A DNA stretch of 64,000 nt from Terriglobia bacterium (GTDB taxonomy: Bacteria; Acidobacteriota; Terriglobia; JAIQFV01). Shown here one piece after another: positions 1-64,000 of the stretch. Below the pieces are notes generated by a model that saw only the letters and a program-made list of their open reading frames with translations, searched no databases and had not been told where the DNA came from. The stretch lies in contig JAQUPQ010000020.1 in NCBI GenBank assembly GCA_028716525.1, positions 1 to 64,000 on the forward strand. Reading direction: 5' to 3'. Numbering within the stretch: position 1 is the first letter of the stretch; each line of letters opens with the position of its first letter. Both the position numbers and the translations under genes were made by a program.

Positions 1-729
1 AGCGGAGGCCCCTTCGAACATCCTTACGATGTCCTGATCGACGACTTGCATGCCAGAAACAACAAACTGAAGGTCGGCGATTCCATGCAGCTCCTGGCGC
101 ATACGTTCCGCGTCTGCGGAATTGTGGAGCACGGCAAGGGTGCTCGAGTCTTCATCTCTCTGGACACCATGCAAAACCTCCTGGAGTCTCCCGGAAAAGC
201 GACGCTGTTTTATATCAAAGTGGACAATCCCAGCCGAACCCAGGAGGTTGTGGATCGAATCAAAAACATGGGATTGCAGTCTTATTCCGTGATTACCATC
301 AAGGATTATCTTAGCCAGATTACCACCGCGGCGATCCCGGCATTGGATGTCTTCATCGACGCCATGATTTTTATCGCGTGTGCCATCGGCTTCATTGTGA
401 TTTATCTCTCCATGTACACCACCATCACCGAGCGGACTCGTGAGATCGGCATATTGAAATCGCTGGGGGCTTCCAAGCTGTTCATCGTGAACGCCATCTT
501 GCGGGAGTCGTTGCTGTTGTGCGTGCTGGGGATATTTTTGGGGATAGGCCTGAGCTTTCTGGCCAAGCATTTCATTCCCGTGCTGCTGCCAACCCTCTCC
601 GTTGTGATCACCTTTCCCTGGGTGATCAAATCCGCCCTGTTGGCTTTGTTGGCGGGTGTTCTTGGGGGATTCTACCCTTCCTTGCGAGCGGCATCGCAGG
701 ATCCCATTGCTGCGCTCTCCTACGAATAG
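1..729 (+). CDS. ABC transporter permease, FtsX/MacB type (5' end missing)
   Basis: The frame is open from base 1, so the gene starts outside the window; about 242 residues are visible. The first part is a soluble periplasmic-type segment, followed by three hydrophobic stretches (window bases about 340-420, 480-570 and 590-680). Between the first two lies the FtsX-type loop TERTREIGILKSLGAS, which contacts the ATPase in this family, and the protein ends in the common QDPIAALSYE tail. Known family role: mechanotransmission permease moving lipids, lipoproteins or peptides with a LolD/MacB-like ATPase. The ATPase follows on the same strand at 912. Substrate cannot be told; the LolA-like gene at 2203 makes a lipoprotein or lipid role plausible by inference. 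Confidence 0.9.
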   Translation, partial: SGGPFEHPYDVLIDDLHARNNKLKVGDSMQLLAHTFRVCGIVEHGKGARVFISLDTMQNLLESPGKATLFYIKVDNPSRTQEVVDRIKNMGLQSYSVITIKDYLSQITTAAIPALDVFIDAMIFIACAIGFIVIYLSMYTTITERTREIGILKSLGASKLFIVNAILRESLLLCVLGIFLGIGLSFLAKHFIPVLLPTLSVVITFPWVIKSALLALLAGVLGGFYPSLRAASQDPIAALSYE

Positions 730-869
730 ACCGTTTCAACAGTCTGATATCAGGAAATCACTATCCCACCCAGCTTTTCCGATGAATTGCGTGGGTCTCT
801 TCAACTTACCTCTACCCCCTTTCGGGATCCATGGAGGCTCCTTTTTGTGAGCACAAAGAAGTGAAAGTT

Positions 870-878
870 TGCTATGAT
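870..878 (+). promoter_or_regulatory. Extended -10 promoter candidate before the ABC ATPase
   Basis: TGCTATGAT is a TG-extended -10 element with TATGAT at 873-878. Transcription from about 885 would give a leader of roughly 27 bases before the TTG start at 912. No good -35 box is seen, which extended -10 promoters tolerate. Its position argues against translation starting at the ATG at 831. Confidence 0.4.
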
Positions 879-911
879 AACCGGCGGATTATTCTGCACG
901 GGGGAAGCCGG

Positions 912-1634
912 TTGAAAACGATTTTGGAAGCCAAAGGTGTCACTAAGGTTTACCGCACCGGGCGGGTAGACGTGTGGGCCTTGCGGGGCATTGATTTAAA
1001 TGTTTCCCAAGGTGAGTTTGTGGCCATCATGGGTCCTTCCGGTTGCGGCAAATCGACCTTGCTGCATATTCTGGGCGGATTGACACCCCCCTCAAAAGGC
1101 GAGGTGTGGCTGGACGGAGTCAACATTGGGGCTCTGAGCGATGCCGAACGAACTCGCACCCGCCGCAACAAAATCGGGTTTGTCTTTCAACGATTCAATC
1201 TTCTCCCCACTTTGTCCGCGCTGGGCAATCTGGAAATTGCCCGCTACATTCACAAAAACGGCGCCGGAGGAAATGGATCCGAGTCCAGCCGCGACCTTTT
1301 GAAGATATTGGGTCTCGAAAACAAGTTACGAAGCAAGCCGATTGAAATGTCGGGAGGCGAACAGCAACGGGTGGCCTTGGCCCGGGCCGTTATCAATCGT
1401 CCTGCCATCCTGTTGGCGGATGAGCCTACCGGAAACTTGGATTCGGAAAATTCGCAGACGGTTCTGCATATGCTTCAGGACCTCAATACCCGGTTTAACC
1501 AAACCATCATCCTGATCACGCACAACCCCGAGGTCGCTGCGGTGGCGCATCGATTGGTGGAGATGAGGGACGGCAAGATTCACGACCGAGTCCAGGATGT
1601 GACGTATCACGCTGCTGAGGAATCATTCTTGTAA
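912..1634 (+). CDS. ABC transporter ATP-binding protein, LolD/MacB family
   Basis: A 240-residue ATPase. Visible motifs are Walker [10 protein letters not shown], the Q-loop in [10 protein letters not shown], signature [14 protein letters not shown], Walker B with [12 protein letters not shown] and the switch histidine in ILITHNPE. The GNLD after Walker B is typical of the LolD/MacB/FtsE branch. The TTG start at 912 has GGGGGA about seven bases upstream and fits the usual family N-terminus; an in-frame ATG at 831 would add 27 unrelated residues. It should power the permease ending at 729. I cannot distinguish lipoprotein release (LolD) from a MacB-like exporter. Confidence 0.9.
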
Positions 1635-1721
1635 CCGCGCTCATCTGCGGAGGTCTGGACCTTCTGGTCCGGCGAGCGCCGGTGATGTGAACTTCTCGGG
1701 TTGACCTTCAAAACGACTCCC

Positions 1722-2105
1722 ATGTTTCGAAAGTTCTTTCTGGTTCTGAAAAACGCCTTCTTCTGGAGCTACTCACGAGGGACTTGGCAATACGACCTCA
1801 TGGTGGCAGCCATCCTCTTGTTTATATTCCTGACGCCACGCAAGGTCTTTCACGACGACCCGGTGCCCCTCAACGTCAGCGATCGAGTTTATGAAGAGTC
1901 CAATAGCGGAAGCCAAGCCGTCTATCGTCTGCGCGCTGAGGTGTTTTCCCATTATGCCTTCCAACAGGACAACAAAGCACTGATCCGCGCCATCCAAGTC
2001 GAACTGCAAAACAACCTTCACCGTTCACTGAAAGTGGAACGCTTTGAGCCGGTGTTCGACGACCAACAGAACCTTGAAGGATTCCGCGTGTGGGTGCAGC
2101 AGTAA
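1722..2105 (+). CDS. Conserved membrane-anchored protein of unknown function
   Basis: A protein of 127 residues whose function I do not recognise. One hydrophobic segment near residues 26-42 (LMVAAILLFIFL) follows a basic, aromatic N-terminus (FWSYSRGTWQYD), so the C-terminal 85 residues probably face the periplasm. The family looks typical of acidobacterial genomes (from memory). The ATG at 1722 is preferred over an in-frame TTG at 1701; neither has a strong ribosome-binding site. It sits between the ABC ATPase and the LolA-like gene, in the same direction, which suggests a role in the same envelope transport unit. Confidence 0.65.
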   Translation: MFRKFFLVLKNAFFWSYSRGTWQYDLMVAAILLFIFLTPRKVFHDDPVPLNVSDRVYEESNSGSQAVYRLRAEVFSHYAFQQDNKALIRAIQVELQNNLHRSLKVERFEPVFDDQQNLEGFRVWVQQ

Positions 2106-2202
2106 CCCCGGACCACTCCCGCTCGTCTTCCAAGCCGAAGGCGAACAAACCCTGACGGTGCGAGTTCCTTGCTTTTTGCTCACATCCCTGTAAAATTCAT
2201 TT

Positions 2203-2907
2203 ATGCACAAGTTCTGCACTAGAATTCTGATCGCAGTCCTGCTCGCAGGACCTCCGGTTTTCAATTCGATTCCGGCGTGGAGCGCCAGCCCACAGCGGGA
2301 CGACGCTCAGCTCGAGCACATTCTTTCCGAGCTGGATAAGACTTCCCGGGATTTCAGGACTTTGGAAGCCAAGATACGCAATACCAAGTACACCAGGATT
2401 GTGGACGATACCTCGGTGGAGTCCGGCCAGCTGTGGTTCCGGCGTGATCCCCGCGGAAACAAAATCAAGATCGAATTCAAGAAACCGTCGCAGCGGGATA
2501 TTTTGATTGCCGACAGCCGCGTGGTCATTTACTACCCCAAGATCAACAAACTCGACAACTATGAACTGGGCTCCGATTCCATGCAAAACAAGGCGGAGTT
2601 GGGTTTGTTGGCCGGTGTCGGTTCGTCGGGACAGACGCTTCGAAATACCTATACGATCCGATATCTGGGCGAAGAAAGGATCGACGGCAAGAAAACCGTT
2701 AAACTCGCCCTCAGCCCTCGCGATCCCAAAGCCAAAACCTTGTTCAGCACCCAGGAGGTGTGGCTGGATTCCAACGATTGGCTTCCCGTCCGCCAAAAGC
2801 TGGTTGAATCTTCAGGTGACTCCCTAACCATTGATTTCTCCGACGTCAAGAGAAACGACAGAATCTCCGACAAAGTTTTCCGAATAAAGAACGCCACCAT
2901 CAAGTAA
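2203..2907 (+). CDS. LolA-like outer-membrane lipoprotein carrier family protein
   Basis: A 234-residue protein with an N-terminal signal peptide (residues about 1-28, cut near AWS|A). The mature part has the beta-rich LolA/LppX pattern: a helical start (LEHILSELDKTSRDFRTLEA), a G-x-L-W-F-R-R strand (GQLWFRRDPRG), and a repeated strand-turn pattern ending in SDVKRNDRISDKVF. LolA-family proteins carry lipoproteins or other lipids across the periplasm. Downstream of an FtsX-type permease and LolD-type ATPase, it could be the periplasmic acceptor of that transporter. No lipobox cysteine is seen, so it should be soluble. Confidence 0.8.
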   Translation: MHKFCTRILIAVLLAGPPVFNSIPAWSASPQRDDAQLEHILSELDKTSRDFRTLEAKIRNTKYTRIVDDTSVESGQLWFRRDPRGNKIKIEFKKPSQRDILIADSRVVIYYPKINKLDNYELGSDSMQNKAELGLLAGVGSSGQTLRNTYTIRYLGEERIDGKKTVKLALSPRDPKAKTLFSTQEVWLDSNDWLPVRQKLVESSGDSLTIDFSDVKRNDRISDKVFRIKNATIK

Positions 2908-2911
2908 AAAG

Positions 2912-2931
2912 CCCCGATTTTTCGATCGGGG
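2912..2931. terminator. GC-rich hairpin after the LolA-like gene
   Basis: CCCCGAT and ATCGGGG form a perfect 7-bp stem around a 6-base loop, starting five bases after the stop codon. The T-tract needed for a plus-strand terminator is weak (ATCTCTCC), while an A5 run precedes the stem. It may be a Rho-helped 3' end or an mRNA-stabilising hairpin. Confidence 0.4.
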
Positions 2932-3068
2932 ATCTCTCCATTTCGGCTCTGTCGGCCGGTGCCGGGCTCTGTGCATTTACAATAAAATCGGTTATTATCG
3001 CCCACGATCCGATTCGATAGCGCGATCGAATGAGTTCCTTCACGGTCGTCTTCCTCGTGGGCCACAAA

Positions 3069-4310
3069 ATGAAATCCGTGAGGTTGGAGATGAATTTAAA
3101 AAATTCTCGATGCTGGTTTACCGTTTGGGCCGGGGTCGCCCTCCCGTTCCTTGTGGGCCTGGGCATATCCTCTTGGGCCTTGCCGAAGTTTCTCACCATG
3201 TATGAAAGCGATCCGTATTCAAATCCGGCCTGGCATGGACGGTGCGACACCTGCCATATAAATCCCAAAGGGTCGGGCCCCCGAAATGCGTTCGGCCAAG
3301 CCTTTGAGCGCCATGGCGAGACCATCACAATGGAGCTGCGGGCGGCTTTTCCGGATCGCTTCTTGGCGCAACCGCGTCCCTCGCATGAACCCGTGGTGGA
3401 GTTCAACCAGGAAAACCCCAACCTGATTACCGTTGAGATGAACGGCGAGCGAATACAGATCGACACGGCAACAAAGACCTTCCACAAACTGGAAAGTCCG
3501 CCCGCCCCGCTCCCCACCTCATCCAGCCGCGGCTCTCAGGAGAACTCCAAGGCCAGTGTCCCGACGGTATTGGATCATTACTTCGTCAATTTGCCTTCGG
3601 CGGTTCCCTATGCGCGGCATTCGTTGAATATGCGTTTCACGCACCGCTTCGACAGCGCGCCTTTTGATTCCATGCGGGGTGGCGGACCGAGCAATTTGTT
3701 CGGATTCGACGGGCTGGCGATCTCTTCATTCGGGCTGGAATACGGGCTGACCGACCGTATTGCCTTGACCGCCTATCGCAGCCCGCTTTACAAGACCGTC
3801 GAGTTCGGAGGAGAAATTTCCATTCTTCAGGAATCGAAGCGCCTTCCTTTTTCCCTGAAAGCCCTCGCATCCGTGGAAGGACGCAACAATTTCAAGCTGA
3901 CGGTCAATAACCGCGACTTTTTCGAACATTTTTACGGCGGGAATTTTCAAATCGTGATCTCGCGATCGATCGCCCACCGCGCGGAATTTGCGTTCGTCCC
4001 TACGTTTTCAACGAACACAAAGGTTTTTCCCGACGACACCAATCCTCACAAAAACACCGTAGCGATGGGGATGGCCACTTCGATCAAATTGACGCCTCAT
4101 TCCGCCATTGTGGCAGAATATGTTCCCCGGGTGGGAGGGTATGAATTCTCGGGCACTCAGCCGGTCGTGTCTTTGGGAATCCAAAAATCCACGGCCCGGC
4201 ATGTATTCGCGTTGGTCGTTTCGAAAACTCAAGCCACCACCACCGGCCAGCAGATTCTCGGCGGAAATGTCTTCACGGTAGGATTCAACATTTACAGGCG
4301 CCTCTTCTAG
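3069..4310 (+). CDS. Secreted heme-motif plus beta-barrel protein (DUF5777-like)
   Basis: A 413-residue protein with three parts. Residues about 8-38 form a signal peptide. Residues about 40-90 contain one CxxCH heme-binding motif (CDTCH) in a mono-heme cytochrome-like segment (NPAWHGRCDTCHINPKGSG, then NAFGQAFERHG). From about residue 170 there is a beta-barrel-like region beginning YFVNLPSAVPYARHSLNMRF, which I match to the DUF5777 barrel family, ending in a C-terminal FxxGFNIYRRLF strand. Start is uncertain: in-frame ATGs occur at 3030, 3069 and 3090. It would be an outer-membrane or periplasmic redox-linked protein. The next gene starts five bases after the stop. Confidence 0.7.
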   Translation: MKSVRLEMNLKNSRCWFTVWAGVALPFLVGLGISSWALPKFLTMYESDPYSNPAWHGRCDTCHINPKGSGPRNAFGQAFERHGETITMELRAAFPDRFLAQPRPSHEPVVEFNQENPNLITVEMNGERIQIDTATKTFHKLESPPAPLPTSSSRGSQENSKASVPTVLDHYFVNLPSAVPYARHSLNMRFTHRFDSAPFDSMRGGGPSNLFGFDGLAISSFGLEYGLTDRIALTAYRSPLYKTVEFGGEISILQESKRLPFSLKALASVEGRNNFKLTVNNRDFFEHFYGGNFQIVISRSIAHRAEFAFVPTFSTNTKVFPDDTNPHKNTVAMGMATSIKLTPHSAIVAEYVPRVGGYEFSGTQPVVSLGIQKSTARHVFALVVSKTQATTTGQQILGGNVFTVGFNIYRRLF

Positions 4311-4315
4311 GAACC

Positions 4316-5122
4316 ATGTCCAGCACCGACCGAGCCATCTCCAGCCGACACAATGTCTGGGTAAAGACCATCCGGACCGCCCTGCGTGCCGGGACATTGA
4401 CTCCTCAGGGTTTGCTGCCCATCGAAGGCCCTCGCCTGCTGATGGAGGCCTTCAAGAGCACGGCGGCTGTCGAGACCGTCTTTATTTCCAACCCTCAAGT
4501 TCTCAATCGGGACTTGGAACGCTGGATTAATGACCGCCGCATTCAAACCTTTCACCTCAGCACCGAGGTGCTCGCCTTCATGGCGGATACAGAATCCCCG
4601 GCGGGTTTGATGGCGCTGGTCAAACCCCCCTGCTGGAATCTCGACGAGACCTTGAAGACGGATGCGGCTCTCTTTCTCCTGCTGATTCAGCTTCAAGATC
4701 CGGGAAATATGGGAACCATTCTGCGCAGTGCGGAGGCCTTCGGGGTCAGCGGGGTGATCTCGACTCCCGGAACCGTGAACGCTTTTAATCCCAAGTCCGT
4801 CCGCGCCAGCGCCGGCTCCATTTTTCGAGTGCCCCTGTTTCAGAATGTACCGGCTCAGGAGGCGCTCTCGAAATTCAAGACCGCGGGAATTCAGACGGTG
4901 GCCACATCCTTAAAGGCTCGAAATGGTCCGGACACCAAGGCTTTGCGTTTGCCCATGGCCCTGCTTGTCGGGCAGGAGGCGGGCGGAATTCCCTCCGATG
5001 TTCTTTCGAAGTCCGGCGCTCAAATTCGCATCCCCATGGCTGATCCCGTTCAGTCGCTCAATGCGGCCATCGCCACGGCTATTCTTCTCTACGAGATTCG
5101 TCGTCATGAAAAAACTGTTTAA
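4316..5122 (+). CDS. TrmH/SpoU family RNA 2'-O-methyltransferase
   Basis: 268 residues. The N-terminal part (about 1-110) matches the SpoU substrate-binding domain (VWVKTIRTALRAG, then LLPIEGPRLLMEA). The C-terminal SPOUT domain has the three family motifs: LIQLQDPGNMGTILRSAEAFG, LLVGQEAGGIP and RIPMADPVQSLNAAIATAIL. These form the trefoil knot that binds S-adenosylmethionine and methylates ribose in rRNA (RlmB-like) or tRNA. The target base cannot be told from sequence. The stop overlaps the next start by 17 bases, so the ABC-2 permease gene is translationally coupled to it. Confidence 0.9.
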   Translation: MSSTDRAISSRHNVWVKTIRTALRAGTLTPQGLLPIEGPRLLMEAFKSTAAVETVFISNPQVLNRDLERWINDRRIQTFHLSTEVLAFMADTESPAGLMALVKPPCWNLDETLKTDAALFLLLIQLQDPGNMGTILRSAEAFGVSGVISTPGTVNAFNPKSVRASAGSIFRVPLFQNVPAQEALSKFKTAGIQTVATSLKARNGPDTKALRLPMALLVGQEAGGIPSDVLSKSGAQIRIPMADPVQSLNAAIATAILLYEIRRHEKTV

Positions 5123-5936
5123 GCTGATCTATTTCCCCTTTCGCGATGTGCGCGTGAACGCGCATCTTATTTCGACGCTGGTCCGACGCGATTTCGCTTC
5201 CCGCTATCGAGCCTCCTCCTTCGGAGTGTTTTGGACGCTGGTTCAACCGGCTTTCATGCTGGCGGTCTATACCGTGACCTTTTCGTTGATCATGAAGGTG
5301 CGATTCGGGGCCGACGATTCCCCCTCTTCATTCGTTCTTTATCTATTTTGTGGAATGCTCCCGTGGCTGGCCTTCAGCGAGGCCTTGACCCGATCGAGCA
5401 CGGTGGTGGTGGATAACGCCAATTTTGTCAAGAAACTCGTCTTCCCGACACAAATTCTTCCTGTGAACATGACGCTTACCGCGCTCATCACGGAATTCCT
5501 GGGCATGATCATACTGCTGGCCGCCATTCTGTTTGTGGCGCACTCTCTCCATAGAAGTTTGATCTATTTCCCTCTAATCCTCGTCCCTCAAATTCTTTTC
5601 ACGCTGGGTCTGGCGTGGTTTTTATCGAGCCTGACGGTGTTTATCCGGGATATTTCAAATTTTCTGAATTTGATTCTGACGGCTTGGCTTTTCTTCACGC
5701 CCATCTTCTACCCGGAACGCATCGTGTTGGAATCTAATCTGCCGCCTCGAATCAAATCTCTCTTCAGCCTGAATCCCATGTTCATCATCGTCAACAATTA
5801 CCGACGCGTCTTCCTGGAAGGAAAGGCACCGGACACAGAATCCATGGGGATTCTGCTGCTTATATCCTGCGTGGTTTTTTGGGGAGGTTACGCCTGGTTC
5901 GATCGAACCAAGAAATCATTCGCGGATGTTTTGTGA
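5106..5936 (+). CDS. ABC-2 type permease, polysaccharide/teichoic-acid export type
   Basis: 276 residues with six predicted membrane segments and the ABC-2 (Wzm/TagG) pattern: an amphipathic start with LVRRDFASRYRASSFGVFWTL, LYLFCGMLPWLAFSEAL, and the end motif FSLNPMFIIVNNYRRVFLEG. The family exports O-antigen, teichoic acid or capsule together with a Wzt/TagH ATPase. Here no ATPase follows: the next gene lies on the other strand. The ATG at 5106 lies inside the methyltransferase gene; an ORF extension to 4923 is only a shadow of that gene. The partner ATPase must be elsewhere. Confidence 0.85.
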   Translation: MKKLFKLIYFPFRDVRVNAHLISTLVRRDFASRYRASSFGVFWTLVQPAFMLAVYTVTFSLIMKVRFGADDSPSSFVLYLFCGMLPWLAFSEALTRSSTVVVDNANFVKKLVFPTQILPVNMTLTALITEFLGMIILLAAILFVAHSLHRSLIYFPLILVPQILFTLGLAWFLSSLTVFIRDISNFLNLILTAWLFFTPIFYPERIVLESNLPPRIKSLFSLNPMFIIVNNYRRVFLEGKAPDTESMGILLLISCVVFWGGYAWFDRTKKSFADVL

Positions 5937-6192
5937 GATGGGGTGGATGGCGCAAAAGCATTGAGGCCGGGACAGTTTACTTAGCCCTGAAATTCTGTGG
6001 TTGCGCCGGACGGACGAGGGCAGGACTCCTAACCCCCCGAATAAGCAATGGTTGAACTCACCCCATTCGGTTTCAAAGACCTCTGGTAAAGCCCAAAAAA
6101 TTCCAGCGACCGGCCCCCGAGTTGAGGACCGATCGCTAGACCGAATAGTTCAGCGGGCAGCCATGCAAAAATGCGCCCTTCGCAGCTCATCG

Positions 6193-7794
6193 CTACGGAG
6201 TCACGGTGACGCTGGTCGAAGCTCCGGCTTGCACATTTCCACTGGCCGTAACTCCGGTCGCGTTGGCCGTATTCGTGATGGTATTCGGGCACGGATCCGG
6301 TGTGATCAGGTTCGATGAACCGGTCTTAGGCGGTGAATCATGTACTCCGACCACGTGCACACTGCCAAATCCGGAGGTCCCGAATACGGAACTCTTCAGA
6401 AATACCGTGTAGCTGTCTGTGTAATCCCACCCCGAAGGGATCGAAATATTCGAGAGCGGTGCAGTTTCCGGAGGAGAATTAACCAGAAATCCCGTCACGA
6501 ATTGCGACAACAGCAAGTCGTCTGATAAAGAGCTGCCTGCCGCAATAATATTTGAGGCATTTCCAATGACCATCTTACCATCGCCCCCGCTCGCTCCCAA
6601 ACACCCATAGCCGGATGGATAATTGACGGTCCCTCCGCCGAACGTCGCGCTCCTGGCCTGGGTGATATAGTCGAATTGGGCCTGCAACACCACCGTACCG
6701 GCACCATTAATAAACTGGATATTGGCCTCATCGCTGCCCGTCAGGTCGCTGAACTTGTGTCCCCTCGTCCAGCCGGTAGCTGCTGTGGCGCCGGTGCCAT
6801 ATCGATTGTCGTTGAGTATTTGATTCTGGCGATAAATGACCTTGAGGCTGCCGGGCGGGACGGTGATGCCGTTGTACACTTCGCCGGGCGAAAACTCGAC
6901 GACCAAAGTTCCCGCATAGGTGACGGCGCTGCCCACCAAGGCGCATTCCTTAACCGGGGGGTAAAGTGTATTCGAGAAGCTGCGCGATTCTCCAGGTGAA
7001 AGATTGAATCCAGAAGCCACCACAAAGTCATCCCCAGTGAAATCCGGGGTCCCGTTGTCGTCCGTGATTGTGACATTGTTGATGGTCAATCCCCCGGTAT
7101 TCGTCACGGTGTAGGTATACGTTACCGGATCCAACGGATGAACCGTTGTGGGACTGGCGGTCTTCGTCAACGTCATCGAAGGAGCGGTCGGTCCGGACGT
7201 CGGAACCTCAATGAGAGTATCCTGGAAGACGTCTGTACAAGCGCCGTGGGCCAAGTAGCCGTCTGAGAAAAGCGGCACGGCCACCACTTGGCCTGGCAAT
7301 GGACTAAAACTGGGATTGGCATTCGCGGCGTTGACCATGGAGATTACATTGGCGGTGGGAGCACCAAAATAAGGACTGGTGGGATTATTGGTGCCCATAA
7401 CCAGCCAAAGGGCCGCCTGAACCTCAAACTTATCGCCAATCTTGTGATTCAGAAGATAATTGACCTTGGGCCAGGGAACAAATTGAAAGGTCCGGGGCAG
7501 GTTGCCGACCGGGCCCGTGCTGTCATAACACACGGAGGTGTAGTTTGGTTGATCCGGTTGAAAATCATCCTCGGCGCACCACCCCAGATATGTTCCGTTG
7601 GTGATGCTGAACCCCGTAGGCACATTGCTCAGAGTAATGTCCAGCGTGCCTCCTAGTGTCCCTCCCAACCACGTACCGGTGTTCACGGTCACTGGACCCG
7701 GGGGAAGATTAAGCAGCCCCTGCGCGATACAAAATGTGGGTAAAACCACAATTATTGCGACGACTATTAAAGAACCCATTACATTTCTCTTCAT
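6193..7794 (-). CDS. Large secreted surface protein, possible thioester domain plus DUF11-like repeat
   Basis: 533 residues with a signal peptide (1-25, ending CIAQ). Residues about 40-200 contain YLGWCAED and, about 75 residues later, WPKVNYLLNHK followed by FEVQAALWLVMG; this Cys...Gln arrangement resembles surface thioester (TQXA-type) domains. Residues about 205-285 form a DUF11-type Ig-like repeat (LTKTASPTTVHPLDPVTYTY). The rest is Gly/Ser/Thr-rich beta structure ending VTVTP, without an LPXTG or PEP-CTERM anchor. Function unknown; a surface adhesin or sheath component is an inference. It is a single-gene unit with a leader of up to 395 bases. Confidence 0.7.
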   Translation of the reverse strand: MKRNVMGSLIVVAIIVVLPTFCIAQGLLNLPPGPVTVNTGTWLGGTLGGTLDITLSNVPTGFSITNGTYLGWCAEDDFQPDQPNYTSVCYDSTGPVGNLPRTFQFVPWPKVNYLLNHKIGDKFEVQAALWLVMGTNNPTSPYFGAPTANVISMVNAANANPSFSPLPGQVVAVPLFSDGYLAHGACTDVFQDTLIEVPTSGPTAPSMTLTKTASPTTVHPLDPVTYTYTVTNTGGLTINNVTITDDNGTPDFTGDDFVVASGFNLSPGESRSFSNTLYPPVKECALVGSAVTYAGTLVVEFSPGEVYNGITVPPGSLKVIYRQNQILNDNRYGTGATAATGWTRGHKFSDLTGSDEANIQFINGAGTVVLQAQFDYITQARSATFGGGTVNYPSGYGCLGASGGDGKMVIGNASNIIAAGSSLSDDLLLSQFVTGFLVNSPPETAPLSNISIPSGWDYTDSYTVFLKSSVFGTSGFGSVHVVGVHDSPPKTGSSNLITPDPCPNTITNTANATGVTASGNVQAGASTSVTVTP

Positions 7795-8189
7795 ATGGCA
7801 CCCGCTTTCCTAATTCATTATGGTTTAGAGTTTGAACCCGTTTCCAACCCGGTCATCCCGTGGCGATAGGTGTCCTTTACCCGGTTTTGTACCGAGCGTT
7901 CCTCCCCTATTTATGTGATTGAAGGATGAAAGAAACGGCGGCCCGAAATTACGCTTTCATGTCTGCGAAACACGGGATCTAAGATTCAAAAGGGTGGTCG
8001 AAGAGCCCCCTGCTTTCGTAACCATCCTGCCTCAACAAAAAACCTTCAAAAACTCAGGCCCTAAAATTCGGGGCGAAATGTGTGATGCATGACCCAAGTT
8101 GACGGCACACTCTCTTGTAGCACAAAAGAATTTTTGGAACAAGATGTTCAGATAAATTTTTGATTTTAAATGGACTTATTCAATCCAGA
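7795..8189. other. Gene-free region: leader of the surface-protein gene
   Basis: No credible ORF on either strand. On the minus strand, about 40-120 bases upstream of the surface-protein start (7831-7910), a C/G-rich stretch can fold: CTCGGT and ACCGGG pair around ACAAA, followed by GCCACGGG and ACCGGGTTGG blocks. This suggests a structured 5' leader; see the finding on a possible GEMM-like element. The 3' end of the nucleotidyltransferase gene also lies here, with no clear terminator. Confidence 0.4.
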
Positions 8190-9239
8190 TTAGTCAAGGA
8201 AGTATTGGGAAGTTCTTCGCAGGCACTCTGCCAATTGAAAAGGAAGTCGCGGAAAGCGGTTGAAAGCGCCATGGGTTCCCACGGTGGCCTCAACAGGATT
8301 GGGCCAACGCTGCCAAAGGGCCCTCGGCAAGCCGGATGGATGGCGGAGATGAAAACCCATCGGAGTGCGCAAACCCTGGGGATCGGGAACCTTCCCCCAC
8401 TGTTGCAACACCGAATCAATCAGCCACTTCGGCAGGACACGCTTATGCAAACTTTCCGGAAAATCGTCACGCTTGGCCCCGAGTAATTCGGCGGCCAGAA
8501 TTAAAACACACGCGACCCAATCGGACCGTCTTTTGTCGCCACTCATGAAGTAGTCCCAATCGAACGGGTCGGACAACGTCTCCAAAAGAACAGCAACATC
8601 GCAAAGCCAGATCGGCCGCCAGGCTCCGTGCGCCAGCAAGTGGAGGCACAGCAAACGCAGATGATCTTCCGCTCTTAAAACCCGAATTCCGATGCCCTCT
8701 ACATCGATGCATTGGGACCGTTCAAAGATAGAATCCGCGTTCCGATCTTTCAGCAGGACAAAGCCATTATGAAGGTCAATTTCGCCTCTTCCCCCGGGAG
8801 CGCTATTCAGCACCTCCTGTGCTTTCAAATGTTCCTTCGGGCGAACGTAAATATCTATATCTCCCAACGGCCGCATGCCATGCTCGGGATAGAGCCGTGC
8901 CACGGCCCATCCCTTTGCCACAATCGGTTCCACACCGAAAGATCGAATGTGTCGGACAATTTCCTTGATTTGAAGTTCGCGGAATTTGAAGGAAAGCTGC
9001 TGAGCACGAAACTCTTTTTGCAGTGGGTTGAGCGGCGGGGGAATCTCAGCTTTCGGCTGACGCAGTTTCCACCAAACGAGACCCGCCGAACCGCTTTGAA
9101 TCAGCAGCGGAATAATCTCTTCAATTTTCTCGGGGGAAACCTCAGCGGGCGGCGGTCGTCCATCCCATGAACGGAAGAGCGCCCGGGCGATCAGTTTTCC
9201 TTGATTCGTCGACACCTTGGATACAAGACTCAATGCCAT
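8190..9239 (-). CDS. Nucleotidyltransferase family protein (NTP_transf_5-like)
   Basis: 349 residues. The centre carries the nucleotidyltransferase signature: GVEPIVAKGWAVARLYPEHG followed by RPLGDIDIYVRP, where the D-x-D would bind metal. A further conserved patch is LRLLCLHLLAHGAWRPIWLCD, typical of the uncharacterised nucleotidyltransferase group found in peptide natural-product (for example lasso peptide) clusters. The start ATG follows the PqqD-fusion stop after eight bases, so the two are one transcript. Inferred role: transfer of a nucleotide to a peptide, or an accessory or immunity function. There is no lasso cyclase or transglutaminase-type protease nearby. Confidence 0.75.
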   Translation of the reverse strand: MALSLVSKVSTNQGKLIARALFRSWDGRPPPAEVSPEKIEEIIPLLIQSGSAGLVWWKLRQPKAEIPPPLNPLQKEFRAQQLSFKFRELQIKEIVRHIRSFGVEPIVAKGWAVARLYPEHGMRPLGDIDIYVRPKEHLKAQEVLNSAPGGRGEIDLHNGFVLLKDRNADSIFERSQCIDVEGIGIRVLRAEDHLRLLCLHLLAHGAWRPIWLCDVAVLLETLSDPFDWDYFMSGDKRRSDWVACVLILAAELLGAKRDDFPESLHKRVLPKWLIDSVLQQWGKVPDPQGLRTPMGFHLRHPSGLPRALWQRWPNPVEATVGTHGAFNRFPRLPFQLAECLRRTSQYFLD

Positions 9240-9247
9240 TCAGCGGG

Positions 9248-9778
9248 CTAAACGGATATACAACCTGACGTGCAGCCCGGTTGACAGCATTGATGAACTT
9301 GGCAACATATCAGGGCCGGATTATTCTTACAACACTTGCCGATCTCCGAAACCCCGTTTTTAATCGCATTGTGGCAACTCACACAGGCGCTGGCTGCCTG
9401 TGCAGCGCTGGGAACCAGAATCGATAAAACGCCGATACCCCCCACCAGCGCGACCTTCTTCAGAAGGTCCCGTCTGGATCTTCCTTCCAAAATTCCTGAT
9501 GGCGGCTGGATGCGTTCCTCAAGGAGGCCGGCCTTACTGAGCCGCTTCAGACCCACCCAAACCACGTCTTCATCGACTGAGGATCCCAGGTGTTTTTGCA
9601 TCCGCCGGGCGATCTCCGACACGCTGGTTTTTCCGTCACACTGTTTCCAAATCCATACGGCCGTCTGGTCCAAACAATGCGCCTTGTTCCGGTCCAACTC
9701 ATACACCAACGTTTCGTCCTTCAATTCTTCAATGACCAATCCCTCTTTCCTGGATCGTGGAAACGCCCGTTTTGCCAT
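9248..9778 (-). CDS. PqqD domain fused to a Tat-like signal and a Cys-rich tail
   Basis: 176 residues in three parts. Residues about 10-92 form a PqqD-type winged helix (LVYELDRNKAHCLDQTA, then VSEIARRM), the fold that binds leader peptides of modified peptides. Residues 101-128 hold SRRDLLKKV, a hydrophobic stretch and PSAAQA, which resembles a twin-arginine signal with a signal-peptidase site. Residues 131-176 are a short tail with ten cysteines, including three CC pairs and one CVSCH. A clear GGAG nine bases upstream supports the ATG at 9778. It lies between an HprK-like kinase and a nucleotidyltransferase. Inference: a self-carried recognition domain with a cysteine-rich product peptide. 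The CVSCH could be read as a heme site, but the cysteine-dense context makes a disulfide or modified mini-protein likelier. Confidence 0.75.
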   Translation of the reverse strand: MAKRAFPRSRKEGLVIEELKDETLVYELDRNKAHCLDQTAVWIWKQCDGKTSVSEIARRMQKHLGSSVDEDVVWVGLKRLSKAGLLEERIQPPSGILEGRSRRDLLKKVALVGGIGVLSILVPSAAQAASACVSCHNAIKNGVSEIGKCCKNNPALICCQVHQCCQPGCTSGCISV

Positions 9779-9826
9779 AACTTTGTTCTCCTTCCCAAAA
9801 CCCGCCGGAATAAGTCGTTTGAGACC

Positions 9827-10639
9827 TCAAACCAAAAGATTCCCTGCAACGTCCCGAGCCTCACCCCGAATTCCCTTCAAGACCGGGACGCTCGAAACCA
9901 AGTGCTGTACGATTCGCATGGTCTTTTTGGGATTTCGTTGCGCCGACATGGCGTTCGACAAGAGTGACAGGGCTGCCCGGCCGGGGGAGCAGGTTTGGGG
10001 GCGCCATTGGGCCCCCTTTCTGTAGTTACACAGGACGATCATCCCAATCGGTACGGGACGCCTGGCAATCCGATTCCGAGGAATCATCGGGAAGCGCTTC
10101 AATGTTCCATCCCGCCCCGGACTGCGCAAACCAATCTGTATGGGATAAGGAAACACTCGACCCTTTGAATCCATCACCGCATACTCATCGGAAAAATATG
10201 TAGCTCCGGCCTTGACCAGAGCCGCCACCAGGGTGCTCTTACCGCTAAAACTTTTTCCCGGAAAAACAATCCCTCTTCCGCGCCAACCGACCACTGCCCC
10301 ATGAACAAACATCTCGCGTCGGGATTCGCCGGCCACGTAAAGCGCCAAATCGGATTCCAGCGCCGTATAAATATCTTCCCGATTCATGGTTCTTGCCAGG
10401 ACCGTCAAAGCATTGTAAAGAACATTATATCTTTTCACCCGCGAGTTCTTCTTCACAGTGGGAATAACGATCGAATAGATCCGATCCACTGTGGAGTAAC
10501 GGATCCGCTTCCACCCGAATGGAAGAATCCCGCGAACTCGTCCCAGTGTTCCTCGCCTCGTGGAACGAATGCCGATCCTCAGTCCATAAGCCGAAAAACT
10601 AAGACCTTCCGCCCACCCGAGGCGGTCGAGTTTCTTCAT
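9827..10639 (-). CDS. HprK-like serine/threonine kinase of peptide-modification clusters
   Basis: 270 residues. P-loop VFPGKSFSGKSTLVAAL (residues about 144-160) and the HprK-type acid patch ATYFSDEYAVMDSKGRVFPYP match the C-terminal kinase domain of HPr kinase, but the N-terminal HprK domain is replaced by about 130 unrelated residues. Such stand-alone homologues occur with PqqD proteins in natural-product clusters and in some lasso clusters phosphorylate the peptide. No HPr gene is in the window, so a sugar-transport role is not supported. It lies 48 bases upstream of the PqqD fusion; its start codon follows a tiny ORF's stop (TGAATG). Confidence 0.8.
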   Translation of the reverse strand: MKKLDRLGWAEGLSFSAYGLRIGIRSTRRGTLGRVRGILPFGWKRIRYSTVDRIYSIVIPTVKKNSRVKRYNVLYNALTVLARTMNREDIYTALESDLALYVAGESRREMFVHGAVVGWRGRGIVFPGKSFSGKSTLVAALVKAGATYFSDEYAVMDSKGRVFPYPIQIGLRSPGRDGTLKRFPMIPRNRIARRPVPIGMIVLCNYRKGAQWRPQTCSPGRAALSLLSNAMSAQRNPKKTMRIVQHLVSSVPVLKGIRGEARDVAGNLLV

Positions 10640-10705
10640 TCAGGTCGAGGCATTCTTGAGTTTCGGCAGCACGGCGTCAGAAATGAAACGTTTTCTATTC
10701 ATCAT
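10640..10705 (-). CDS. Possible 21-residue peptide upstream of the HprK-like gene
   Basis: ATGATG opens a frame coding MMNRKRFISDAVLPKLKNAS plus T, then TGA directly abutting the next ATG. The peptide is basic and contains no cysteine. No good Shine-Dalgarno sequence is seen. It could be a translational-coupling leader, a precursor peptide for the cassette, or chance; length alone cannot decide. Confidence 0.25.
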   Translation of the reverse strand: MMNRKRFISDAVLPKLKNAST

Positions 10706-11086
10706 GTTCGTCAGAGAAATCGATGGTTCCACCCCCCCTAGGAACCGCAATCTTGAAAGGCCGGCTCAATCTTACACCAACGGGTTGAAAGGACAGGCTT
10801 CACTTTCCTTTCGCAGCCTCTACCAATTACTCATTAGCATCTATCTGTCTCGAAATTATGACTAATTCCATTTCAAAAAGCAACTTTCAGCCTTTGCAGA
10901 CTTTGGAGCATGTCCCGGTCCGGTACCGGCGCAGGAGATTTGGCGTGATCCAAATTGGGGCATCGAGGCCCGAAATTTTTCAGCCCTGTGGGGATTGGGG
11001 TCCTATGCTATAATCCGCTTCAATGATATTTTTTGTTGCATGGTTCAAGGTTGGGTCACAACAAAATCTCCCCAAGGAGTCCTTGC
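10706..11086. other. Divergent intergenic region between the cassette and ilvE
   Basis: About 380 bases without a convincing gene. The left half should hold the minus-strand promoter of the HprK-PqqD-nucleotidyltransferase unit, but no strong box pair is visible. The right half holds the ilvE promoter and ribosome-binding site. Confidence 0.4.
11006..11014 (+). promoter_or_regulatory. ilvE promoter, extended -10
   Basis: TGCTATAAT is a perfect TATAAT at 11009-11014 with a TG extension. No strong -35 lies 17 bases upstream. Transcription would begin near 11021, giving a leader of about 65 bases before the ATG at 11087. Confidence 0.6.
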
Positions 11087-12031
11087 ATGGCGATTACGAA
11101 AGTCGCAAAGATATGGGCCAATGGAAAACTGATTGATTGGGACGATGCCAAGATTCATGTGCTAGCTCATGTCGTCAACTACGGCTCCTCTATTTTTGAG
11201 GGAATTCGATGCTACCGCACGCCCAAGGGCCCTGCGGTGTTCCGCTTGCCGGAGCACGTGGAGCGCTTATTCAATTCCTGCAAGATCTACCGATTCGAAG
11301 TCGGCTTCACCCGGGAACAGATATCGAATGCCATTCTTGAGGTAATTCGAGTCAACAAATTGGATCAGTGTTATGTCCGACCCATCGTGATGCGGGGTTA
11401 TGGAGACATCGGCGTGAATCCCTTCCCGGCGCCAATCGATGTCTATATCGCCTGCTATCCCTGGGGAAAGTATCTGGGTGAAGATGCCCTGGAGAACGGC
11501 GTGGATGTGTGTGTCTCGTCCTGGACTCGCCTGGCGCCCAATACCCTTCCGGCGCTTGCTAAAGCCGGCGCCAATTACATGAATTCGCAGTTGATCAAGA
11601 TGGAAGCCCTGGTGAACGGTTACGCCGAAGGAATCGCATTGACGGCCGACGGCTACGTAAGCGAAGGCAGCGGCGAAAACGTCTTCATCGTTCGTGATGG
11701 CGATGTATTCACACCGCCGCTGGGCTCCTCGGTCCTGCCGGGCATTACTCGATCGTCCGTTCTAAAGATTTGCAAAGAACTCCAAATCCAGGTGCACGAA
11801 CGGCAAATCCCGCGCGAAGCTCTCTACATCGCCGATGAGGTTTTCTTTGCGGGAACGGCCGTGGAAATCACGCCCATACGATCGGTGGATCGCATTCAAG
11901 TGGGACAGGGCCGCCGCGGTCCTGTCACGGCGGAGATTCAAAAAATCTTCTTCGATCTGGTGACGGGCAAAGCTCCTGACACCAACGGTTGGCTGACTTC
12001 CGTGAATCAACCTTCCTTCGTCAGCGCCTGA
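11087..12031 (+). CDS. ilvE: Branched-chain amino acid aminotransferase
   Basis: 314 residues, a class IV PLP-dependent aminotransferase interconverting Leu, Ile and Val with their 2-oxo acids using glutamate/2-oxoglutarate. Seen: HVLAHVVNYGSSIFEGIRCY near the N-terminus, the PLP lysine in ALAKAGANYMNS (about residue 160), EGSGENVFIV and the phosphate-binding GSSVLPGITRSSV. The ATG at 11087 has AAGGAG seven bases upstream, which fixes this start over the longer ORF from 11033. It heads a long plus-strand run; the fused E1 gene at 59150 would consume its 2-oxo acid products if it is a branched-chain dehydrogenase. Confidence 0.95.
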   Translation: MAITKVAKIWANGKLIDWDDAKIHVLAHVVNYGSSIFEGIRCYRTPKGPAVFRLPEHVERLFNSCKIYRFEVGFTREQISNAILEVIRVNKLDQCYVRPIVMRGYGDIGVNPFPAPIDVYIACYPWGKYLGEDALENGVDVCVSSWTRLAPNTLPALAKAGANYMNSQLIKMEALVNGYAEGIALTADGYVSEGSGENVFIVRDGDVFTPPLGSSVLPGITRSSVLKICKELQIQVHERQIPREALYIADEVFFAGTAVEITPIRSVDRIQVGQGRRGPVTAEIQKIFFDLVTGKAPDTNGWLTSVNQPSFVSA

Positions 12032-12061
12032 GAATCTTATGGGTTCGTCGGAGGTTTCCCC

Positions 12062-13204
12062 ATGATGATCGACGACCTGCTCCGGATGGCCGCAGAAAAG
12101 GGCGCGTCCGATCTGCATCTCAAAGCCGGAAATCATCCGCACGTTCGCGTCCAAGGTCAGCTGGTGGGGCTGACTGAGATGCGCCCTTTGACGCCGGAAG
12201 ATACGCTGAATATGGCGTTCAGCATCATGTCCAACCGCCAGAAGCAGCGGTTCAAAGATGATTATGAACTGGACATGGCCTACGGTGTGACCGGCGTCGG
12301 CCGATTTCGATGCAACATTTTTCAGCAGCGCGGCACGGTCAGCCTGGTGCTTCGGCTGATTCCTACAAAAATTCTCTCGCTCGAGGATTTGCACCTTCCT
12401 CCCGTCATTGAGAAGATCTGCGACGAACCCCGCGGCCTGGTCCTGGTGACCGGAACCACGGGAAGCGGAAAATCCACAACGCTGGCTACCATGATAGACA
12501 TCATGAACCTGAAGCGTTGTGAACACATCATCACCATTGAAGACCCGATCGAATTTCTCCATCGGGACAAGCGATCGTTTGTCAATCAACGCGAACTGGA
12601 TGTGGACACCCGCAGCTTTTCCGGGGCATTAAGAAGCGCCCTGCGTCAGGATCCGGATGTCATCCTGGTCGGCGAGATGCGCGACACCGAGACCATCGAA
12701 ACGGCCATCACGGCGGCTGAGACCGGACATCTGGTGCTTAGCACGCTTCACACCATCGATGCCACGGAGACCATTCAGCGCATCATCACGGTTTTTCCTC
12801 CGCACCAGCAGAATCAGATTCGCCTGCAGCTGGCCACTATTCTGCGCGCCGTGGTTTCTCAGCGGCTGGTCAGCAGCAACGAGGGCGCGAGCCGCGTGCC
12901 CGCCGTCGAAGTGATGATTTCCACGGAATTCATCCGCGATTGCATTATTACCCCCGAGAAAACCCGCACCATCCGCGATGCCATCGCCCAAGGCACCTCT
13001 CAGTACAGCATGCAGACGTTTGATCAATCGCTGTACAACTTGTACAAACAAAATTTGATCACCTACGACGAAGCGCTTCACAATGCCTCCAATCCGGACG
13101 AGTTCAAGTTGCGCGTGCAAGGAATCCGGTCGACTTCCGATACGGCGCGCGACGAGATGGAGACCTCGTTTAAGGGCACCGTCGAGCGCCTCTCTCACCT
13201 CTAG
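12062..13204 (+). CDS. pilT: Type IV pilus retraction ATPase PilT
   Basis: 380 residues, a secretion ATPase. Seen: the N-terminal KGASDLHLKAGNHPHVRVQG domain, Walker A VTGTTGSGKSTTLA (about 130), the Asp box IEDPIEF, Walker B ALRQDPDVILVGEMRD, and the His box GHLVLSTLHTIDA. The PilT hallmark region ends about residue 350, followed by a polar tail. PilT hexamers drive pilus retraction (twitching motility). GGAGG seven bases upstream supports the ATG at 12062. No other pilus genes are in the window, so it acts with genes elsewhere. Confidence 0.93.
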   Translation: MMIDDLLRMAAEKGASDLHLKAGNHPHVRVQGQLVGLTEMRPLTPEDTLNMAFSIMSNRQKQRFKDDYELDMAYGVTGVGRFRCNIFQQRGTVSLVLRLIPTKILSLEDLHLPPVIEKICDEPRGLVLVTGTTGSGKSTTLATMIDIMNLKRCEHIITIEDPIEFLHRDKRSFVNQRELDVDTRSFSGALRSALRQDPDVILVGEMRDTETIETAITAAETGHLVLSTLHTIDATETIQRIITVFPPHQQNQIRLQLATILRAVVSQRLVSSNEGASRVPAVEVMISTEFIRDCIITPEKTRTIRDAIAQGTSQYSMQTFDQSLYNLYKQNLITYDEALHNASNPDEFKLRVQGIRSTSDTARDEMETSFKGTVERLSHL

Positions 13205-13215
13205 TCGCCGCCCGC

Positions 13216-13740
13216 ATGCAGAAGCCCATCAAGCTCCTTTCCAGCGAAGCGGAACTCTACAATTGTGCGCTCAAATTTCTGGGTCTCAGGGCTCGCTCCC
13301 GCCACGATTTGGAGCGCCTCCTCAAAAAACGCTGCCGCCAGCCGGATTGGGTTCAAGCGGTGCTCGACAAATGTGTCGCACGGGGTTATCTCGATGATGT
13401 AAAATACGCGGTTCAGTTTGCGCGCTCCCAGGCGGAGAGAAAGCGTCATGGGCGGCGCCGGGTCGTTCTGGAATTGAAATCCCGCGGCATCGCCGCACAA
13501 GACATTGAGTTCGCGGTTTGCGAAGTATTTGAATCCTTGGACGAGGCGCTGCTAGTCCGGCAAGCCCTGGAATCCAAGTTGAAGAAAACAGCGGGTGAAT
13601 GGACGCCCCGGAAGACCCAACGCTTGTACAACCAGTTGATGCGGGCGGGTTTTCCAGGGGACGTGGTAATTCGCGAGCTGCGCCGCTGCCGTATCGAAAC
13701 CGTCAGAGAATGGGGCGACACGGCGACGATTGAGGATTGA
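13216..13740 (+). CDS. recX: Regulatory protein RecX
   Basis: 174 residues made of three-helix RecX repeats: ALKFLGLRARSRHDLERLLKK, LDKCVARGYLDDVKYAVQFAR (the most conserved motif), RRRVVLELKSRGIAAQDI, then a C-terminal TQRLYNQLMRAGFPGDVV. RecX binds RecA filaments and limits their activity. It lies 11 bases after pilT and 33 bases before alaS. Many genomes have recA-recX-alaS; here recA is missing from the left side and pilT takes its place. Confidence 0.9.
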   Translation: MQKPIKLLSSEAELYNCALKFLGLRARSRHDLERLLKKRCRQPDWVQAVLDKCVARGYLDDVKYAVQFARSQAERKRHGRRRVVLELKSRGIAAQDIEFAVCEVFESLDEALLVRQALESKLKKTAGEWTPRKTQRLYNQLMRAGFPGDVVIRELRRCRIETVREWGDTATIED

Positions 13741-13773
13741 TCGCCTTATGTTCAGGCGCCGAGGAGTTGTCGT

Positions 13774-16461
13774 TTGAAAGGAAATGAAGTTCGGTCGGCT
13801 TTTTTGAGGTTTTTTGAACGTAACGGCCACAAGGTGGTCAAGAGTTCTCCCCTGCTTCCCGCCAACGACCCGACATTGTTGTTTGCCAATGCCGGCATGA
13901 ACCAATTCAAGGACGTATTCCTCGGCAACGAAAAGCGCGATTACCTTCGCGCCACCTCTTCCCAGAAATGCGTCCGCGCCGGCGGCAAGCACAATGACCT
14001 GGAAGAAGTTGGAAAAACGGCACGCCATCATACCTTCTTTGAAATGTTGGGAAATTTCTCCTTCGGCGACTACTTCAAGGAAGAGGCCATCCACCTGGCC
14101 TGGGATCTGTTGACCCGGGATTTTCAGTTGGACAAGGACCGCTTGTGGTTCACGGTCTATACCGACGACGATGAGGCACTCCATCTCTGGAAGAAAATTG
14201 GAGCCCCGGCCGACCGCATCCTCCGGTTCGGGGAAAAAGAAAACTTCTGGGCCATGGGAGAAACCGGTCCCTGCGGACCCTGTTCTGAAATCCACTACTT
14301 CCTGGGAGAGAAGAAGACCGACAACCGGGCGGATCTGGTGAACGGCCCCGGCGACACCATCATGGAAATTTGGAATCTCGTCTTCATGCAGTTCAATCGC
14401 GATTCCAGCGGCAAGACGGCGCCCCTTCCGAAACCCTCCGTCGACACCGGCATGGGCTTGGAACGCATGACCGCCGTGATGCAGGGCGTGACCTCAAACT
14501 ATGAGTCGGATCTGATCCGCCCGATCATCGATTTCATTTCCGATGAAGCCCGGAAGAAATATCTTTACGACACCGAAGACGGCGTCTCGATGCGCGTGAT
14601 TGCCGACCACGCCCGGGCGACGGCTTTCCTCATTACGGACGGGGTCTATCCCGGCAATGAGGGCCGCGCTTACGTCCTTAGAAAGATTATGAGGCGGGCC
14701 TTGTGGCACGGCAAGAAGCTGGGAATGGAACTTGCCTTCCTCTTCAGGGTGACACAATTTGTGGCGGACCTGATGGCCGGGGCCTACCCGGAACTGGCCG
14801 ATGCCCGGGGTGTTGTGACACGTACGGTCACAGTGGAAGAAAATCTCTTTTCGAACACCCTGGCAGTCGGAATCAAAGAATTCAACCGCATCTTGGAAAC
14901 CCACGAAACACAGCACAAGGCTACAGTATCAGAAGCTGCGAAAAGCCGTTCACCCGCGGCTTTGGTTCCCATCCCCGGTCAGGAAGTCTTTCGCCTCTAT
15001 GACACCTACGGTTTGCGCGAAGACCTGATTGAATACATCGCGGAACAACGGGGATTTACCATCGATTGGGACGGCTTCAATCGGGAGCTGGAAAAACAGC
15101 GAGAGCGGGCCCGGGAGAGTTGGAAGGGCGTCGACAAGAAACAAGTCAAGGAGGTGTATCGCCAAGTCGCCTCCAAGGGGCCGGTCACATTTACCGGATA
15201 CGAAGGAACGGAGTTGGCATCCACGCTGGTCCGCGCCATCATTTGTGGCGATCAAGAAGTCACACGATTGGCCTCTCATCAGGAAGGCGAAGTGGTCCTG
15301 GACCACACGCCGTTTTATGCTGAAAGCGGCGGACAAATTGGCGACCGTGGCATGCTGGAAGGCGAGGATGCTCGTGCCGCGGTGCGCGATACGTATGCCC
15401 CGCTCTCCGGACTGATCATCCACAGAGTGTTGGTGGAGGCCGGCGAACTCCAAGTGGGCGACCGGGTGCAAGCTCGCGTCGATGCGGCTCGCCGGACTCG
15501 CATCATGTTGAATCACAGCGCCACTCACCTGCTGCACGCGGCGCTGCGCGAAGTGTTGGGCCCCCACGTCAAACAAGCCGGGTCGTTGGTCGCCGAAGAC
15601 CGTCTGCGCTTCGACTTTACCCATTTCGCGCCCCTTTCCGATCAGGAAATTTCAGAGATCGAGCGCCTGGTGAATGAGCAGATTCGAAAGAACGCTGCCG
15701 TCGCGAAGGAAGTGATGGACCTGGACAAAGCCCTGAATACCGGTGCGCTGGCGTTTTTTGGCGAAAAATATTCTCAAAGGGTCCGCGTCGTCTCGGTGCC
15801 CGGATTCAGCAAAGAACTGTGCGGCGGAACGCATGTGAATCGCACCGGTGAAATTGGTTTGCTTAAGATCGTCTCCGAGTCCTCGATTTCATCGGGCGTG
15901 CGCCGCATTGAAGCCATCACCGGGGAGCGCGCGGTTGAAGAGTTGAACCGCTATTTCAACGATTTTTCCTATCTGGCCGAAAAGCTCCGCACACCCCGCA
16001 ATCAGATCATTCCGGCCGTCGAGAAACTCGCCGAGCAGGAATTGCAGTTGCGCAAGAAAGTCGAGACCCTCGAACGAAAACTCATCCGATCGCAGCAGAC
16101 GCAGTCGGGCCCGAGTGCCGTCACCCCCCGAGTCGTGAAGGATGTCCGCTTTCTGGCCCGGGAGGTGGAAAACACCAGTGCCGAGAATCTGCGCCTGTTG
16201 GCGGATGAATATCGCCAGCAGCTGGGTTCCGGTGTGGTGGTCCTGGGAATGAAGACCGACGGCAAAGTCTCATTGATCACCGCCATTACCAAAGATTTGA
16301 CGGGCCGCTTGAACGCCGGGAAGATCGTCAAAGAAATCGCCACGGTCGTCGAGGGCGGAGGCGGCGGGCGGGCCGACCTCGCTGAAGCGGGTGGAAAGAA
16401 CCCGGAAAAACTGGCCGAAGCGCTTTCGCGAGTCCCCCAGATTCTGGAGAGAATGTTGTGA
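13774..16461 (+). CDS. alaS: Alanyl-tRNA synthetase
   Basis: 895 residues, close to the usual 870-880. Charges tRNA-Ala with alanine and edits mischarged serine. Seen: N-terminal class II catalytic core (FFERNGHKVVKSSPLLP, GMNQFKDVFLG, SSQKCVRAGGKHNDLE), editing domain metal ligands HSATHLLHAALR (HxxxH) and CGGTHVNRTGE, and the C-terminal oligomerisation region with a glycine-rich GGGGGRADLAEAG end. A stretch near residues 380-395 (KATVSEAAKSRSPAAL) looks like a small lineage insertion. Start is TTG with GAGGAG seven bases upstream; the nearby ATG is out of frame. Confidence 0.97.
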   Translation: MKGNEVRSAFLRFFERNGHKVVKSSPLLPANDPTLLFANAGMNQFKDVFLGNEKRDYLRATSSQKCVRAGGKHNDLEEVGKTARHHTFFEMLGNFSFGDYFKEEAIHLAWDLLTRDFQLDKDRLWFTVYTDDDEALHLWKKIGAPADRILRFGEKENFWAMGETGPCGPCSEIHYFLGEKKTDNRADLVNGPGDTIMEIWNLVFMQFNRDSSGKTAPLPKPSVDTGMGLERMTAVMQGVTSNYESDLIRPIIDFISDEARKKYLYDTEDGVSMRVIADHARATAFLITDGVYPGNEGRAYVLRKIMRRALWHGKKLGMELAFLFRVTQFVADLMAGAYPELADARGVVTRTVTVEENLFSNTLAVGIKEFNRILETHETQHKATVSEAAKSRSPAALVPIPGQEVFRLYDTYGLREDLIEYIAEQRGFTIDWDGFNRELEKQRERARESWKGVDKKQVKEVYRQVASKGPVTFTGYEGTELASTLVRAIICGDQEVTRLASHQEGEVVLDHTPFYAESGGQIGDRGMLEGEDARAAVRDTYAPLSGLIIHRVLVEAGELQVGDRVQARVDAARRTRIMLNHSATHLLHAALREVLGPHVKQAGSLVAEDRLRFDFTHFAPLSDQEISEIERLVNEQIRKNAAVAKEVMDLDKALNTGALAFFGEKYSQRVRVVSVPGFSKELCGGTHVNRTGEIGLLKIVSESSISSGVRRIEAITGERAVEELNRYFNDFSYLAEKLRTPRNQIIPAVEKLAEQELQLRKKVETLERKLIRSQQTQSGPSAVTPRVVKDVRFLAREVENTSAENLRLLADEYRQQLGSGVVVLGMKTDGKVSLITAITKDLTGRLNAGKIVKEIATVVEGGGGGRADLAEAGGKNPEKLAEALSRVPQILERML

Positions 16462-16585
16462 GCGTTGTCACACTGTCGCCAAGATTAATCCCTAGAATCT
16501 CGACGGTGGTTCGGATTTGATCGTGACTGCGGAGTTCGTCTTTTTTTCCGCGGGATGCGTCTGTTAATAGGGTATTCGCAACGTT

Positions 16586-17356
16586 ATGAAGTATTGCCTT
16601 CCAATGGGTGCCGCTCTGATCTTGAGCTTGGGCTTGTGTCACCAGAGCCTCGCCGACGGCATTTATACCTACGTCGATGCGAATGGAAAGCAGGTTTACA
16701 CCAACATTCTTCCTGCAGCTCATTCCGTGTCTCACGGAACAATGTCGGGCCGCCATGAAAAGCACCTCGCGACTCCGCCGAAGGCACCGCCATCGGCCGG
16801 TCCTTCTTCGGTCAGGACGGCCCTTTCCGGCAGGATTGCGGCCCTGGTCAAACAATATGATTTGAAACGCTTCAATCTGGGACCGGAGTTTGTGGAAGCC
16901 GTCATTACCGTGGAATCGGACTTCAATCCCACGGCGGTTTCTCCGAAGGGCGCACTGGGTTTGATGCAGTTGATGCCTGAAACCGCTCGAAGATTCGGTG
17001 TGCGAAACGTGTTTAACGCCGAACAGAACCTGGAAGGCGGAATTCAATACCTTAACTTCCTGCTGGATCTATTCCATGGCGATGTGAACCTCACTCTGGC
17101 GGCATACAACGCGGGTGAAAATGTGGTGCAAAAACTTCGAAGTATTCCCCCCTATCGGGAAACCCGCGAGTATGTGAAGCGCGTCGGGAAGATTCTGGGA
17201 GATTCCAAACCCGTCCCGCTGTACGATGTTTCGCGCCGCACGGTAACATACGTCGCCCTGGTGGCGGGTAGACTTCAGTTTTCGAACATCGACCCACCCG
17301 ACTCGGCCATTGTCTTTGATGGCTATCACATGCCCCGTACCGGTTCGACGCCTTGA
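16586..17356 (+). CDS. Lytic transglycosylase (SLT domain)
   Basis: 256 residues. Signal peptide 1-23 (SLADG), then a short DUF4124-type beta hairpin (GIYTYVDANGKQVYTN) that often precedes SLT domains. The SLT domain spans about 95-205: catalytic Glu in AVITVESDFNPTAVSPKGALGLMQLMP, then TLAAYNAGENVVQKLRSIPPYRET. It cleaves peptidoglycan glycan strands to 1,6-anhydro-muropeptides in the periplasm. It is followed at 200 bases by the amidase gene, so both envelope hydrolases may be co-expressed. Confidence 0.93.
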   Translation: MKYCLPMGAALILSLGLCHQSLADGIYTYVDANGKQVYTNILPAAHSVSHGTMSGRHEKHLATPPKAPPSAGPSSVRTALSGRIAALVKQYDLKRFNLGPEFVEAVITVESDFNPTAVSPKGALGLMQLMPETARRFGVRNVFNAEQNLEGGIQYLNFLLDLFHGDVNLTLAAYNAGENVVQKLRSIPPYRETREYVKRVGKILGDSKPVPLYDVSRRTVTYVALVAGRLQFSNIDPPDSAIVFDGYHMPRTGSTP

Positions 17357-17558
17357 CGGCTCGTCTTTCAAATTGAAATCGTGGCCCTCGAAGGCCTTCA
17401 TCAAAACCGCTTATTTCCGGCCTCCTTGCTCCCGACGCTTCCTGTCGCTCCGGTCCAGGCCTCCAGTTCAACCATCCTGCCCCTCAACGACCTGTTGCGC
17501 TGAACATGTGGCCATGTCATAATTCGGGAGCCTTTGAAGGAGACGGAATTCAAAGAAA

Positions 17559-19586
17559 TTGAATTTCTTTCACGGCAGGCAACGAAATTCGATCCTTTTG
17601 CTTCTCCTGATTTGCGCTGGGATGACTCTCAGCGTCGCCCCAACGAAACCCACCTTTGCCGCCTCTACCAAGAAACAGCGCGCCAAAGCCGCTTTTAATA
17701 AGGCGGAACAACTGCGCGCTGCATTAGACGGCAGCCCTCTGGCCAACCGCAAAGTGGCTGACTATGAAAACGCTGCCAGGGTCTATTGGTCGGTATACTC
17801 GATTTATCCTGCATCGGCCTATGCGCCGAATGCACTGTTGGCAATAGCTGAGATTCACACCCAAATGGGGGGCGATCTCAAGAGGCCCTCTTCGTATCGA
17901 AAGGCCGTCAAGGATTATGAGTTTCTCATCCAGCAATATCCTTACAGCAGCCTGAACAAGGAAGCCCTTTTTACGATCGGCCTGATATATCAGAACGACC
18001 TCAACAACCCGGAAGCCGCCCTTAAAACTTTTGAGTCCTATCTTCAAAAGTACAAACGTGGTCCGAAGATCATTGCTGCCAAAGAAAATATTCGGAAGCT
18101 GAAAGAAGCCATCAAAACCGGCGAGAAGACCCTTCCCGGCGAAGCAACCAAGCAATCGGAGGCCGAAAAGGCTGCGGAACTGGAGGATGAAAACAACCCG
18201 GGTCGGTTGGTGGATTATTCCAAGCTTCCCCGGGTCACCAACATCCGTTATTTTCCGACTTCCAATTCCACCCGCATTGTGATCGACATTGACGGCGAAG
18301 TGCAATTCGATCAGAGCCGCCTGACCAACCCGGACCGGATTTTCTTCGATCTCAAGGGAACGCGGCTGAGCACGGCGCTACTGGGAAAAACCTTTCCGGT
18401 TGAAGGTGGATTCCTCAAGGAAATCCGTGCGGCCCAATACACATCCAATGTCGTACGGGTGGTGTTTGATCTCGATAAGGTAAGGGATTACACCGTCTTT
18501 CCGCTTTACAATCCCTATCGAATGGTCATTGATGTCCGCGGCGTCAATCCACCCGCCGAAAAGACTGGCCCTGCTGAAGCGACCACCACGACGAAAGCCG
18601 CAGCGGAGAAGCCTCCGGTCCTGACAAAGCCCCAGGAAGGATCCAAAGTCACGGAGAAAGCCTCTCCGCCGAAAACGGAAGACTTGAAAGAACCCTCCAC
18701 ATCAACAAGAACCGCTGAGTCCGGTTCGATGGCTAAACGTGGTGAATCCCCGACCCCATCGAAATCTGAACCCAAGAAATCCAGCCGGAGCAGGACGGAA
18801 GCCAGCGCCGCTCTCACGCCCCACACGGCACGACCCAACTCCGATGGATCGATTTCTCTCACGCGGTCCCTGGGACTTAAAATCGGGACGATTGTGATCG
18901 ATCCCGGGCATGGCGGCCATGATTACGGAACCATAGGACCGGGCGGCTTGGCAGAGAAGAACCTGGCGTTGGATGTTTCGTTGCGATTGGGAAAACTCCT
19001 GGAAGACAATCTCGGGAGCAAGGTGGTGTACACCCGCGATGATGATACGTTCGTCCCTCTGGAAAATCGCACCGCCTTGTCCAATCAAAAGCAGGCCGAT
19101 CTCTTCATTTCAGTTCATGCCAATTCCAGCCGCAATCGCTCCGCCTCGGGTGTGGAGACTTTTTACCTGGGGATTGCCTCCAGCCACGACCAGGAGACCC
19201 TGGATGTTGTCGCTCGTGAAAATGCCTACTCTGAACGCTCCCTCCACGATCTGCAGGATGTCATTAAGAAGATCACCTTGAACGAAAAAGTCGAAGAATC
19301 CAAGGAATTTGCCGCCTCCGTCCAGAAGTCCATGGCCGGTCAGATTTCCCGATGGGACAAGTCGGCGAAAAATCGTGGAGTCAAGAAAGCTCATTTCATC
19401 GTATTGATTGGCGCCAACATGCCCTCCATCCTCACCGAGATTTCCTTCCTCAGCAATCCCAACGTGGAACGGATGCTTAAGAGGCCGGAATACCGCCAAA
19501 AAATAGCTCAAGCGTTGTATGATGGGATTTTCAATTACGTCAAAAGCCTCAGCGGCGTCAAGGTTGCCAAGAAATTGGAGCCTTAA
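17559..19586 (+). CDS. N-acetylmuramoyl-L-alanine amidase with TPR and AMIN domains
   Basis: 675 residues in four regions. Signal peptide about 1-34. Residues 40-190 form TPR-like helices (ALLAIAEIHTQMG, KEALFTIGLIYQNDLNNPEAAL). Residues about 225-330 are an AMIN domain (VTNIRYFPTSNSTRIVIDID), which targets the enzyme to the septum. A Pro/Ser/Lys linker (about 335-440) precedes the Amidase_3 domain (about 445-670): zinc site in IVIDPGHGGHDYGT, ADLFISVHANS and PSILTEISFLSNP. It splits cross-linked peptides from glycan strands in cell separation. TTG start with GAAGGAG about 15 bases upstream is a little far, so the start is less sure. Confidence 0.92.
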   Translation: MNFFHGRQRNSILLLLLICAGMTLSVAPTKPTFAASTKKQRAKAAFNKAEQLRAALDGSPLANRKVADYENAARVYWSVYSIYPASAYAPNALLAIAEIHTQMGGDLKRPSSYRKAVKDYEFLIQQYPYSSLNKEALFTIGLIYQNDLNNPEAALKTFESYLQKYKRGPKIIAAKENIRKLKEAIKTGEKTLPGEATKQSEAEKAAELEDENNPGRLVDYSKLPRVTNIRYFPTSNSTRIVIDIDGEVQFDQSRLTNPDRIFFDLKGTRLSTALLGKTFPVEGGFLKEIRAAQYTSNVVRVVFDLDKVRDYTVFPLYNPYRMVIDVRGVNPPAEKTGPAEATTTTKAAAEKPPVLTKPQEGSKVTEKASPPKTEDLKEPSTSTRTAESGSMAKRGESPTPSKSEPKKSSRSRTEASAALTPHTARPNSDGSISLTRSLGLKIGTIVIDPGHGGHDYGTIGPGGLAEKNLALDVSLRLGKLLEDNLGSKVVYTRDDDTFVPLENRTALSNQKQADLFISVHANSSRNRSASGVETFYLGIASSHDQETLDVVARENAYSERSLHDLQDVIKKITLNEKVEESKEFAASVQKSMAGQISRWDKSAKNRGVKKAHFIVLIGANMPSILTEISFLSNPNVERMLKRPEYRQKIAQALYDGIFNYVKSLSGVKVAKKLEP

Positions 19587-19601
19587 GCCGGGCTGGAGAC
19601 C

Positions 19602-20765
19602 GTGCATCGGTACGATATGAGAATCATCAGGCCAGCGCTTGTCGCCTTGCTAATTTTTTTGCCGCCCCTCCTGTTGGCACAAAACACAACGGTTACAACC
19701 TTGGCGCTGTTTCGTTCTCCACGCGATGTCTTAAATCATCTGGGAACCGCTAAAAAATGGCAAATCAACACCCCCGCTACCCCAGTTACGGACAGCGGAC
19801 AGATTTCCTCCGCCTCCCAACAGGCTCTTGGGGTTTTGAAAGAGTGCGGTCTGCGAAGTGTGTGGCAAGAGTCGCTTCGGCAGAAGGATAAGGATGTAAG
19901 CGTTCACGTTCTGGAATTCGGTGATTCCTCCGGGGCATACAGCGTGTTCACGTCAGGGCTAAGCGCTGCTGGAAAACCAGTCAAGGTAGGCGACCAGGCC
20001 GTTTTCGAAGGAAGCGATCTTTGGATTTGGCAGTCGAATTATCTGGTTCACCTTTCATCTCCCTCCCCGGGGAAAGTGACAGCCAATGATTTGACGGGGC
20101 TCGGCAAAGAGGCCTCCCAACTCATTCATTCGCGAGCAGAGCTTCCGAATCTGGTGAAACAACTTCCCACTCACAGTCAAGATCCTGGCTCTGTCCGTTA
20201 CGCCTTGGGTCCTCAAAGCGTGCAATCTTTTCAGATCCCGCTTCAATTCGCGCCATTGGGAATCGATATGGGGGCAGAGGTCTCGACTGCCAAGTATCAA
20301 TTGGATAATCAAACCGTCCAATTGGTGCTGATTAGTTACCCCACTCCTCAAATGGCACGGAAGTATGAAATCGTTTTACAGGACCCGAGAAGGCTAACGG
20401 ATTTTTCCGGTGCCCCTGTTAAGATTTTCTCAAAACGATCCGGACCTCTGGTGGCGCTGGTCCTGAATGCCGCCAATGAAAACCAAGCGGAGCAGCTCTT
20501 AAAGACGGTTCAATACACGGCGAATTTCACATGGAACCAACCGCTTCCTGAAGAAGAGATCGCGGCTTACATGAGAACTATCGTCCGTGGAATCATGCTG
20601 ACCATGGCGTTGCTTTTATTCACTTTGGGGGCGGGAATTGTGTTGGGGCTGTTACGGCTTGGGGCAAAGCTCTGGCTGCCCTTTCATATTTTCGACCGGC
20701 CCGAAGATGTTGAAATGATCCAATTGCATCTGGGTGGAAAGGTCCAGCCCAGGACAAAATCGTAG
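19602..20765 (+). CDS. DUF6599-like secreted/membrane protein
   Basis: 387 residues. A signal peptide or membrane anchor covers residues about 6-25 (LVALLIFLPPLLLAQ). Residues about 30-315 form a mixed domain beginning LFRSPRDVLNHLG and containing HVLEFGDSSGAYSVF, a pattern I associate with DUF6599 proteins, common in Acidobacteriota. One strong membrane helix lies near residues 325-350 (MLTMALLLFTLGAGIVLGLL), leaving a short cytoplasmic tail. Function unknown. GTG at 19602 or ATG at 19617 may start translation. It closes the plus-strand run that begins at ilvE. Confidence 0.7.
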   Translation: MHRYDMRIIRPALVALLIFLPPLLLAQNTTVTTLALFRSPRDVLNHLGTAKKWQINTPATPVTDSGQISSASQQALGVLKECGLRSVWQESLRQKDKDVSVHVLEFGDSSGAYSVFTSGLSAAGKPVKVGDQAVFEGSDLWIWQSNYLVHLSSPSPGKVTANDLTGLGKEASQLIHSRAELPNLVKQLPTHSQDPGSVRYALGPQSVQSFQIPLQFAPLGIDMGAEVSTAKYQLDNQTVQLVLISYPTPQMARKYEIVLQDPRRLTDFSGAPVKIFSKRSGPLVALVLNAANENQAEQLLKTVQYTANFTWNQPLPEEEIAAYMRTIVRGIMLTMALLLFTLGAGIVLGLLRLGAKLWLPFHIFDRPEDVEMIQLHLGGKVQPRTKS

Positions 20766-20826
20766 GGTCCGAGGCGAGTCCAAGGACGTGACCTTGTTTC
20801 ACGATGACGCCTGTCCGAGATTTTTC

Positions 20827-21204
20827 TTACATCATCAGAATCTGATAAATCTCCGGAGCATTCTTCCCCGATTTCATATATAGAGTGACCAACATCCCCA
20901 CACTCAAATCCGAAATCTTGAAATGGCCGGTCTTGTGAGCCGAGCTGATGTCCACGCTCTTCTTGTATTCGTAACTTTCTTCCTGGTCTCCCTCAATGGT
21001 CGTCACCACCAAAACTCGTTTCGAAGTGTCTATGGATTTGATCTTGCCTACAAATGTTTGATCGCCCGCCGGGCCGGATTTCTTTTTCTTCACCAGGGGA
21101 ATCTTCGGGCCGCCCGCGATCAAAGGGAAAGTCAAAGTCAGTAGCAGAAAGACGGCCAGGGTCGCGATGCCTCTCCGCTTTGAAACCAGTCGTTGCATAT
21201 CCAT
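20827..21204 (-). CDS. Small secreted protein of unknown function
   Basis: 125 residues: an N-terminal signal peptide (SKRRGIATLAVFLLLTLTFPLIAGG), a lysine patch (PLVKKKKSG), and a single small beta-barrel-like domain (TFVGKIKSIDTSKRVLVVTT, then ISDLSVGMLVTLYMKSG) resembling DUF5666/OB-like folds. The ATG at 21204 has AGGAGG six bases upstream; an in-frame GTG at 21222 overlaps that site and is rejected. Single-gene unit, convergent with the gene ending at 20765. Confidence 0.6.
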   Translation of the reverse strand: MDMQRLVSKRRGIATLAVFLLLTLTFPLIAGGPKIPLVKKKKSGPAGDQTFVGKIKSIDTSKRVLVVTTIEGDQEESYEYKKSVDISSAHKTGHFKISDLSVGMLVTLYMKSGKNAPEIYQILMM

Positions 21205-21556
21205 TCCATCCTCCTTGTCCACGAGCGAATACTATTCAAAACTGTTCCAGCCTGTCAAACGAATCTCGTCCTCTCGGAGGTGGCAGCCGTTCCTTTGGAA
21301 CAAGTTTCAAGGAAGCAGAGGTGCATTAGGCCTTTAGAGGGTCGTAATCTCGCTCCAGCAGGGCGTCGTTTTAGCCGCCTAAGTGGTTCATTTGATGGCT
21401 CGATTTATTCTTGGAAAATCTTCAAGAAAAGCTTACAAAACAACAGTTAACATACTGTATATAAATGACTTATTCTATTATGTTCTTGGGTCAGTTAAGG
21501 ACACCTGCAGGACGTGTCCGCGAAAAAATATTTCTGTGGAAATCCGGTTTTTTCAG
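21205..21556. other. AT-rich gene-free region with inverted repeats
   Basis: About 350 bases with no supported gene. It includes the promoter side of the small secreted protein (minus), an operator-like repeat ACAGT-TAACAT-ACTGT (21443-21458) in AT-rich DNA, and a 6-bp hairpin GGACAC...GTGTCC (21499-21519). The composition is more AT-rich than the surroundings. Confidence 0.4.
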
Positions 21557-21586
21557 TTGACAACCTCCGCGGCCGTTCACTACTAT
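21557..21586 (+). promoter_or_regulatory. Promoter of the candidate small RNA
   Basis: A perfect TTGACA (21557-21562), an 18-base spacer and TACTAT (21581-21586). Transcription would begin near 21593. No coding gene follows before a terminator at 21673, which is why a small RNA is proposed. Confidence 0.55.
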
Positions 21587-21592
21587 GGCTTC

Positions 21593-21673
21593 GGTTTAGG
21601 TATTGACGGTTGCGCATCCGTCATTCCCTCCTTAACTAACGAAATGCCCATTCGGAAACGGATGGGCATTTTT
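21593..21673 (+). ncRNA. Candidate small RNA with an exposed anti-Shine-Dalgarno loop
   Basis: About 80 nucleotides bounded by a sigma70-like promoter and an intrinsic terminator. Predicted parts: a 5' hairpin TGACGG/CCGTCA (21604-21623), a pyrimidine-rich single-stranded stretch ATTCCCTCCTTAACTAAC (21623-21640), and the terminator hairpin. CCCTCCTT is complementary to a full Shine-Dalgarno sequence. No ORF of note is inside. Prediction from layout only; no Rfam family recognised. Confidence 0.45.
21642..21673 (+). terminator. Intrinsic terminator upstream of tRNA-Thr
   Basis: Stem from 21642-21653 pairing with 21660-21671 (core ATGCCCAT/ATGGGCAT), loop GGAAAC, followed by a run of five T. 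The opposite strand lacks a comparable T-run, so it works for plus-strand transcripts. It ends the candidate small RNA. Confidence 0.75.
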
Positions 21674-21678
21674 GTTGG

Positions 21679-21706
21679 TTGCGATTCGCGGCAACTTCGA
21701 TATAAT
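21679..21706 (+). promoter_or_regulatory. tRNA-Thr promoter
   Basis: TTGCGA (21679-21684), a 16-base spacer and a perfect TATAAT (21701-21706), placing the start of transcription within a few bases of the tRNA 5' end at 21716. Confidence 0.6.
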
Positions 21707-21715
21707 GCCGACCGC

Positions 21716-21791
<76 letters not shown>

Positions 21792-22093
21792 CTCATGCCT
21801 GCGTTTATTTCTATTTGATCTGCCTTCGCAAAGCCCCGGAATGATCTGCCACTCTCCCCGCGGTTGGATCATTAATCGATTAAGCGGCAGACAAGGATAC
21901 ATTGCGCGATTTGCCCACCGGGCAAATGAGCAATTTTAAGACCTTCATTTCCAAAGTCATCAAATTTCCTCAATTCGTGAATTCGCGCAATCGCGAAATT
22001 TCCAAATCTCAAATGTTCTTTGGTCCACTTTTTTCCGACCAAACAAGCTTTCGCCACGTCCAATGGACGGTGAACCCTTACGAAGGAGGGAAT

Positions 22094-23014
22094 ATGAAAT
22101 CGAGCAAGCAAACGGCCGGGGTCATTGGTGCAATAATTGTCCTGGCGAGCACCACGATTGCGATGGCACAGACGACCCGTCTGTTCCTGGGAGAACCGGG
22201 TCGCGGAGCCTGGTTGGGTATCTCGATCAGCGACCTGAATCCCGACAAGGTCAAGGAACTCAAGCTTACGGACGAAAACGGGGTCCTCATTGATCGTGTT
22301 GAAAAGGACTCTCCCGCTGAAAAAGCAGGTTTAAAGGCAAACGATGTGATTGTGCAGTTCAATGGCATCCAAGTTCTGACCACATCCCAGTTCATGCGGA
22401 TGATTCACGAACTACTTCCGGACCGGACGGTTTCTTTGAGTGTAATTCGCGGCAACGCCACTACACATCTTTCTGTTAAATTGGGCGAACGTCCGCATCC
22501 TGAAGGCAGCCTGCCGCAGGGGTGGGAAGTGGAACGACCCAGGGAATTCACGCTGCCTCACACCCCGGATATGAGCCATCTCTATGACCGCCTCCGAGAA
22601 TTCAATTTCTCCGAGTCGCCCATGATGTACAGCTTTTTGGGTTTGGGACGTGGTCGATTGGGAATCAACATGGAATCCCTGACACCTCAGTTGGGCGAAT
22701 ACTTTGGGGTGAAAGAGGGCCATGGCGCCCTGGTCGTTTCAGTGGAAAAAGACAGCCCGGCAGAGAAGGCGGGTTTGAAGGCCGGAGATGTCATCACCGC
22801 GATCGACTCCGAGGAAATCAAGTCGCCGGGCGATGTGATGCGGACGGTACAAGGCAAGAAGGAAGGAAACCTGGAAATCAAGGTTCTTAGGGATCGCCAG
22901 CCCAAGTCCTTTTCCGCTCAACTTCAGAAGCAGGAGGATGAGCGGGTCCCCGAGCGCCCTCGAATGCGGACTGCTACTCGCACCCGGATTCTGAACCGTG
23001 CGTCCGTGATCTGA
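22094..23014 (+). CDS. Secreted double-PDZ protein
   Basis: 306 residues: signal peptide (about 1-27, ending AMAQ), then two PDZ domains. The first (about 38-125) has GAWLGISISDLNPDKVKELKL and SPAEKAGLKANDVIVQFNG; the second (about 180-275) has GRLGINMESLTPQLGEYFGV and SPAEKAGLKAGDVITAIDS. No protease domain is present, so it is a stand-alone PDZ scaffold or a truncated relative of HtrA/CtpA proteins. AAGGAGGG four bases upstream fixes the ATG at 22094, not the longer frame from 21902. That ribosome-binding site and the next three bases match the candidate small RNA by 11 bases. Confidence 0.88.
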   Translation: MKSSKQTAGVIGAIIVLASTTIAMAQTTRLFLGEPGRGAWLGISISDLNPDKVKELKLTDENGVLIDRVEKDSPAEKAGLKANDVIVQFNGIQVLTTSQFMRMIHELLPDRTVSLSVIRGNATTHLSVKLGERPHPEGSLPQGWEVERPREFTLPHTPDMSHLYDRLREFNFSESPMMYSFLGLGRGRLGINMESLTPQLGEYFGVKEGHGALVVSVEKDSPAEKAGLKAGDVITAIDSEEIKSPGDVMRTVQGKKEGNLEIKVLRDRQPKSFSAQLQKQEDERVPERPRMRTATRTRILNRASVI

Positions 23015-23084
23015 ATTTGAGCCACGATCGCGGCTTCCCTTTTTCAGCGGAACCCGCCCTATCGTTTTGACAGGAGGCATCATT

Positions 23085-23109
23085 GGGGTGGCAAAGCTAC
23101 AGCCACCCC
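23085..23109. terminator. Hairpin between convergent genes
   Basis: GGGGTGGC and GCCACCCC form a perfect 8-bp stem with a 9-base loop between the PDZ gene and the barrel gene. No T-tract on either side; a shared Rho-type or structural 3' end is possible. Confidence 0.4.
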
Positions 23110-23136
23110 GCTGATCTTGAGCAAGGAATACGGCGT

Positions 23137-23652
23137 TTAGAATCGACCGACAATTCCAACTGAAACTCGGGCGTTGTTCTGGGTATTCGGATGGCTGCCC
23201 CCAGGAATATTGAAGCGCGTCATCAAATAGTCTACCTGAATGATGCGCACCGCGAAATTCTTCGAGGCATTGTAATCAATACCTCCTCCAATGGCCATCG
23301 CAAAAGCGGTGCTCCCTTTCGCCTCCAACAAACCGCCACTATCGTGAGCCCCGCCGAATAGCGCATGGAAGAAGGGCGTAAAGCGCTCGTCTCCGCGGTA
23401 GGAGATTTGCGGACCAAACATGAACGTGTGGTCGTTAAAATCCCCGTAATAGCCCCCGAAATCCGCCACGACTCCCAACCAGTTGTTCAAATTCCCGGCC
23501 AAAGAGGCATTCCATCCGTTAAGATTGGTGCCCCCTTCAACGTGTTGGAACGAATATCCACCAAAAATCTCAGCTTTGGGATAATCCTGGGCCAAAAGAG
23601 AAAGCGGCATCACGAGTATCGCAACCAAACCTAGCCACAACAATTTTCGCAT
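23137..23652 (-). CDS. Outer-membrane beta-barrel protein
   Basis: 171 residues: signal peptide (MRKLLWLGLVAILVMPLSLLAQ truncated at residue 21), then an eight-strand OmpA/OmpX-like barrel with alternating hydrophobic residues: KAEIFGGYSFQHVEG, GVVADFGGYYGDF, MFGPQISYRG, FTPFFHALFGGAHDS, FAMAIGGGIDYNASKNFAVR and a final RVSVGIVGRF, whose terminal Phe is the usual assembly signal. The ATG at 23652 has AAGGAGG eight bases upstream; the longer ORF start at 23733 is rejected. Role unknown. Convergent with the PDZ gene. Confidence 0.85.
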   Translation of the reverse strand: MRKLLWLGLVAILVMPLSLLAQDYPKAEIFGGYSFQHVEGGTNLNGWNASLAGNLNNWLGVVADFGGYYGDFNDHTFMFGPQISYRGDERFTPFFHALFGGAHDSGGLLEAKGSTAFAMAIGGGIDYNASKNFAVRIIQVDYLMTRFNIPGGSHPNTQNNARVSVGIVGRF

Positions 23653-23779
23653 CGTGCTTTTCCTCCTTGAATAGGTAAATGAAACGTTAAAGATCTCAGA
23701 CGCTACTCGGGGTGTCAAACCCATCCGGAACATCCTACCAAGAACCGTCTAACAGTGGGACCAATTCTCGAGCTTGGAT

Positions 23780-25105
23780 CTAGCCTTGCGGTGTTGGAGT
23801 TGCCTTCCCGGAAAATAAATCCGCAATAAAAACCACGTGAGATGACTGCCACAGCGGAGTGGGAAGATTTCCCCGGCCCTGCACGGTGAAAATAATTTTG
23901 AAAGCGTCTTTATCCGTCCGCAGCAAGCGATCCACTCGCCTCACCAGCTTGCTGGATCCCGGTCGGACCTCCAACAAGGCCAGTTCGGTGAAAATCTCGT
24001 CTAATGTCTGTTCAGAGCTTCCTTCGATAAGTGTATCATCATCTTTGCAGTAACTCAATTCCGCACCCTCTCGAAAGAAATGGTCCGCCAGGCAGGCACA
24101 TAACGAAACCGACTTCTCGAAGGCCTCCGGATTCACGGTGGCCGGGTCTTCACAGGTGGCATCAAATATCAGCAATAGCCGGCGCTCGTCCTCACGTGCA
24201 AATTCTTTCACCTTCAATCCCGACGATTTAGCCGAAGCTTTCCAGTGAATGGCGCGAGCGGAATCCGGCGGCAGATAGTCCCGAAGCGAATACAGATCGA
24301 TTCCCTTGCCCTTGAGAAAACTTTCGTATTCACCGCTTATGAGAGGCAAGATCTCGAAAAATGTGTCGACCGGATCGATCCGCGGGAAGACCAGTAGCTC
24401 GTGCGCCTGCGGAACATGCAGCGATTTTTCAATAAAACCAAACGGGAACTGGGTCGTCAATTTGACAGCGGCTTGTGCATACCTTCCCCTGCGAGTAAAA
24501 AACAGTTCCAAGCGCCGCCTCTCAGCGCTTCCTGTCTTCAGGTAGGGAAAATAAACCGGTTCAAACAGGAGGGGATGGGGTTGGTCGATCAGCGGTTCAA
24601 TACTTACGGAAATGCCGGGTATCCAGCGGCTTCGGTTATGTGCTGTGACCACTCCCAAGGCAGGACGTTCGGCAAATAATCGTTCTGGAAAGTCCAGTGC
24701 CATCCGCCAGTGTGACAACACCATCTTTGAGGCCACACCGGATACCAGAATGGCGGCCAGCATCGCCGACAAGATCATGAAGAGCAGGTTGTTTCCGGTG
24801 TTTACGGCCGAAAGGCCGATCAGAATGCAGGCCGCAAAAAATATCCAGCCCTCCCGCGTGATCTTGTATGAAATCTTGACGTGAATCCAATCCGTCCTGA
24901 CTCGCCGAGCCAAATAGGGCACTACGGTCACGGCCACTGCAGCGGCAAGTCCCAAAGCAAAAATAGCCAGAAGAAACGCCATCGCCATTTGGTTGTAAGC
25001 CGAGGCGATTTGCGACCCCACCGCAGCCACGAGCGCGATGGAGAGGGCGATGAGCGCTCCTACAAAATAAATCCAGGCACGCAGGTGGGCTTTCTGAAAA
25101 ATCAT
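23780..25105 (-). CDS. DUF58 domain protein
   Basis: About 441 residues. Three N-terminal membrane helices (about 8-30, 35-60 and 85-120), then a soluble region with the DUF58 core GIDLYSLRDYLPPDSARAIH and WKASAKSSGLKVKEFAREDE, then a vWA-like RRLLLIFDATCEDPAT. DUF58 proteins travel with MoxR AAA+ ATPases, and here the moxR-like gene lies seven bases upstream on the same strand. The pair is thought to mature or assemble enzyme or envelope complexes. A GTG at 25132 would overlap the moxR stop; the ATG at 25105 is chosen. Confidence 0.88.
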   Translation of the reverse strand: MIFQKAHLRAWIYFVGALIALSIALVAAVGSQIASAYNQMAMAFLLAIFALGLAAAVAVTVVPYLARRVRTDWIHVKISYKITREGWIFFAACILIGLSAVNTGNNLLFMILSAMLAAILVSGVASKMVLSHWRMALDFPERLFAERPALGVVTAHNRSRWIPGISVSIEPLIDQPHPLLFEPVYFPYLKTGSAERRRLELFFTRRGRYAQAAVKLTTQFPFGFIEKSLHVPQAHELLVFPRIDPVDTFFEILPLISGEYESFLKGKGIDLYSLRDYLPPDSARAIHWKASAKSSGLKVKEFAREDERRLLLIFDATCEDPATVNPEAFEKSVSLCACLADHFFREGAELSYCKDDDTLIEGSSEQTLDEIFTELALLEVRPGSSKLVRRVDRLLRTDKDAFKIIFTVQGRGNLPTPLWQSSHVVFIADLFSGKATPTPQG

Positions 25106-25112
25106 GAGTGGA

Positions 25113-26093
25113 TTAGAGGGGAACTTCCACACTGTCGAGGATCTCGTCCAATATCATCTCGGACTGTTCGATTTTCTTCAGCGTTGAGGCGAACTTCGAA
25201 TTGACCACCAGGCGATGAGCAAACACGGGTCCCGTCAGACGTTTGAGATCATCCGGCAATACATAATCGCGACCTTCCACAAACGCCAGCGCCTGGGCAG
25301 AGTGATAAAGAGCTAACGAGCCCCGCGGACTTACTCCGAGCACCAGGTGTTCGTGTTGCCGTGTCCGTTCCACAATTCGGAGGGCGTATTCCAGCAACGA
25401 CTCATCGACCTTCACGGTCCGCACTTTCTGCTGCAACAACAGGATTTCTTCCGAGCTGAGCACCGGTTTGACGCCCGCCACGGGACCATCCTGCGTCTGT
25501 CTCAATAGAATCTCTTTTTCGCTTTCCATTCCCGGGTACCCTATGGTGATCCGCATCATGAAACGGTCCAACTGGGATTCCGGGAGAGGATAGGTTCCGT
25601 GATGTTCGATGGGATTCTGCGTCGCCAAAACCATGAAGGGACGCGGCAAAACATAGGTCCGATTCTCCACTGTCACCTGGCCCTCATTCATGGCCTCCAA
25701 AAGCGAGCTTTGAGTCTTCGGCGTGGTCCGATTAATTTCATCCGCCAGAATCACGTTGGCAAACAACGGTCCCGGCTTGAAGGAAAATTCCTGAGTGGCC
25801 TGGGTGTAAACCGAGACGCCGATAATATCGGAAGGCAACAGATCGCTGGTGAACTGAATTCGCTGAAAGGTGCAGTTGAAAGAACGCGCCAAGGCATGTG
25901 CCAACGTCGTCTTCCCGACTCCCGGGACATCCTCCAGAAGAAGATGGCCGCCCGCCAGTAAGGTGACAATGGCCAGTTGAATGGCTTCATCTTTCCCGCG
26001 AATAACGCCGGAAACGGACCGGTGAAGCGCCAGCACCTTCTCATGATCGATGGTTTTCGCGGGTGCAATAGGAGTCACAGATTCCATCCACAA
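25113..26093 (-). CDS. MoxR family AAA+ ATPase
   Basis: 326 residues. Walker A LLEDVPGVGKTTLAHALARS (about 55), Walker B ILADEINRTTPKTQSSLLEA, sensor 1 FMVLATQNPIEHHGTYPLPE, and sensor 2 region SPRGSLALYHSAQALAFVEG. MoxR ATPases act as chaperones for metal centres or large complexes together with vWA or DUF58 partners; that partner lies directly downstream. No further members (vWA-TPR genes) of a complete Bat/MoxR cluster are seen. Confidence 0.93.
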   Translation of the reverse strand: MWMESVTPIAPAKTIDHEKVLALHRSVSGVIRGKDEAIQLAIVTLLAGGHLLLEDVPGVGKTTLAHALARSFNCTFQRIQFTSDLLPSDIIGVSVYTQATQEFSFKPGPLFANVILADEINRTTPKTQSSLLEAMNEGQVTVENRTYVLPRPFMVLATQNPIEHHGTYPLPESQLDRFMMRITIGYPGMESEKEILLRQTQDGPVAGVKPVLSSEEILLLQQKVRTVKVDESLLEYALRIVERTRQHEHLVLGVSPRGSLALYHSAQALAFVEGRDYVLPDDLKRLTGPVFAHRLVVNSKFASTLKKIEQSEMILDEILDSVEVPL

Positions 26094-26132
26094 ATCATCG
26101 TGAGTTTAACACAGAACCCGAATGTTTAGTCG

Positions 26133-26161
26133 TTGACGCTCCCAGTAAAGTTTGTTAGTTT
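26133..26161 (+). promoter_or_regulatory. tRNA-Val promoter of the TTGAC-17-TAGTTT type
   Basis: TTGACG (26133-26138), 17 bases, TAGTTT (26156-26161) preceded by TTTGT. The tRNA begins 12 bases later. The same arrangement precedes glnA and the gene at 35316. Confidence 0.55.
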
Positions 26162-26173
26162 TATCGCCGCTTT

Positions 26174-26249
26174 GGGCGCTTAGCTCAGTTGGTAGAGCGT
26201 TCCCTTCACACGGGAGAGGTCATAGGTTCGAGTCCTATAGCGCCCACCA
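26174..26249 (+). tRNA. tRNA-Val (anticodon CAC)
   Basis: 76 bases. Acceptor GGGCGCT pairs with AGCGCCC, D arm GCTCAGTTGGTAGAGC, anticodon stem closed around loop TTCACAC (anticodon CAC, reading GTG), T arm ATAGG-TTCGAGT-CCTAT, encoded ACCA end. Confidence 0.97.
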
Positions 26250-26342
26250 TAATTCGGCCGAACAAGACCACCCATTCAATCCAATGGCTGCTCCACAGCC
26301 ATCCTTGAAAGTTCACGTGGAGTGCCTTGGCCCCATTGAACT

Positions 26343-27008
26343 ATGGTTCCACCCACATCCACACCGCCGGAGCTTCCCTTGCTGAAAAGTCGCTTCAGTC
26401 AGGCCGATATTCCTCTGGCGCCGGACTTTCAGAACCCTGTCTGGATGGAAGCCGGCTGGAAGCCGATTTCAACACAATGGAACGGCAATCCTGTCGACCA
26501 GCAGTGGACGACCAGATTTGCATCGCGTTGGACCGCCTCCCATCTTTATTTTGCGTTTGATTGCCGCTTCCTGCAGATGACCGCCGCTCAAGTTCCGCAA
26601 CGCGCCGCCAAAACTCATCACCTCTGGGATTTGGAGGACGTCGTTGAGATATTTCTCAGCCCGGAAATCGCACAACTCGAGTGCTACAGGGAATTCGAGC
26701 TGAGTCCTTCGGGACAATGGATCGACATCGACATCGATCACACATCCGGACGCACCGATTTCGAATGGCAGTCCGGAATGGCAGGTTGCAGCCAGGTTGA
26801 TCAGAATCAACGCAGTTGGAAGGCCGTCATGCAAATCCCCTTGAGAGCCTTCGAACCCACCGCCATTCAGACTGGCCTCACTGTGGGCTTGAATGCTTAC
26901 CGCGTGGAGCTGAAGTCCAATCTTTACCTGGCGTGGAATCCCACCCTTACTTCAAAACCCGATTTTCATGTTCCCCGGAGATTTGGGCGCATGGTTTTTA
27001 CAAATTAG
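26343..27008 (+). CDS. CBM9-like carbohydrate-binding protein
   Basis: 221 residues, no signal peptide seen. The order PVWMEAGWKPISTQW, TTRFASRWTASHLYFAFDC, then LWDLEDVVEIFLSPE and CYREFELSPSGQWIDIDID matches the carbohydrate-binding family 9-like fold, where a beta sandwich binds sugar ends; it finishes in WNPTLTSKPDFHVPRRFGR, another hallmark. Whether it binds sugars here is unknown. It follows tRNA-Val by about 95 bases. Confidence 0.75.
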   Translation: MVPPTSTPPELPLLKSRFSQADIPLAPDFQNPVWMEAGWKPISTQWNGNPVDQQWTTRFASRWTASHLYFAFDCRFLQMTAAQVPQRAAKTHHLWDLEDVVEIFLSPEIAQLECYREFELSPSGQWIDIDIDHTSGRTDFEWQSGMAGCSQVDQNQRSWKAVMQIPLRAFEPTAIQTGLTVGLNAYRVELKSNLYLAWNPTLTSKPDFHVPRRFGRMVFTN

Positions 27009-27106
27009 GTGCGCTTTTTCCGGCATTTCTTCAAGCCCATTCTGCCGATCTTTACTGCATGAAGTTCGACTCTACGGGGCCGGTGGCTCTCTGTAAAACG
27101 AATAGG

Positions 27107-27135
27107 TTGACAAGCACGCCAATTTTGCCAATGAT
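27107..27135 (+). promoter_or_regulatory. Promoter candidate before the DUF1844 gene
   Basis: Perfect TTGACA (27107-27112), a 17-base spacer and AATGAT (27130-27135), with transcription predicted near 27142, about 40 bases before the GTG start at 27183. Would drive the DUF1844-hydrolase-ribF unit. Confidence 0.5.
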
Positions 27136-27182
27136 TGAAACTTCATTGGGCATCACCCAACTTGTCCTTCCGGAGGTGGACT

Positions 27183-27614
27183 GTGACCGATCAGGAACGT
27201 GAGGAAGAGTTCAAAGTCACTGACAAGCGTAAATTTACCGCTGACGGTGCGCCTCGGGCCGAGGAAGAGAAATCCGAGCTTGAGGCGCCGGGGGAAGCGG
27301 CAGAGTCGGAAACCGGTCCTCCTGAACTGAAGACCGATGTGAAATCTGAAGATTTCCAAATGACCTTCGAAACTCTGGTGATGTCGCTCAGCTCAACGGC
27401 CATGGTGCAACTGGGTTTGATTGCCGATCCTTCCACCAATCAGCCGGCCCAGAACTTGCCGGCGGCCAAGCACACCATTGATATCCTGGAAATTCTCCAG
27501 CAAAAGACCAAAGGCAACCTCACAGCTTCGGAACAGAAATTATTGGACAATATCTTGTTTGAACTCCGGATGACGTACCTCGAGCTCAATCAGTCCATCC
27601 GAATACCCAAATGA
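27183..27614 (+). CDS. DUF1844 domain protein
   Basis: 143 residues. The first 60 are charged and disordered (many Glu/Lys). The rest is the DUF1844 helical domain: QMTFETLVMSLSSTAMVQLG, LPAAKHTIDILEILQQKTKG and LLDNILFELRMTYLEL. Function unknown. GTG start with GGAGG six bases upstream. Its stop overlaps the next start by ATGA. Confidence 0.85.
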   Translation: MTDQEREEEFKVTDKRKFTADGAPRAEEEKSELEAPGEAAESETGPPELKTDVKSEDFQMTFETLVMSLSSTAMVQLGLIADPSTNQPAQNLPAAKHTIDILEILQQKTKGNLTASEQKLLDNILFELRMTYLELNQSIRIPK

Positions 27615-28375
27615 ACATCACATTCCTGGGAACAGGGACTTCCGCGGGAATCCCTGTAATCGCTTGCCCCTGCGAGGTGTGTCATTCGACCGACACCCGC
27701 AATAGGCGGACGCGGGCCTCTGTTCTACTTTCATGGAAGTCGAAAAATGTTCTTATCGATACCTCCACGGACTTGCGCGCTCAGGCCTTGAGGGAACATA
27801 TTTCGCATGTGGATGCCATTTTGTATACGCACTCGCATGCCGATCATATCCTGGGTTTGGATGACATACGACCGTTCAATTTTTGGCAAAAGAGCGCCAT
27901 CCCCATGTACGGACGGCCCGAGACGTTGTCTCACATCCGCCGCGCTTTCCCCTACATTTTCGAATCGAGTTCCGCCCTGAGCATCATTCCACAAGTCGAG
28001 GACTTTGAGATCGACGGACCGTTCAAGCTTTTCGATATGGACATACTGCCCGTTCCCATTCTTCACGGTCCCAATGAAATCATCGGATACCGCATCGGGC
28101 GATTTGCCTACCTGACGGATTTCAAGTCGATTCCCCCCTCTTCGGTTTCGCTCCTTGCCGATCTGGATGTCCTGGTGTTGGACGCTTTGCGGAGACGCCC
28201 CCACCCGACGCATTCATCGCTGGATGATTCCATCGCCTGGGCGCGGCGGCTGAAGCCCGGCAGAACTTATTTCACGCACATGTGCCACGATCTGGATCAC
28301 GAGTCGACAGAGCAGGCGCTTCCACCGGACATCCGTCTGGCTTATGACGGACTTCAAATTGTGCTGGAGTCATGA
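27611..28375 (+). CDS. MBL-fold metallo-hydrolase (PhnP-like)
   Basis: 254 residues. MNITFLGTGTSAGIP and a CPCEVCH cysteine pair near the N-terminus match PhnP-type phosphodiesterases, where cysteines bind structural zinc. Metal ligands are in YTHSHADHILGLDD (HxHxDH), PILHGP and DFKSIPP, with a final FTHMCHDLDHE. The reaction is likely hydrolysis of a cyclic phosphodiester or similar; substrate unknown. Start overlaps the previous stop and its own stop overlaps ribF (ATGA), so the three genes form an operon. Confidence 0.88.
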   Translation: MNITFLGTGTSAGIPVIACPCEVCHSTDTRNRRTRASVLLSWKSKNVLIDTSTDLRAQALREHISHVDAILYTHSHADHILGLDDIRPFNFWQKSAIPMYGRPETLSHIRRAFPYIFESSSALSIIPQVEDFEIDGPFKLFDMDILPVPILHGPNEIIGYRIGRFAYLTDFKSIPPSSVSLLADLDVLVLDALRRRPHPTHSSLDDSIAWARRLKPGRTYFTHMCHDLDHESTEQALPPDIRLAYDGLQIVLES

Positions 28376-29331
28376 AAGTCTTTACCCAACTAGCCGAGAT
28401 TCCATCCGGGTTGCACCACCCCATCGTCACTATTGGAAATTTTGACGGGGTGCACCGGGGTCATCAGGAAATCATCCGCCAGGTTGTTTCCAAGGCAAGG
28501 GCCTCGAACGGCTGCTCGGTGCTTGTCACGTTTGAACCTCATCCGCTGGCCGTATTGACGCCCCAGGCTCCTCCCCGGTTGATTATGACGCGCGACCAGA
28601 AACTGGAAGCCTTTGCTTCGTATGGAATGGATATGACTGTGTTCGTGCGATTTGACGCGGATTTCGCCCAATGGAGTCCGCGACGCTTCGTCGAAACCGT
28701 TTTGGTCGACGCCATCGGCGCAAAGAGCGTCTATGTGGGTTCTAATTTCGTTTTTGGATATCAACAGCAGGGAACGGTCGAAACCCTTGTCGCCTTGGGA
28801 AAAGAGTGTGGTTTTAACGTGGTCAGTATCCCCCAGTTCACCTGGCGCCGTCGACGCGTCAGCAGTTCGCTCATCCGAAATTTGCTCTTGGAAGGTCATA
28901 TCGAAACCTCGAATCGATTGTTGGGACACTTTTATACGCTCCAGGGCCGAGTGGTCCCCGGCGCGGGCCGGGGCCGACAACTCGAATTCCCCACTCTCAA
29001 TCTTCTGCCGGAAAATGACCTGATCCCCAAACCGGGCGTTTACATCACACGCGCCAAAATTGATTCCACAATTTTTCCCTCGGTCACCAACATCGGTGTG
29101 CGGCCCACCTTCGGCGAAAACCAACGGATCATTGAAGCCCATTTGATTGATGTGACGCTTTCCACAGCGCCCCACCATTTGTCTCTCTCTCTGCTCCATC
29201 GACTGCGCAATGAGGTGAAATTTCCTAGCCGGGAGGATCTTCAAAAACAAATATTCGAAGATGTAAGATCAGCTCGGCGATTTTTCAACCGTCTTACTCG
29301 CTTCAATCAAGATTCAGGAGGGGGAAACTAA
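28372..29331 (+). CDS. ribF: Bifunctional riboflavin kinase/FAD synthetase
   Basis: 319 residues. N-terminal FMN adenylyltransferase: TIGNFDGVHRGHQEIIRQ, FEPHPLAVL, then YVGSNFVFGYQQQG. C-terminal riboflavin kinase starts near residue 185 (LQGRVVPGAGRGRQLEFPTLN) with YITRAKIDS and TNIGVRPTFG. Converts riboflavin to FMN and FAD in the cytosol. The kinase motif lacks the second Gly of the common GRTIGFPTAN pattern, which seems a family variation. Start overlaps the hydrolase stop. Confidence 0.95.
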   Translation: MKVFTQLAEIPSGLHHPIVTIGNFDGVHRGHQEIIRQVVSKARASNGCSVLVTFEPHPLAVLTPQAPPRLIMTRDQKLEAFASYGMDMTVFVRFDADFAQWSPRRFVETVLVDAIGAKSVYVGSNFVFGYQQQGTVETLVALGKECGFNVVSIPQFTWRRRRVSSSLIRNLLLEGHIETSNRLLGHFYTLQGRVVPGAGRGRQLEFPTLNLLPENDLIPKPGVYITRAKIDSTIFPSVTNIGVRPTFGENQRIIEAHLIDVTLSTAPHHLSLSLLHRLRNEVKFPSREDLQKQIFEDVRSARRFFNRLTRFNQDSGGGN

Positions 29332-29423
29332 AGAGGCGTCCCACGGTGAGGTTCGCGGCGCTGCAACCAATTCCCTGGACCAGACCCCACAATCGTGTCG
29401 AAATGCGACCCTATCATCCCTCG

Positions 29424-32400
29424 TCACTGGTCACTATTCACTGTATTCCCCATGGTTTCGTTCATCCCCTTGCGGATCATCAAGGCCATCTCGCGACATA
29501 TTTCTATGAGACCCTGGCCGTTGACATCAGTGCCGGCATTTAAGGGTAGTTGCGCTTTGATGTGCAATTCCAACAAGTGCCGGCGGATGGCTGGAATCTC
29601 TTCCCACAACTGCGGATCCAACAGGTGATGAGACTTACCGCGATGCAACCGGATACAGTGATCGAGAAAGCGATAAAATTTTAGTGCCGCCTCGAAGAGG
29701 CCCGCCGTAGGGGCCGAAAGCAAGCCGCTATTCCGGGCCTGTCGAATGGATCCAAAAAGCGATTCTCCCGATTTAACGGGTAATGAACGGGTAAGATGAA
29801 CATGCGCCAGGGCGAATTCAATATCGTATATACCGCCGGGTCCCGATTTAAAATCAAACTTATGATCTGCCGATTCCGCGGCCTGCTCAATCCGCGATCG
29901 AACCTCCAATAATCCGGGCGCGATGGGACGATTCTTAGCCTCTTCGAAAATCATCTTCTTCAGCCGTCCAGCCAACTTCGCTCCCCATCGCAAGTTCCCT
30001 CCCACGGGCCGGAGCCTCAAGTAGGCCGAATATTCCCAGATCTGTGCCTGGGTGCTGAAATAATCGAACAATTGTGTGGTTCCTTGAACCAACTCCCCTT
30101 CCTGGCCATGGGGTCGCAGTCTCAAATCCACGGGATAGATTGGCCCTTCCCGCGTGTAACTGGTGAGGATTGACACGACGGCTTCCGCTAATCTCAAAGG
30201 AATTTCCCGCGAGCCTCCAGCCGCTTCCCAGGAGGCATAATCACAGACAAACAGAAGATCAAGGTCTGAGCCCAGATCCATATCGCAAGTCCCCAGCCGA
30301 CCCAGTGCAAAAATAGCGAAAGGAAAACCCGAGCGCGGCCATTGCTTTTTCCGTCCCTTGGGATGCTTCCGCCACAGCTCATGGAAGGCAATTCTCAAAG
30401 CCCCGCCAATGGCTTCCCCGGCCAAAGCCGAAAAATCAGTCAAAGTATCTTGCAGGTCGGGCAAGTCCAAAATGTCATGGATCAGAAGATTGAGAGTGCG
30501 CCGACGAACCATGGCGCGAAGCTGCGGCACCGCATCACTCGCCTGGCCTTGACTTCGGCCTCGAGCTTTGAGAATTCGCACCGAGGAAACGTCTAAACAG
30601 CGCCGCTTCCGGAAACTCTTGGTCTTTTTGGGTCCGGGATCCTTCAAGTAATTCAAGGTGAATAACGCGTCCCGGGCCGCCATCTCAGAGACGGCCTCCC
30701 CGGAATCAAATATGACTTGCAGTTGAGGAGTCCATTCCCTTTTGGGTTTCACCCGGCTTATCGCTTTGACGTCTTTGTTCAACGAGGAGAGAAAGATATT
30801 AAAACTATTCTGAAATCTCGCTTCGACAGCCACTTCATCCACAAGGGCGGCCAACCGGGCATTGACCTTTGAAAGAGCAGCAACTTCCTCTTGCGACTTC
30901 GCCAACTCGCTCGTTCGGTCGCTCGCTGCAACGCTTGAAATGTCGCCTGGAGCGAGATCCGGAGAATAAGCTCCCCGTTCACCGATAAGCCGACGATAAA
31001 TTCGAATCACCAAATTCTGGTGATGTTCAATGGCATGCAGCAAGGCATCACGCGAGGTCACAGAACGAGTTTCTGTAAACCCCATTCGGACGGCCAGGCG
31101 GCGCTGCGTTTGCGGGTTGTCAGGAAGGGTGTGGGTTTGAAGGCCGTGCTCCAACTGCAGGCGATGTTCGAGGATCCGAAAGAATTCATAAGCCCCGGCC
31201 AAAACCACGAAGTCAGTCCGTGTGATGTGGTTGTTGTCGTGAAGGCGTTGCAGCGCCAACAACGTGTTGGACTCCCGCACCCAGGCATCCTGGGCCCCGA
31301 ATATCCGCTGGAGGCATTGAGTCAGGAACTCGATGTCGCGGATGGTGCCTCGTTCCAACTTCACGTTGAATCCCTGAACATCGGCCTGTCTCAGCTTGGC
31401 GTCGATCTTCTGGCGCATCGTATCGATGCTCAAGGCAATTGTTTCCAAGCCCTCTTGCGGATAAATCCGTTCTTGCAAGGCGCTCAAGAACCGCTTTCCG
31501 ACTTCCATCTTTCCGGCCACCGGCCGCGCCTTCAGAAGAGCTTGAAGCTCCCACGGCTCGGCCTCATCCCGGTAATATTCGACGGCACTCTTGAGCGACC
31601 GCGCAAGGAATCCATCTTTCCCGTGGGGCCGCAACCGAAGATCCACACGGAAAGCCCAACCTGAAGGCGTCACTTGACTCACCGCCTCGCTGAGAACACT
31701 GGCGGCTTTGATGAAAAATTCCTGGTTGGAGATCCTGGATTGAGGTACCGATTCCACTCCGGAGGTTTCTCCATCCTCCGAATACAAAAACAACAGGTCG
31801 ATGTCGGAGCTGTAGTTCAGCTCTCCTCCCCCCAACTTCCCCAGAGCCAGAACCACCAATTCGGAAACACCAATTCGGCCGCTGGAATCCATGAACTGCG
31901 GTGTTCCAAAGCGGTTCGTCAAACGTTGACTTTGGAGCGCCTTCTCAAGAATCACCTCGGCGAGGACAGACAGCTCCCAGGCCGTCTCCGCCAACGTCGC
32001 CATCTTGGCCACATCCCGGAGCGCAATACGAAGGTATTCACGACGTTTAAAGCGTACCAAAACTTCCGGCAATGAAACCTCTGTCAAGGTCGATTCAAAA
32101 CGCGAGAGATCTTCCATCAGGTCTTCTTTGGACTTGATGAACTCTCTTCGCCTGTCACGGTACAACCACTCGGCATACTCGGAATGAGATACCAGTGTCT
32201 CTGCCAGGTAGTGGCTATGTGAAAAAATGGGAACCAAAACATTCAAGGCCGCGACGTCTCGTGTCAAAAAAGAAGCAACGCGGGAGGGGGCATTCGAAAG
32301 GAACCGCTCGAAGTAGTTCAAGGCAGTGTCGGGATCGGGAGAACTCCGAAGCAGAACCGCCAGGACGCTCAAAACTGCGCCGGGGAGGGCGCGCTCCAAG

Positions 32401-32465
32401 TTTGTCCAATTCAACAGAGCGCGCTGACGATCTTCAAATGGGATGGACTGCAAGAGGAATGACAT
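29424..32465 (-). CDS. glnE: Glutamine synthetase adenylyltransferase/deadenylylase
   Basis: 1013 residues, longer than the E. coli enzyme (about 946). Two nucleotidyltransferase domains are clear: VLALGKLGGGELNYSSDID near residue 215 (adenylyl-removing half) and FALGRLGTCDMDLGSDLDLL near 700 (adenylylating half), each with D-x-D metal ligands and helical linkers (PVDLRLRPHGQEGELV). It modifies glutamine synthetase by AMP in response to nitrogen status. The target glnA lies about 2.3 kb upstream in the same direction. In-frame TTG (32486) and ATG (32465) are both possible starts; the ATG is used. Confidence 0.94.
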   Translation of the reverse strand: MSFLLQSIPFEDRQRALLNWTNLERALPGAVLSVLAVLLRSSPDPDTALNYFERFLSNAPSRVASFLTRDVAALNVLVPIFSHSHYLAETLVSHSEYAEWLYRDRRREFIKSKEDLMEDLSRFESTLTEVSLPEVLVRFKRREYLRIALRDVAKMATLAETAWELSVLAEVILEKALQSQRLTNRFGTPQFMDSSGRIGVSELVVLALGKLGGGELNYSSDIDLLFLYSEDGETSGVESVPQSRISNQEFFIKAASVLSEAVSQVTPSGWAFRVDLRLRPHGKDGFLARSLKSAVEYYRDEAEPWELQALLKARPVAGKMEVGKRFLSALQERIYPQEGLETIALSIDTMRQKIDAKLRQADVQGFNVKLERGTIRDIEFLTQCLQRIFGAQDAWVRESNTLLALQRLHDNNHITRTDFVVLAGAYEFFRILEHRLQLEHGLQTHTLPDNPQTQRRLAVRMGFTETRSVTSRDALLHAIEHHQNLVIRIYRRLIGERGAYSPDLAPGDISSVAASDRTSELAKSQEEVAALSKVNARLAALVDEVAVEARFQNSFNIFLSSLNKDVKAISRVKPKREWTPQLQVIFDSGEAVSEMAARDALFTLNYLKDPGPKKTKSFRKRRCLDVSSVRILKARGRSQGQASDAVPQLRAMVRRRTLNLLIHDILDLPDLQDTLTDFSALAGEAIGGALRIAFHELWRKHPKGRKKQWPRSGFPFAIFALGRLGTCDMDLGSDLDLLFVCDYASWEAAGGSREIPLRLAEAVVSILTSYTREGPIYPVDLRLRPHGQEGELVQGTTQLFDYFSTQAQIWEYSAYLRLRPVGGNLRWGAKLAGRLKKMIFEEAKNRPIAPGLLEVRSRIEQAAESADHKFDFKSGPGGIYDIEFALAHVHLTRSLPVKSGESLFGSIRQARNSGLLSAPTAGLFEAALKFYRFLDHCIRLHRGKSHHLLDPQLWEEIPAIRRHLLELHIKAQLPLNAGTDVNGQGLIEICREMALMIRKGMNETMGNTVNSDQ

Positions 32466-32493
32466 GCCTGTGCGTTTCGGCGGCAAGCTCCTG

Positions 32494-33183
32494 TTATTCA
32501 GCCTTCGCAGGGACCACAGTTTTTTCCTTAGCAGGTGTGCTTACGGTAGTCGAGGCCTTCGGGGTTGCGTCCTTGATGACCTCCAACTCGAATTGTATCT
32601 CCTTGCCGCGCATGATGGCGTTGAGGTAAAACTCCCAGAATCTTCTGAAGAAACGAAAACCGGGAAAACGATGGTCTAAATTAATCAGGCCCTCAACTCC
32701 GATCCACTTCCACAATTTGGCCACGGTCACCCGGACTTGAATCTGCCGGAAGCGAACATCCGTATAAAACGGGAACACAGCGCGGTCTTCCGTCAAATCG
32801 TGGAAGGAATAACTGTTGAGGTGATTGCGATGGGTCAGATCGGAGGCCCAATCGGGATTGGTCCAATGCGGCGTGACCAGTCTGACATGCCCTCCCGGGC
32901 GGGTGATGCGGTGCAACTCTTTCATGACGCCCAAGGGATCGGTCACGTGTTCAATGATGTGATGCCCCACGACCAGATCGAACTCACTATCTTCAAACGG
33001 GTACGGGAAAGAATTCAGATCGTGAATGACATCGGCGTCGGTTTTGGGATTCATGTCCATTCCCAACGCCCCGGTCATTTTATTTCTGCCGCAGCCAATA
33101 TCCAGTATTCGGGGTTTGGCGGGAGCCGAGGCGGAAACCCCGGCATCAGCTGATGATTTTGAGAGAGCGTTTTCCGCTGTCAT
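32494..33183 (-). CDS. Class I SAM-dependent methyltransferase
   Basis: 229 residues. SAM motif ILDIGCGRNKMTGALGMDMN (about 25-45), acidic motif II DADVIHDLNSFPYPFEDSEF, post-motif VVGHHIIEHVTDPLGVMKEL and RITRPGGHVRLVTPHW. The tail is Ala/Lys rich. Target unknown. Its stop is just upstream of glnE, so the two are probably co-transcribed. Confidence 0.85.
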   Translation of the reverse strand: MTAENALSKSSADAGVSASAPAKPRILDIGCGRNKMTGALGMDMNPKTDADVIHDLNSFPYPFEDSEFDLVVGHHIIEHVTDPLGVMKELHRITRPGGHVRLVTPHWTNPDWASDLTHRNHLNSYSFHDLTEDRAVFPFYTDVRFRQIQVRVTVAKLWKWIGVEGLINLDHRFPGFRFFRRFWEFYLNAIMRGKEIQFELEVIKDATPKASTTVSTPAKEKTVVPAKAE

Positions 33184-33413
33184 TCTTGTTGCTCAAGGCG
33201 TGATTTTGAAATTAATGACCGGTCACCGGAAGGTGTCGACAACACCAGTATTCCCCGTCACTCTATCATTAATTTTCGCGGTGTGTGAAGAAATGTCACA
33301 CCGAGAGGCCCCTCTCCTTCCTCTTACGGGACCCCTCAGCAATCCGATGTCTCCCAAAGAATGTGAGTCGGTTATGGCGATGCCACAGATTTCTCAATTC
33401 CTGGGATCACCCC

Positions 33414-34823
33414 TTAGATGTCGTAGTACAAAGCAAACTCGTAGGGATGGGGTCGCAAATTGACGGCATGCACCTCGTTCTTCATCTTGTAGTTGATCCA
33501 CGTATCCAACACATCCTCCGTGAACACATCGCCTTTGAGCAGGAAAGCGTGGTCTTTCTTGAGATTATTCAGCGCTTCCTCCAAGGAACCCGGCATGGTG
33601 GGGACGTTTTTCAATTCTTCCGGGGAGAGATCGTAAATATCCTTGTCGAGAGGCTGACCCGGATCGATCTTGTTCTCGATGCCGTCCAATCCCGCCATCA
33701 GCATCGATGCAAAAGCCAGATAGGGATTGCAGGACGGATCCGGGGGCCTGAATTCCAGGCGTTTGGCTTTGGGCGATGCAGAGTACATCGGGATTCTGAC
33801 GGCCGCGCTGCGATTCCGTCGCGAGTAGGCCAAGTTGACGGGCGCTTCAAATCCCGGAACGAGGCGCTTGTAGGAGTTCGTGGTGGGAGCGATGAGTCCC
33901 GAAATGGCCGGGCCGTGCTTCAGCAGCCCGCCGATATACCACAAGGCCATTTGGCTCAAGCCGGCATACTTGTCGCCCGCAAACAAAGGCTTACCTTTCG
34001 TCCACAAGCTCTGATGAGAGTGCATACCCGACCCATTGTCTTGAAACAGCGGCTTCGGCATGAAGGTAACACTCTTGCCGTGTCGTTGCGCCACATTGCG
34101 AGTAATGTACTTGTACAACAGCATGTTGTCGGCGGACTTTACCAACGTGTTGAAGCGCTGGTCGATTTCCGTTTGTCCGGCGGTGGCGACTTCATGATGG
34201 TGGCATTCGATGGTCATTCCGCATTGTTCCATGACCCGCACCATTTCGGAACGCAAGTCCTGGTAATGATCGGTCGGAGGCACCGGAAAGTAACCTTCCT
34301 TATATCGCGGCCGATATCCTCGATTGTCGCCCTCCTTGCCGGAATTCCAACGTCCTTCCTCGGAGTCAATGAAGTAATAGCCGCAGTGTTCGCGCTGGTC
34401 AAAGCGGATGCTGTCGAAGATGAAGAACTCCGCCTCGGCGCCGAAGTAGGCCGTATCGGCGATTCCGGTATACGCCAGATACGCTTCCGCTTTCTTGGCG
34501 ACGTAACGGGGATCGCGCGGATAATGTTCGCGCGAGATGGGATCCACCACGTCGCCGATCATGCACAGGGTCGGCGTCTCGCAGAAGGGATCCATCCAGG
34601 GGAAGCCGGGATCAGGGATCAACAGCATGTCGCTCTCATGAATCGAGGCCCACCCGCGAATGGAAGAGCCGTCAATCCCAAACCCGTCTTCGAAGTTGCT
34701 CTCCTCCAGCTCGTGAATCGGAAACGATACGTGGTGCCAGAGGCCCGGCAAATCTGTAAACCGCAGATCTAAAATTTGCACACCTTTCTCTCTTGCAAAC
34801 TCCAACACTTCTTTGGGCTGCAT
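33414..34823 (-). CDS. glnA: Type I glutamine synthetase
   Basis: 469 residues, the type I length. ATP-dependent ligation of ammonia to glutamate. Seen: [67 protein letters not shown], the RIP motif and [21 protein letters not shown]. The adenylylation site is intact: Tyr in [12 protein letters not shown] (as Tyr397 in E. coli), which fits the neighbouring glnE. AGGAGGGA lies just before ATGATG, favouring 34823; the longer ORF is non-coding leader. Promoter at 34894-34922. Confidence 0.96.
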
Positions 34824-34893
34824 CATTCCCTCCTCGGGGGTAGTGGGTTCGGATCTGTTTTTTGTTTTTGTTGGTTGTGACCTACGTTCCGAA

Positions 34894-34922
34894 AAACTAT
34901 ACGACCCCCCTTCTTTCGTCAA
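34894..34922 (-). promoter_or_regulatory. glnA promoter, TTGAC-17-TAGTTT type
   Basis: On the minus strand TTGACG, 17 bases, TAGTTTTT. Read with a 15-base spacer the -10 would be TATAGT. Transcription near 34886 gives a leader of about 60 bases. No sigma54 (GG-N10-GC) box seen nearby. Confidence 0.5.
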
Positions 34923-35183
34923 GAGGATTCTCCCTCGCGGCCTTCACGACGCGGGAGGATTGACTTGTGCAAACAAATCCTTTAAGGTAGGACTTCCGTT
35001 TTGCCCTTCTTCAACAAATTCCTCAATTTTCCTTGGATTTTTCAGAAAGATTTTCTGCCCACAAGGAAGAACGCGCTCGATCACCCGTTCTCTCGAAAAA
35101 TTTTTGTCTGTTAACCTCCTCTCAGAGGCGGTAACCATCACTCTCAGCACGAGTATCCATCACCCCAAAAGCCCGGTTTTTCG

Positions 35184-35212
35184 TTGACACCCCGAATCAA
35201 TTTTGTTAGTTT
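35184..35212 (+). promoter_or_regulatory. Promoter of the deoxyhypusine-synthase-like gene
   Basis: Perfect TTGACA (35184-35189), 17 bases, TAGTTTT (from 35207). Start near 35219, leader of about 97 bases. Confidence 0.55.
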
Positions 35213-35315
35213 TCCGTGCGGTAAAATTTTTTCTCACACCGTTGCGTCAAGAGACTGCGCGAAGGCTTTTGCGCAACCCCAGCCATAACGATCCGTCCTT
35301 CTTTCCGGGAGTTCC

Positions 35316-36356
35316 ATGTCTGACTTTTTGAAAAAGCATGCGCCCACGAACCCCTTGGCCATTGATCAGGACGGCAGTGTGAGCGGGCTCCTCGAGAAGA
35401 TGCGATCGATCTCTTTCCAAGGCCGGAATTTGGGAAATGCCTACGATGTCTGGAAGAGCATGCTGGAAGACAAGACCACCATCATGATGGGAATGGCGGG
35501 GGCCATGTCCGCAGGGGGAATGCGGCGTCTCGTCACTTACATGATTCAGCACCGCATGATCGATGTCCTGTGCTCCACGGGAGCCAATTTCTTTCACGAC
35601 ATTTACGAATCTATCGGACATTTTCACTATATCGGCTCGCCCCACGCCGACGACACTCATTTGGTCGATGAAATGGTCGACCGCGTCTACGACACTTACG
35701 CCGACGAACGCGAATTTCGCTTGCTGGACGACTACATCGGTGACTTCACCGGCCGTTTGGATCAATCCCGGGGTTATACGACGCGGGAATTCCTCTATCT
35801 GTTGGGCCAGGAAGTTTCGAAGATCGCCAAAGAAGACGGCATTGTGACTTCAGCCTACAAGCATAACGTACCCCTCTATTGCCCCGCCGTGGCCGACTCT
35901 TCAATCGGCATCGGGGTTGCTGAAAGTCGCTACCGCGGCAAGAACAAATTCCTTTTTGACGTGGCCCAGGATGTGGTGGAGACGGCGCGCATCGCGGCGG
36001 AGTCACCGGTCACCGGAGTAATCTATTTTGGAGGCGGCACTCCCAAGAATTTTATCCAACAGACCCAAGTCACCGCTTTGATCATGAGCGAGGCCGTTCC
36101 CGGACACAAATACGCCATTCAGGTGTGCGTCGACATGCCCCAGTGGGGCGGCCTCTCAGGCTGCACTTTTGAAGAAGCTCAAAGCTGGGGGAAGATCGCC
36201 AAGGATGCCCGCATGGTCATGGTTCATTGTGATGCCACCATCGGCATGCCCATGCTCGTGACAGGACTGGCCCACCAATGTAAGGAAACACTTCAGAAGC
36301 GACGTCGGCCTTCCTTCAAGATGGATCAGGATTTGAAAATGTCGTTTGCGAATTGA
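35316..36356 (+). CDS. Deoxyhypusine-synthase family enzyme
   Basis: 346 residues. NAD-binding core GMAGAMSAGGMRRLVTYMIQ, STGANFFHD, VPLYCPAVADSSIGIG, then GGGTPKNFIQQTQ and the catalytic lysine region EEAQSWGKIAKDARMV, equivalent to the lysine of human deoxyhypusine synthase that forms the spermidine intermediate. Bacteria lack eIF5A, so the acceptor is unknown; homospermidine-type polyamine synthesis or modification of another substrate is likely. GGGAG upstream fixes the ATG. Monocistronic with its own promoter. Confidence 0.9.
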   Translation: MSDFLKKHAPTNPLAIDQDGSVSGLLEKMRSISFQGRNLGNAYDVWKSMLEDKTTIMMGMAGAMSAGGMRRLVTYMIQHRMIDVLCSTGANFFHDIYESIGHFHYIGSPHADDTHLVDEMVDRVYDTYADEREFRLLDDYIGDFTGRLDQSRGYTTREFLYLLGQEVSKIAKEDGIVTSAYKHNVPLYCPAVADSSIGIGVAESRYRGKNKFLFDVAQDVVETARIAAESPVTGVIYFGGGTPKNFIQQTQVTALIMSEAVPGHKYAIQVCVDMPQWGGLSGCTFEEAQSWGKIAKDARMVMVHCDATIGMPMLVTGLAHQCKETLQKRRRPSFKMDQDLKMSFAN

Positions 36357-36456
36357 ACGGCTGGATTTAGTTGACTTGTTTTCGGGAATTTATCAAATTC
36401 TCCGAATAACCGTCCCACCCCAATAAATCGCGTCGTTTGGTTTTGCCGCGTTGGAT

Positions 36457-36957
36457 TTATCCCCTGTCGGATTTCAAACAGTCGGGGCAAATGCCGTACA
36501 AAACCATCACATGGTTCTTCATCCGGAAGTGATACTTCTTGGCCACACGCTCCTGCAAGTCCTCAATCTCAGAAACGAAAAACTCCACGGTCTTGTTGCA
36601 GGAAGTGCAAATCAGATGGTCATGATGAGGGTGTTTGTAATTCTGTTCAAAGCGTGAAATACCGTCGGCGAGAACCACTTCACGCGCCAGACCGGCATCC
36701 TTCAGGAGCTTCAAAGTTCGGAATACCGTGCTGAATCCGATTCGAGGATCGCGCGACCGGGCTTTGTGATAAAGGTCATCGGCGCTGACATGAGAGCGCT
36801 GTTTGAGAAACTCATCCAGGATGACGTCCCGCTGATGGGAATGTTTGGCGCCGACTTTCTTGAGGTGCTCGCGAAACACCACCTTCTCTTCCCTTCCGCG
36901 GGTCGGCTTCTGCAACTTTTTGTATTCGGATATATCCAACACACGCAACGGGGTCAT
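36457..36957 (-). CDS. Fur family metal-responsive regulator
   Basis: 166 residues. Winged-helix DNA-binding domain with HLKKVGAKHSHQRDVILDEF and the recognition region GFSTVFRTLKLLKDAGL. Metal sites: HPHHDHLICTSCNKTVEF (the His-rich Zn/Fe site with a CxxC) and a second GICPDCLKSDRG CxxC. Structural zinc with four cysteines suggests Fur or Zur/PerR type; the exact metal is not decidable. Dimeric repressor with iron as usual corepressor. Confidence 0.88.
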   Translation of the reverse strand: MTPLRVLDISEYKKLQKPTRGREEKVVFREHLKKVGAKHSHQRDVILDEFLKQRSHVSADDLYHKARSRDPRIGFSTVFRTLKLLKDAGLAREVVLADGISRFEQNYKHPHHDHLICTSCNKTVEFFVSEIEDLQERVAKKYHFRMKNHVMVLYGICPDCLKSDRG

Positions 36958-37076
36958 GACTCGGCTGTCCTTCTATCATTCTTGGAAGCGGGATGATGGC
37001 CTCTTAAATCTATCAGAGTTCTTGCTCGGGAAGCAACCGCATCGTGCAAGAGCGCCGGTACGTTGTTGCCAGACAG

Positions 37077-37122
37077 AACCACTCACCGCAGAGACGCCGA
37101 GGTCGCAAATAGATCGCAGAGG
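37077..37122. repeat. Dispersed-repeat-like segment
   Basis: ACCGCAGAGACGCCGAGG and a second CGCAGAGG. Such CGCAGAGACGC-type strings recur between genes in many environmental bacterial genomes. Only one copy in this window, so the repeat status rests on recognition from memory. Confidence 0.3.
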
Positions 37123-37153
37123 TTTCTGGAGTCACGACAGGAGTCAGAAGAAG

Positions 37154-38530
37154 CTATTTTTGAGGAGCAGGAGCCGACGATTCCCGAAGCGACCGGCCCA
37201 AGGGCGTGAACCGAATGGCGTCGTTGAAGATCACGTAACCCATCAGGAGAATCAGGAAGAGAGCCCCCACCTGGATGAGTCGCTCCTTGGCAATGCGGCT
37301 CAGATCACGACGGAGGGCGCTTTCGATGAGGAGCATGAAAATCATGCCGCCGTCCAAAACCGGAATCGGCAATAAATTCAAGATTCCGAGCTGGAGACTG
37401 ATGAAAGCCATCCAGCGGAACAGGTCGGAAGTGCTGGTTTTGGCGGCCTCGCCGGTTTCCTTGAAAATTCCTATAGGCCCGACCAGCGATTTGGGGGAGG
37501 TCTTCCCTGTCACGAGTTGCTTCAGCACGCCAACCGTCAGCACCGCAAATCGATAATTCTCACTGCAAGATTTCCGGAAGGCGCCCCAAGGACCCAACTG
37601 AACTCGAAGGGTGGGAATGTCCGGCTGAAATCCAATCCTTCCGAATCCCAACGCCGAGTCATAAACAGGAACGATCACCTTGGTGAAAGTCAAGGTTCCC
37701 CGTTGAATAAGAAATGTCAGGGGCTTTCCTACACTCTTGTGAATGGTGTCGTTGAGGTAGGCAAAATCGTCCGCTTTGACAATGGGATGGTCCTCCATCT
37801 TCAAGATCAAATCGCCATTCTGAATGCCGGCCTTTGAAGCAGGAAAGCCCGGAACCAGATTGCGGACCTGGACAGGAATGGTGGGTTGAATTCCAAAATC
37901 ACTAATCTTCTCTCCGGAGTCGGGAATCGTAACCACCCGAGGATGAATGGAGAGCTGAAGGGATTTTCCGTTTCGTTCGACTGTGACTTGAACCGGGGCG
38001 TCCTGATTGGTTACCGCATTAAACTCAATATCACGCCAAGTGGGATTAGCCTTATTGTTCCACCGAGCGATTCGATCTCCCACTTGGATGCCGTCGGCTA
38101 AGGCCGGAGAATCTGAGGGAAGAACGCCCGCAACGACCGGCTCACTGAGATATTGGGGTTCGCGATTTACAAATTTGAACACCACCGCCAGGATCAGAAC
38201 CGCCATGATCAAATTCATCGCGGCACCGGCACCCCCCACAAGCAGGCGTTGCCAGCGCGGCTTGCTCATGAATTCGTCGGGGGCTCCGGCAGTTTCGTCG
38301 GTGGTATACTCGCCGGCCATCCGGACATAGCCGCCCACCGGGAGTATGCTGACACGATAGTCGGTGTCGCCTTTCTTGAATCCCCATATCCGCCGCCCAA
38401 ATCCCAGCGAAAACGTCAAAACCCGGATCTTGAAAAACTTGGCGACCAGGAAATGGCCCAGTTCGTGGACAAAAATGAGTACTCCGAGGACGAACAGAAA
38501 GGAAAAGATATAAATGGCGGCGTTTTGCAA
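37154..38530 (-). CDS. rseP: Site-2 intramembrane metalloprotease RseP
   Basis: 458 residues. N-terminal helix with HExxH (IFVHELGHFLVAKFFKI), the membrane-core motif VGGAGAAMNLIMAVLIL, two PDZ domains (VVAGVLPSDSPALADGIQVGD and VPGFPASKAGIQNGDLILKM), and the third zinc ligand region LLPIPVLDGGMIFMLL. Cleaves anti-sigma factors and signal peptides in the inner membrane. TTG start with GAGG six bases upstream. First of the envelope run rseP-larC read leftward; dxr lies upstream as usual. Confidence 0.95.
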   Translation of the reverse strand: MQNAAIYIFSFLFVLGVLIFVHELGHFLVAKFFKIRVLTFSLGFGRRIWGFKKGDTDYRVSILPVGGYVRMAGEYTTDETAGAPDEFMSKPRWQRLLVGGAGAAMNLIMAVLILAVVFKFVNREPQYLSEPVVAGVLPSDSPALADGIQVGDRIARWNNKANPTWRDIEFNAVTNQDAPVQVTVERNGKSLQLSIHPRVVTIPDSGEKISDFGIQPTIPVQVRNLVPGFPASKAGIQNGDLILKMEDHPIVKADDFAYLNDTIHKSVGKPLTFLIQRGTLTFTKVIVPVYDSALGFGRIGFQPDIPTLRVQLGPWGAFRKSCSENYRFAVLTVGVLKQLVTGKTSPKSLVGPIGIFKETGEAAKTSTSDLFRWMAFISLQLGILNLLPIPVLDGGMIFMLLIESALRRDLSRIAKERLIQVGALFLILLMGYVIFNDAIRFTPLGRSLRESSAPAPQK

Positions 38531-38569
38531 ATGGGGCCTCGCTCCTTCCGAATCAGATGGTCAACAAAA

Positions 38570-39727
38570 TTATATCATAGCTCGCGCGATGCTTCGGGAG
38601 CGGGCATCGATCTCTCCGCAGTGCTCGATGGATTTCAGGCGGGTCACGGATATTCGGTTGAGAGTCTTCTCGATGACGATAGGAATGTCGGTCAGGGCGA
38701 TACTTCCATGGAGAAAGGCTTGCACGGCGACTTCATCGGCGGCATTCAAGGCGCACGTGGCCGCCGACCCGGATTTCAGGGCTTCATAAGCCAAGGCCAG
38801 GCATCGGAACTTCTTTCGATCCGGTTTTTCAAAATCGAAGGCCGTGGATTGTCCGAAATCAAAATATCGAACGTTGGTGTTAAGGCGTTCCGGGTACGTC
38901 AAGGCATATTGGATGGGCTGGCGCATATCCGTTGCGCTCAGCTGGGCAATGATCGATCCATCAATGAACTCCACCATGGAATGAATGGTGGACTGGGGAT
39001 GAATCAACACATCGATTTCATCCGCACCCAGCTCAAATAGCCAACGGGCTTCGATAACTTCCAGGCCCTTGTTCATTAAAGTGGCGCTGTCGATGGTTAT
39101 GCGATCGCCCATCCGCCAGGTCGGGTGCGCCAGAGCCTGACGGACACTGGCCTTTCGCATGGCCGCGACTGAGGCACTCCGGAATGGGCCGCCCGACGCT
39201 GTCAAAATCAACCGGCGAACTTCCTGCGAACGGCCCGAGCGCAGGCATTGGTGGATCGCACAATGTTCGCTGTCCACAGGCAACAGGGAGGTCTTTCCTC
39301 GTTTCAGTTGTTCAAAAATCAATTCTCCGGCGGCCACCAGGACTTCCTTGTTGGCCAAGGCGATGGCCTTTCCACATCGTACCGCTTCAAACGTGGGCAC
39401 CAGCCCCACCACCCCGACGGCCGCTGAAACAACCATATCCACATCGGGGTGCGTAGCGACCCGGGTCATACCGGATTCGCCCACCAGAATCTCCGGGATC
39501 GACTTGCCTGTCCTTTTCTTTAAAACGCGGGAGAGTTTGGAGGCAGCATCGTCATCTGCCACTGAAACGACTTGAGGTTGAAATTCCTTAATTTGCTGGG
39601 AGAGCCTTTGTATATTTCGCCCTGCCGCCAAGGCCACGACTTGAAGTCGCTCCGGAAATTTCCCCACAACGCGGAGAGTATTGACTCCAATGGATCCTGT
39701 TGAGCCAAGAATGGAAATGTTTTTCAT
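38570..39727 (-). CDS. dxr: 1-deoxy-D-xylulose 5-phosphate reductoisomerase
   Basis: 385 residues. NADPH site ISILGSTGSIGVNTLRVV, ALANKEVLVAAGELI, the metal/substrate site LPVDSEHCAIHQCL and TASGGPFRS, plus the C-terminal VIEARWLFELGADEIDVLIH and AADEVAVQAFLHG. Second step of the non-mevalonate isoprenoid pathway. The dxr-rseP order, with cdsA and uppS upstream, is a widely kept gene order. Confidence 0.96.
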   Translation of the reverse strand: MKNISILGSTGSIGVNTLRVVGKFPERLQVVALAAGRNIQRLSQQIKEFQPQVVSVADDDAASKLSRVLKKRTGKSIPEILVGESGMTRVATHPDVDMVVSAAVGVVGLVPTFEAVRCGKAIALANKEVLVAAGELIFEQLKRGKTSLLPVDSEHCAIHQCLRSGRSQEVRRLILTASGGPFRSASVAAMRKASVRQALAHPTWRMGDRITIDSATLMNKGLEVIEARWLFELGADEIDVLIHPQSTIHSMVEFIDGSIIAQLSATDMRQPIQYALTYPERLNTNVRYFDFGQSTAFDFEKPDRKKFRCLALAYEALKSGSAATCALNAADEVAVQAFLHGSIALTDIPIVIEKTLNRISVTRLKSIEHCGEIDARSRSIARAMI

Positions 39728-39752
39728 TTATAATCGAAACAACGCCGCTTTT

Positions 39753-40601
39753 TCAGGCCCCTGCGAGCAGTCTTTTGAGGAATGCCACAATGGAAGGATA
39801 ATAGAACATCACCGGAATGGCAAACAACAAGCTGTCAATCCGGTCCAGCGTGCCGCCGTGTCCTGGGATGAGCGTTGAAGAATCCTTTACACCGGCGCCT
39901 CGTTTCATGGCTGACTCCGCCAAATCTCCCAACACCCCGGCGGCATTCAGGCAGGTGGCCAACACAACAATTCCAGCCAAGCTGCTAGTCGGCATCCAGA
40001 ATTTCTGAAACACCACCGCCACGATCAGGCTGCCGATCCAACCCCCGACTGAGCCTTCAATCGTTTTTCCCGGACTGATTTTCGGCGCCAACTTCTGCCG
40101 GCCCAACAGTCTTCCGGTATAAAAAGCTGCGATATCGCTGGCCCAAATCACAGCCAGAAGGAAGAAGACTGCCGCTCGACTATTGAAAGGAGAAGGCATC
40201 GAGAGCCCCGAAGAATCGGGACCGGACCATGCCAGCAAGAGGCTCAGAAAACCGGCAACATAAAAAGTTCCAAACACGGTCGTGCTTGCGGAAGCGATGG
40301 CTTGAGGAAACTGATGCGGACGGAGCAGGACCACCACCAACACCACCAGAACAAAACAGGCGAGAAGAGCGCCTTCCCATCGGACCCAATAAAAAAGCTG
40401 CAGAGCAAACAGGGCCAGCCCGAACACAAACCCGACCATCCGAAACGGATGCAGTCCGCATTTTTCCGCCAGCTCAAAGAACTCATTGAGAGCCAATGTG
40501 CCCAAGGCGACCAGCACAAGGAACCAGACCCACCGCGGAGCCCAACCCACCAAAGCCACGGCGGCGGCACCCATCAGAATCCCGCTAACAAATCGTTTCA
40601 T
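39753..40601 (-). CDS. cdsA: Phosphatidate cytidylyltransferase
   Basis: 282 residues, about eight membrane helices. C-terminal signature SPGKTIEGSVGGWIGS and GDLAESAMKRGAGVKDSSTL plus PGHGGTLDRIDSLLFAIP. Makes CDP-diacylglycerol from phosphatidate and CTP in the inner membrane. The start ATG (40601) overlaps the uppS stop by ATGA, so the upstream 42 codons of the open frame are not used. Confidence 0.94.
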   Translation of the reverse strand: MKRFVSGILMGAAAVALVGWAPRWVWFLVLVALGTLALNEFFELAEKCGLHPFRMVGFVFGLALFALQLFYWVRWEGALLACFVLVVLVVVLLRPHQFPQAIASASTTVFGTFYVAGFLSLLLAWSGPDSSGLSMPSPFNSRAAVFFLLAVIWASDIAAFYTGRLLGRQKLAPKISPGKTIEGSVGGWIGSLIVAVVFQKFWMPTSSLAGIVVLATCLNAAGVLGDLAESAMKRGAGVKDSSTLIPGHGGTLDRIDSLLFAIPVMFYYPSIVAFLKRLLAGA

Positions 40602-41383
40602 GCTCGGAGCCCACCATAACGTCGTTCCCGCTTCTGAAATTCGATAATCCCTTCCAGGAGATCCTCCTGGCGAAAATCGGGCCACAAAATCGGCGTCACC
40701 CAAATTTCCGTATAGGCAATCTGCCACAACAAAAAATTCGATACTCGCATTTCCCCGCTGGTTCGGATCAGCAAATCCGGATCGGGCAGGCCGGCCGTAT
40801 AAAGCTCCTGTTCCAATGCGGATTCGTCCAGTTGAGACAGATCTCCGCCATTGGTTTGCGCCTTACGTGCCAACCGGCGCACGGCGTCGACAATTTCCGA
40901 CCGACCGCCGTAGTTCAGGGCCACGCTGAACACCATGCCGTTATTCACGGCCGTTTCACGAAGACCCACCTCGAGATCGGATTGAACCTCCGGGGGAAGC
41001 TCCTCCATGCGTCCTAGAACCCGGAATCGAATATTGTTCCGTTTGAGCCGCTCCAATTCCCGACGCAGGTACTCCCGCAAAAGGCGCATGAGAAAACTGA
41101 TTTCCCTCTTGGGCCGCTTCCAATTTTCTTTCGAAAAAGCATACAAAGTCAGGGCTTCAAGGTTGAGCCAGCGGGAAATTTCCACGGTGTCACGTACGGC
41201 ATCAATGCCGGCGCGATGTCCGGCGACGCGCGGCAAATGCCGTCGCTCGGCCCAGCGCCCGTTTCCATCCATGATGATAGCCACATGCCGCGGCAGCCGG
41301 TGAGGATCAATCTTGGCGAGCAGCCGCTTGCTCCGGGCGTTGATCACCACATCGTCGGGGCTCCCTGGGGTCCGATTATCCAC
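40598..41383 (-). CDS. uppS: Isoprenyl (undecaprenyl) diphosphate synthase
   Basis: 261 residues, cis-prenyltransferase. Seen: HVAIIMDGNGRWAERRHLP, GHRAGIDAVRDTVEIS, LYAFSKENWKRP, NYGGRSEIVDAVRRL and DLLIRTSGEMRVSNFLLWQI. Condenses isopentenyl diphosphates to the C55 carrier lipid for peptidoglycan and LPS. Sits 15 bases after the CYTH gene stop. Confidence 0.95.
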   Translation of the reverse strand: MDNRTPGSPDDVVINARSKRLLAKIDPHRLPRHVAIIMDGNGRWAERRHLPRVAGHRAGIDAVRDTVEISRWLNLEALTLYAFSKENWKRPKREISFLMRLLREYLRRELERLKRNNIRFRVLGRMEELPPEVQSDLEVGLRETAVNNGMVFSVALNYGGRSEIVDAVRRLARKAQTNGGDLSQLDESALEQELYTAGLPDPDLLIRTSGEMRVSNFLLWQIAYTEIWVTPILWPDFRQEDLLEGIIEFQKRERRYGGLRA

Positions 41384-41398
41384 GAGACCACACCTTTC

Positions 41399-41971
41399 CT
41401 ATTCCTCCCGCTCCGCCGGTTTAAACAACATCAGCGCCGGTCGAACTCTTTTTTGAGCGCAATCTTCCAAATAGAGAGCCCAGTAGCTTTTCAGAATGTA
41501 ATCCCGGGCCGAATACCCCAAACTCTGTGCCGTAAGGTCGATCCAATCCGGGGGGCCTTCGAGTTCAACATAATCCCCAATCGGTGTTTCATCCAGTAAG
41601 ACATGGCCTTCCGGCTGGCCTGAAAAACGATACTCGGTGCGCCATTTTTGGTAGCGAAACACTTCCCGCAAACCCAAGGCCAGCAAAATGGCCCGAATAC
41701 TTGAGGCATCAGAAACAGTGCATTCGATTTCTTCACGGATCTTGTACTGACGGTCCCCCTCGGACGGCCCCTTAAACGTCAGTATGGTTCGACCGCCCAC
41801 TTGCCTCAGTCGCAGCAACATCAGACCATTTCCCAACCTGAAATCCGGGTAATCGAAAACCCAATTGTCTTCAAAGTTTCTATCACCCGACACCGCGAAG
41901 CTCATGCCCGTCAGCTTCGAGACCAAAGAGGAGACGTCCGGGACCTTCAATTTAATCTCGGTCTCCTTCAT
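41399..41971 (-). CDS. CYTH-fold protein (class IV adenylate cyclase/triphosphatase-like)
   Basis: 190 residues. N-terminal EIKLKVPD is the CYTH signature ExExK-like start; further strands MLLRLRQVGGRTILTFKGP, YKIREEIECTV and EYRFSGQPEGHVLLDETPIG, then GDYVELEGP complete the tunnel fold. Such proteins act as adenylate cyclase CyaB, thiamine or inorganic triphosphatase. Which one cannot be told; the DETP(I)GDYVE(L)EGP motif is closest to CyaB-type proteins. Confidence 0.8.
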   Translation of the reverse strand: MKETEIKLKVPDVSSLVSKLTGMSFAVSGDRNFEDNWVFDYPDFRLGNGLMLLRLRQVGGRTILTFKGPSEGDRQYKIREEIECTVSDASSIRAILLALGLREVFRYQKWRTEYRFSGQPEGHVLLDETPIGDYVELEGPPDWIDLTAQSLGYSARDYILKSYWALYLEDCAQKRVRPALMLFKPAEREE

Positions 41972-42052
41972 GGGGTTCTTATCCTTCATTCAAACTTGAA
42001 CGGATTGTCCAGCAACAGGCTTTGTGAGAGCGGTTTGAAACAAATTTCCGGC

Positions 42053-43030
42053 CTAGTGATCTCGATCAACAACCAGGTGAGTCATTTCCGTCAGCGCCTG
42101 TTTGTAGGTTGAATCAGGAAAAGTTGCAAGCCTCTTCCTGGCCTCCTGCGCCAGCTCGAGCGCTTTATGGCGAACCATGGGAAGCGTGTCGTACTTCCGC
42201 ACCAAATCCAAAACTTGCTTTCGGTGGGACTCGTCCATTTCGCGATTGCTTAAAACCCCCTCCACGACGGCGCGTTCCCGGTCCGTGCTTTTGGCCAGTG
42301 CATAAATCAATGGAAGGGTCACCTTGCCCTCCTTCAAATCGCTCAGCACGGGTTTTCCCAGCACTTTTTCGTTGGAGGTAAAATCCAGTAGGTCATCCAC
42401 CACTTGGAAAGCCAATCCGAGGAGGCGTCCAAATTCGCCCATCGTCTCTTCATCGCGTGCGGGACGGCCGCCCAAAACGGCCCCCAACCGACCGCAGGCA
42501 GCAAACAAATAGGAGGTCTTGCGGGAGGCGATATCGTAATAACTGTCCTCATCAATATCGCTGCGGCCCAACCAATGGAGTTGGATGAGCTCTCCTTCCA
42601 CCATCTTCTGGGTCACTTCCGTCAGAATTTCTAACACCCGAAAATTTCGCTCCCCCAGAGCCATGGCATAGGATTGCATGTACAACCAGTCGCCGGTCAA
42701 AACACAGGTTTGATTACCCCATTTGGAATTAGCGGAGGCGCGGCCCCGGCGCAAATCCGCGCCATCGATGATGTCGTCATGAACCAGAGTGGCCGTGTGG
42801 ATGAACTCCACCACCGCACCCAGGCGAATGGAAGAAAGGTTGCCGTTGGAGCCGCACAACCGTGCACACAGCAGCAGCAAGGCAGGACGCAAACGCTTCC
42901 CTCCGCTCTGTTGCAAGTAACTTCCAATTGAAGAAATGGTCTCAATGGGCGAGGCCACCTGCCGTCCAAATTCCTGCTCCACCTGCTCTAGATCGCCCTT
43001 GACTAACTCGAAGATCTCATCAACCGTCAC
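42053..43030 (-). CDS. Trans-polyprenyl diphosphate synthase
   Basis: 325 residues, class I isoprenyl synthase. First aspartate motif in LVHDDIIDGADLRRGRASANS, second in FQVVDDLLDFTSNEKVLGKP; also GGKRLRPALLLLCARLCG near the N-terminus. The two small residues before the first Asp motif suggest a long product, probably octa- or heptaprenyl diphosphate for quinone side chains. GTG start with CAGGAG eight bases upstream. Confidence 0.92.
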   Translation of the reverse strand: MTVDEIFELVKGDLEQVEQEFGRQVASPIETISSIGSYLQQSGGKRLRPALLLLCARLCGSNGNLSSIRLGAVVEFIHTATLVHDDIIDGADLRRGRASANSKWGNQTCVLTGDWLYMQSYAMALGERNFRVLEILTEVTQKMVEGELIQLHWLGRSDIDEDSYYDIASRKTSYLFAACGRLGAVLGGRPARDEETMGEFGRLLGLAFQVVDDLLDFTSNEKVLGKPVLSDLKEGKVTLPLIYALAKSTDRERAVVEGVLSNREMDESHRKQVLDLVRKYDTLPMVRHKALELAQEARKRLATFPDSTYKQALTEMTHLVVDRDH

Positions 43031-43082
43031 GTTTCAAACTCCTGAGCCTGACGTCCTTCCACGGTTTGTCAACTCCAACCCT

Positions 43083-43580
43083 CTACTGACTTCGATAATT
43101 CGTAAACTGCATATGAATGCCGAAATCCTGATCCCGCAGACGCGTAATCACGGCTTGCAGCGTATCACGATCTTTCCCCGACACCCGCACGTAGTCGCCA
43201 TTGATGGAGGCCTGCACGCGCAGTTTGGAATCCTTAATCGACCTCACAATCTCGCGGGCTTTTTCAACAGGAATTCCTTGTTGCATGGTGACCTCTTGTC
43301 GCACGGTGCTCTGGGCTGCGGGCTCCACTTTTCCAAAAGTCAATCCCTTGAGAGGGACCCCGCGCTTCACAAGTTTCTGCTCAAAGACGTCCACCACCGC
43401 CTTGAGCTTGAAGTCGTCATCAGAAATCAAAACGATCTTGTCTTCCTGAAGCTCGATGGAGCTCTTGCTCCCCTTGAAATCAAAGCGCTGATGAATTTCC
43501 TTCAACGCCTGTTGGATGGCGTTTGAAACTTCCTGCTGGTCAATTTTTGAGACGACATCAAAACTGTTCTGGACGGCCAT
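43083..43580 (-). CDS. yajQ: YajQ family nucleotide-binding protein
   Basis: 165 residues with the family pattern NSFDVVSKIDQQEVSNAIQQ, FDFKGSKSSIELQED, GLTFGKVEPAAQSTVRQE and the end QFTNYRSQ. Homologues bind cyclic di-GMP in some proteobacteria; here only the fold is supported. Starts at the ATG at 43580, which gives the usual N-terminus. Confidence 0.92.
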   Translation of the reverse strand: MAVQNSFDVVSKIDQQEVSNAIQQALKEIHQRFDFKGSKSSIELQEDKIVLISDDDFKLKAVVDVFEQKLVKRGVPLKGLTFGKVEPAAQSTVRQEVTMQQGIPVEKAREIVRSIKDSKLRVQASINGDYVRVSGKDRDTLQAVITRLRDQDFGIHMQFTNYRSQ

Positions 43581-43617
43581 GATTTTGAACACCTGATTTG
43601 AATTTGAATGTTCCCAA

Positions 43618-45006
43618 CTATCCCACCAAGTCGTACTCGCGAATACGAAAGGTCGCCCCTACTTCCCGGGCAATGCCGCGACAGGCTTCCACATCCAAAC
43701 CCGGAACCCGGACCACCGACATCGTCACACGGGGCAAACGCTGGACGCATTCCCGGGCAAACTCGAGCATTCCCGCAAAGGCCTCTCCCGGAAATTCCGT
43801 ACGGCACAACTTTTCATATTTTTCAGCATCGGCCGCGTTCAGGCTGATCGAAACATGATCGATCAAACCCACCAACTCCGGAACCACATTTCGTTTGTAG
43901 ATCAGATTGGCGTGACCAATGGTGTCGATGCGGGTCCGGCCCCCTCGGGCTTTGACCTCGCGGGCCACTTCTTTGATCACGTCCAAGCGCAGAGTCGGTT
44001 CACCGTAGCCACAAAATACGATTTCTTCGTAACCCGACGGATCGCCGATTTCCCCGAGAATTTCTTCGGCCGAGGGTTCTTCGTCTTCCTTCAGTCCCAG
44101 GTAATATCCGGAGACCATGGGATCGACGAGCCGCGCGCAAAACACACAGTCGGCCGTGCAGCGAGTCGTCAAATTCACGTAGAGCGAATGGCGGATTTTA
44201 TACGTGACCGTGCGTTGACGCAGGTGCGGGTCGGGAAGCTTGAAAAACCGATTGAAGTTAAATCGCGTGATGCGCGCGATATCTTCCAGTGTCAAACCCT
44301 TCACTTCCGCCAGGACTCGAGCCGTTTCCGCAACATAGGCGGGTTCATTGACCTTGCCCCGATAAGGCTCCGGCGCAAGGTACGGAGCGTCGGTTTCAAT
44401 CAAAAGCCTCTCGTTGGGTAATGCACGGGCCACTTCCCTCAACGCTTCAGACTTCTTAAAAGTAAGAATGCCGGAGAAGGAAATCATGAAGCCCATCTCC
44501 GCAACCGCCTGCGCCATTCTCAAAGATCCGGTAAAGCAGTGAAGGATGCCACCCAGCTTGCTGGTGCGCCATTCCTTCAGCAAAATATCCAGAGTGTCCT
44601 CTTCGGCGTCGCGAGTGTGGATGACGACGGGTAATCCCAGATCTCTGGCTATTCCTAATTGCCGGGTGAAAACCCGCCGCTGGACATCGCGGGGAGAGTG
44701 ATCGTAGTAATAATCCAGTCCAATTTCCCCGATCGCGATGACTTTAGGATGGCGTGCAATTCTTCGAATTTCCCCATAAACCTGCTCATTCGCCAAGTGC
44801 GCTTCATGGGGATGAATCCCCACGCCGGCGTAGACCCAATCATACAGTTCCGCAATACGGACGGCGCCGCTGAGCGCGCCGGCGTCGGAGCCAATCCCGA
44901 TCGCCAACAATCGCTCAACACCTGCCTCTTGTGCACGCTGGAGGATTCCTTGGAAATCACCCGGGTACTGAGGCCCTTCGAGGTGGGCGTGAGAATCAAT
45001 GAACAT
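43618..45006 (-). CDS. TatD nuclease fused to a radical-SAM domain
   Basis: 462 residues, twice a TatD protein. Residues 1-260 are TatD metallo-hydrolase: MFIDSHAHLEGPQYPGD (HxH), AIGEIGLDYYYDHSP, VVIHTRDAEEDT, LHCFTGS and LLIETDAPYLAPEPY. From about residue 270 a radical-SAM domain: VNLTTRCTADCVFCARL (CxxxCxxC cluster), IVFCGYGEPTLRLDVIKEV, IDTIGHANLIYKRN, ISLNAADAEKYEKLCR. Genomes usually encode the TatD-associated radical-SAM protein separately; here it is one chain. Substrate of the radical chemistry unknown. It ends near yajQ and begins 30 bases after metG. Confidence 0.9.
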   Translation of the reverse strand: MFIDSHAHLEGPQYPGDFQGILQRAQEAGVERLLAIGIGSDAGALSGAVRIAELYDWVYAGVGIHPHEAHLANEQVYGEIRRIARHPKVIAIGEIGLDYYYDHSPRDVQRRVFTRQLGIARDLGLPVVIHTRDAEEDTLDILLKEWRTSKLGGILHCFTGSLRMAQAVAEMGFMISFSGILTFKKSEALREVARALPNERLLIETDAPYLAPEPYRGKVNEPAYVAETARVLAEVKGLTLEDIARITRFNFNRFFKLPDPHLRQRTVTYKIRHSLYVNLTTRCTADCVFCARLVDPMVSGYYLGLKEDEEPSAEEILGEIGDPSGYEEIVFCGYGEPTLRLDVIKEVAREVKARGGRTRIDTIGHANLIYKRNVVPELVGLIDHVSISLNAADAEKYEKLCRTEFPGEAFAGMLEFARECVQRLPRVTMSVVRVPGLDVEACRGIAREVGATFRIREYDLVG

Positions 45007-45036
45007 ACCCGCTGGGTCGCAAACCTCCCCTCCAAC

Positions 45037-47034
45037 TTATTTCAGACGAGCCCCATTGGGTACGTCTTCCGTAAAAGTGGCAAGAACAGGCCGCCCGTCG
45101 GGTTCCACCGACGCGGCCACGACCATTCCGTTCGATTCAAGCCCCCGCATCTTCCTCGGAGCCAGATTCGTGACCACCACCACACGCCTTCCAATCAAGG
45201 ATTCCGGTTCGTAGTACAGCGCGATACCAGCCAGCACCTGCCGAATTTCCGTGCCGATGTCGACAGTCAACTTCAATAATCTGTCAGCCTTGGGGATTCG
45301 CTCTGCCGTTTGCACGGTGCCGACCCGCATCTCCACTTTTGCGAATTCCTCGATGGAAATGACGCCATCACTCGCCGCTTTAGGGGCTGCCGGGGCCGGG
45401 GCGGCTGAATCCGATTTTCCGGTACCGCTGGCCGGAGTCACCGCTTCTTCGCTCTGTTTAATTTGATCCATGGTTTGCTCTTTGTCCATTCTCGGAAAAA
45501 CCCCCTTTATTTCATTGATGGACGTGCCCTTTTCCACTCCACCCCACACCAATTCATCCGGAGACACCGACGCTACCGTTCCCGACTGCCCGAGTTGCCC
45601 CCAAATGTCTTGCGCCCCGCAGGGAAGCACGGGAGAAAGAAGCACGGCGAAGTGGCGAACGGCTTCGTATGCGGTCGAAAGAACCCAATGCAAATCATTC
45701 ATTCGCTCGGTTTCTTTCGCCAAATTCCAGGGCGCGGCGTCTGAGATAAATTTATCGACCGCCGCCATGGCTGCCCATACACTCTCGAGACCGCGGCTGA
45801 AGTTGCATTGATTAAAAGCTTCGTCAAAGTCTGAAACGGAGCGCTTCACGGCCAACCGAACCTTTTCAACTTGAGCCTTCATGCCTTCTGAAACGCTCTC
45901 CCGCGGTGTCGGAACGCGCCCCGAGCAAAAATTTCTGATCATGGTCAATGTTCGGCTGGAGAGATTTCCCAAACCCCCGGCCAGATCTGAATTCACACGA
46001 TCGATCAAACTGTCGTACGTAAAATCTCCATCCAAGCCAAACACGATTTCACGCAGACAGAAAAATCGCACCTGGTCCGAGGTGAAGAATTTTCTCAAAA
46101 TCACGGGATCAATGACGTTCCCCAAGGTCTTCGACATTTTTCTGCCGCCGGACAGCAGCATACCGTGGGCAAATACAATGTGAGGAACTTCCAAACCGGC
46201 CGCCATTAGAAACGCCGGCCAATAGACGGCGTGAAAGCGAATGATGTCTTTACCGACCAAATGGAGCGCCGGCCAGTAACGATCAAACTCCTGATATTTC
46301 CGGTTGCCCCAACCCAACGCGGTGATGTAGTTGGCCAAGGCGTCAAACCACACGTAAATCGTGTGCCGGTCGTCACCGGGAACCGGAATCCCCCACTTCA
46401 CAGACACTCGACTGATCGAAATATCCTTTAATCCCCCCGAAACGAACGACAGCACTTCGTTCCGTCGCGATTCCGGTTGAACGATGCCGGGGCGCGTCTT
46501 ATAAAGTTCCAGGAGTTTTTCTTGAAATTCCGAGAGCTTGAAGAAGTAACTTTCTTCGGCCAGGATTTCCAGGGGTTTTTCATGGGTCGAGCACTGGGGA
46601 TTCTCGTCGTGCCCCTCCACATCCTTGTACTCATTGCAATAGGGGCAAAACCAACCCTCGTATTTTCCTTTGTATATAAATCCCTTTTCCGCCAACACGC
46701 GCCATAAACTTTGCACGCCTTCGCGGTGAAACGCGTCGGTCGTTCGAATCCATCGACTCTCTTCTATGCCAAAAGCCGCGAAAGTTTCCCTGAACTCCTT
46801 GACCATTTCATCGACGTGCTGCTGCACGGGAATGCCGCGGGCCGCGGCGGCGCGCTCGATGTTAATGCCGCGCTCGTCCGTGCCTGTCAGAAAGAACGAA
46901 TCGACGCCCCTCTGGCGATGGTAGCGCGCCAACGTATCCGCGATCAGAGTGGTATACAGATGCCCCAAATGCGGCTTGGCGTTGACGTAGTAGATGGGCG
47001 TCGTGACGTAAAATGTTTTCACAGGATCAGACAT
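45037..47034 (-). CDS. metG: Methionyl-tRNA synthetase with C-terminal tRNA-binding domain
   Basis: 665 residues. Class I catalytic core: ITPIYYVNAKPHLGHLYTT (HIGH-like HLGH), zinc knuckle WFCPYCNEYKDVEGHDENP with QCSTHE, and KMSKT in GGRKMSKTLGN. After an acidic linker (about 535-560, rich in Ala/Ser/Pro), residues about 560-665 form the Trbp111/OB tRNA-binding domain (KVEMRVGTVQTAERIPKADR, VVVVTNLAPRKMRGLESNGM). Charges tRNA-Met. Confidence 0.96.
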   Translation of the reverse strand: MSDPVKTFYVTTPIYYVNAKPHLGHLYTTLIADTLARYHRQRGVDSFFLTGTDERGINIERAAAARGIPVQQHVDEMVKEFRETFAAFGIEESRWIRTTDAFHREGVQSLWRVLAEKGFIYKGKYEGWFCPYCNEYKDVEGHDENPQCSTHEKPLEILAEESYFFKLSEFQEKLLELYKTRPGIVQPESRRNEVLSFVSGGLKDISISRVSVKWGIPVPGDDRHTIYVWFDALANYITALGWGNRKYQEFDRYWPALHLVGKDIIRFHAVYWPAFLMAAGLEVPHIVFAHGMLLSGGRKMSKTLGNVIDPVILRKFFTSDQVRFFCLREIVFGLDGDFTYDSLIDRVNSDLAGGLGNLSSRTLTMIRNFCSGRVPTPRESVSEGMKAQVEKVRLAVKRSVSDFDEAFNQCNFSRGLESVWAAMAAVDKFISDAAPWNLAKETERMNDLHWVLSTAYEAVRHFAVLLSPVLPCGAQDIWGQLGQSGTVASVSPDELVWGGVEKGTSINEIKGVFPRMDKEQTMDQIKQSEEAVTPASGTGKSDSAAPAPAAPKAASDGVISIEEFAKVEMRVGTVQTAERIPKADRLLKLTVDIGTEIRQVLAGIALYYEPESLIGRRVVVVTNLAPRKMRGLESNGMVVAASVEPDGRPVLATFTEDVPNGARLK

Positions 47035-47037
47035 AAT

Positions 47038-48276
47038 TCACAATTTCAAAGATTGAATTTTCGCGTGAGCATCGGCCAGTACATCCTTGAGCGGGACTTC
47101 GTGTTGCTCTGCCAAGCGCCGGCAGTCCTCAAACTCCGGCATGATATTCAGCACCGAGCCGTTCAATCGCGCCACTTTAACCCGCACCCGGCCAAACGAT
47201 GTTTCCACGGATTCCACCGATCGATTCAAGGTTCTTCGCTGCTCTTCGCGAACGCGCAATCCGATGGTGGTCGTCTCTCGAAACACCAAATGAGTCAACA
47301 CCTCCAAATGAGAGGCGTCGCAAAGAACCGTCAGGAGCTGCCCCGGCCGGTTCTTCTTCATCTGGACGGCCGTGATGAATACTTCCAGGGCCCCGGCCGC
47401 CAGGGCTTTCTCCACAAAGTAGCCGTAAATTTGCGGGCTCATGTCATCGATATTGGCTTCGATAACAGTGACTTTCTCAAGATTCGCGCCTTCGCCGATA
47501 CCGGACTCGGCAGATTCCTTGCCGACCAGTAGGCGCAGAGTGTTGGGAAATTCATCAAACGAACGGCTTCCAGCGCCATATCCAATCTTTTCGATCTCAA
47601 AACTTCGAAGTCTGCCGAACTCTGAGGCAATGGTCGAGATGATGGCCGCACCCGTCGGCGTGGTCAGTTCGCAAGTAGGGCCATCAGAATAAACTGGAAT
47701 GCCTTTGAGCAATTCGGCCGTCGCCGGACCCGGAACAGGATACTTACCATGATCACACTCCACCGAACCTGAGCCCAAGTTAATCGGGGAGCAAATCACC
47801 TTTTCGAAATTCAACCAATCCAGGCCAATGGCCGAACCCACGATGTCGATAATGGAATCCACCGCGCCGACTTCGTGAAAATGAACTTCTTCGATCGGGA
47901 CCTGATGAACTTTTGCCTCTGCCGCACCTAATCGCTCAAATATCTTGCGCGACAGCGTCTTGGCAGATTCAGTAATACCTGATCGGTCGATCAGCTCAAC
48001 GATTGCGGAGAGTGGGCGATGCTCATGGTCATGCGAGTGATGAAGACCGGCCGGGGTTTTTGATGCCGCCTCTTTGGCCGAATGAATTTCAACATCAAAT
48101 TTTGTGGCGGAAATCCCGGACCGCATTACTTTCGATTGTTGGAGTTGGTAACCGGGAACGTTCAACTTTTTCAGCTCGGCTTCAAGGGCGCGAAGATCGA
48201 CGCCCAGATCGAGCATGGCCCCGATCGTCATGTCGCCGCTGATTCCCGCAAAACAATCAAAATAAGCGATCTTCAT
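47038..48276 (-). CDS. larC: LarC nickel-pincer cofactor nickel insertase
   Basis: 412 residues. AYFDCFAGISGDMTIGAMLD at the start, a His-rich HHSHDHEHRP (about 80), EVHFHEVGAVDSIIDIVGSA, CSPINLGSGSVECDHGKYPVP and GPTCELTTPTGAAIIS. LarC inserts nickel into the pyridinium pincer cofactor of lactate racemase-like enzymes using CTP. In Lactobacillus larC is made by a frameshift; here it is one uninterrupted frame. LarB and LarE are not in the window. ATG at 48276 has an AGG seven bases upstream; stop nearly touches metG. Confidence 0.92.
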   Translation of the reverse strand: MKIAYFDCFAGISGDMTIGAMLDLGVDLRALEAELKKLNVPGYQLQQSKVMRSGISATKFDVEIHSAKEAASKTPAGLHHSHDHEHRPLSAIVELIDRSGITESAKTLSRKIFERLGAAEAKVHQVPIEEVHFHEVGAVDSIIDIVGSAIGLDWLNFEKVICSPINLGSGSVECDHGKYPVPGPATAELLKGIPVYSDGPTCELTTPTGAAIISTIASEFGRLRSFEIEKIGYGAGSRSFDEFPNTLRLLVGKESAESGIGEGANLEKVTVIEANIDDMSPQIYGYFVEKALAAGALEVFITAVQMKKNRPGQLLTVLCDASHLEVLTHLVFRETTTIGLRVREEQRRTLNRSVESVETSFGRVRVKVARLNGSVLNIMPEFEDCRRLAEQHEVPLKDVLADAHAKIQSLKL

Positions 48277-48471
48277 CCCCAAACCTGAAAGAACAATCCC
48301 TGTGCCATCTTGAACTTACAGAGAGTCACAACAGTGGGTCACTCAACTGGTGTCCAAAACTCGTCATGATAGAGGCAATGATATCTAAAGTCAATTGTAC
48401 CTCGGACCTCCGCCGGCAAGGCGCCATCGATCGAAATTCCTCAAATTGCACTTTGAGAATCCGAAAAGAGA

Positions 48472-48500
48472 TTGACTTCCGAGACAGGGGTTTCTAAGAT
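48472..48500 (+). promoter_or_regulatory. Promoter before the DUF962 gene
   Basis: TTGACT (48472-48477), 17 bases, TAAGAT (48495-48500). Transcription near 48507, 29 bases before the ATG at 48536. Confidence 0.5.
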
Positions 48501-48535
48501 GCGCACATCGAATACAACCGACAAGGCGGATCCTC

Positions 48536-48823
48536 ATGAACTCTTCGTTCATGGAGAACTACAAAGCCAAACACCAGCATCCTCTCAATCGATTGACCCA
48601 TTACATTGGCATTCCGATGATCGTCGTGTCCCTGGTCTATGTCTTTTTCAACTGGAGAATCGGCCTGGCTCTTTTTGTGATCGGGTGGATTTTTCAGTTT
48701 GTCGGACACTTCATCGAAGGAAACCAACCCGCATTTTTCAAAAACCCCGTCTACCTTCTCATGGGTCCATGGTTTGTCATTCAGAAGGCCTTCAGCGGCT
48801 TGAGGCGCTTACTCTGGAATTGA
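48536..48823 (+). CDS. DUF962/Mpo1-like membrane protein
   Basis: 95 residues. MENYKAKHQHPLNRLTHYIG and GIPMIVVSLVYVFFNW, then VGHFIEGNQPAFFKNPVYLL match the DUF962 (yeast Mpo1) family, which has His residues near the membrane and can act as an iron-dependent fatty acid dioxygenase in yeast. Three hydrophobic helices. Own promoter. Confidence 0.88.
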   Translation: MNSSFMENYKAKHQHPLNRLTHYIGIPMIVVSLVYVFFNWRIGLALFVIGWIFQFVGHFIEGNQPAFFKNPVYLLMGPWFVIQKAFSGLRRLLWN

Positions 48824-48964
48824 ATGACCTCATAACGCGCTCAAGATACGTCCTTTAGAAGGGCTGACAAATCCAGTGCCCTCGAGCCGGCCGGTTCTCT
48901 TGCAGCCGACTCAATCCGGGAGTAAGATTTCTATGAGAATGATCTAGTGGAAAGGATTTGAGCC

Positions 48965-50029
48965 ATGCCGGCCACGGAGGCCAGGTGGTGGTCGCCCCTG
49001 GAAAACAAGCGGGTTGTGTGCAACCTCTGTCCTCGCTATTGCAAAATTGGCGAAGACCAAGCGGGTTTCTGTTTCATACGAAAGAATGAAGGCGGGCGAT
49101 TGGTGACCCTCGGCTATGGACAGCCGGCGGCCATCCAGATTGATCCCATCGAGAAGAAACCGCTCAATCACTTTCTCCCCGGCACTGAAATCTTTTCAAT
49201 GGGAACAGCCGGCTGCAATATGGGGTGCTTTTTCTGCCAGAACTGGGATATCTCGAAGGCTAAATCAGATCAAGTCCATTCCGTTTCTCTTTCCCCGGAG
49301 GAAGTCGTTCAAAACGCCATTCAAAACGGCTGCCCGTCGATTGCCTTCACTTACAACGAACCCACCATTTGGGCAGAATATGTGATCGACATTTCCAAAG
49401 TGGCGCACCAACACGGAATAAAAACCGTCATGGTGACCAACGGTTACATCACCGACGAAGCCTTTTCGGAAGTGTATCAGTGGATCGATGCGGCTAACGT
49501 CGATCTCAAAGCGTTCACAGAGGATTTCTACAGTCATATCACCTTGACACATTTGGAGCCGGTGCTCAAGACGTTGAAACGACTGAAGAATGAAACTTCA
49601 GTGTGGTTTGAAGTTACGAATCTCATTATCCCGTCGCACAACGACGCGGAGGAAGAGACCCGCCAACTGGCTCAATGGATTCTTGATAATCTGGGAGACA
49701 GTGTCCCTCTGCACTTCACGGCATTCCATCCGGATTTCAAATTGCGCGACAAACCCCGGACTCCACACACCACATTGCACCGCGCCCGTCAAATGGCGAT
49801 GGACTTGGGTTTGAAATATGTGTACGAGGGGAACGTCTTATGCAGTGAATCGCAGACCACCTACTGCCCGTCGTGCCGCAAATCGCTCATCCAACGCTCC
49901 TGGCATGATGTGCTGAAGTATCACATTTCCCCGCAGGGCCAGTGCGAATTTTGCGGCGCCGTCATCGCCGGCGTTTTCACGCCCTCGGCTCACACCCGGA
50001 AGGCGACTTATCGCTTTGCCATCCAGTAA
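48965..50029 (+). CDS. amrS: AmmeMemoRadiSam system radical-SAM enzyme
   Basis: 354 residues. N-terminal cysteines VCNLCPRYCKIGEDQAGFC, then the SAM cluster FSMGTAGCNMGCFFCQNWDI (CxxxCxxC), IAFTYNEPTIWAEYV, MVTNGYITDEAF, and a C-terminal zinc-like pair TYCPSCRKSLIQR with CEFCG. Matches AmrS, normally grouped with Memo and AMMECR1 proteins, which are not in this window. Function of the system unknown. Confidence 0.92.
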   Translation: MPATEARWWSPLENKRVVCNLCPRYCKIGEDQAGFCFIRKNEGGRLVTLGYGQPAAIQIDPIEKKPLNHFLPGTEIFSMGTAGCNMGCFFCQNWDISKAKSDQVHSVSLSPEEVVQNAIQNGCPSIAFTYNEPTIWAEYVIDISKVAHQHGIKTVMVTNGYITDEAFSEVYQWIDAANVDLKAFTEDFYSHITLTHLEPVLKTLKRLKNETSVWFEVTNLIIPSHNDAEEETRQLAQWILDNLGDSVPLHFTAFHPDFKLRDKPRTPHTTLHRARQMAMDLGLKYVYEGNVLCSESQTTYCPSCRKSLIQRSWHDVLKYHISPQGQCEFCGAVIAGVFTPSAHTRKATYRFAIQ

Positions 50030-50885
50030 ATTACCGCCCCTTCTCCACCTGGGGACATCCAGCTGGTCCTCGGACGACTGGGTAGGCCCGTTCTACCCCG
50101 AAGGAACCAAACCCAATCAGTACATCGTTGAATACGCCAAACATTTCGAGACGGTGGAGATGGATGCGACGTGGCACCACATGCCAAGTTCACAATTGAT
50201 CCGGTCGCTGGATGCACGCACCCCCTCGGGCTTCATCTTCTCCGCCAAAGCCCCTGATCTCATCACACATCAAAAGTATCTGGTGGGCTGCGAAGCCGAG
50301 GTCGGGCAATTTCTCGAAACCATGGCCTTGCTGGGCGACAAGCTGGGCCCGTTCGTCTTTCAATTTCCATACGTGGCCAAAGGAAAGGATGCAGAGGAAT
50401 ATCGAACAGGAAATGATTTTGTCTCGCGCCTGGCGGCTTTTTTGCCGACGCTCCCGACCCATTTCAGTTACGTTGTCGAAGTAAGGAATTCCAACTGGCT
50501 CAAGAAACCATTGCTGGACGTGTTGAAGAAACACAACGTGGCCCTGGCCCTTACGGCTTACTACACGATGCCGTCTCTCGAAGAAATGCTTCAGAAAGGG
50601 ATTGATCCCGTCACTGCCGCTTTTACTTTTGTGCGATTCATCGGCCACCGGAAACAAATCGATGCCCTGATCCAGGGGAAAATCAAAGCCGGCGAGAAGA
50701 AGCGTGAATTTGATGAATTGATCGTCGACCGGCGGGCGGAGATGAGCCGCTGGATATCGCCGCTTCGAGAGATTTTGAAGCGGGGAATTCCTGCCTACGT
50801 GTACTTCAACAATCACTACGGCGGCTTTGGGCCCGGATCGGCCCGCCTCTTCACGGAGCTGTGGGAGGACTCACAGTCGGACTAA
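50016..50885 (+). CDS. DUF72 domain protein
   Basis: 289 residues, TIM-barrel-like YecE family: LHLGTSSWSSDDWVGPFYP, FETVEMDATWHHMPSSQLIR, FIFSAKAPDLITHQK, FVFQFPY, then VEVRNSNWL and YFNNHYGGFGPGSARLFTEL. Function unknown. TTG start overlaps the amrS stop by 14 bases, suggesting coupling. No other start fits the conserved N-terminus. Confidence 0.85.
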   Translation: MPSSKLPPLLHLGTSSWSSDDWVGPFYPEGTKPNQYIVEYAKHFETVEMDATWHHMPSSQLIRSLDARTPSGFIFSAKAPDLITHQKYLVGCEAEVGQFLETMALLGDKLGPFVFQFPYVAKGKDAEEYRTGNDFVSRLAAFLPTLPTHFSYVVEVRNSNWLKKPLLDVLKKHNVALALTAYYTMPSLEEMLQKGIDPVTAAFTFVRFIGHRKQIDALIQGKIKAGEKKREFDELIVDRRAEMSRWISPLREILKRGIPAYVYFNNHYGGFGPGSARLFTELWEDSQSD

Positions 50886-50921
50886 AGCTGTGAACTCAAT
50901 TCTACCTGCAGCCCTTTGACC

Positions 50922-51185
50922 TTAGTCCTCGACCCGCTTCAATTCATACACCGCTCGATTGGCGGCATCCGGGCAGGAAACAACAACACTGTTCTTGTTC
51001 TCGGCCCAGGGATATCCACCGCCGGTTTGAAGCATCAACAAGTCGGGGTACAAGGAATGAAAGGCTGACGCGCAGAAATTTTGAGGCGTTTTTCCATCCA
51101 CAACCGTCCAGCGGTCACCCGCCTTGAATTCCTGTGGACATTTCCCAGCGACAGATTGAATGCAGATTTCGACCTTCTTCAACAT
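50922..51185 (-). CDS. TIGR04076 family protein
   Basis: 87 residues. KKVEICIQSVAGKCPQEFKAG and DRWTV, then CASAFHSLYPDLLMLQTGG and YPWAENKNSVVVSCPDAANR fit TIGR04076, a short cysteine-containing family with no known role. The ATG at 51185 has GGGAGG seven bases upstream; the longer frame to 51200 is not needed. Confidence 0.8.
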   Translation of the reverse strand: MLKKVEICIQSVAGKCPQEFKAGDRWTVVDGKTPQNFCASAFHSLYPDLLMLQTGGGYPWAENKNSVVVSCPDAANRAVYELKRVED

Positions 51186-51643
51186 TTCAAAGCCTCCCAA
51201 TCAAGAATAACTAATCTGGTGGATCTGGAAATTGAGTGCGTAGAAACCGCGTAATCAGAGAATCGTTTCGTTTACTATTCTCGGCTTGTTCTTTTGAATT
51301 GCTCCGCGATTGAGGCGTCTTTGAATTCCGTTGGGTGCCCCGACCCTCACCCGCACCTGCTGGTGAAGACCCCAAAACATCGTCCAGCCCCACCCTTCTA
51401 TGTCGCCCCCGGAGAGGGCTCATGTCCGTTCCGGTGGGGCCCACACCTGAGGCTTGCGCCTCAGGCTACCATTATCCCGCCCGCACTAGGCGGACTCGGT
51501 CCAAGCGAGCGGCTGGATGCGGACTCCTCCTGTACCCTTTGAACGAAGCACCCAATTTCCCGAAGTGCCAATCCTTATGCGCACAAAATCCGGAGGTGCG
51601 ATAATTCTCACCAGTGAATAAGACGCGCCACACCGTGATTCAA
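51186..51643. other. Gene-free region holding a REP-like element
   Basis: About 460 GC-rich bases without a gene. Short frames (51211-51444 minus, 51294-51604 plus) have repetitive, low-quality coding. It contains the perfect hairpin at 51446-51465. Confidence 0.5.
51446..51465. repeat. REP-like palindromic element
   Basis: CCTGAGGC-TTGC-GCCTCAGG, an 8-bp perfect stem with a 4-base loop, set in a context (GTTCCGGTGGGGCCCACA before, TACC after) that resembles REP elements mobilised by RAYT transposases. Only one copy in the window. Confidence 0.45.
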
Positions 51644-52528
51644 TCACTGTTCGACGCCGTCTTCCGACAATTCTTTGATGAGCGCAGGCCACAGTTCTGA
51701 GGAACCTTCCGATGTTTCGCTCACGCTCCACAGGTCCCGGTCCATCAGATGGCTCAAATGGACATTCCCCAACGAACTCAGCAAGCTATGCTTGACTGTA
51801 GGAATCTCCTTTTCCAAAGCCAGCAGAAGTTTCTTGATACGGCGCCGTTTGAGCGAATCGTCGCCGCACACCGGGCAGTTGCAGCAGACGATGGGGAATA
51901 TGGGTTTTCGTGTAGAGGGATCGAGTTGATAAGCGAACGTGGCCAGATCCTGTTCAGAAGCGTAGATCAACGGTCGGATGACTATCGATATTCCGTCGTC
52001 AGCCTTTAATTTGGGCGGCATGGCCGCCAGGCGGCCTTGATACAGAATGTTGAGGAGAAGCGTTTCAATGGCATCGTCGGAGTGGTGGCCCAGCGCAATC
52101 TTGTTACATCCCAATTCCTTGGCAGCCCGATACAAAACACCCCGGCGAATCCTGGCGCAAAACGAGCAGTACGTTACCCCGGGCTCAATTTTGTCTTCGA
52201 TCAGTTGATAGGAATTAGAATGATAAACCCGATATTCGAATCCATGTGCAGCGAGATAGTCCGCCACAAGATCATACTGGAAATCTTTAAATCCCTGATC
52301 CACGTGCACGGCCACCAGGGAGAATCTCACGGGGGCGCGCTTTCGCAGACGCTCCAACATCTCCAGCATGGTCCAGCTGTCTTTCCCTCCGGAGACCGCC
52401 ACAGCAATGCGATCCCCTTCTCGAATCAAATCATAATCGCCGATGGCCTTTCCGATCTGCCGCAAAAGCCGCTTCTCCAACTTGCGCAAATCCGGATGGC
52501 GTTCAGGTTTTGCAATACTACAAGCCAT
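51644..52528 (-). CDS. ttcA: tRNA 2-thiocytidine synthetase TtcA
   Basis: 294 residues. PP-loop AVAVSGGKDSWTMLEML (ATP binding), cysteine pairs GVTYCSFCARIRRGVLY and CCNCPVCGDDSLKRRR, plus LGHHSDDAIETLLLNILYQG. Adds sulfur to C32 of tRNAs using a [4Fe-4S] cluster. The ATG at 52528 has GGGAGA upstream. Divergent from waaF. Confidence 0.94.
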   Translation of the reverse strand: MACSIAKPERHPDLRKLEKRLLRQIGKAIGDYDLIREGDRIAVAVSGGKDSWTMLEMLERLRKRAPVRFSLVAVHVDQGFKDFQYDLVADYLAAHGFEYRVYHSNSYQLIEDKIEPGVTYCSFCARIRRGVLYRAAKELGCNKIALGHHSDDAIETLLLNILYQGRLAAMPPKLKADDGISIVIRPLIYASEQDLATFAYQLDPSTRKPIFPIVCCNCPVCGDDSLKRRRIKKLLLALEKEIPTVKHSLLSSLGNVHLSHLMDRDLWSVSETSEGSSELWPALIKELSEDGVEQ

Positions 52529-52632
52529 ACATTCTCCCTTTTGAGTGTTCCCCAAGCCGGTTCGATACCGCCCGCATCATACAATACTCCAACCAATTTG
52601 TGTCGCATGCTTTCAGCCCCAATTCTCTATCC

Positions 52633-52660
52633 TTTGAACTAAAGAAAACGTCGGTATAAT
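52633..52660 (+). promoter_or_regulatory. waaF promoter
   Basis: TTTGAA (52633-52638), 16 bases, perfect TATAAT (52655-52660). Start near 52667, about 34 bases before the ATG. Confidence 0.55.
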
Positions 52661-52700
52661 ACCTCTGCAATTCAACCGGGAAGGGCACCCAAGGTTCGCG

Positions 52701-53771
52701 ATGCTCCTTCTGCTGGCTATGACACCACAATTTTCAAAAGTCTTAATCCGCGGGGTAAGCTGGATCGGTGATTCCGTTCTTTCTGTTCCGGCACTGCGCG
52801 AATTGCGTCGACTCTTCCCCAAGGCGCACTTGACTCTGATGGTGAAACCCTGGGTCAGTGACCTGTTCGTCCATAACGATTTTTTGGACGAGCTTCTGAT
52901 CGAACGCACCACAGATCTTGGACAGCTACAAAGCCTCACCCGGCAGGCGGGCGAACTCCAAAAGCGGCATTTCGATACCGCCATTCTCTTTCAAAACTCC
53001 TTTGCCGCCGCCGCCTTGGCTTTCCTGGCCCGTGTCCCCTCACGTTTGGGTTTAGCCACCGACGGCCGCCACATGTTGCTCACTCATCCCCTTCCTGTCA
53101 GTGAAGTCATGCACAAGCAACACCAGGTCTTTTACTATTTGCACATTGTTGCACGGATTGCAGACCGGTTTTTAGATTCGCCGGGAGTTGATTTTACCCG
53201 ACTGCGGTACCAATTGACGGTCAGTCCGGCCCAGCAGCAAGGGGCGCGGAACCTGCTGAAGCAGTATGGAGTCGATTTCAACAATAAATTAATTGTTTTA
53301 AATCCCGGGGCCACCAATAGCATGGCCAAGCGCTGGTTGCCGGAGCGCTTCGCCTTGCTGGCGGATCGTTTAATGGAACGGAAGGACTGTACCGTTGTTT
53401 TGATTGGAGCCGCTTCCGATGGTGAGAGCGCGGATGCGGTAGCCGCTCGAATGAGTCATTCGCCGATCCGACTCACAGGCAAGACTTCGCTCGCCGAGTC
53501 GATGGGAATACTCAGCCTGTGCCATTTGCTGATCACCAACGACACCGGGCCGGCCCATGTGGCGGCGGCGCTGGATCGCCCGACACTCACGATTTGTGGT
53601 CCCACCGATCCCTGGGCCACCTCTCCGATTTCTTCCCAATCCCACATCATTTGGAATCAGGTGTCCTGCGCGCCCTGTCTGCTGCGCGACTGCCCCCTGG
53701 ATCATCGCTGCATGAAAGCCGTGTCGGTGGACAAGGTTTATGAGAAAGCTGCGGAGCTGCTGAAGGAATAA
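52701..53771 (+). CDS. waaF: Lipopolysaccharide heptosyltransferase (WaaF type)
   Basis: 356 residues, glycosyltransferase family 9. LIRGVSWIGDSVLSVPALRE at the start, FDTAILFQNSFAAAALAFLA, LNPGATNSMAKRWLPERFA, TVVLIGAASDGESADAVA, LITNDTGPAHVAAALDRPT. Transfers L-glycero-D-manno-heptose to inner-core LPS from ADP-heptose. A second ATG lies at 52719; the first has AAGG upstream. Single gene. Confidence 0.93.
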   Translation: MLLLLAMTPQFSKVLIRGVSWIGDSVLSVPALRELRRLFPKAHLTLMVKPWVSDLFVHNDFLDELLIERTTDLGQLQSLTRQAGELQKRHFDTAILFQNSFAAAALAFLARVPSRLGLATDGRHMLLTHPLPVSEVMHKQHQVFYYLHIVARIADRFLDSPGVDFTRLRYQLTVSPAQQQGARNLLKQYGVDFNNKLIVLNPGATNSMAKRWLPERFALLADRLMERKDCTVVLIGAASDGESADAVAARMSHSPIRLTGKTSLAESMGILSLCHLLITNDTGPAHVAAALDRPTLTICGPTDPWATSPISSQSHIIWNQVSCAPCLLRDCPLDHRCMKAVSVDKVYEKAAELLKE

Positions 53772-53792
53772 CGGTTCAAGACGGGAGACGAA

Positions 53793-56700
53793 TCAAAGGA
53801 CTTCGGCAAGTGCTTCACGCACTTGGTGAGAAAGGCTGTCGGGGCTAAAGGGCTTTTGAAGAAACCGACCTTCACCAAAAGCCTCCTGAAGATTTGGGGC
53901 ACTTGAAGCAGGATATCCGGACATGTAGAGAACCTTCAAAGACGGCCTCTTTCCTACCAACCTTTGGGCCGCTTCATGCCCGCTCATTCGGGGCATCACG
54001 ACATCGGTCAGAAGGAGATGGATCTCATCTGGAAATTGCTCGGCGACGGCGACCGCTTCCACGCCGTCACGAGCTTCAATAACGCGATAACCTTTCATTT
54101 CCAAGATTTCCCTCGCCAGAGAGCGAACCGCCTCTTCGTCCTCAACCAGAAGAATGGTTTCCGAACCAAACCTCGTGAGAGGAAGCGTTTTCACGCTGGA
54201 AGCCGTTTCCGTCATGGGCTCGTCGACTTGTGGCAGATAAACACGGAAGGCAGAGCCCTTCCCGATCTCGCTTTCCACGGTAATATACCCATTGTTCTGC
54301 TTCACGATCCCATAAACCGTGGATAAACCCAGTCCCGTCCCTTTTCCAAATTCCTTGGTCGTAAAGAACGGCTCAAACAGCCGGGACACCACATCGGAGT
54401 CCATTCCTGATCCGGTATCTGTCACTTCAAGCACCACAAATCGCCCCGGCCACATTTCAGGATTCTTCTCGGCCTGAGTCTCGTCGACTTCCGAATTGGA
54501 GGTGCGGATAGTCAAGCGCCCTCCCCGCGGCATCGCATCTCTGGCGTTGACGACCAAATTAATGAGGACTTGCTCAATTTGCGACGGATCAGCCTTGATG
54601 CGTCCCAAGCGGGGATCCAAATCCGTCACGAGTTGAAGATTTTCACCAATCAAACGGCTCAGCATCTGGCTGAGGTCGGTAATGGCGGCATTCAAATCCA
54701 AAACTTTGAGATGCAAGAGTTGGCGCCGGCCAAAGGCCAAAAGCTGTTGAGTCAGCGAAGCCGCGCGTTGAGCTGCCCGGGTGATTTCCGTGACATTGTG
54801 GCGCAGAGGATGATCCGGTCCAAGGCGTGCATCCAAGAGATTGGCATAACCCGTGATGGCCGTCAGGATGTTATTAAAGTCGTGAGCGATTCCACCCGCG
54901 AGTTGACCGATGGCTTCCATCTTCCGGGCTTGAAACAGCTGCTGTTCCAAATTTCTGCGTTCCGTGATATCCCGCAAGATACCGCGATAGCCCACAACCT
55001 TCCCCTCGACATTTCGGATGACGGTGGCGGTTTCCAGAGCATCCAGTTTCTTGCCGTCTTTTCGCTTCAAAAAGATTTCAAAATCCTTGATGTAACCCTC
55101 GGCATTTTGAACCCGCAGAACGTTCTCACGATCAGGCGGATTGAAGTACAGATCCCGCGCTACATCCACCTTCAAAATTTCTTCTTTGGAACCATATCCA
55201 AAATATTCGACGCCGGCGGCATTAATGTCGGTCAACTTCCCTTCAGGCGTACTGATGTACACGACATCCTTGGATTCTTCAAACAAGGTTCGATACTTCT
55301 CTTCAGCGGCGCGCAACAATTGCTCCGACCGATACCGTTCGATGGCAATTCCGGCCAGATGAGTTCCACGCTCCACTAATTGTTGCTCGCTGGGGTTGGG
55401 AGGTCGTGGATCCTGGAAGTAGAGAGCAAACGTCCCCAAAACCTCCTTCTCAATGCTGAAGATGGGGCTGGACCAGCAGGCGCGCAATCCGTGGGCTAAA
55501 GCCATTTCTCTTGCGGAGCCCCACAAGGGATCTGCACTGATGTCCGTCACCACGACAGGTTCGCGTCGAAATGCGGCCGTGCCGCAAGAGCCGACCTGGG
55601 GCCCGATTTCGATGCCGTTCACGGCCTGGTTGTATTCCACGGGCAAACTCGGTGCTGCGCCGTGCAGAAGATGTTTTCCATCCGGGCCGAGCAAGAGAAT
55701 CGAACAAAACATTCTTTGCGATTGGCCTTCGATCAATCGGGCCAGCGCGCTCAAGGTCACGTCCAGAGGGCTTCCATTGGCAATCATTTCCAAAATATAC
55801 TTTTCGCCCTGCAGAAGAGCCTGCGCCCGCTGCCGGTCCGTAACATCACGAATAATGGCGGTATACACATGTTTGTGATCGAGCGTGGTCTTCGAAATCG
55901 AAGCCTCGATGGGAAACTCTTGTCCATTGCGCCTCAACCCGGACAGATGGGGACGCTGCGACATGGGGCGTGCTATCTCACTCGAACCATCAAAGGTTCG
56001 TACGTGATCTGCGTGACCCTGACGAAAGCGCTGCGGTATCAACATTTCAATGGGCTGCCCCAGCAGATCTTCATTCTTATACTGAAACATGGACTCCGCC
56101 GCGGCATTCAACAACGAGATCTTTTGATTGGCATCAATGGTGATGATGGCGTCCATCGCCGATCGAATGATTCCTGAAAGCTTGGCTTCGGAGGCTGCCA
56201 CTTCCTGCAAGCGGTCCAGCCGCATGGCGCGTTGATACGTCAGCCAGGCAAAAATCATCACCGTCAAGAGGGACATCACGAGAAGGGCTTCGGTCCTGGC
56301 CTGCCTTCGCGTCCCGGCAAAAGCCTCGGATTCGTCCACCTGACGGATTAATCCGATGGTTCCTGCAACATGGCGGGTGACAGCTACCACCCGTCTTCCC
56401 CGATAATCATTGAACACACCAAACGCGTCGCGGCCTTCCACGGCCCTCCGGATCAACTCCGGAGCCGATGCCCATGGCATTTGAACTTCAAGCGGCGGTC
56501 TCGGGGGGTGGCTCAATGGCGACAGGATTTCATATTCATTTCCCAAACGCGCCACCAAAATATTCTCACCTGTTTCGGTGGGCATGTTTTGCTGATTGAC
56601 CAGGGGGAAAATATATCTTTGCGGATCGACGCTCAAAACCACAGCGCCAATGATTTCTGCTTTGGGAGAGGGAGTGGCTTCTGAGGCAAACGACATCGGG

Positions 56701-57239
56701 GCGCTGACGGTGATCAAGGTGTGGTTCAGTTCATTTCTTCGCGGGCCCACAATCTGAAATCGGCCGCTTTGAATACTCCGCAATCCGATGTTCAGCTCGG
56801 TGGGAGTGGCCTCAATTCCCAACCCGGAAAGAACCACACGCCCATTCGTGTCAATCACCCACAGCCCTTCATATCCTGAATTCAGGCGGAACTTTTTTAA
56901 ATCGTGCTCCATCCTGGCCGTGGCCCTTGGGGACTTGCCCTGTCCTTTGGCAGGGCTCAGGAGTATCGAGGATTCAGGATCTTTCAAAACAAAACCCGCA
57001 ATAAACAACGCGTCGGACCGTCGTTCCTGACCCCAGCTCTGCAAGGCGAACTTGGTCACATCGGCAACCGAAGCAAGCCGTCCTTGCCAGTAGTCCAAGG
57101 CGGCTTGGCGCAATCGCTGTAAGCGCCATTGCGCGCCCTCAATCCCCAATACCGAAACGATAGTCCCCAGCAGAAGGTACACGATCCACTTTCGCCACTG
57201 GGCGGTCCATCGTTGCGAATGCGGAGATGGAATGGTCAT
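53793..57239 (-). CDS. Hybrid sensor histidine kinase with PAS, GAF, PAS and receiver domains
   Basis: 1148 residues. Two membrane helices (about 19-38 and 318-338) bracket a periplasmic sensor of about 280 residues. Then PAS (about 360-475, IIRSAMDAIITIDANQKISL), GAF (about 490-650), PAS (about 660-790), HisKA with phospho-His in GGIAHDFNNILTAITGYANL, HATPase (LINLVVNARDAMPRGG, FEPFFTTKEFGKGTGLGLS), and a C-terminal receiver with phospho-Asp in LLLTDVVMPRMSG. The phosphate would pass to another protein; no histidine phosphotransfer or output regulator is nearby. Possible GTG start at 57284. Confidence 0.92.
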   Translation of the reverse strand: MTIPSPHSQRWTAQWRKWIVYLLLGTIVSVLGIEGAQWRLQRLRQAALDYWQGRLASVADVTKFALQSWGQERRSDALFIAGFVLKDPESSILLSPAKGQGKSPRATARMEHDLKKFRLNSGYEGLWVIDTNGRVVLSGLGIEATPTELNIGLRSIQSGRFQIVGPRRNELNHTLITVSAPMSFASEATPSPKAEIIGAVVLSVDPQRYIFPLVNQQNMPTETGENILVARLGNEYEILSPLSHPPRPPLEVQMPWASAPELIRRAVEGRDAFGVFNDYRGRRVVAVTRHVAGTIGLIRQVDESEAFAGTRRQARTEALLVMSLLTVMIFAWLTYQRAMRLDRLQEVAASEAKLSGIIRSAMDAIITIDANQKISLLNAAAESMFQYKNEDLLGQPIEMLIPQRFRQGHADHVRTFDGSSEIARPMSQRPHLSGLRRNGQEFPIEASISKTTLDHKHVYTAIIRDVTDRQRAQALLQGEKYILEMIANGSPLDVTLSALARLIEGQSQRMFCSILLLGPDGKHLLHGAAPSLPVEYNQAVNGIEIGPQVGSCGTAAFRREPVVVTDISADPLWGSAREMALAHGLRACWSSPIFSIEKEVLGTFALYFQDPRPPNPSEQQLVERGTHLAGIAIERYRSEQLLRAAEEKYRTLFEESKDVVYISTPEGKLTDINAAGVEYFGYGSKEEILKVDVARDLYFNPPDRENVLRVQNAEGYIKDFEIFLKRKDGKKLDALETATVIRNVEGKVVGYRGILRDITERRNLEQQLFQARKMEAIGQLAGGIAHDFNNILTAITGYANLLDARLGPDHPLRHNVTEITRAAQRAASLTQQLLAFGRRQLLHLKVLDLNAAITDLSQMLSRLIGENLQLVTDLDPRLGRIKADPSQIEQVLINLVVNARDAMPRGGRLTIRTSNSEVDETQAEKNPEMWPGRFVVLEVTDTGSGMDSDVVSRLFEPFFTTKEFGKGTGLGLSTVYGIVKQNNGYITVESEIGKGSAFRVYLPQVDEPMTETASSVKTLPLTRFGSETILLVEDEEAVRSLAREILEMKGYRVIEARDGVEAVAVAEQFPDEIHLLLTDVVMPRMSGHEAAQRLVGKRPSLKVLYMSGYPASSAPNLQEAFGEGRFLQKPFSPDSLSHQVREALAEVL

Positions 57240-57413
57240 CGAACCGTTCAGTTCGGTGTTATGCGAAATGGCTGGGCCTCCCACAAAAAGATGGCTTTTA
57301 AGTTACAGGCAAACTGTTATGAAATTGTTACAGCCCGTCGGACACCTGAAAAGCGGCGCCGTCAAGGCGACGGGACACGTCTCCTAATCGTCCAGGGATA
57401 GGCCTTCCTATCC

Positions 57414-58340
57414 CTACGGGAGTTCTTTTCGCAAATTCAGGATGCGCTCGGCGTGATGACTGTCGTGATGAGAATGGTTTTCGACCACACTGGCGATTGA
57501 AATCTCCCCGCGCTTGGGATGGATTCCGGTTCGCTGCCAGCTCGCGGAGGGCAAAGCACGCAACAGGGTCAGCGTGTCCTGACGAAGTCGTTTGAATTCC
57601 TTCAATGTTTCCCCCAGATCCCGCTCATTGAAGCGCAGCGAGGCTGCGAGGGCGTTGTTGTCAAAAGAAAAGATCGTGGGTCGATCGCGGAACGCCATTT
57701 GAGAGTATCGCGTCAAGAAGATCTGCTCGATGGTGGCCAGATGGGACACGATTTCAAGGATGGACCACTTATTGGGCTCTGCCCGACGCCTTACAATTTC
57801 ATCGGAAGCGCCTTTGACTGCCGCCTCGACTGCCCGCAAGCCGTCTTCAAGGCTTTGAAGAAGCGCGTAACGTTTTTTGATGTCTTCAATCTGCCCCAAA
57901 TGGGCCTCATCGTTCCCTTTGGCTTGGCGCCTCAATAGCGTTTCCACAGTCAGAGGTCCGTCAATCTCATGAACGCCACCGCGCTGCCATTGATCCTGTT
58001 TCACGTTTTTGAGGAGCCGCAACACTTCACGGCGCAGATCCTTCCATTCTTTCAACGCCGCGGACAGCTTATCCTTGCGGTAACTTCGCTCCAGAGCATA
58101 ATAATCGCCATCGATATCCTTGAGGGACGGATTTTCCTCACTCAACATTCGTTGATAGCGCTTCAAATAAGCATCGCGTTCCATGTCGCGCATGTGACAC
58201 ACAATCTCCACAATCGACCATTTGCCCGGAGCCGGAGACCACATCAAGATCTTTTTGGGTACTCCTTTGACGGCCTCTTGCAGGCGTTTGGGCGTCTCCT
58301 TGACGGTTTCCAGATAACCTGACCGCTCGTCAGCATCCAT
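57414..58340 (-). CDS. Tandem DinB-family protein
   Basis: 308 residues containing two similar four-helix DinB domains. First copy: KWSIVEIVCHMRDMERDAYL (about 40-60); second: NKWSILEIVSHLATIEQIFL (about 195-215). Each ends with a His-rich helix, NDEAHLGQIEDI and NHSHHDSHHAERILNL. DinB proteins bind metal through three His residues and may act as thiol transferases; role here unknown. The ATG at 58340 has AAAGGAG seven bases upstream. Confidence 0.88.
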   Translation of the reverse strand: MDADERSGYLETVKETPKRLQEAVKGVPKKILMWSPAPGKWSIVEIVCHMRDMERDAYLKRYQRMLSEENPSLKDIDGDYYALERSYRKDKLSAALKEWKDLRREVLRLLKNVKQDQWQRGGVHEIDGPLTVETLLRRQAKGNDEAHLGQIEDIKKRYALLQSLEDGLRAVEAAVKGASDEIVRRRAEPNKWSILEIVSHLATIEQIFLTRYSQMAFRDRPTIFSFDNNALAASLRFNERDLGETLKEFKRLRQDTLTLLRALPSASWQRTGIHPKRGEISIASVVENHSHHDSHHAERILNLRKELP

Positions 58341-58375
58341 GCGACAACTCCTTTCCGACAATCCGTTTCTTCCAA

Positions 58376-59014
58376 TCAAATTCGGGCCTTCAACCACCGT
58401 CCGATCAGCGGTATGGCCCGCCGCGGAAAGCGATGACTCTCATTATACAAGCAGAACTCCACGTTGGCCGCCCGTTGACGCAACATTCCCTCGAATTTTT
58501 CCGAACGCTCCACAGAATAAAAGGGATCGTTTTCTCCGGCAATATGAAGAACATCGGTTTGAGATGTTTTATACGAAAAGGTATCCCAATCCCCCGGTAC
58601 TCCCCCGCACACCCCGATGACACCGCGGATCACATCCGGATACGTAAACACAAAACGATAATTCAGCGCCACGGGCTGCGAGAAACCCAACAAAAAGACC
58701 TTGGATCGATCCACCGGCCAAGCTTGCGCCACTTCATCAATGAGTGACAAAACATTTCGATGGTGCAACTCAATCGATTCCCGGTCCTTCCAACGCGTCG
58801 CCCAGGCAAATCCGATTCTGATTTCCCCGGACTGGCCAACCTCGAATCCCTTCAAACCATAGGGATAAGAAAATTGGTAGGGGCCTTGAAGCGACGCAAT
58901 GATCACATCTCGCGAGTTGATCCGCTGGGCAATCGACATCATGGATTCTTTATTGCCGGCATAACCATGAAGGGCGATCAACAAGGGGACAGAGCCCGAA
59001 GTCGAATGCTCCAT
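58376..59014 (-). CDS. Alpha/beta hydrolase (carboxylesterase/phospholipase type)
   Basis: 212 residues from the ATG. LLIALHGYAGNKESMMSIAQ (oxyanion region), nucleophile motif in KVFLLGFSQPVALNYRF (G-x-S-Q with Pro in place of the usual Gly), and His in NESHRFPRRAI; the aspartate is probably in AGENDPFYSVER. Hydrolyses esters. The reading frame stays open upstream to 59098 with coding-like sequence (FFQQSVNIYYDLYVPEA) but no ATG, GTG or TTG; a CTG at 59074 with GGAG seven bases before is a possible true start (232 residues). Confidence 0.8.
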   Translation of the reverse strand: MEHSTSGSVPLLIALHGYAGNKESMMSIAQRINSRDVIIASLQGPYQFSYPYGLKGFEVGQSGEIRIGFAWATRWKDRESIELHHRNVLSLIDEVAQAWPVDRSKVFLLGFSQPVALNYRFVFTYPDVIRGVIGVCGGVPGDWDTFSYKTSQTDVLHIAGENDPFYSVERSEKFEGMLRQRAANVEFCLYNESHRFPRRAIPLIGRWLKARI

Positions 59015-59149
59015 GGCTTCCGGAACGTACAGATCGTAATAAATATTGACAGATTGCTGGAAAAATTTTTCCAGGGGATGACTCCGATATGACGACTTAC
59101 CCGGTCACGAAATAACTTAAGACGCTAATATTCTGTTTCCGAGCCTGGA

Positions 59150-61288
59150 TCAATAATGCGCCAGTTCAAGAATTTTCTGATAGATCCCTTCGACTTGTGG
59201 GAGGATGGCGTCCTCAAGCACGGGGTTGTAGGCAACGAACGTGTCCATGGCACCGAGGCGCTGAACCGGAGCATCCAAACTGTCGAACAGCTCAGTTCCA
59301 ATGCGAGCTGCAATCTCCGCCCCATATCCAAAGGAGAGGCAGTCTTCATGAGCCACAATGACGCGGCTGGTTTTAGTCACCGAAGAGGCGATGGCTTCCC
59401 AGTCGTAGGGGTTCAGAGATCGCAAGTCGATGATCTCGACACTAATTCCCTCCTCTTCGGCTTTGCGAGCAGCTTGCATGGCTCGAATCACCAAAGCGCC
59501 GTAGGTAACGACCGTCAAATCGGTCCCTTCTTTCACCACGGCCGCCTTCCCGAAAGGGATCATGAAATCAGGCCCCGGATTCAACCCCTTATTATGAGTT
59601 TGGCGATACAGATGTTTGTGCTCCAGGAAGAGCACGGGATCTTCGCAGCGGATGGCCGTCCGCAGCAATCCATTGGCATCGACCGCCGTGGAAGGCATCA
59701 CAACCCGTAAACCGGGAATGTGTGTATACAGCACTTCGCCCGACTGGCTGTGATACAGGGCGCCACCCTGAAGATAACCACCGATCGTCACACGGATCAC
59801 CACCGGACAACTGAAATTCCCATTGGAGCGCCACCGCAACGTGGCCAGCTCGTTTCGAAATTGCATGTAGGACGGCCAGATATAATCAAAGAACTGAATC
59901 TCAACGACGGGCTTAAGGCCCCGAGTCGCCAATCCGATGGCCCGTCCCACAATATTGGCTTCCGCCAGGGGAGAATTGAATACCCGGTCTCCACCAAACT
60001 TCCGCTGCAGCCCGAAGGTGACCTTGAACACCCCGCCCTTCCCCTTCACCTTCTCGAGATTCTCTTCGTGACTGCAATCGGCCACATCCTCACCAAAGAC
60101 AACGATTCGAGGATCTCGCGCCATCTCCGAATGCAAGCAGGCATTCAACAGATCGACAACCGTTTTCGATTCACCGGAGAATTGCGGCGGCGTGGAAAAC
60201 TCGGGCCCGCTGGGATCGACCGCCGGAGAATAGATAAATTGATAAATGGAATCGGTCGTGGGGAGGGTCGCGGCCAAGGCGCGATCCACCTCTTGCTGAA
60301 TCAGTGCGTCCACCTCATCGCGAATGTTCTCAAGGTCCCGAGAGCTGGCCAGCCCCACATCCACCAGCTTCATTCCCAATCTCGAAATAGGGTCGCGCGT
60401 AGATTCTTCCTGCCGCTCCTGCTCGGGTTTATAAAGCTTCTCATCATCGGACAAGGAGTGGGAGTAAGGTCGAATAACATGGGCATGAACCAAGGAGGGC
60501 CCGCGCCGTTCACGCGCATAAATGACGGCGCGCCGAAGTCCTTCGTAACACGCCACCACGTCGCTGCCCTCAATTTCTTCCACATACAAATTCGGAAAAT
60601 CCTTCACCAAACGCGAGATCGAGCCGCCCGCCGTCTGCACGTCGACGGGCACCGAGATGGCATAGCCGTTGTCCTCCACCAGGTAAACGATCGGAAGCTT
60701 CAATCCACATGCCGTATTCAACGACTCCCAAAACTCGCCTTCGCTGGTCGTTCCTTCGCCCAGAGAGACGTACGTAATTTCATCGTTGTGAAAATTCTCA
60801 AGGCGGGTTTTCAGATCGTCAATTCGGGGAATGCGGTAGCTGGCTTCGGCGCATCCCACGGCCTGCAGGCATTGTGTTCCGGTGGGAGAAGATTGGGAAA
60901 CGATGTTGAGGCGTCGATGTCCCCAGTGGGAGGGCATTTGGCGACCGCCCGAAGCGGGGTCCTCGGTCGCGCCCACGGCCTGCAAAAACATTTCGTAGGG
61001 CGTCACCCCCAACGCCAGACACAGGGCGCGATCGCGATAGTAGGGATAGAACCAGTCGTAACCCGCGCGCATGTGCATCGCCGCGGCGACCAGCGGGCCT
61101 TCGTGCCCCGCACCGCTGATCTGAAAGTAGATCTTCTGCTGGCGTTTGAGTTGAATCTCCTTGTCATCGATGCGGCGTGAAAGCAGCATGGTTCGATACA
61201 TGGACAGGAGCTGTTCTCTCGACAATCCGCCCAACGTCTCGGTACGCCCTTTCACTTTGCTTTTGGTCTCAACAGAAGTCTTCGACAT
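59150..61288 (-). CDS. Fused E1 alpha-beta subunit of a 2-oxo acid dehydrogenase
   Basis: 712 residues. Residues about 20-350 are E1 alpha: [28 protein letters not shown], the TPP motif [20 protein letters not shown] with [11 protein letters not shown]. Residues about 375-712 are E1 beta: [76 protein letters not shown]. The GDG metal-binding start of the TPP motif reads GEG here. The fused form resembles branched-chain or acetoin-type E1; substrate undecided. E2 and E3 genes are not in the window. Confidence 0.92.
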
Positions 61289-61350
61289 TCAACTCCTTTT
61301 CTAAAAGCTCCCCTTCAGAACGCGCCATGAAATTTTCTTCCATGCCCAAC

Positions 61351-63381
61351 TTATTGTCGCACTCCATCGTAGGCCACGATCTTGCCGGCGATGGCGCTGG
61401 CGGCGACGGTCAACGGGCTGGCCAGATAGACCTTCCCCGGACCGCTGCGACCCGGAAAATTCCGGTTCTGAGAGCTGACGGTGACCTCCTCCTGGGATTG
61501 TGAGGCACCCGGGCCGGCGTTGATGCACGCCCCGCAACTGGGCTCGATAATCTGGGCGCCCACTTTTTTGAAGATCTCAGTATACCCTCGCGCTTCCGCA
61601 TACTCGCGCGTTTCCTGCGATCCGAATTGGATGAAGCAATGCACGTGTGGAGCCACGTGTTGCCCCTTGGTCAGCGCTTCACGAAACACCTGCGCGTACA
61701 TGTCCATGTCCTCATTCTTGCCGGCGGTGCAGGAACCGCCGTAGGCAATGTCGATCTTCACGTCCTGCTTCAATTCATCGATAAACACCCCATTGCCGGG
61801 GTCTCCCGGCAGCGCCACCAATGGGCGCAATTTACCGGCATCGACCTCGATGACCTTGGCAAACTGAGCTCCCGAATCGCTGAACCATCCCTCGCAACAT
61901 TTTTCCGCATCGGCGCGGCTCATACCGCGCCGCTCCATGAGAAACTCCACTGCTTTTTGATCCGGCGCAACAATGCCTGTGAACCCCCCAATTTCGGCGG
62001 CCATATTGGTCAGCGTGGCGCGCTCATCGATCGACAGGCTCTCGACGACCTCCCCGGCATATTCGATAACCTTCCCCAAGGCCTCACCGTTCTTCACATA
62101 TGGCGTCCTGAGGATTTCCAAAATGATGTCCTTGGCGGTGACGTTGGGCGCCTTCTTGCCGCGCACCATCACTCGCACGGTTTCTGGAATCCGGACGCGA
62201 ACATCCTTGGTGATCCAGGCATTGAACACATCCGTTGTTCCGATGCCGAAGGCTATACAGCCCAGGGCTCCGCTGTGAGGCGTGTGGCTATCGCTCCCCA
62301 CCACGACCTGGCCCGGAAGAGCATAGCCTTCCAGAATCTTGCTGTGACATATGGCCTGGCTTCCTTTGCGATCCGCAAGTTCGCCATGGACGCGAATTCC
62401 TTGAGCCTCGGCAAAAGCCTGTTGCTTTCGCTTCAGCTCAAAAGCGAGATCCAGCAAGCCCATTTCCACACGTTCGCGCGGCATGACTTCATCCAAAAAA
62501 GTGAGATGATCACGGAAGAAGATCACGGATTGCGGGTCGCTCACCTTTTCATTCTTCCCAACCAGCTGCTCGAAAAAGATCGCTGCCATGGGGGTAACAT
62601 ATTCGTGACTGAAGCGCAGGTCCGCACGCACAAAGCCGGAGTCACCCGGTTTGACCGCCGGCGTTCCCACCTCGTTCCTGGACAGATCCTGTACCATATG
62701 CCGGGCAAAGATCTTTTCCGCCAATGCCATGGGCCGGAGAGGAGTTTCAACAGGCGGCAGGAGGGCCTTCCCTTGCAATCGCGCCAAGTTGAAATTGAAC
62801 AGTCCTCCGTATTCCACGATTTGTCGCGTGATCGGATCTTCTCCGCGGGTGAATTCTTCCAAAGCAATCGACTCGCCTCGACGGATCTTTCCGATCACCT
62901 CAAAGTTTGTGGTGACGTACAGTCCCAGGTTCTGGCAGTTTTGTTTGTAAATTCGCTCAATGTTTTCGGCCACAATCACCTGGATACCCGCACACATCTC
63001 GGCATAGGGCGACTGCTCCCGGCTGGATCCTTTACCGCGACGTTTTCCGGCTACCGAAGCAATGAATTTTCCTTTCTTTACCGACCCCCGGGTAATCGGA
63101 AATTCGTCGACCGGTTTCCCGTCTTTCATCGATGTGCATTTCAAACCCAAATACGGAAACTCGCCCAGCAATTCATCAAAGTAATAGCAGATGTAGGCCG
63201 GCGTAATCTCGTCGGTTGAAATGTTGTCGCGCAGAGGAATTTGGGGATTCCAATCCAAATCTTCGTCCGAAAGCTGCTTCTTGATGAGATCCGCATCCAC
63301 AGTCAAAAAAAGCACACGCCCCTCGAAGCGCACATGGGAGGGGCGCTTTGTGACTTCCCGCGCCAATAGTGACGGAATCAT
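61351..63381 (-). CDS. Aconitase-family hydratase with N-terminal swivel domain
   Basis: 676 residues, domain order reversed from standard aconitase. Residues about 40-190 form the swivel domain (DNISTDEITPAYICYYFD, and GKGSSREQSPYAEMCAG, the substrate Ser-Arg loop). Residues about 230-676 form the iron-sulfur core: VVGSDSHTPHSGALGCIAFG, AYGGSCTAGKNEDMDMYAQV and EPSCGACINAGPGASQ for the cluster cysteines. Catalyses isomerisation of citrate/isocitrate or isopropylmalate-type acids. Order swivel-core is seen in AcnB, but the N-terminal HEAT region of AcnB is absent. Confidence 0.88.
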   Translation of the reverse strand: MIPSLLAREVTKRPSHVRFEGRVLFLTVDADLIKKQLSDEDLDWNPQIPLRDNISTDEITPAYICYYFDELLGEFPYLGLKCTSMKDGKPVDEFPITRGSVKKGKFIASVAGKRRGKGSSREQSPYAEMCAGIQVIVAENIERIYKQNCQNLGLYVTTNFEVIGKIRRGESIALEEFTRGEDPITRQIVEYGGLFNFNLARLQGKALLPPVETPLRPMALAEKIFARHMVQDLSRNEVGTPAVKPGDSGFVRADLRFSHEYVTPMAAIFFEQLVGKNEKVSDPQSVIFFRDHLTFLDEVMPRERVEMGLLDLAFELKRKQQAFAEAQGIRVHGELADRKGSQAICHSKILEGYALPGQVVVGSDSHTPHSGALGCIAFGIGTTDVFNAWITKDVRVRIPETVRVMVRGKKAPNVTAKDIILEILRTPYVKNGEALGKVIEYAGEVVESLSIDERATLTNMAAEIGGFTGIVAPDQKAVEFLMERRGMSRADAEKCCEGWFSDSGAQFAKVIEVDAGKLRPLVALPGDPGNGVFIDELKQDVKIDIAYGGSCTAGKNEDMDMYAQVFREALTKGQHVAPHVHCFIQFGSQETREYAEARGYTEIFKKVGAQIIEPSCGACINAGPGASQSQEEVTVSSQNRNFPGRSGPGKVYLASPLTVAASAIAGKIVAYDGVRQ

Positions 63382-63488
63382 GCCCTTGATCCTTCAACAG
63401 CAATGCGTGATTGAAATAAGGAAATATTATACCGAAGATTTAAGGCCCGCGGTTCGATTTCTAATCATGAACTTCTGCGCCCGTGGAT

Positions 63489-64000
63489 TCAAACAAATGG
63501 CCGGTCGATGGCCGGACTCGGGGGCGTGAACAACTTCGCCCCATCGTCTGTAATGTACATGCAATCTTCCAGGCGAATCCCGAATTCGCCGTAAATGTAA
63601 ATGCCCGGCTCATCACTGAAGGTCATCCCGGCTTCGAGGGGGCGGCGATTGCCTTTGACCAGGTAATACCATTCGTGGCCGTCCAATCCGATGCCGTGTC
63701 CCAGGCGATGGGTAAAATACTTGTAACCCGGTCCGTAACCCGCATCCGTGATGACTTGGCGCGCCGCAGCATCTACATTTTCCGCCGGGATGCCCGGCTT
63801 GGCTGTTTTAAGGGCCGCTTGCTGAGCCTGATGAACAATGGACCACACTTTCTTTTGTTTATCACTGGGTTTGCCGAATACCGTAGTCCGGGTGATGTCG
63901 GACGAATAACCTTCGACGCGACAGCCGCCGTCGATCATCACGACATCCCCTTCCTTCAACTTTCGAGGAATCAGGGAGCCGTGTGGAAAAGCGGAATTTT
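63489..64000 (-). CDS. M24 family metallopeptidase (Xaa-Pro aminopeptidase), 5' end missing
   Basis: The last about 170 residues of the enzyme. The frame stays open to 64000 (NSAFPHGSLIPRKLKEGD), so the start lies outside. Metal ligands: DGGCRVEGYSSDITRT (two Asp), FTHRLGHGIGLDGHEW (His), TFSDEPGIYIYGEF and GIRLEDCMYIT (two Glu). Pita-bread fold dinuclear enzyme cleaving residues before proline. The N-terminal creatinase-like half is not visible. Confidence 0.93.
   Translation of the reverse strand, partial: NSAFPHGSLIPRKLKEGDVVMIDGGCRVEGYSSDITRTTVFGKPSDKQKKVWSIVHQAQQAALKTAKPGIPAENVDAAARQVITDAGYGPGYKYFTHRLGHGIGLDGHEWYYLVKGNRRPLEAGMTFSDEPGIYIYGEFGIRLEDCMYITDDGAKLFTPPSPAIDRPFV

Follow-up and report, generated by a model that had tools for sequence, protein, structure and literature searches.

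The window analyzed in this work, a stretch of 64,000 nucleotides from the Terriglobia bacterium contig JAQUPQ010000020.1, contains a three-gene cassette on the minus strand, in which a gene encoding a fused protein is placed between the genes for an HprK-like kinase (K) and a nucleotidyltransferase (N) (Table 1). The most probable explanation, to which we give a probability of about 0.6, is that the fused protein is the precursor of a secreted peptide, carries its RRE in cis, is decorated by K and N, is exported and is then cut by a signal peptidase. The arrangement is real and recurs beside the same two enzyme genes in several phyla; phosphorylation, N activity, export and cleavage of the fused precursors we infer from sequence features and by analogy with related systems.

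Table 1. Features of the cassette in the window (positions of the window, numbered from its first nucleotide).
Feature	Position	Strand	Basis or remark
Fused precursor, 176 aa: RRE (PqqD), Tat-like signal and Cys-rich tail	9248–9778	−	
RRE/PqqD domain, residues about 8–88	9515–9757	−	PF05402, AlphaFold, Foldseek
Tat-like signal, residues 101–128: S-RR-DLLK, hydrophobic stretch, AQA	9395–9478	−	TIGR01409
Predicted mature peptide, residues 129–176: 48 aa, 10 Cys, Ser130 at +2	9251–9394	−	
Ribosome-binding site AAGGAG of the precursor gene	9788–9793	−	9 nt before ATG
HprK-like kinase (K), 270 aa, Walker A GKSFSGKST	9827–10639	−	TIGR04352, PF07475, motif, conserved neighbour
Nucleotidyltransferase (N), 349 aa, NTP_transf_5 PF14907, GDIDI motif	8190–9239	−	E 4.5e-29, conserved neighbour

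Domain Structure of the Precursor

The precursor ORF starts with ATG on the minus strand. The Pfam model PF05402 (PqqD) matches its residues 23–72 with 32.1 bits (E 1.5e-7), above the cut-off of 23.4 bits, and a PqqD match was found in all 61 aligned members of the family. AlphaFold, supplied with an alignment of 61 rows, predicted the RRE order of three strands (residues 14–18, 22–27 and 32–37) and three helices (38–46, 53–64 and 70–82) with a pLDDT of about 95–97; the confidence of the model is low beyond about residue 120. The nearest fold revealed by Foldseek is the lasso RRE TbiB1 (5v1u/5v1v; probability 1.00, TM 0.71–0.75 to the target, best E-value 1.6e-3). Judged by its modeled fold, the window precursor is an RRE protein.

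A sequence-only reading of this DNA had proposed that a PqqD fold, a Tat-like signal and a separate tail are joined in a single chain. This architecture was borne out, as PF05402 and the NCBI model TIGR01409 (21.3 bits over residues 101–128, cut-off 16.7 bits) both score above their cut-offs, and the match of the N-terminal part to RRE profiles agrees with the predicted order of its strands and helices and with the TbiB1 fold. A PDB sequence search with the window protein gave chance matches only, PADLOC gave no match, and no convincing promoter or terminator was revealed at the cassette by a consensus scan.

Distribution of the Fused Precursors

A search for related loci with the single window protein gave no match. 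Relatives were collected by profile searches across the class and phylum and by scanning named genomes; 121 sequences remained after removal of exact duplicates, and 114 of them were usable. These 114 members with the fused architecture belong mostly to Acidobacteriota and also to Gemmatimonadota, Methylomirabilota, Chloroflexi and Myxococcales, and their hosts are bacteria of soil and groundwater. Two further genomes from the same family (G001 and G002) were searched and do not have the gene. Two scans of viral sequences gave no match, and the plasmid search yielded a Gemmatirosa relative and, apart from it, only distantly related PqqD proteins of Halobacterium. The former lies on plasmid 1 (1.1 Mb) of Gemmatirosa kalamazoonensis KBS708 (L217), in a cassette with HprK, NTase and a six-Cys tail; its location on a named replicon makes it useful for experiments.

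The counts do not include weak PqqD matches with in-frame stops or PqqD genes that stand alone. One of the former, L006 (G036:C112), is a decayed remnant of a cassette with several frameshifts or stops. It should also be mentioned that L055:6960–7658 was not accepted as a family member, being a different protein with a PEP-CTERM-like end (VPEPATVAMAAGALAALGIKAYKR); it has a winged-helix/PqqD-like start, an RR signal and Glu/Gln-rich repeats, and neither K nor N is encoded nearby.

Kinase and Nucleotidyltransferase Genes

The K gene is located 48 bp upstream and the N gene 8 bp downstream of the precursor gene. Both neighbours, which accompany the precursor gene in the window and at the majority of loci, were overlooked in the sequence-only reading. 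The window K reaches 58.5 bits with TIGR04352 (HprK_rel_A), under the cut-off of 200, and its match to PF07475 is weak; its Walker A motif is intact. Among the 74 loci that extend 3 kb or more to either side of the gene, HprK was found at 57 and NTase at 59, with both present at 50, at least one at 66 and neither at eight. The usual order, read along the shared strand, is HprK, precursor gene, NTase.

Judged by their sequences, K and N are the enzymes of paeninodin-type lasso peptides and of linear polyphosphorylated peptides (LPP). It was shown that BsfK phosphorylates Ser3 of the core and that the RRE BsfB1 boosts the reaction (PMC10368454). The target of LppK is likewise Ser3, shortly downstream of an SpI-type cut (PMC13381572), and the N enzyme of pseudomycoidin extends the phosphate with hexoses (PMC8498205). 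In the fused precursors, Ser or Thr is present within five residues after the AxA site in 85 of 87 members versus 37 of 54 controls, and Ser alone in 72 of 87 versus 19 of 54, the control set being small and chosen by regular expression. In the Cys-poor LPDGS subfamily the Ser at +5 is invariant and most of the tail varies.

Alternatively, the loci could encode a disulfide-peptide secretion system in which the target of K and N is not the tail but the RRE domain, a polysaccharide or some other neighbour, and the RRE only tethers the precursor to the two enzymes. Such targets would be in line with the position of LPP clusters in capsule loci and with the heterologous LPP system, where N had no detectable effect (PMC13381572), as well as with the polysaccharide deacetylase that adjoins one of our loci (L038). 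We regard this explanation as unlikely, as Ser/Thr residues are enriched right after the cut site and homologous K enzymes phosphorylate Ser3 with the help of an RRE.

If, as we prefer, the tail itself is decorated, the RRE would fold in the cytoplasm and recruit the HprK-like kinase and the NTP_transf_5 enzyme without a leader recognition motif. By analogy with BsfK, LppK, paeninodin and pseudomycoidin, the kinase would place a phosphate on a Ser/Thr no more than about five residues from the signal-peptidase site, and N would add a further group to the phosphorylated residue. The leader motif [YW]xxPx[LVIFA] of discrete RREs was detected in only two of the 114 members, where it falls within the signal; of 101 loci, only one has an ABC ATPase at a distance of up to 3 kb. 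The lack of this motif and of an exporter is expected if the RRE is tethered and export proceeds via the signal.

Split Cassettes and the Twin-Arginine Signal

Five loci (L049, at 6651–9195, and L218, L219, L220 and L222) contain a gene for a small RR-signal protein directly upstream of genes for a discrete PqqD, HprK and NTase, and the RR signal is located near the end of this small separate protein. The PqqD proteins of the last four loci score above the TIGR04353 cut-off. These split cassettes, in which the two halves are encoded separately, are the strongest sign that the fused chain corresponds to a precursor plus an RRE, and they strengthen the earlier suggestion that the recognition domain appears to be carried by the substrate itself. 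The small RR-signal peptides are at the same time candidate precursors for TIGR04353 systems.

In the window precursor the signal motif begins at S101, and AQA at residues 126–128 is the predicted signal peptidase I site. R102 and R103 are invariant in all 61 aligned members, the family consensus is S-RR-x-phi-phi-[KR], or more exactly S-RR-[EDQ]-phi-phi-[KR], and an AxA-type site is usually found downstream of RR. Thus, the sequence features of a Tat substrate (twin-arginine motif, hydrophobic region and AxA) are present; the TIGR01409 match is weak across the family, reaching E 0.01 or better in only two of the 61 members. The source genome encodes TatC and four signal peptidase I (Peptidase_S26) genes, the latter all on other contigs. 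The features of the signal suggest that Tat is a more likely export route than Sec; the few TIGR01409 matches and the unusual internal position of the signal, about 100 residues from the N-terminus, count against this assignment.

Both the weakness of TIGR01409 and the internal position of the segment could also be explained by an uncleaved N-in/C-out anchor of the Sec type, with the RRE in the cytoplasm and an external Cys-rich head serving in sensing or surface structure; the NHL/TIG-repeat surface proteins around the cassette in L042 and L043 are consistent with such a role. However, the AxA-type site is conserved, the signal has the Tat-like consensus S-RR-x-phi-phi-[KR], and in the split cassettes the RR signal belongs to a small protein of its own, close to the end of the chain, which makes a membrane anchor rather improbable. 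For an exported and cleaved precursor, as favored here, the internal twin-arginine signal would direct the tail through the membrane, with Tat as the most likely route, and a housekeeping signal peptidase I would cut after AxA, giving a free peptide of about 20–60 residues and leaving the RRE plus signal behind.

Variability of the Tails

The ten Cys and three CC pairs described earlier for the window tail were confirmed, and its length was corrected from 46 to 48 residues. No close homologue of this exact tail was found among the relatives recovered. Most members have 6, 8 or 10 Cys in their tails with many different spacings, so that the conserved cysteine spacing expected among homologues was not observed. 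Among tails at no more than 50% identity, the Cys number is even in 72 of 73 that contain at least four Cys (p 8e-21 if the tails were independent, a value weakened by their relatedness), as expected for secreted disulfide peptides. The parity supports the view that in most members, including the window one, the cysteines would form disulfides once they have left the cytoplasm. The CVSCH sequence (a CxxCH motif) of the window tail raised the question of heme binding, but binding of heme or metal by this motif and the CC pairs is very improbable, as CxxCH occurs in no other of the 114 tails, Cys totals are even and related tails fit disulfide folds.

Of 60 six-Cys tails, 21 have the spacing C-C-CC-C-C, and the structure modeled for such tails is similar to knottin folds (probability up to 0.98), with E-values that are not significant for a very short chain. 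This subset shares its spacing and predicted fold with knottins (inhibitor cystine knots) and, unlike the known ones, is bacterial and borne on an RRE-signal leader. The pattern is absent from the window tail, whose ten Cys are differently spaced. Some subfamilies have Pro- or Gly-rich tails with few or no Cys; together with the varied spacing, this indicates that cysteines are typical cargo and not a defining feature.

For pairs with RRE identity above 0.6, the median identity is 0.64 in the RRE, 0.71 in the signal and 0.33 in the tail, and most tandem paralogues likewise diverge fastest in the tail. The tail is thus probably a variable cargo on a conserved maturation-and-export module; this forms part of the explanation preferred here, and the probability given for it above applies to the whole.

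Comparison With Known Systems

The fused-precursor loci have an HprK-like kinase, an RRE and an NTP transferase in common with the LPP system (LppA/K/B/S/D/N; PMC13381572), and in both the N-terminal region of the precursor is conserved, the C-termini are highly variable and a signal-peptidase-type cut is located or predicted a few residues before Ser. However, LPP systems have a discrete RRE, a YxxP (YxxPxV) leader motif, an MsbA-like exporter and a dedicated SipW-like peptidase in the cluster, whereas in the fused precursors the RRE is part of the chain, the motif is practically confined to the two signals mentioned, no such exporter was found at the loci, and the Peptidase_S26 genes of the source genome lie outside the contig. 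An RR signal and mostly Cys-rich tails further distinguish the fused precursors.

The K, RRE and N gene set is likewise shared with paeninodin-type lasso systems (PadeK, PsmK/PsmN, BsfK/B1), and the lasso B1 protein TbiB1 has the fold closest to the RRE of the fused precursor. Unlike them, the cassettes have no B2 peptidase near the tested loci and no adjacent lasso cyclase: PF13471 is absent from the source genome and from the vicinity of loci in 42 genomes, and SGGxDS gave one candidate in 101 loci. A lasso-peptide cluster was therefore rejected for want of a B2 peptidase. Since the discrete RRE, leader motif, exporter and peptidase of LPP and the B2 peptidase and cyclase of lasso systems were not found, we assign the cassettes to neither type.

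The HPr-rel-A system (TIGR04352/TIGR04353 PqqD_rel_X) also combines an HprK-related kinase with a PqqD-family protein, and TIGR04353 is matched by 23 of the 61 fused members. This model describes a short PqqD domain (74 positions), whereas PqqD of the window type is fused to a signal and a tail.

It can tentatively be hypothesized, at somewhat less than even odds, that there is a separate RiPP class, in which the precursor has its own RRE, receives phosphate and further groups from HprK-like and NTP_transf_5 enzymes, and is exported by a twin-arginine signal as a disulfide mini-protein. If so, the leader would be a maturation scaffold and an export signal in one chain. Borosins are also self-modifying precursor fusions, in which the substrate chain includes part of its maturation apparatus; they fuse a catalytic enzyme to it, whereas the RRE precursors fuse only the recognition domain.

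The sequence-only reading had called this maturation design unfamiliar. Indeed, no published description of PqqD with a twin-arginine signal, a knottin, an HprK-related kinase or a precursor fusion was found in the searchable open-access literature, which covers few subscription journals; the system is nevertheless less isolated than claimed, because the overlooked K and N tie it to known phospho-RiPP pathways. Searches for RiPP clusters that rely on RREs assume these domains to be placed in or near enzymes, and here the RRE marks the substrate. It was reported that 21% of PF05402 proteins are larger than the discrete form and lack any further Pfam annotation (PMC12710340); the fused-precursor proteins would fall in this pool.

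If the preferred explanation is right, it supplies an immediately usable set of secreted peptides, often of knottin-like type, from Acidobacteriota that are for the most part uncultured. It also gives access to the N enzyme, which is poorly understood, and joins phosphopeptide maturation to the general secretion machinery. Antagonism, adhesion and signalling are candidate roles of the secreted peptides.

Additional Observations on the Loci

In L042 and L043, large NHL/TIG-repeat proteins flank a precursor with a CxxC tail inside the K–N cassette. Elsewhere in the window, the plus-strand gene at 3030–4310 encodes a DUF5777 beta-barrel protein that has a CDTCH motif close to the N-terminus, and a DUF11/DUF7507-repeat surface-type protein is encoded downstream of the cassette on the same (minus) strand, at 6193–7794.
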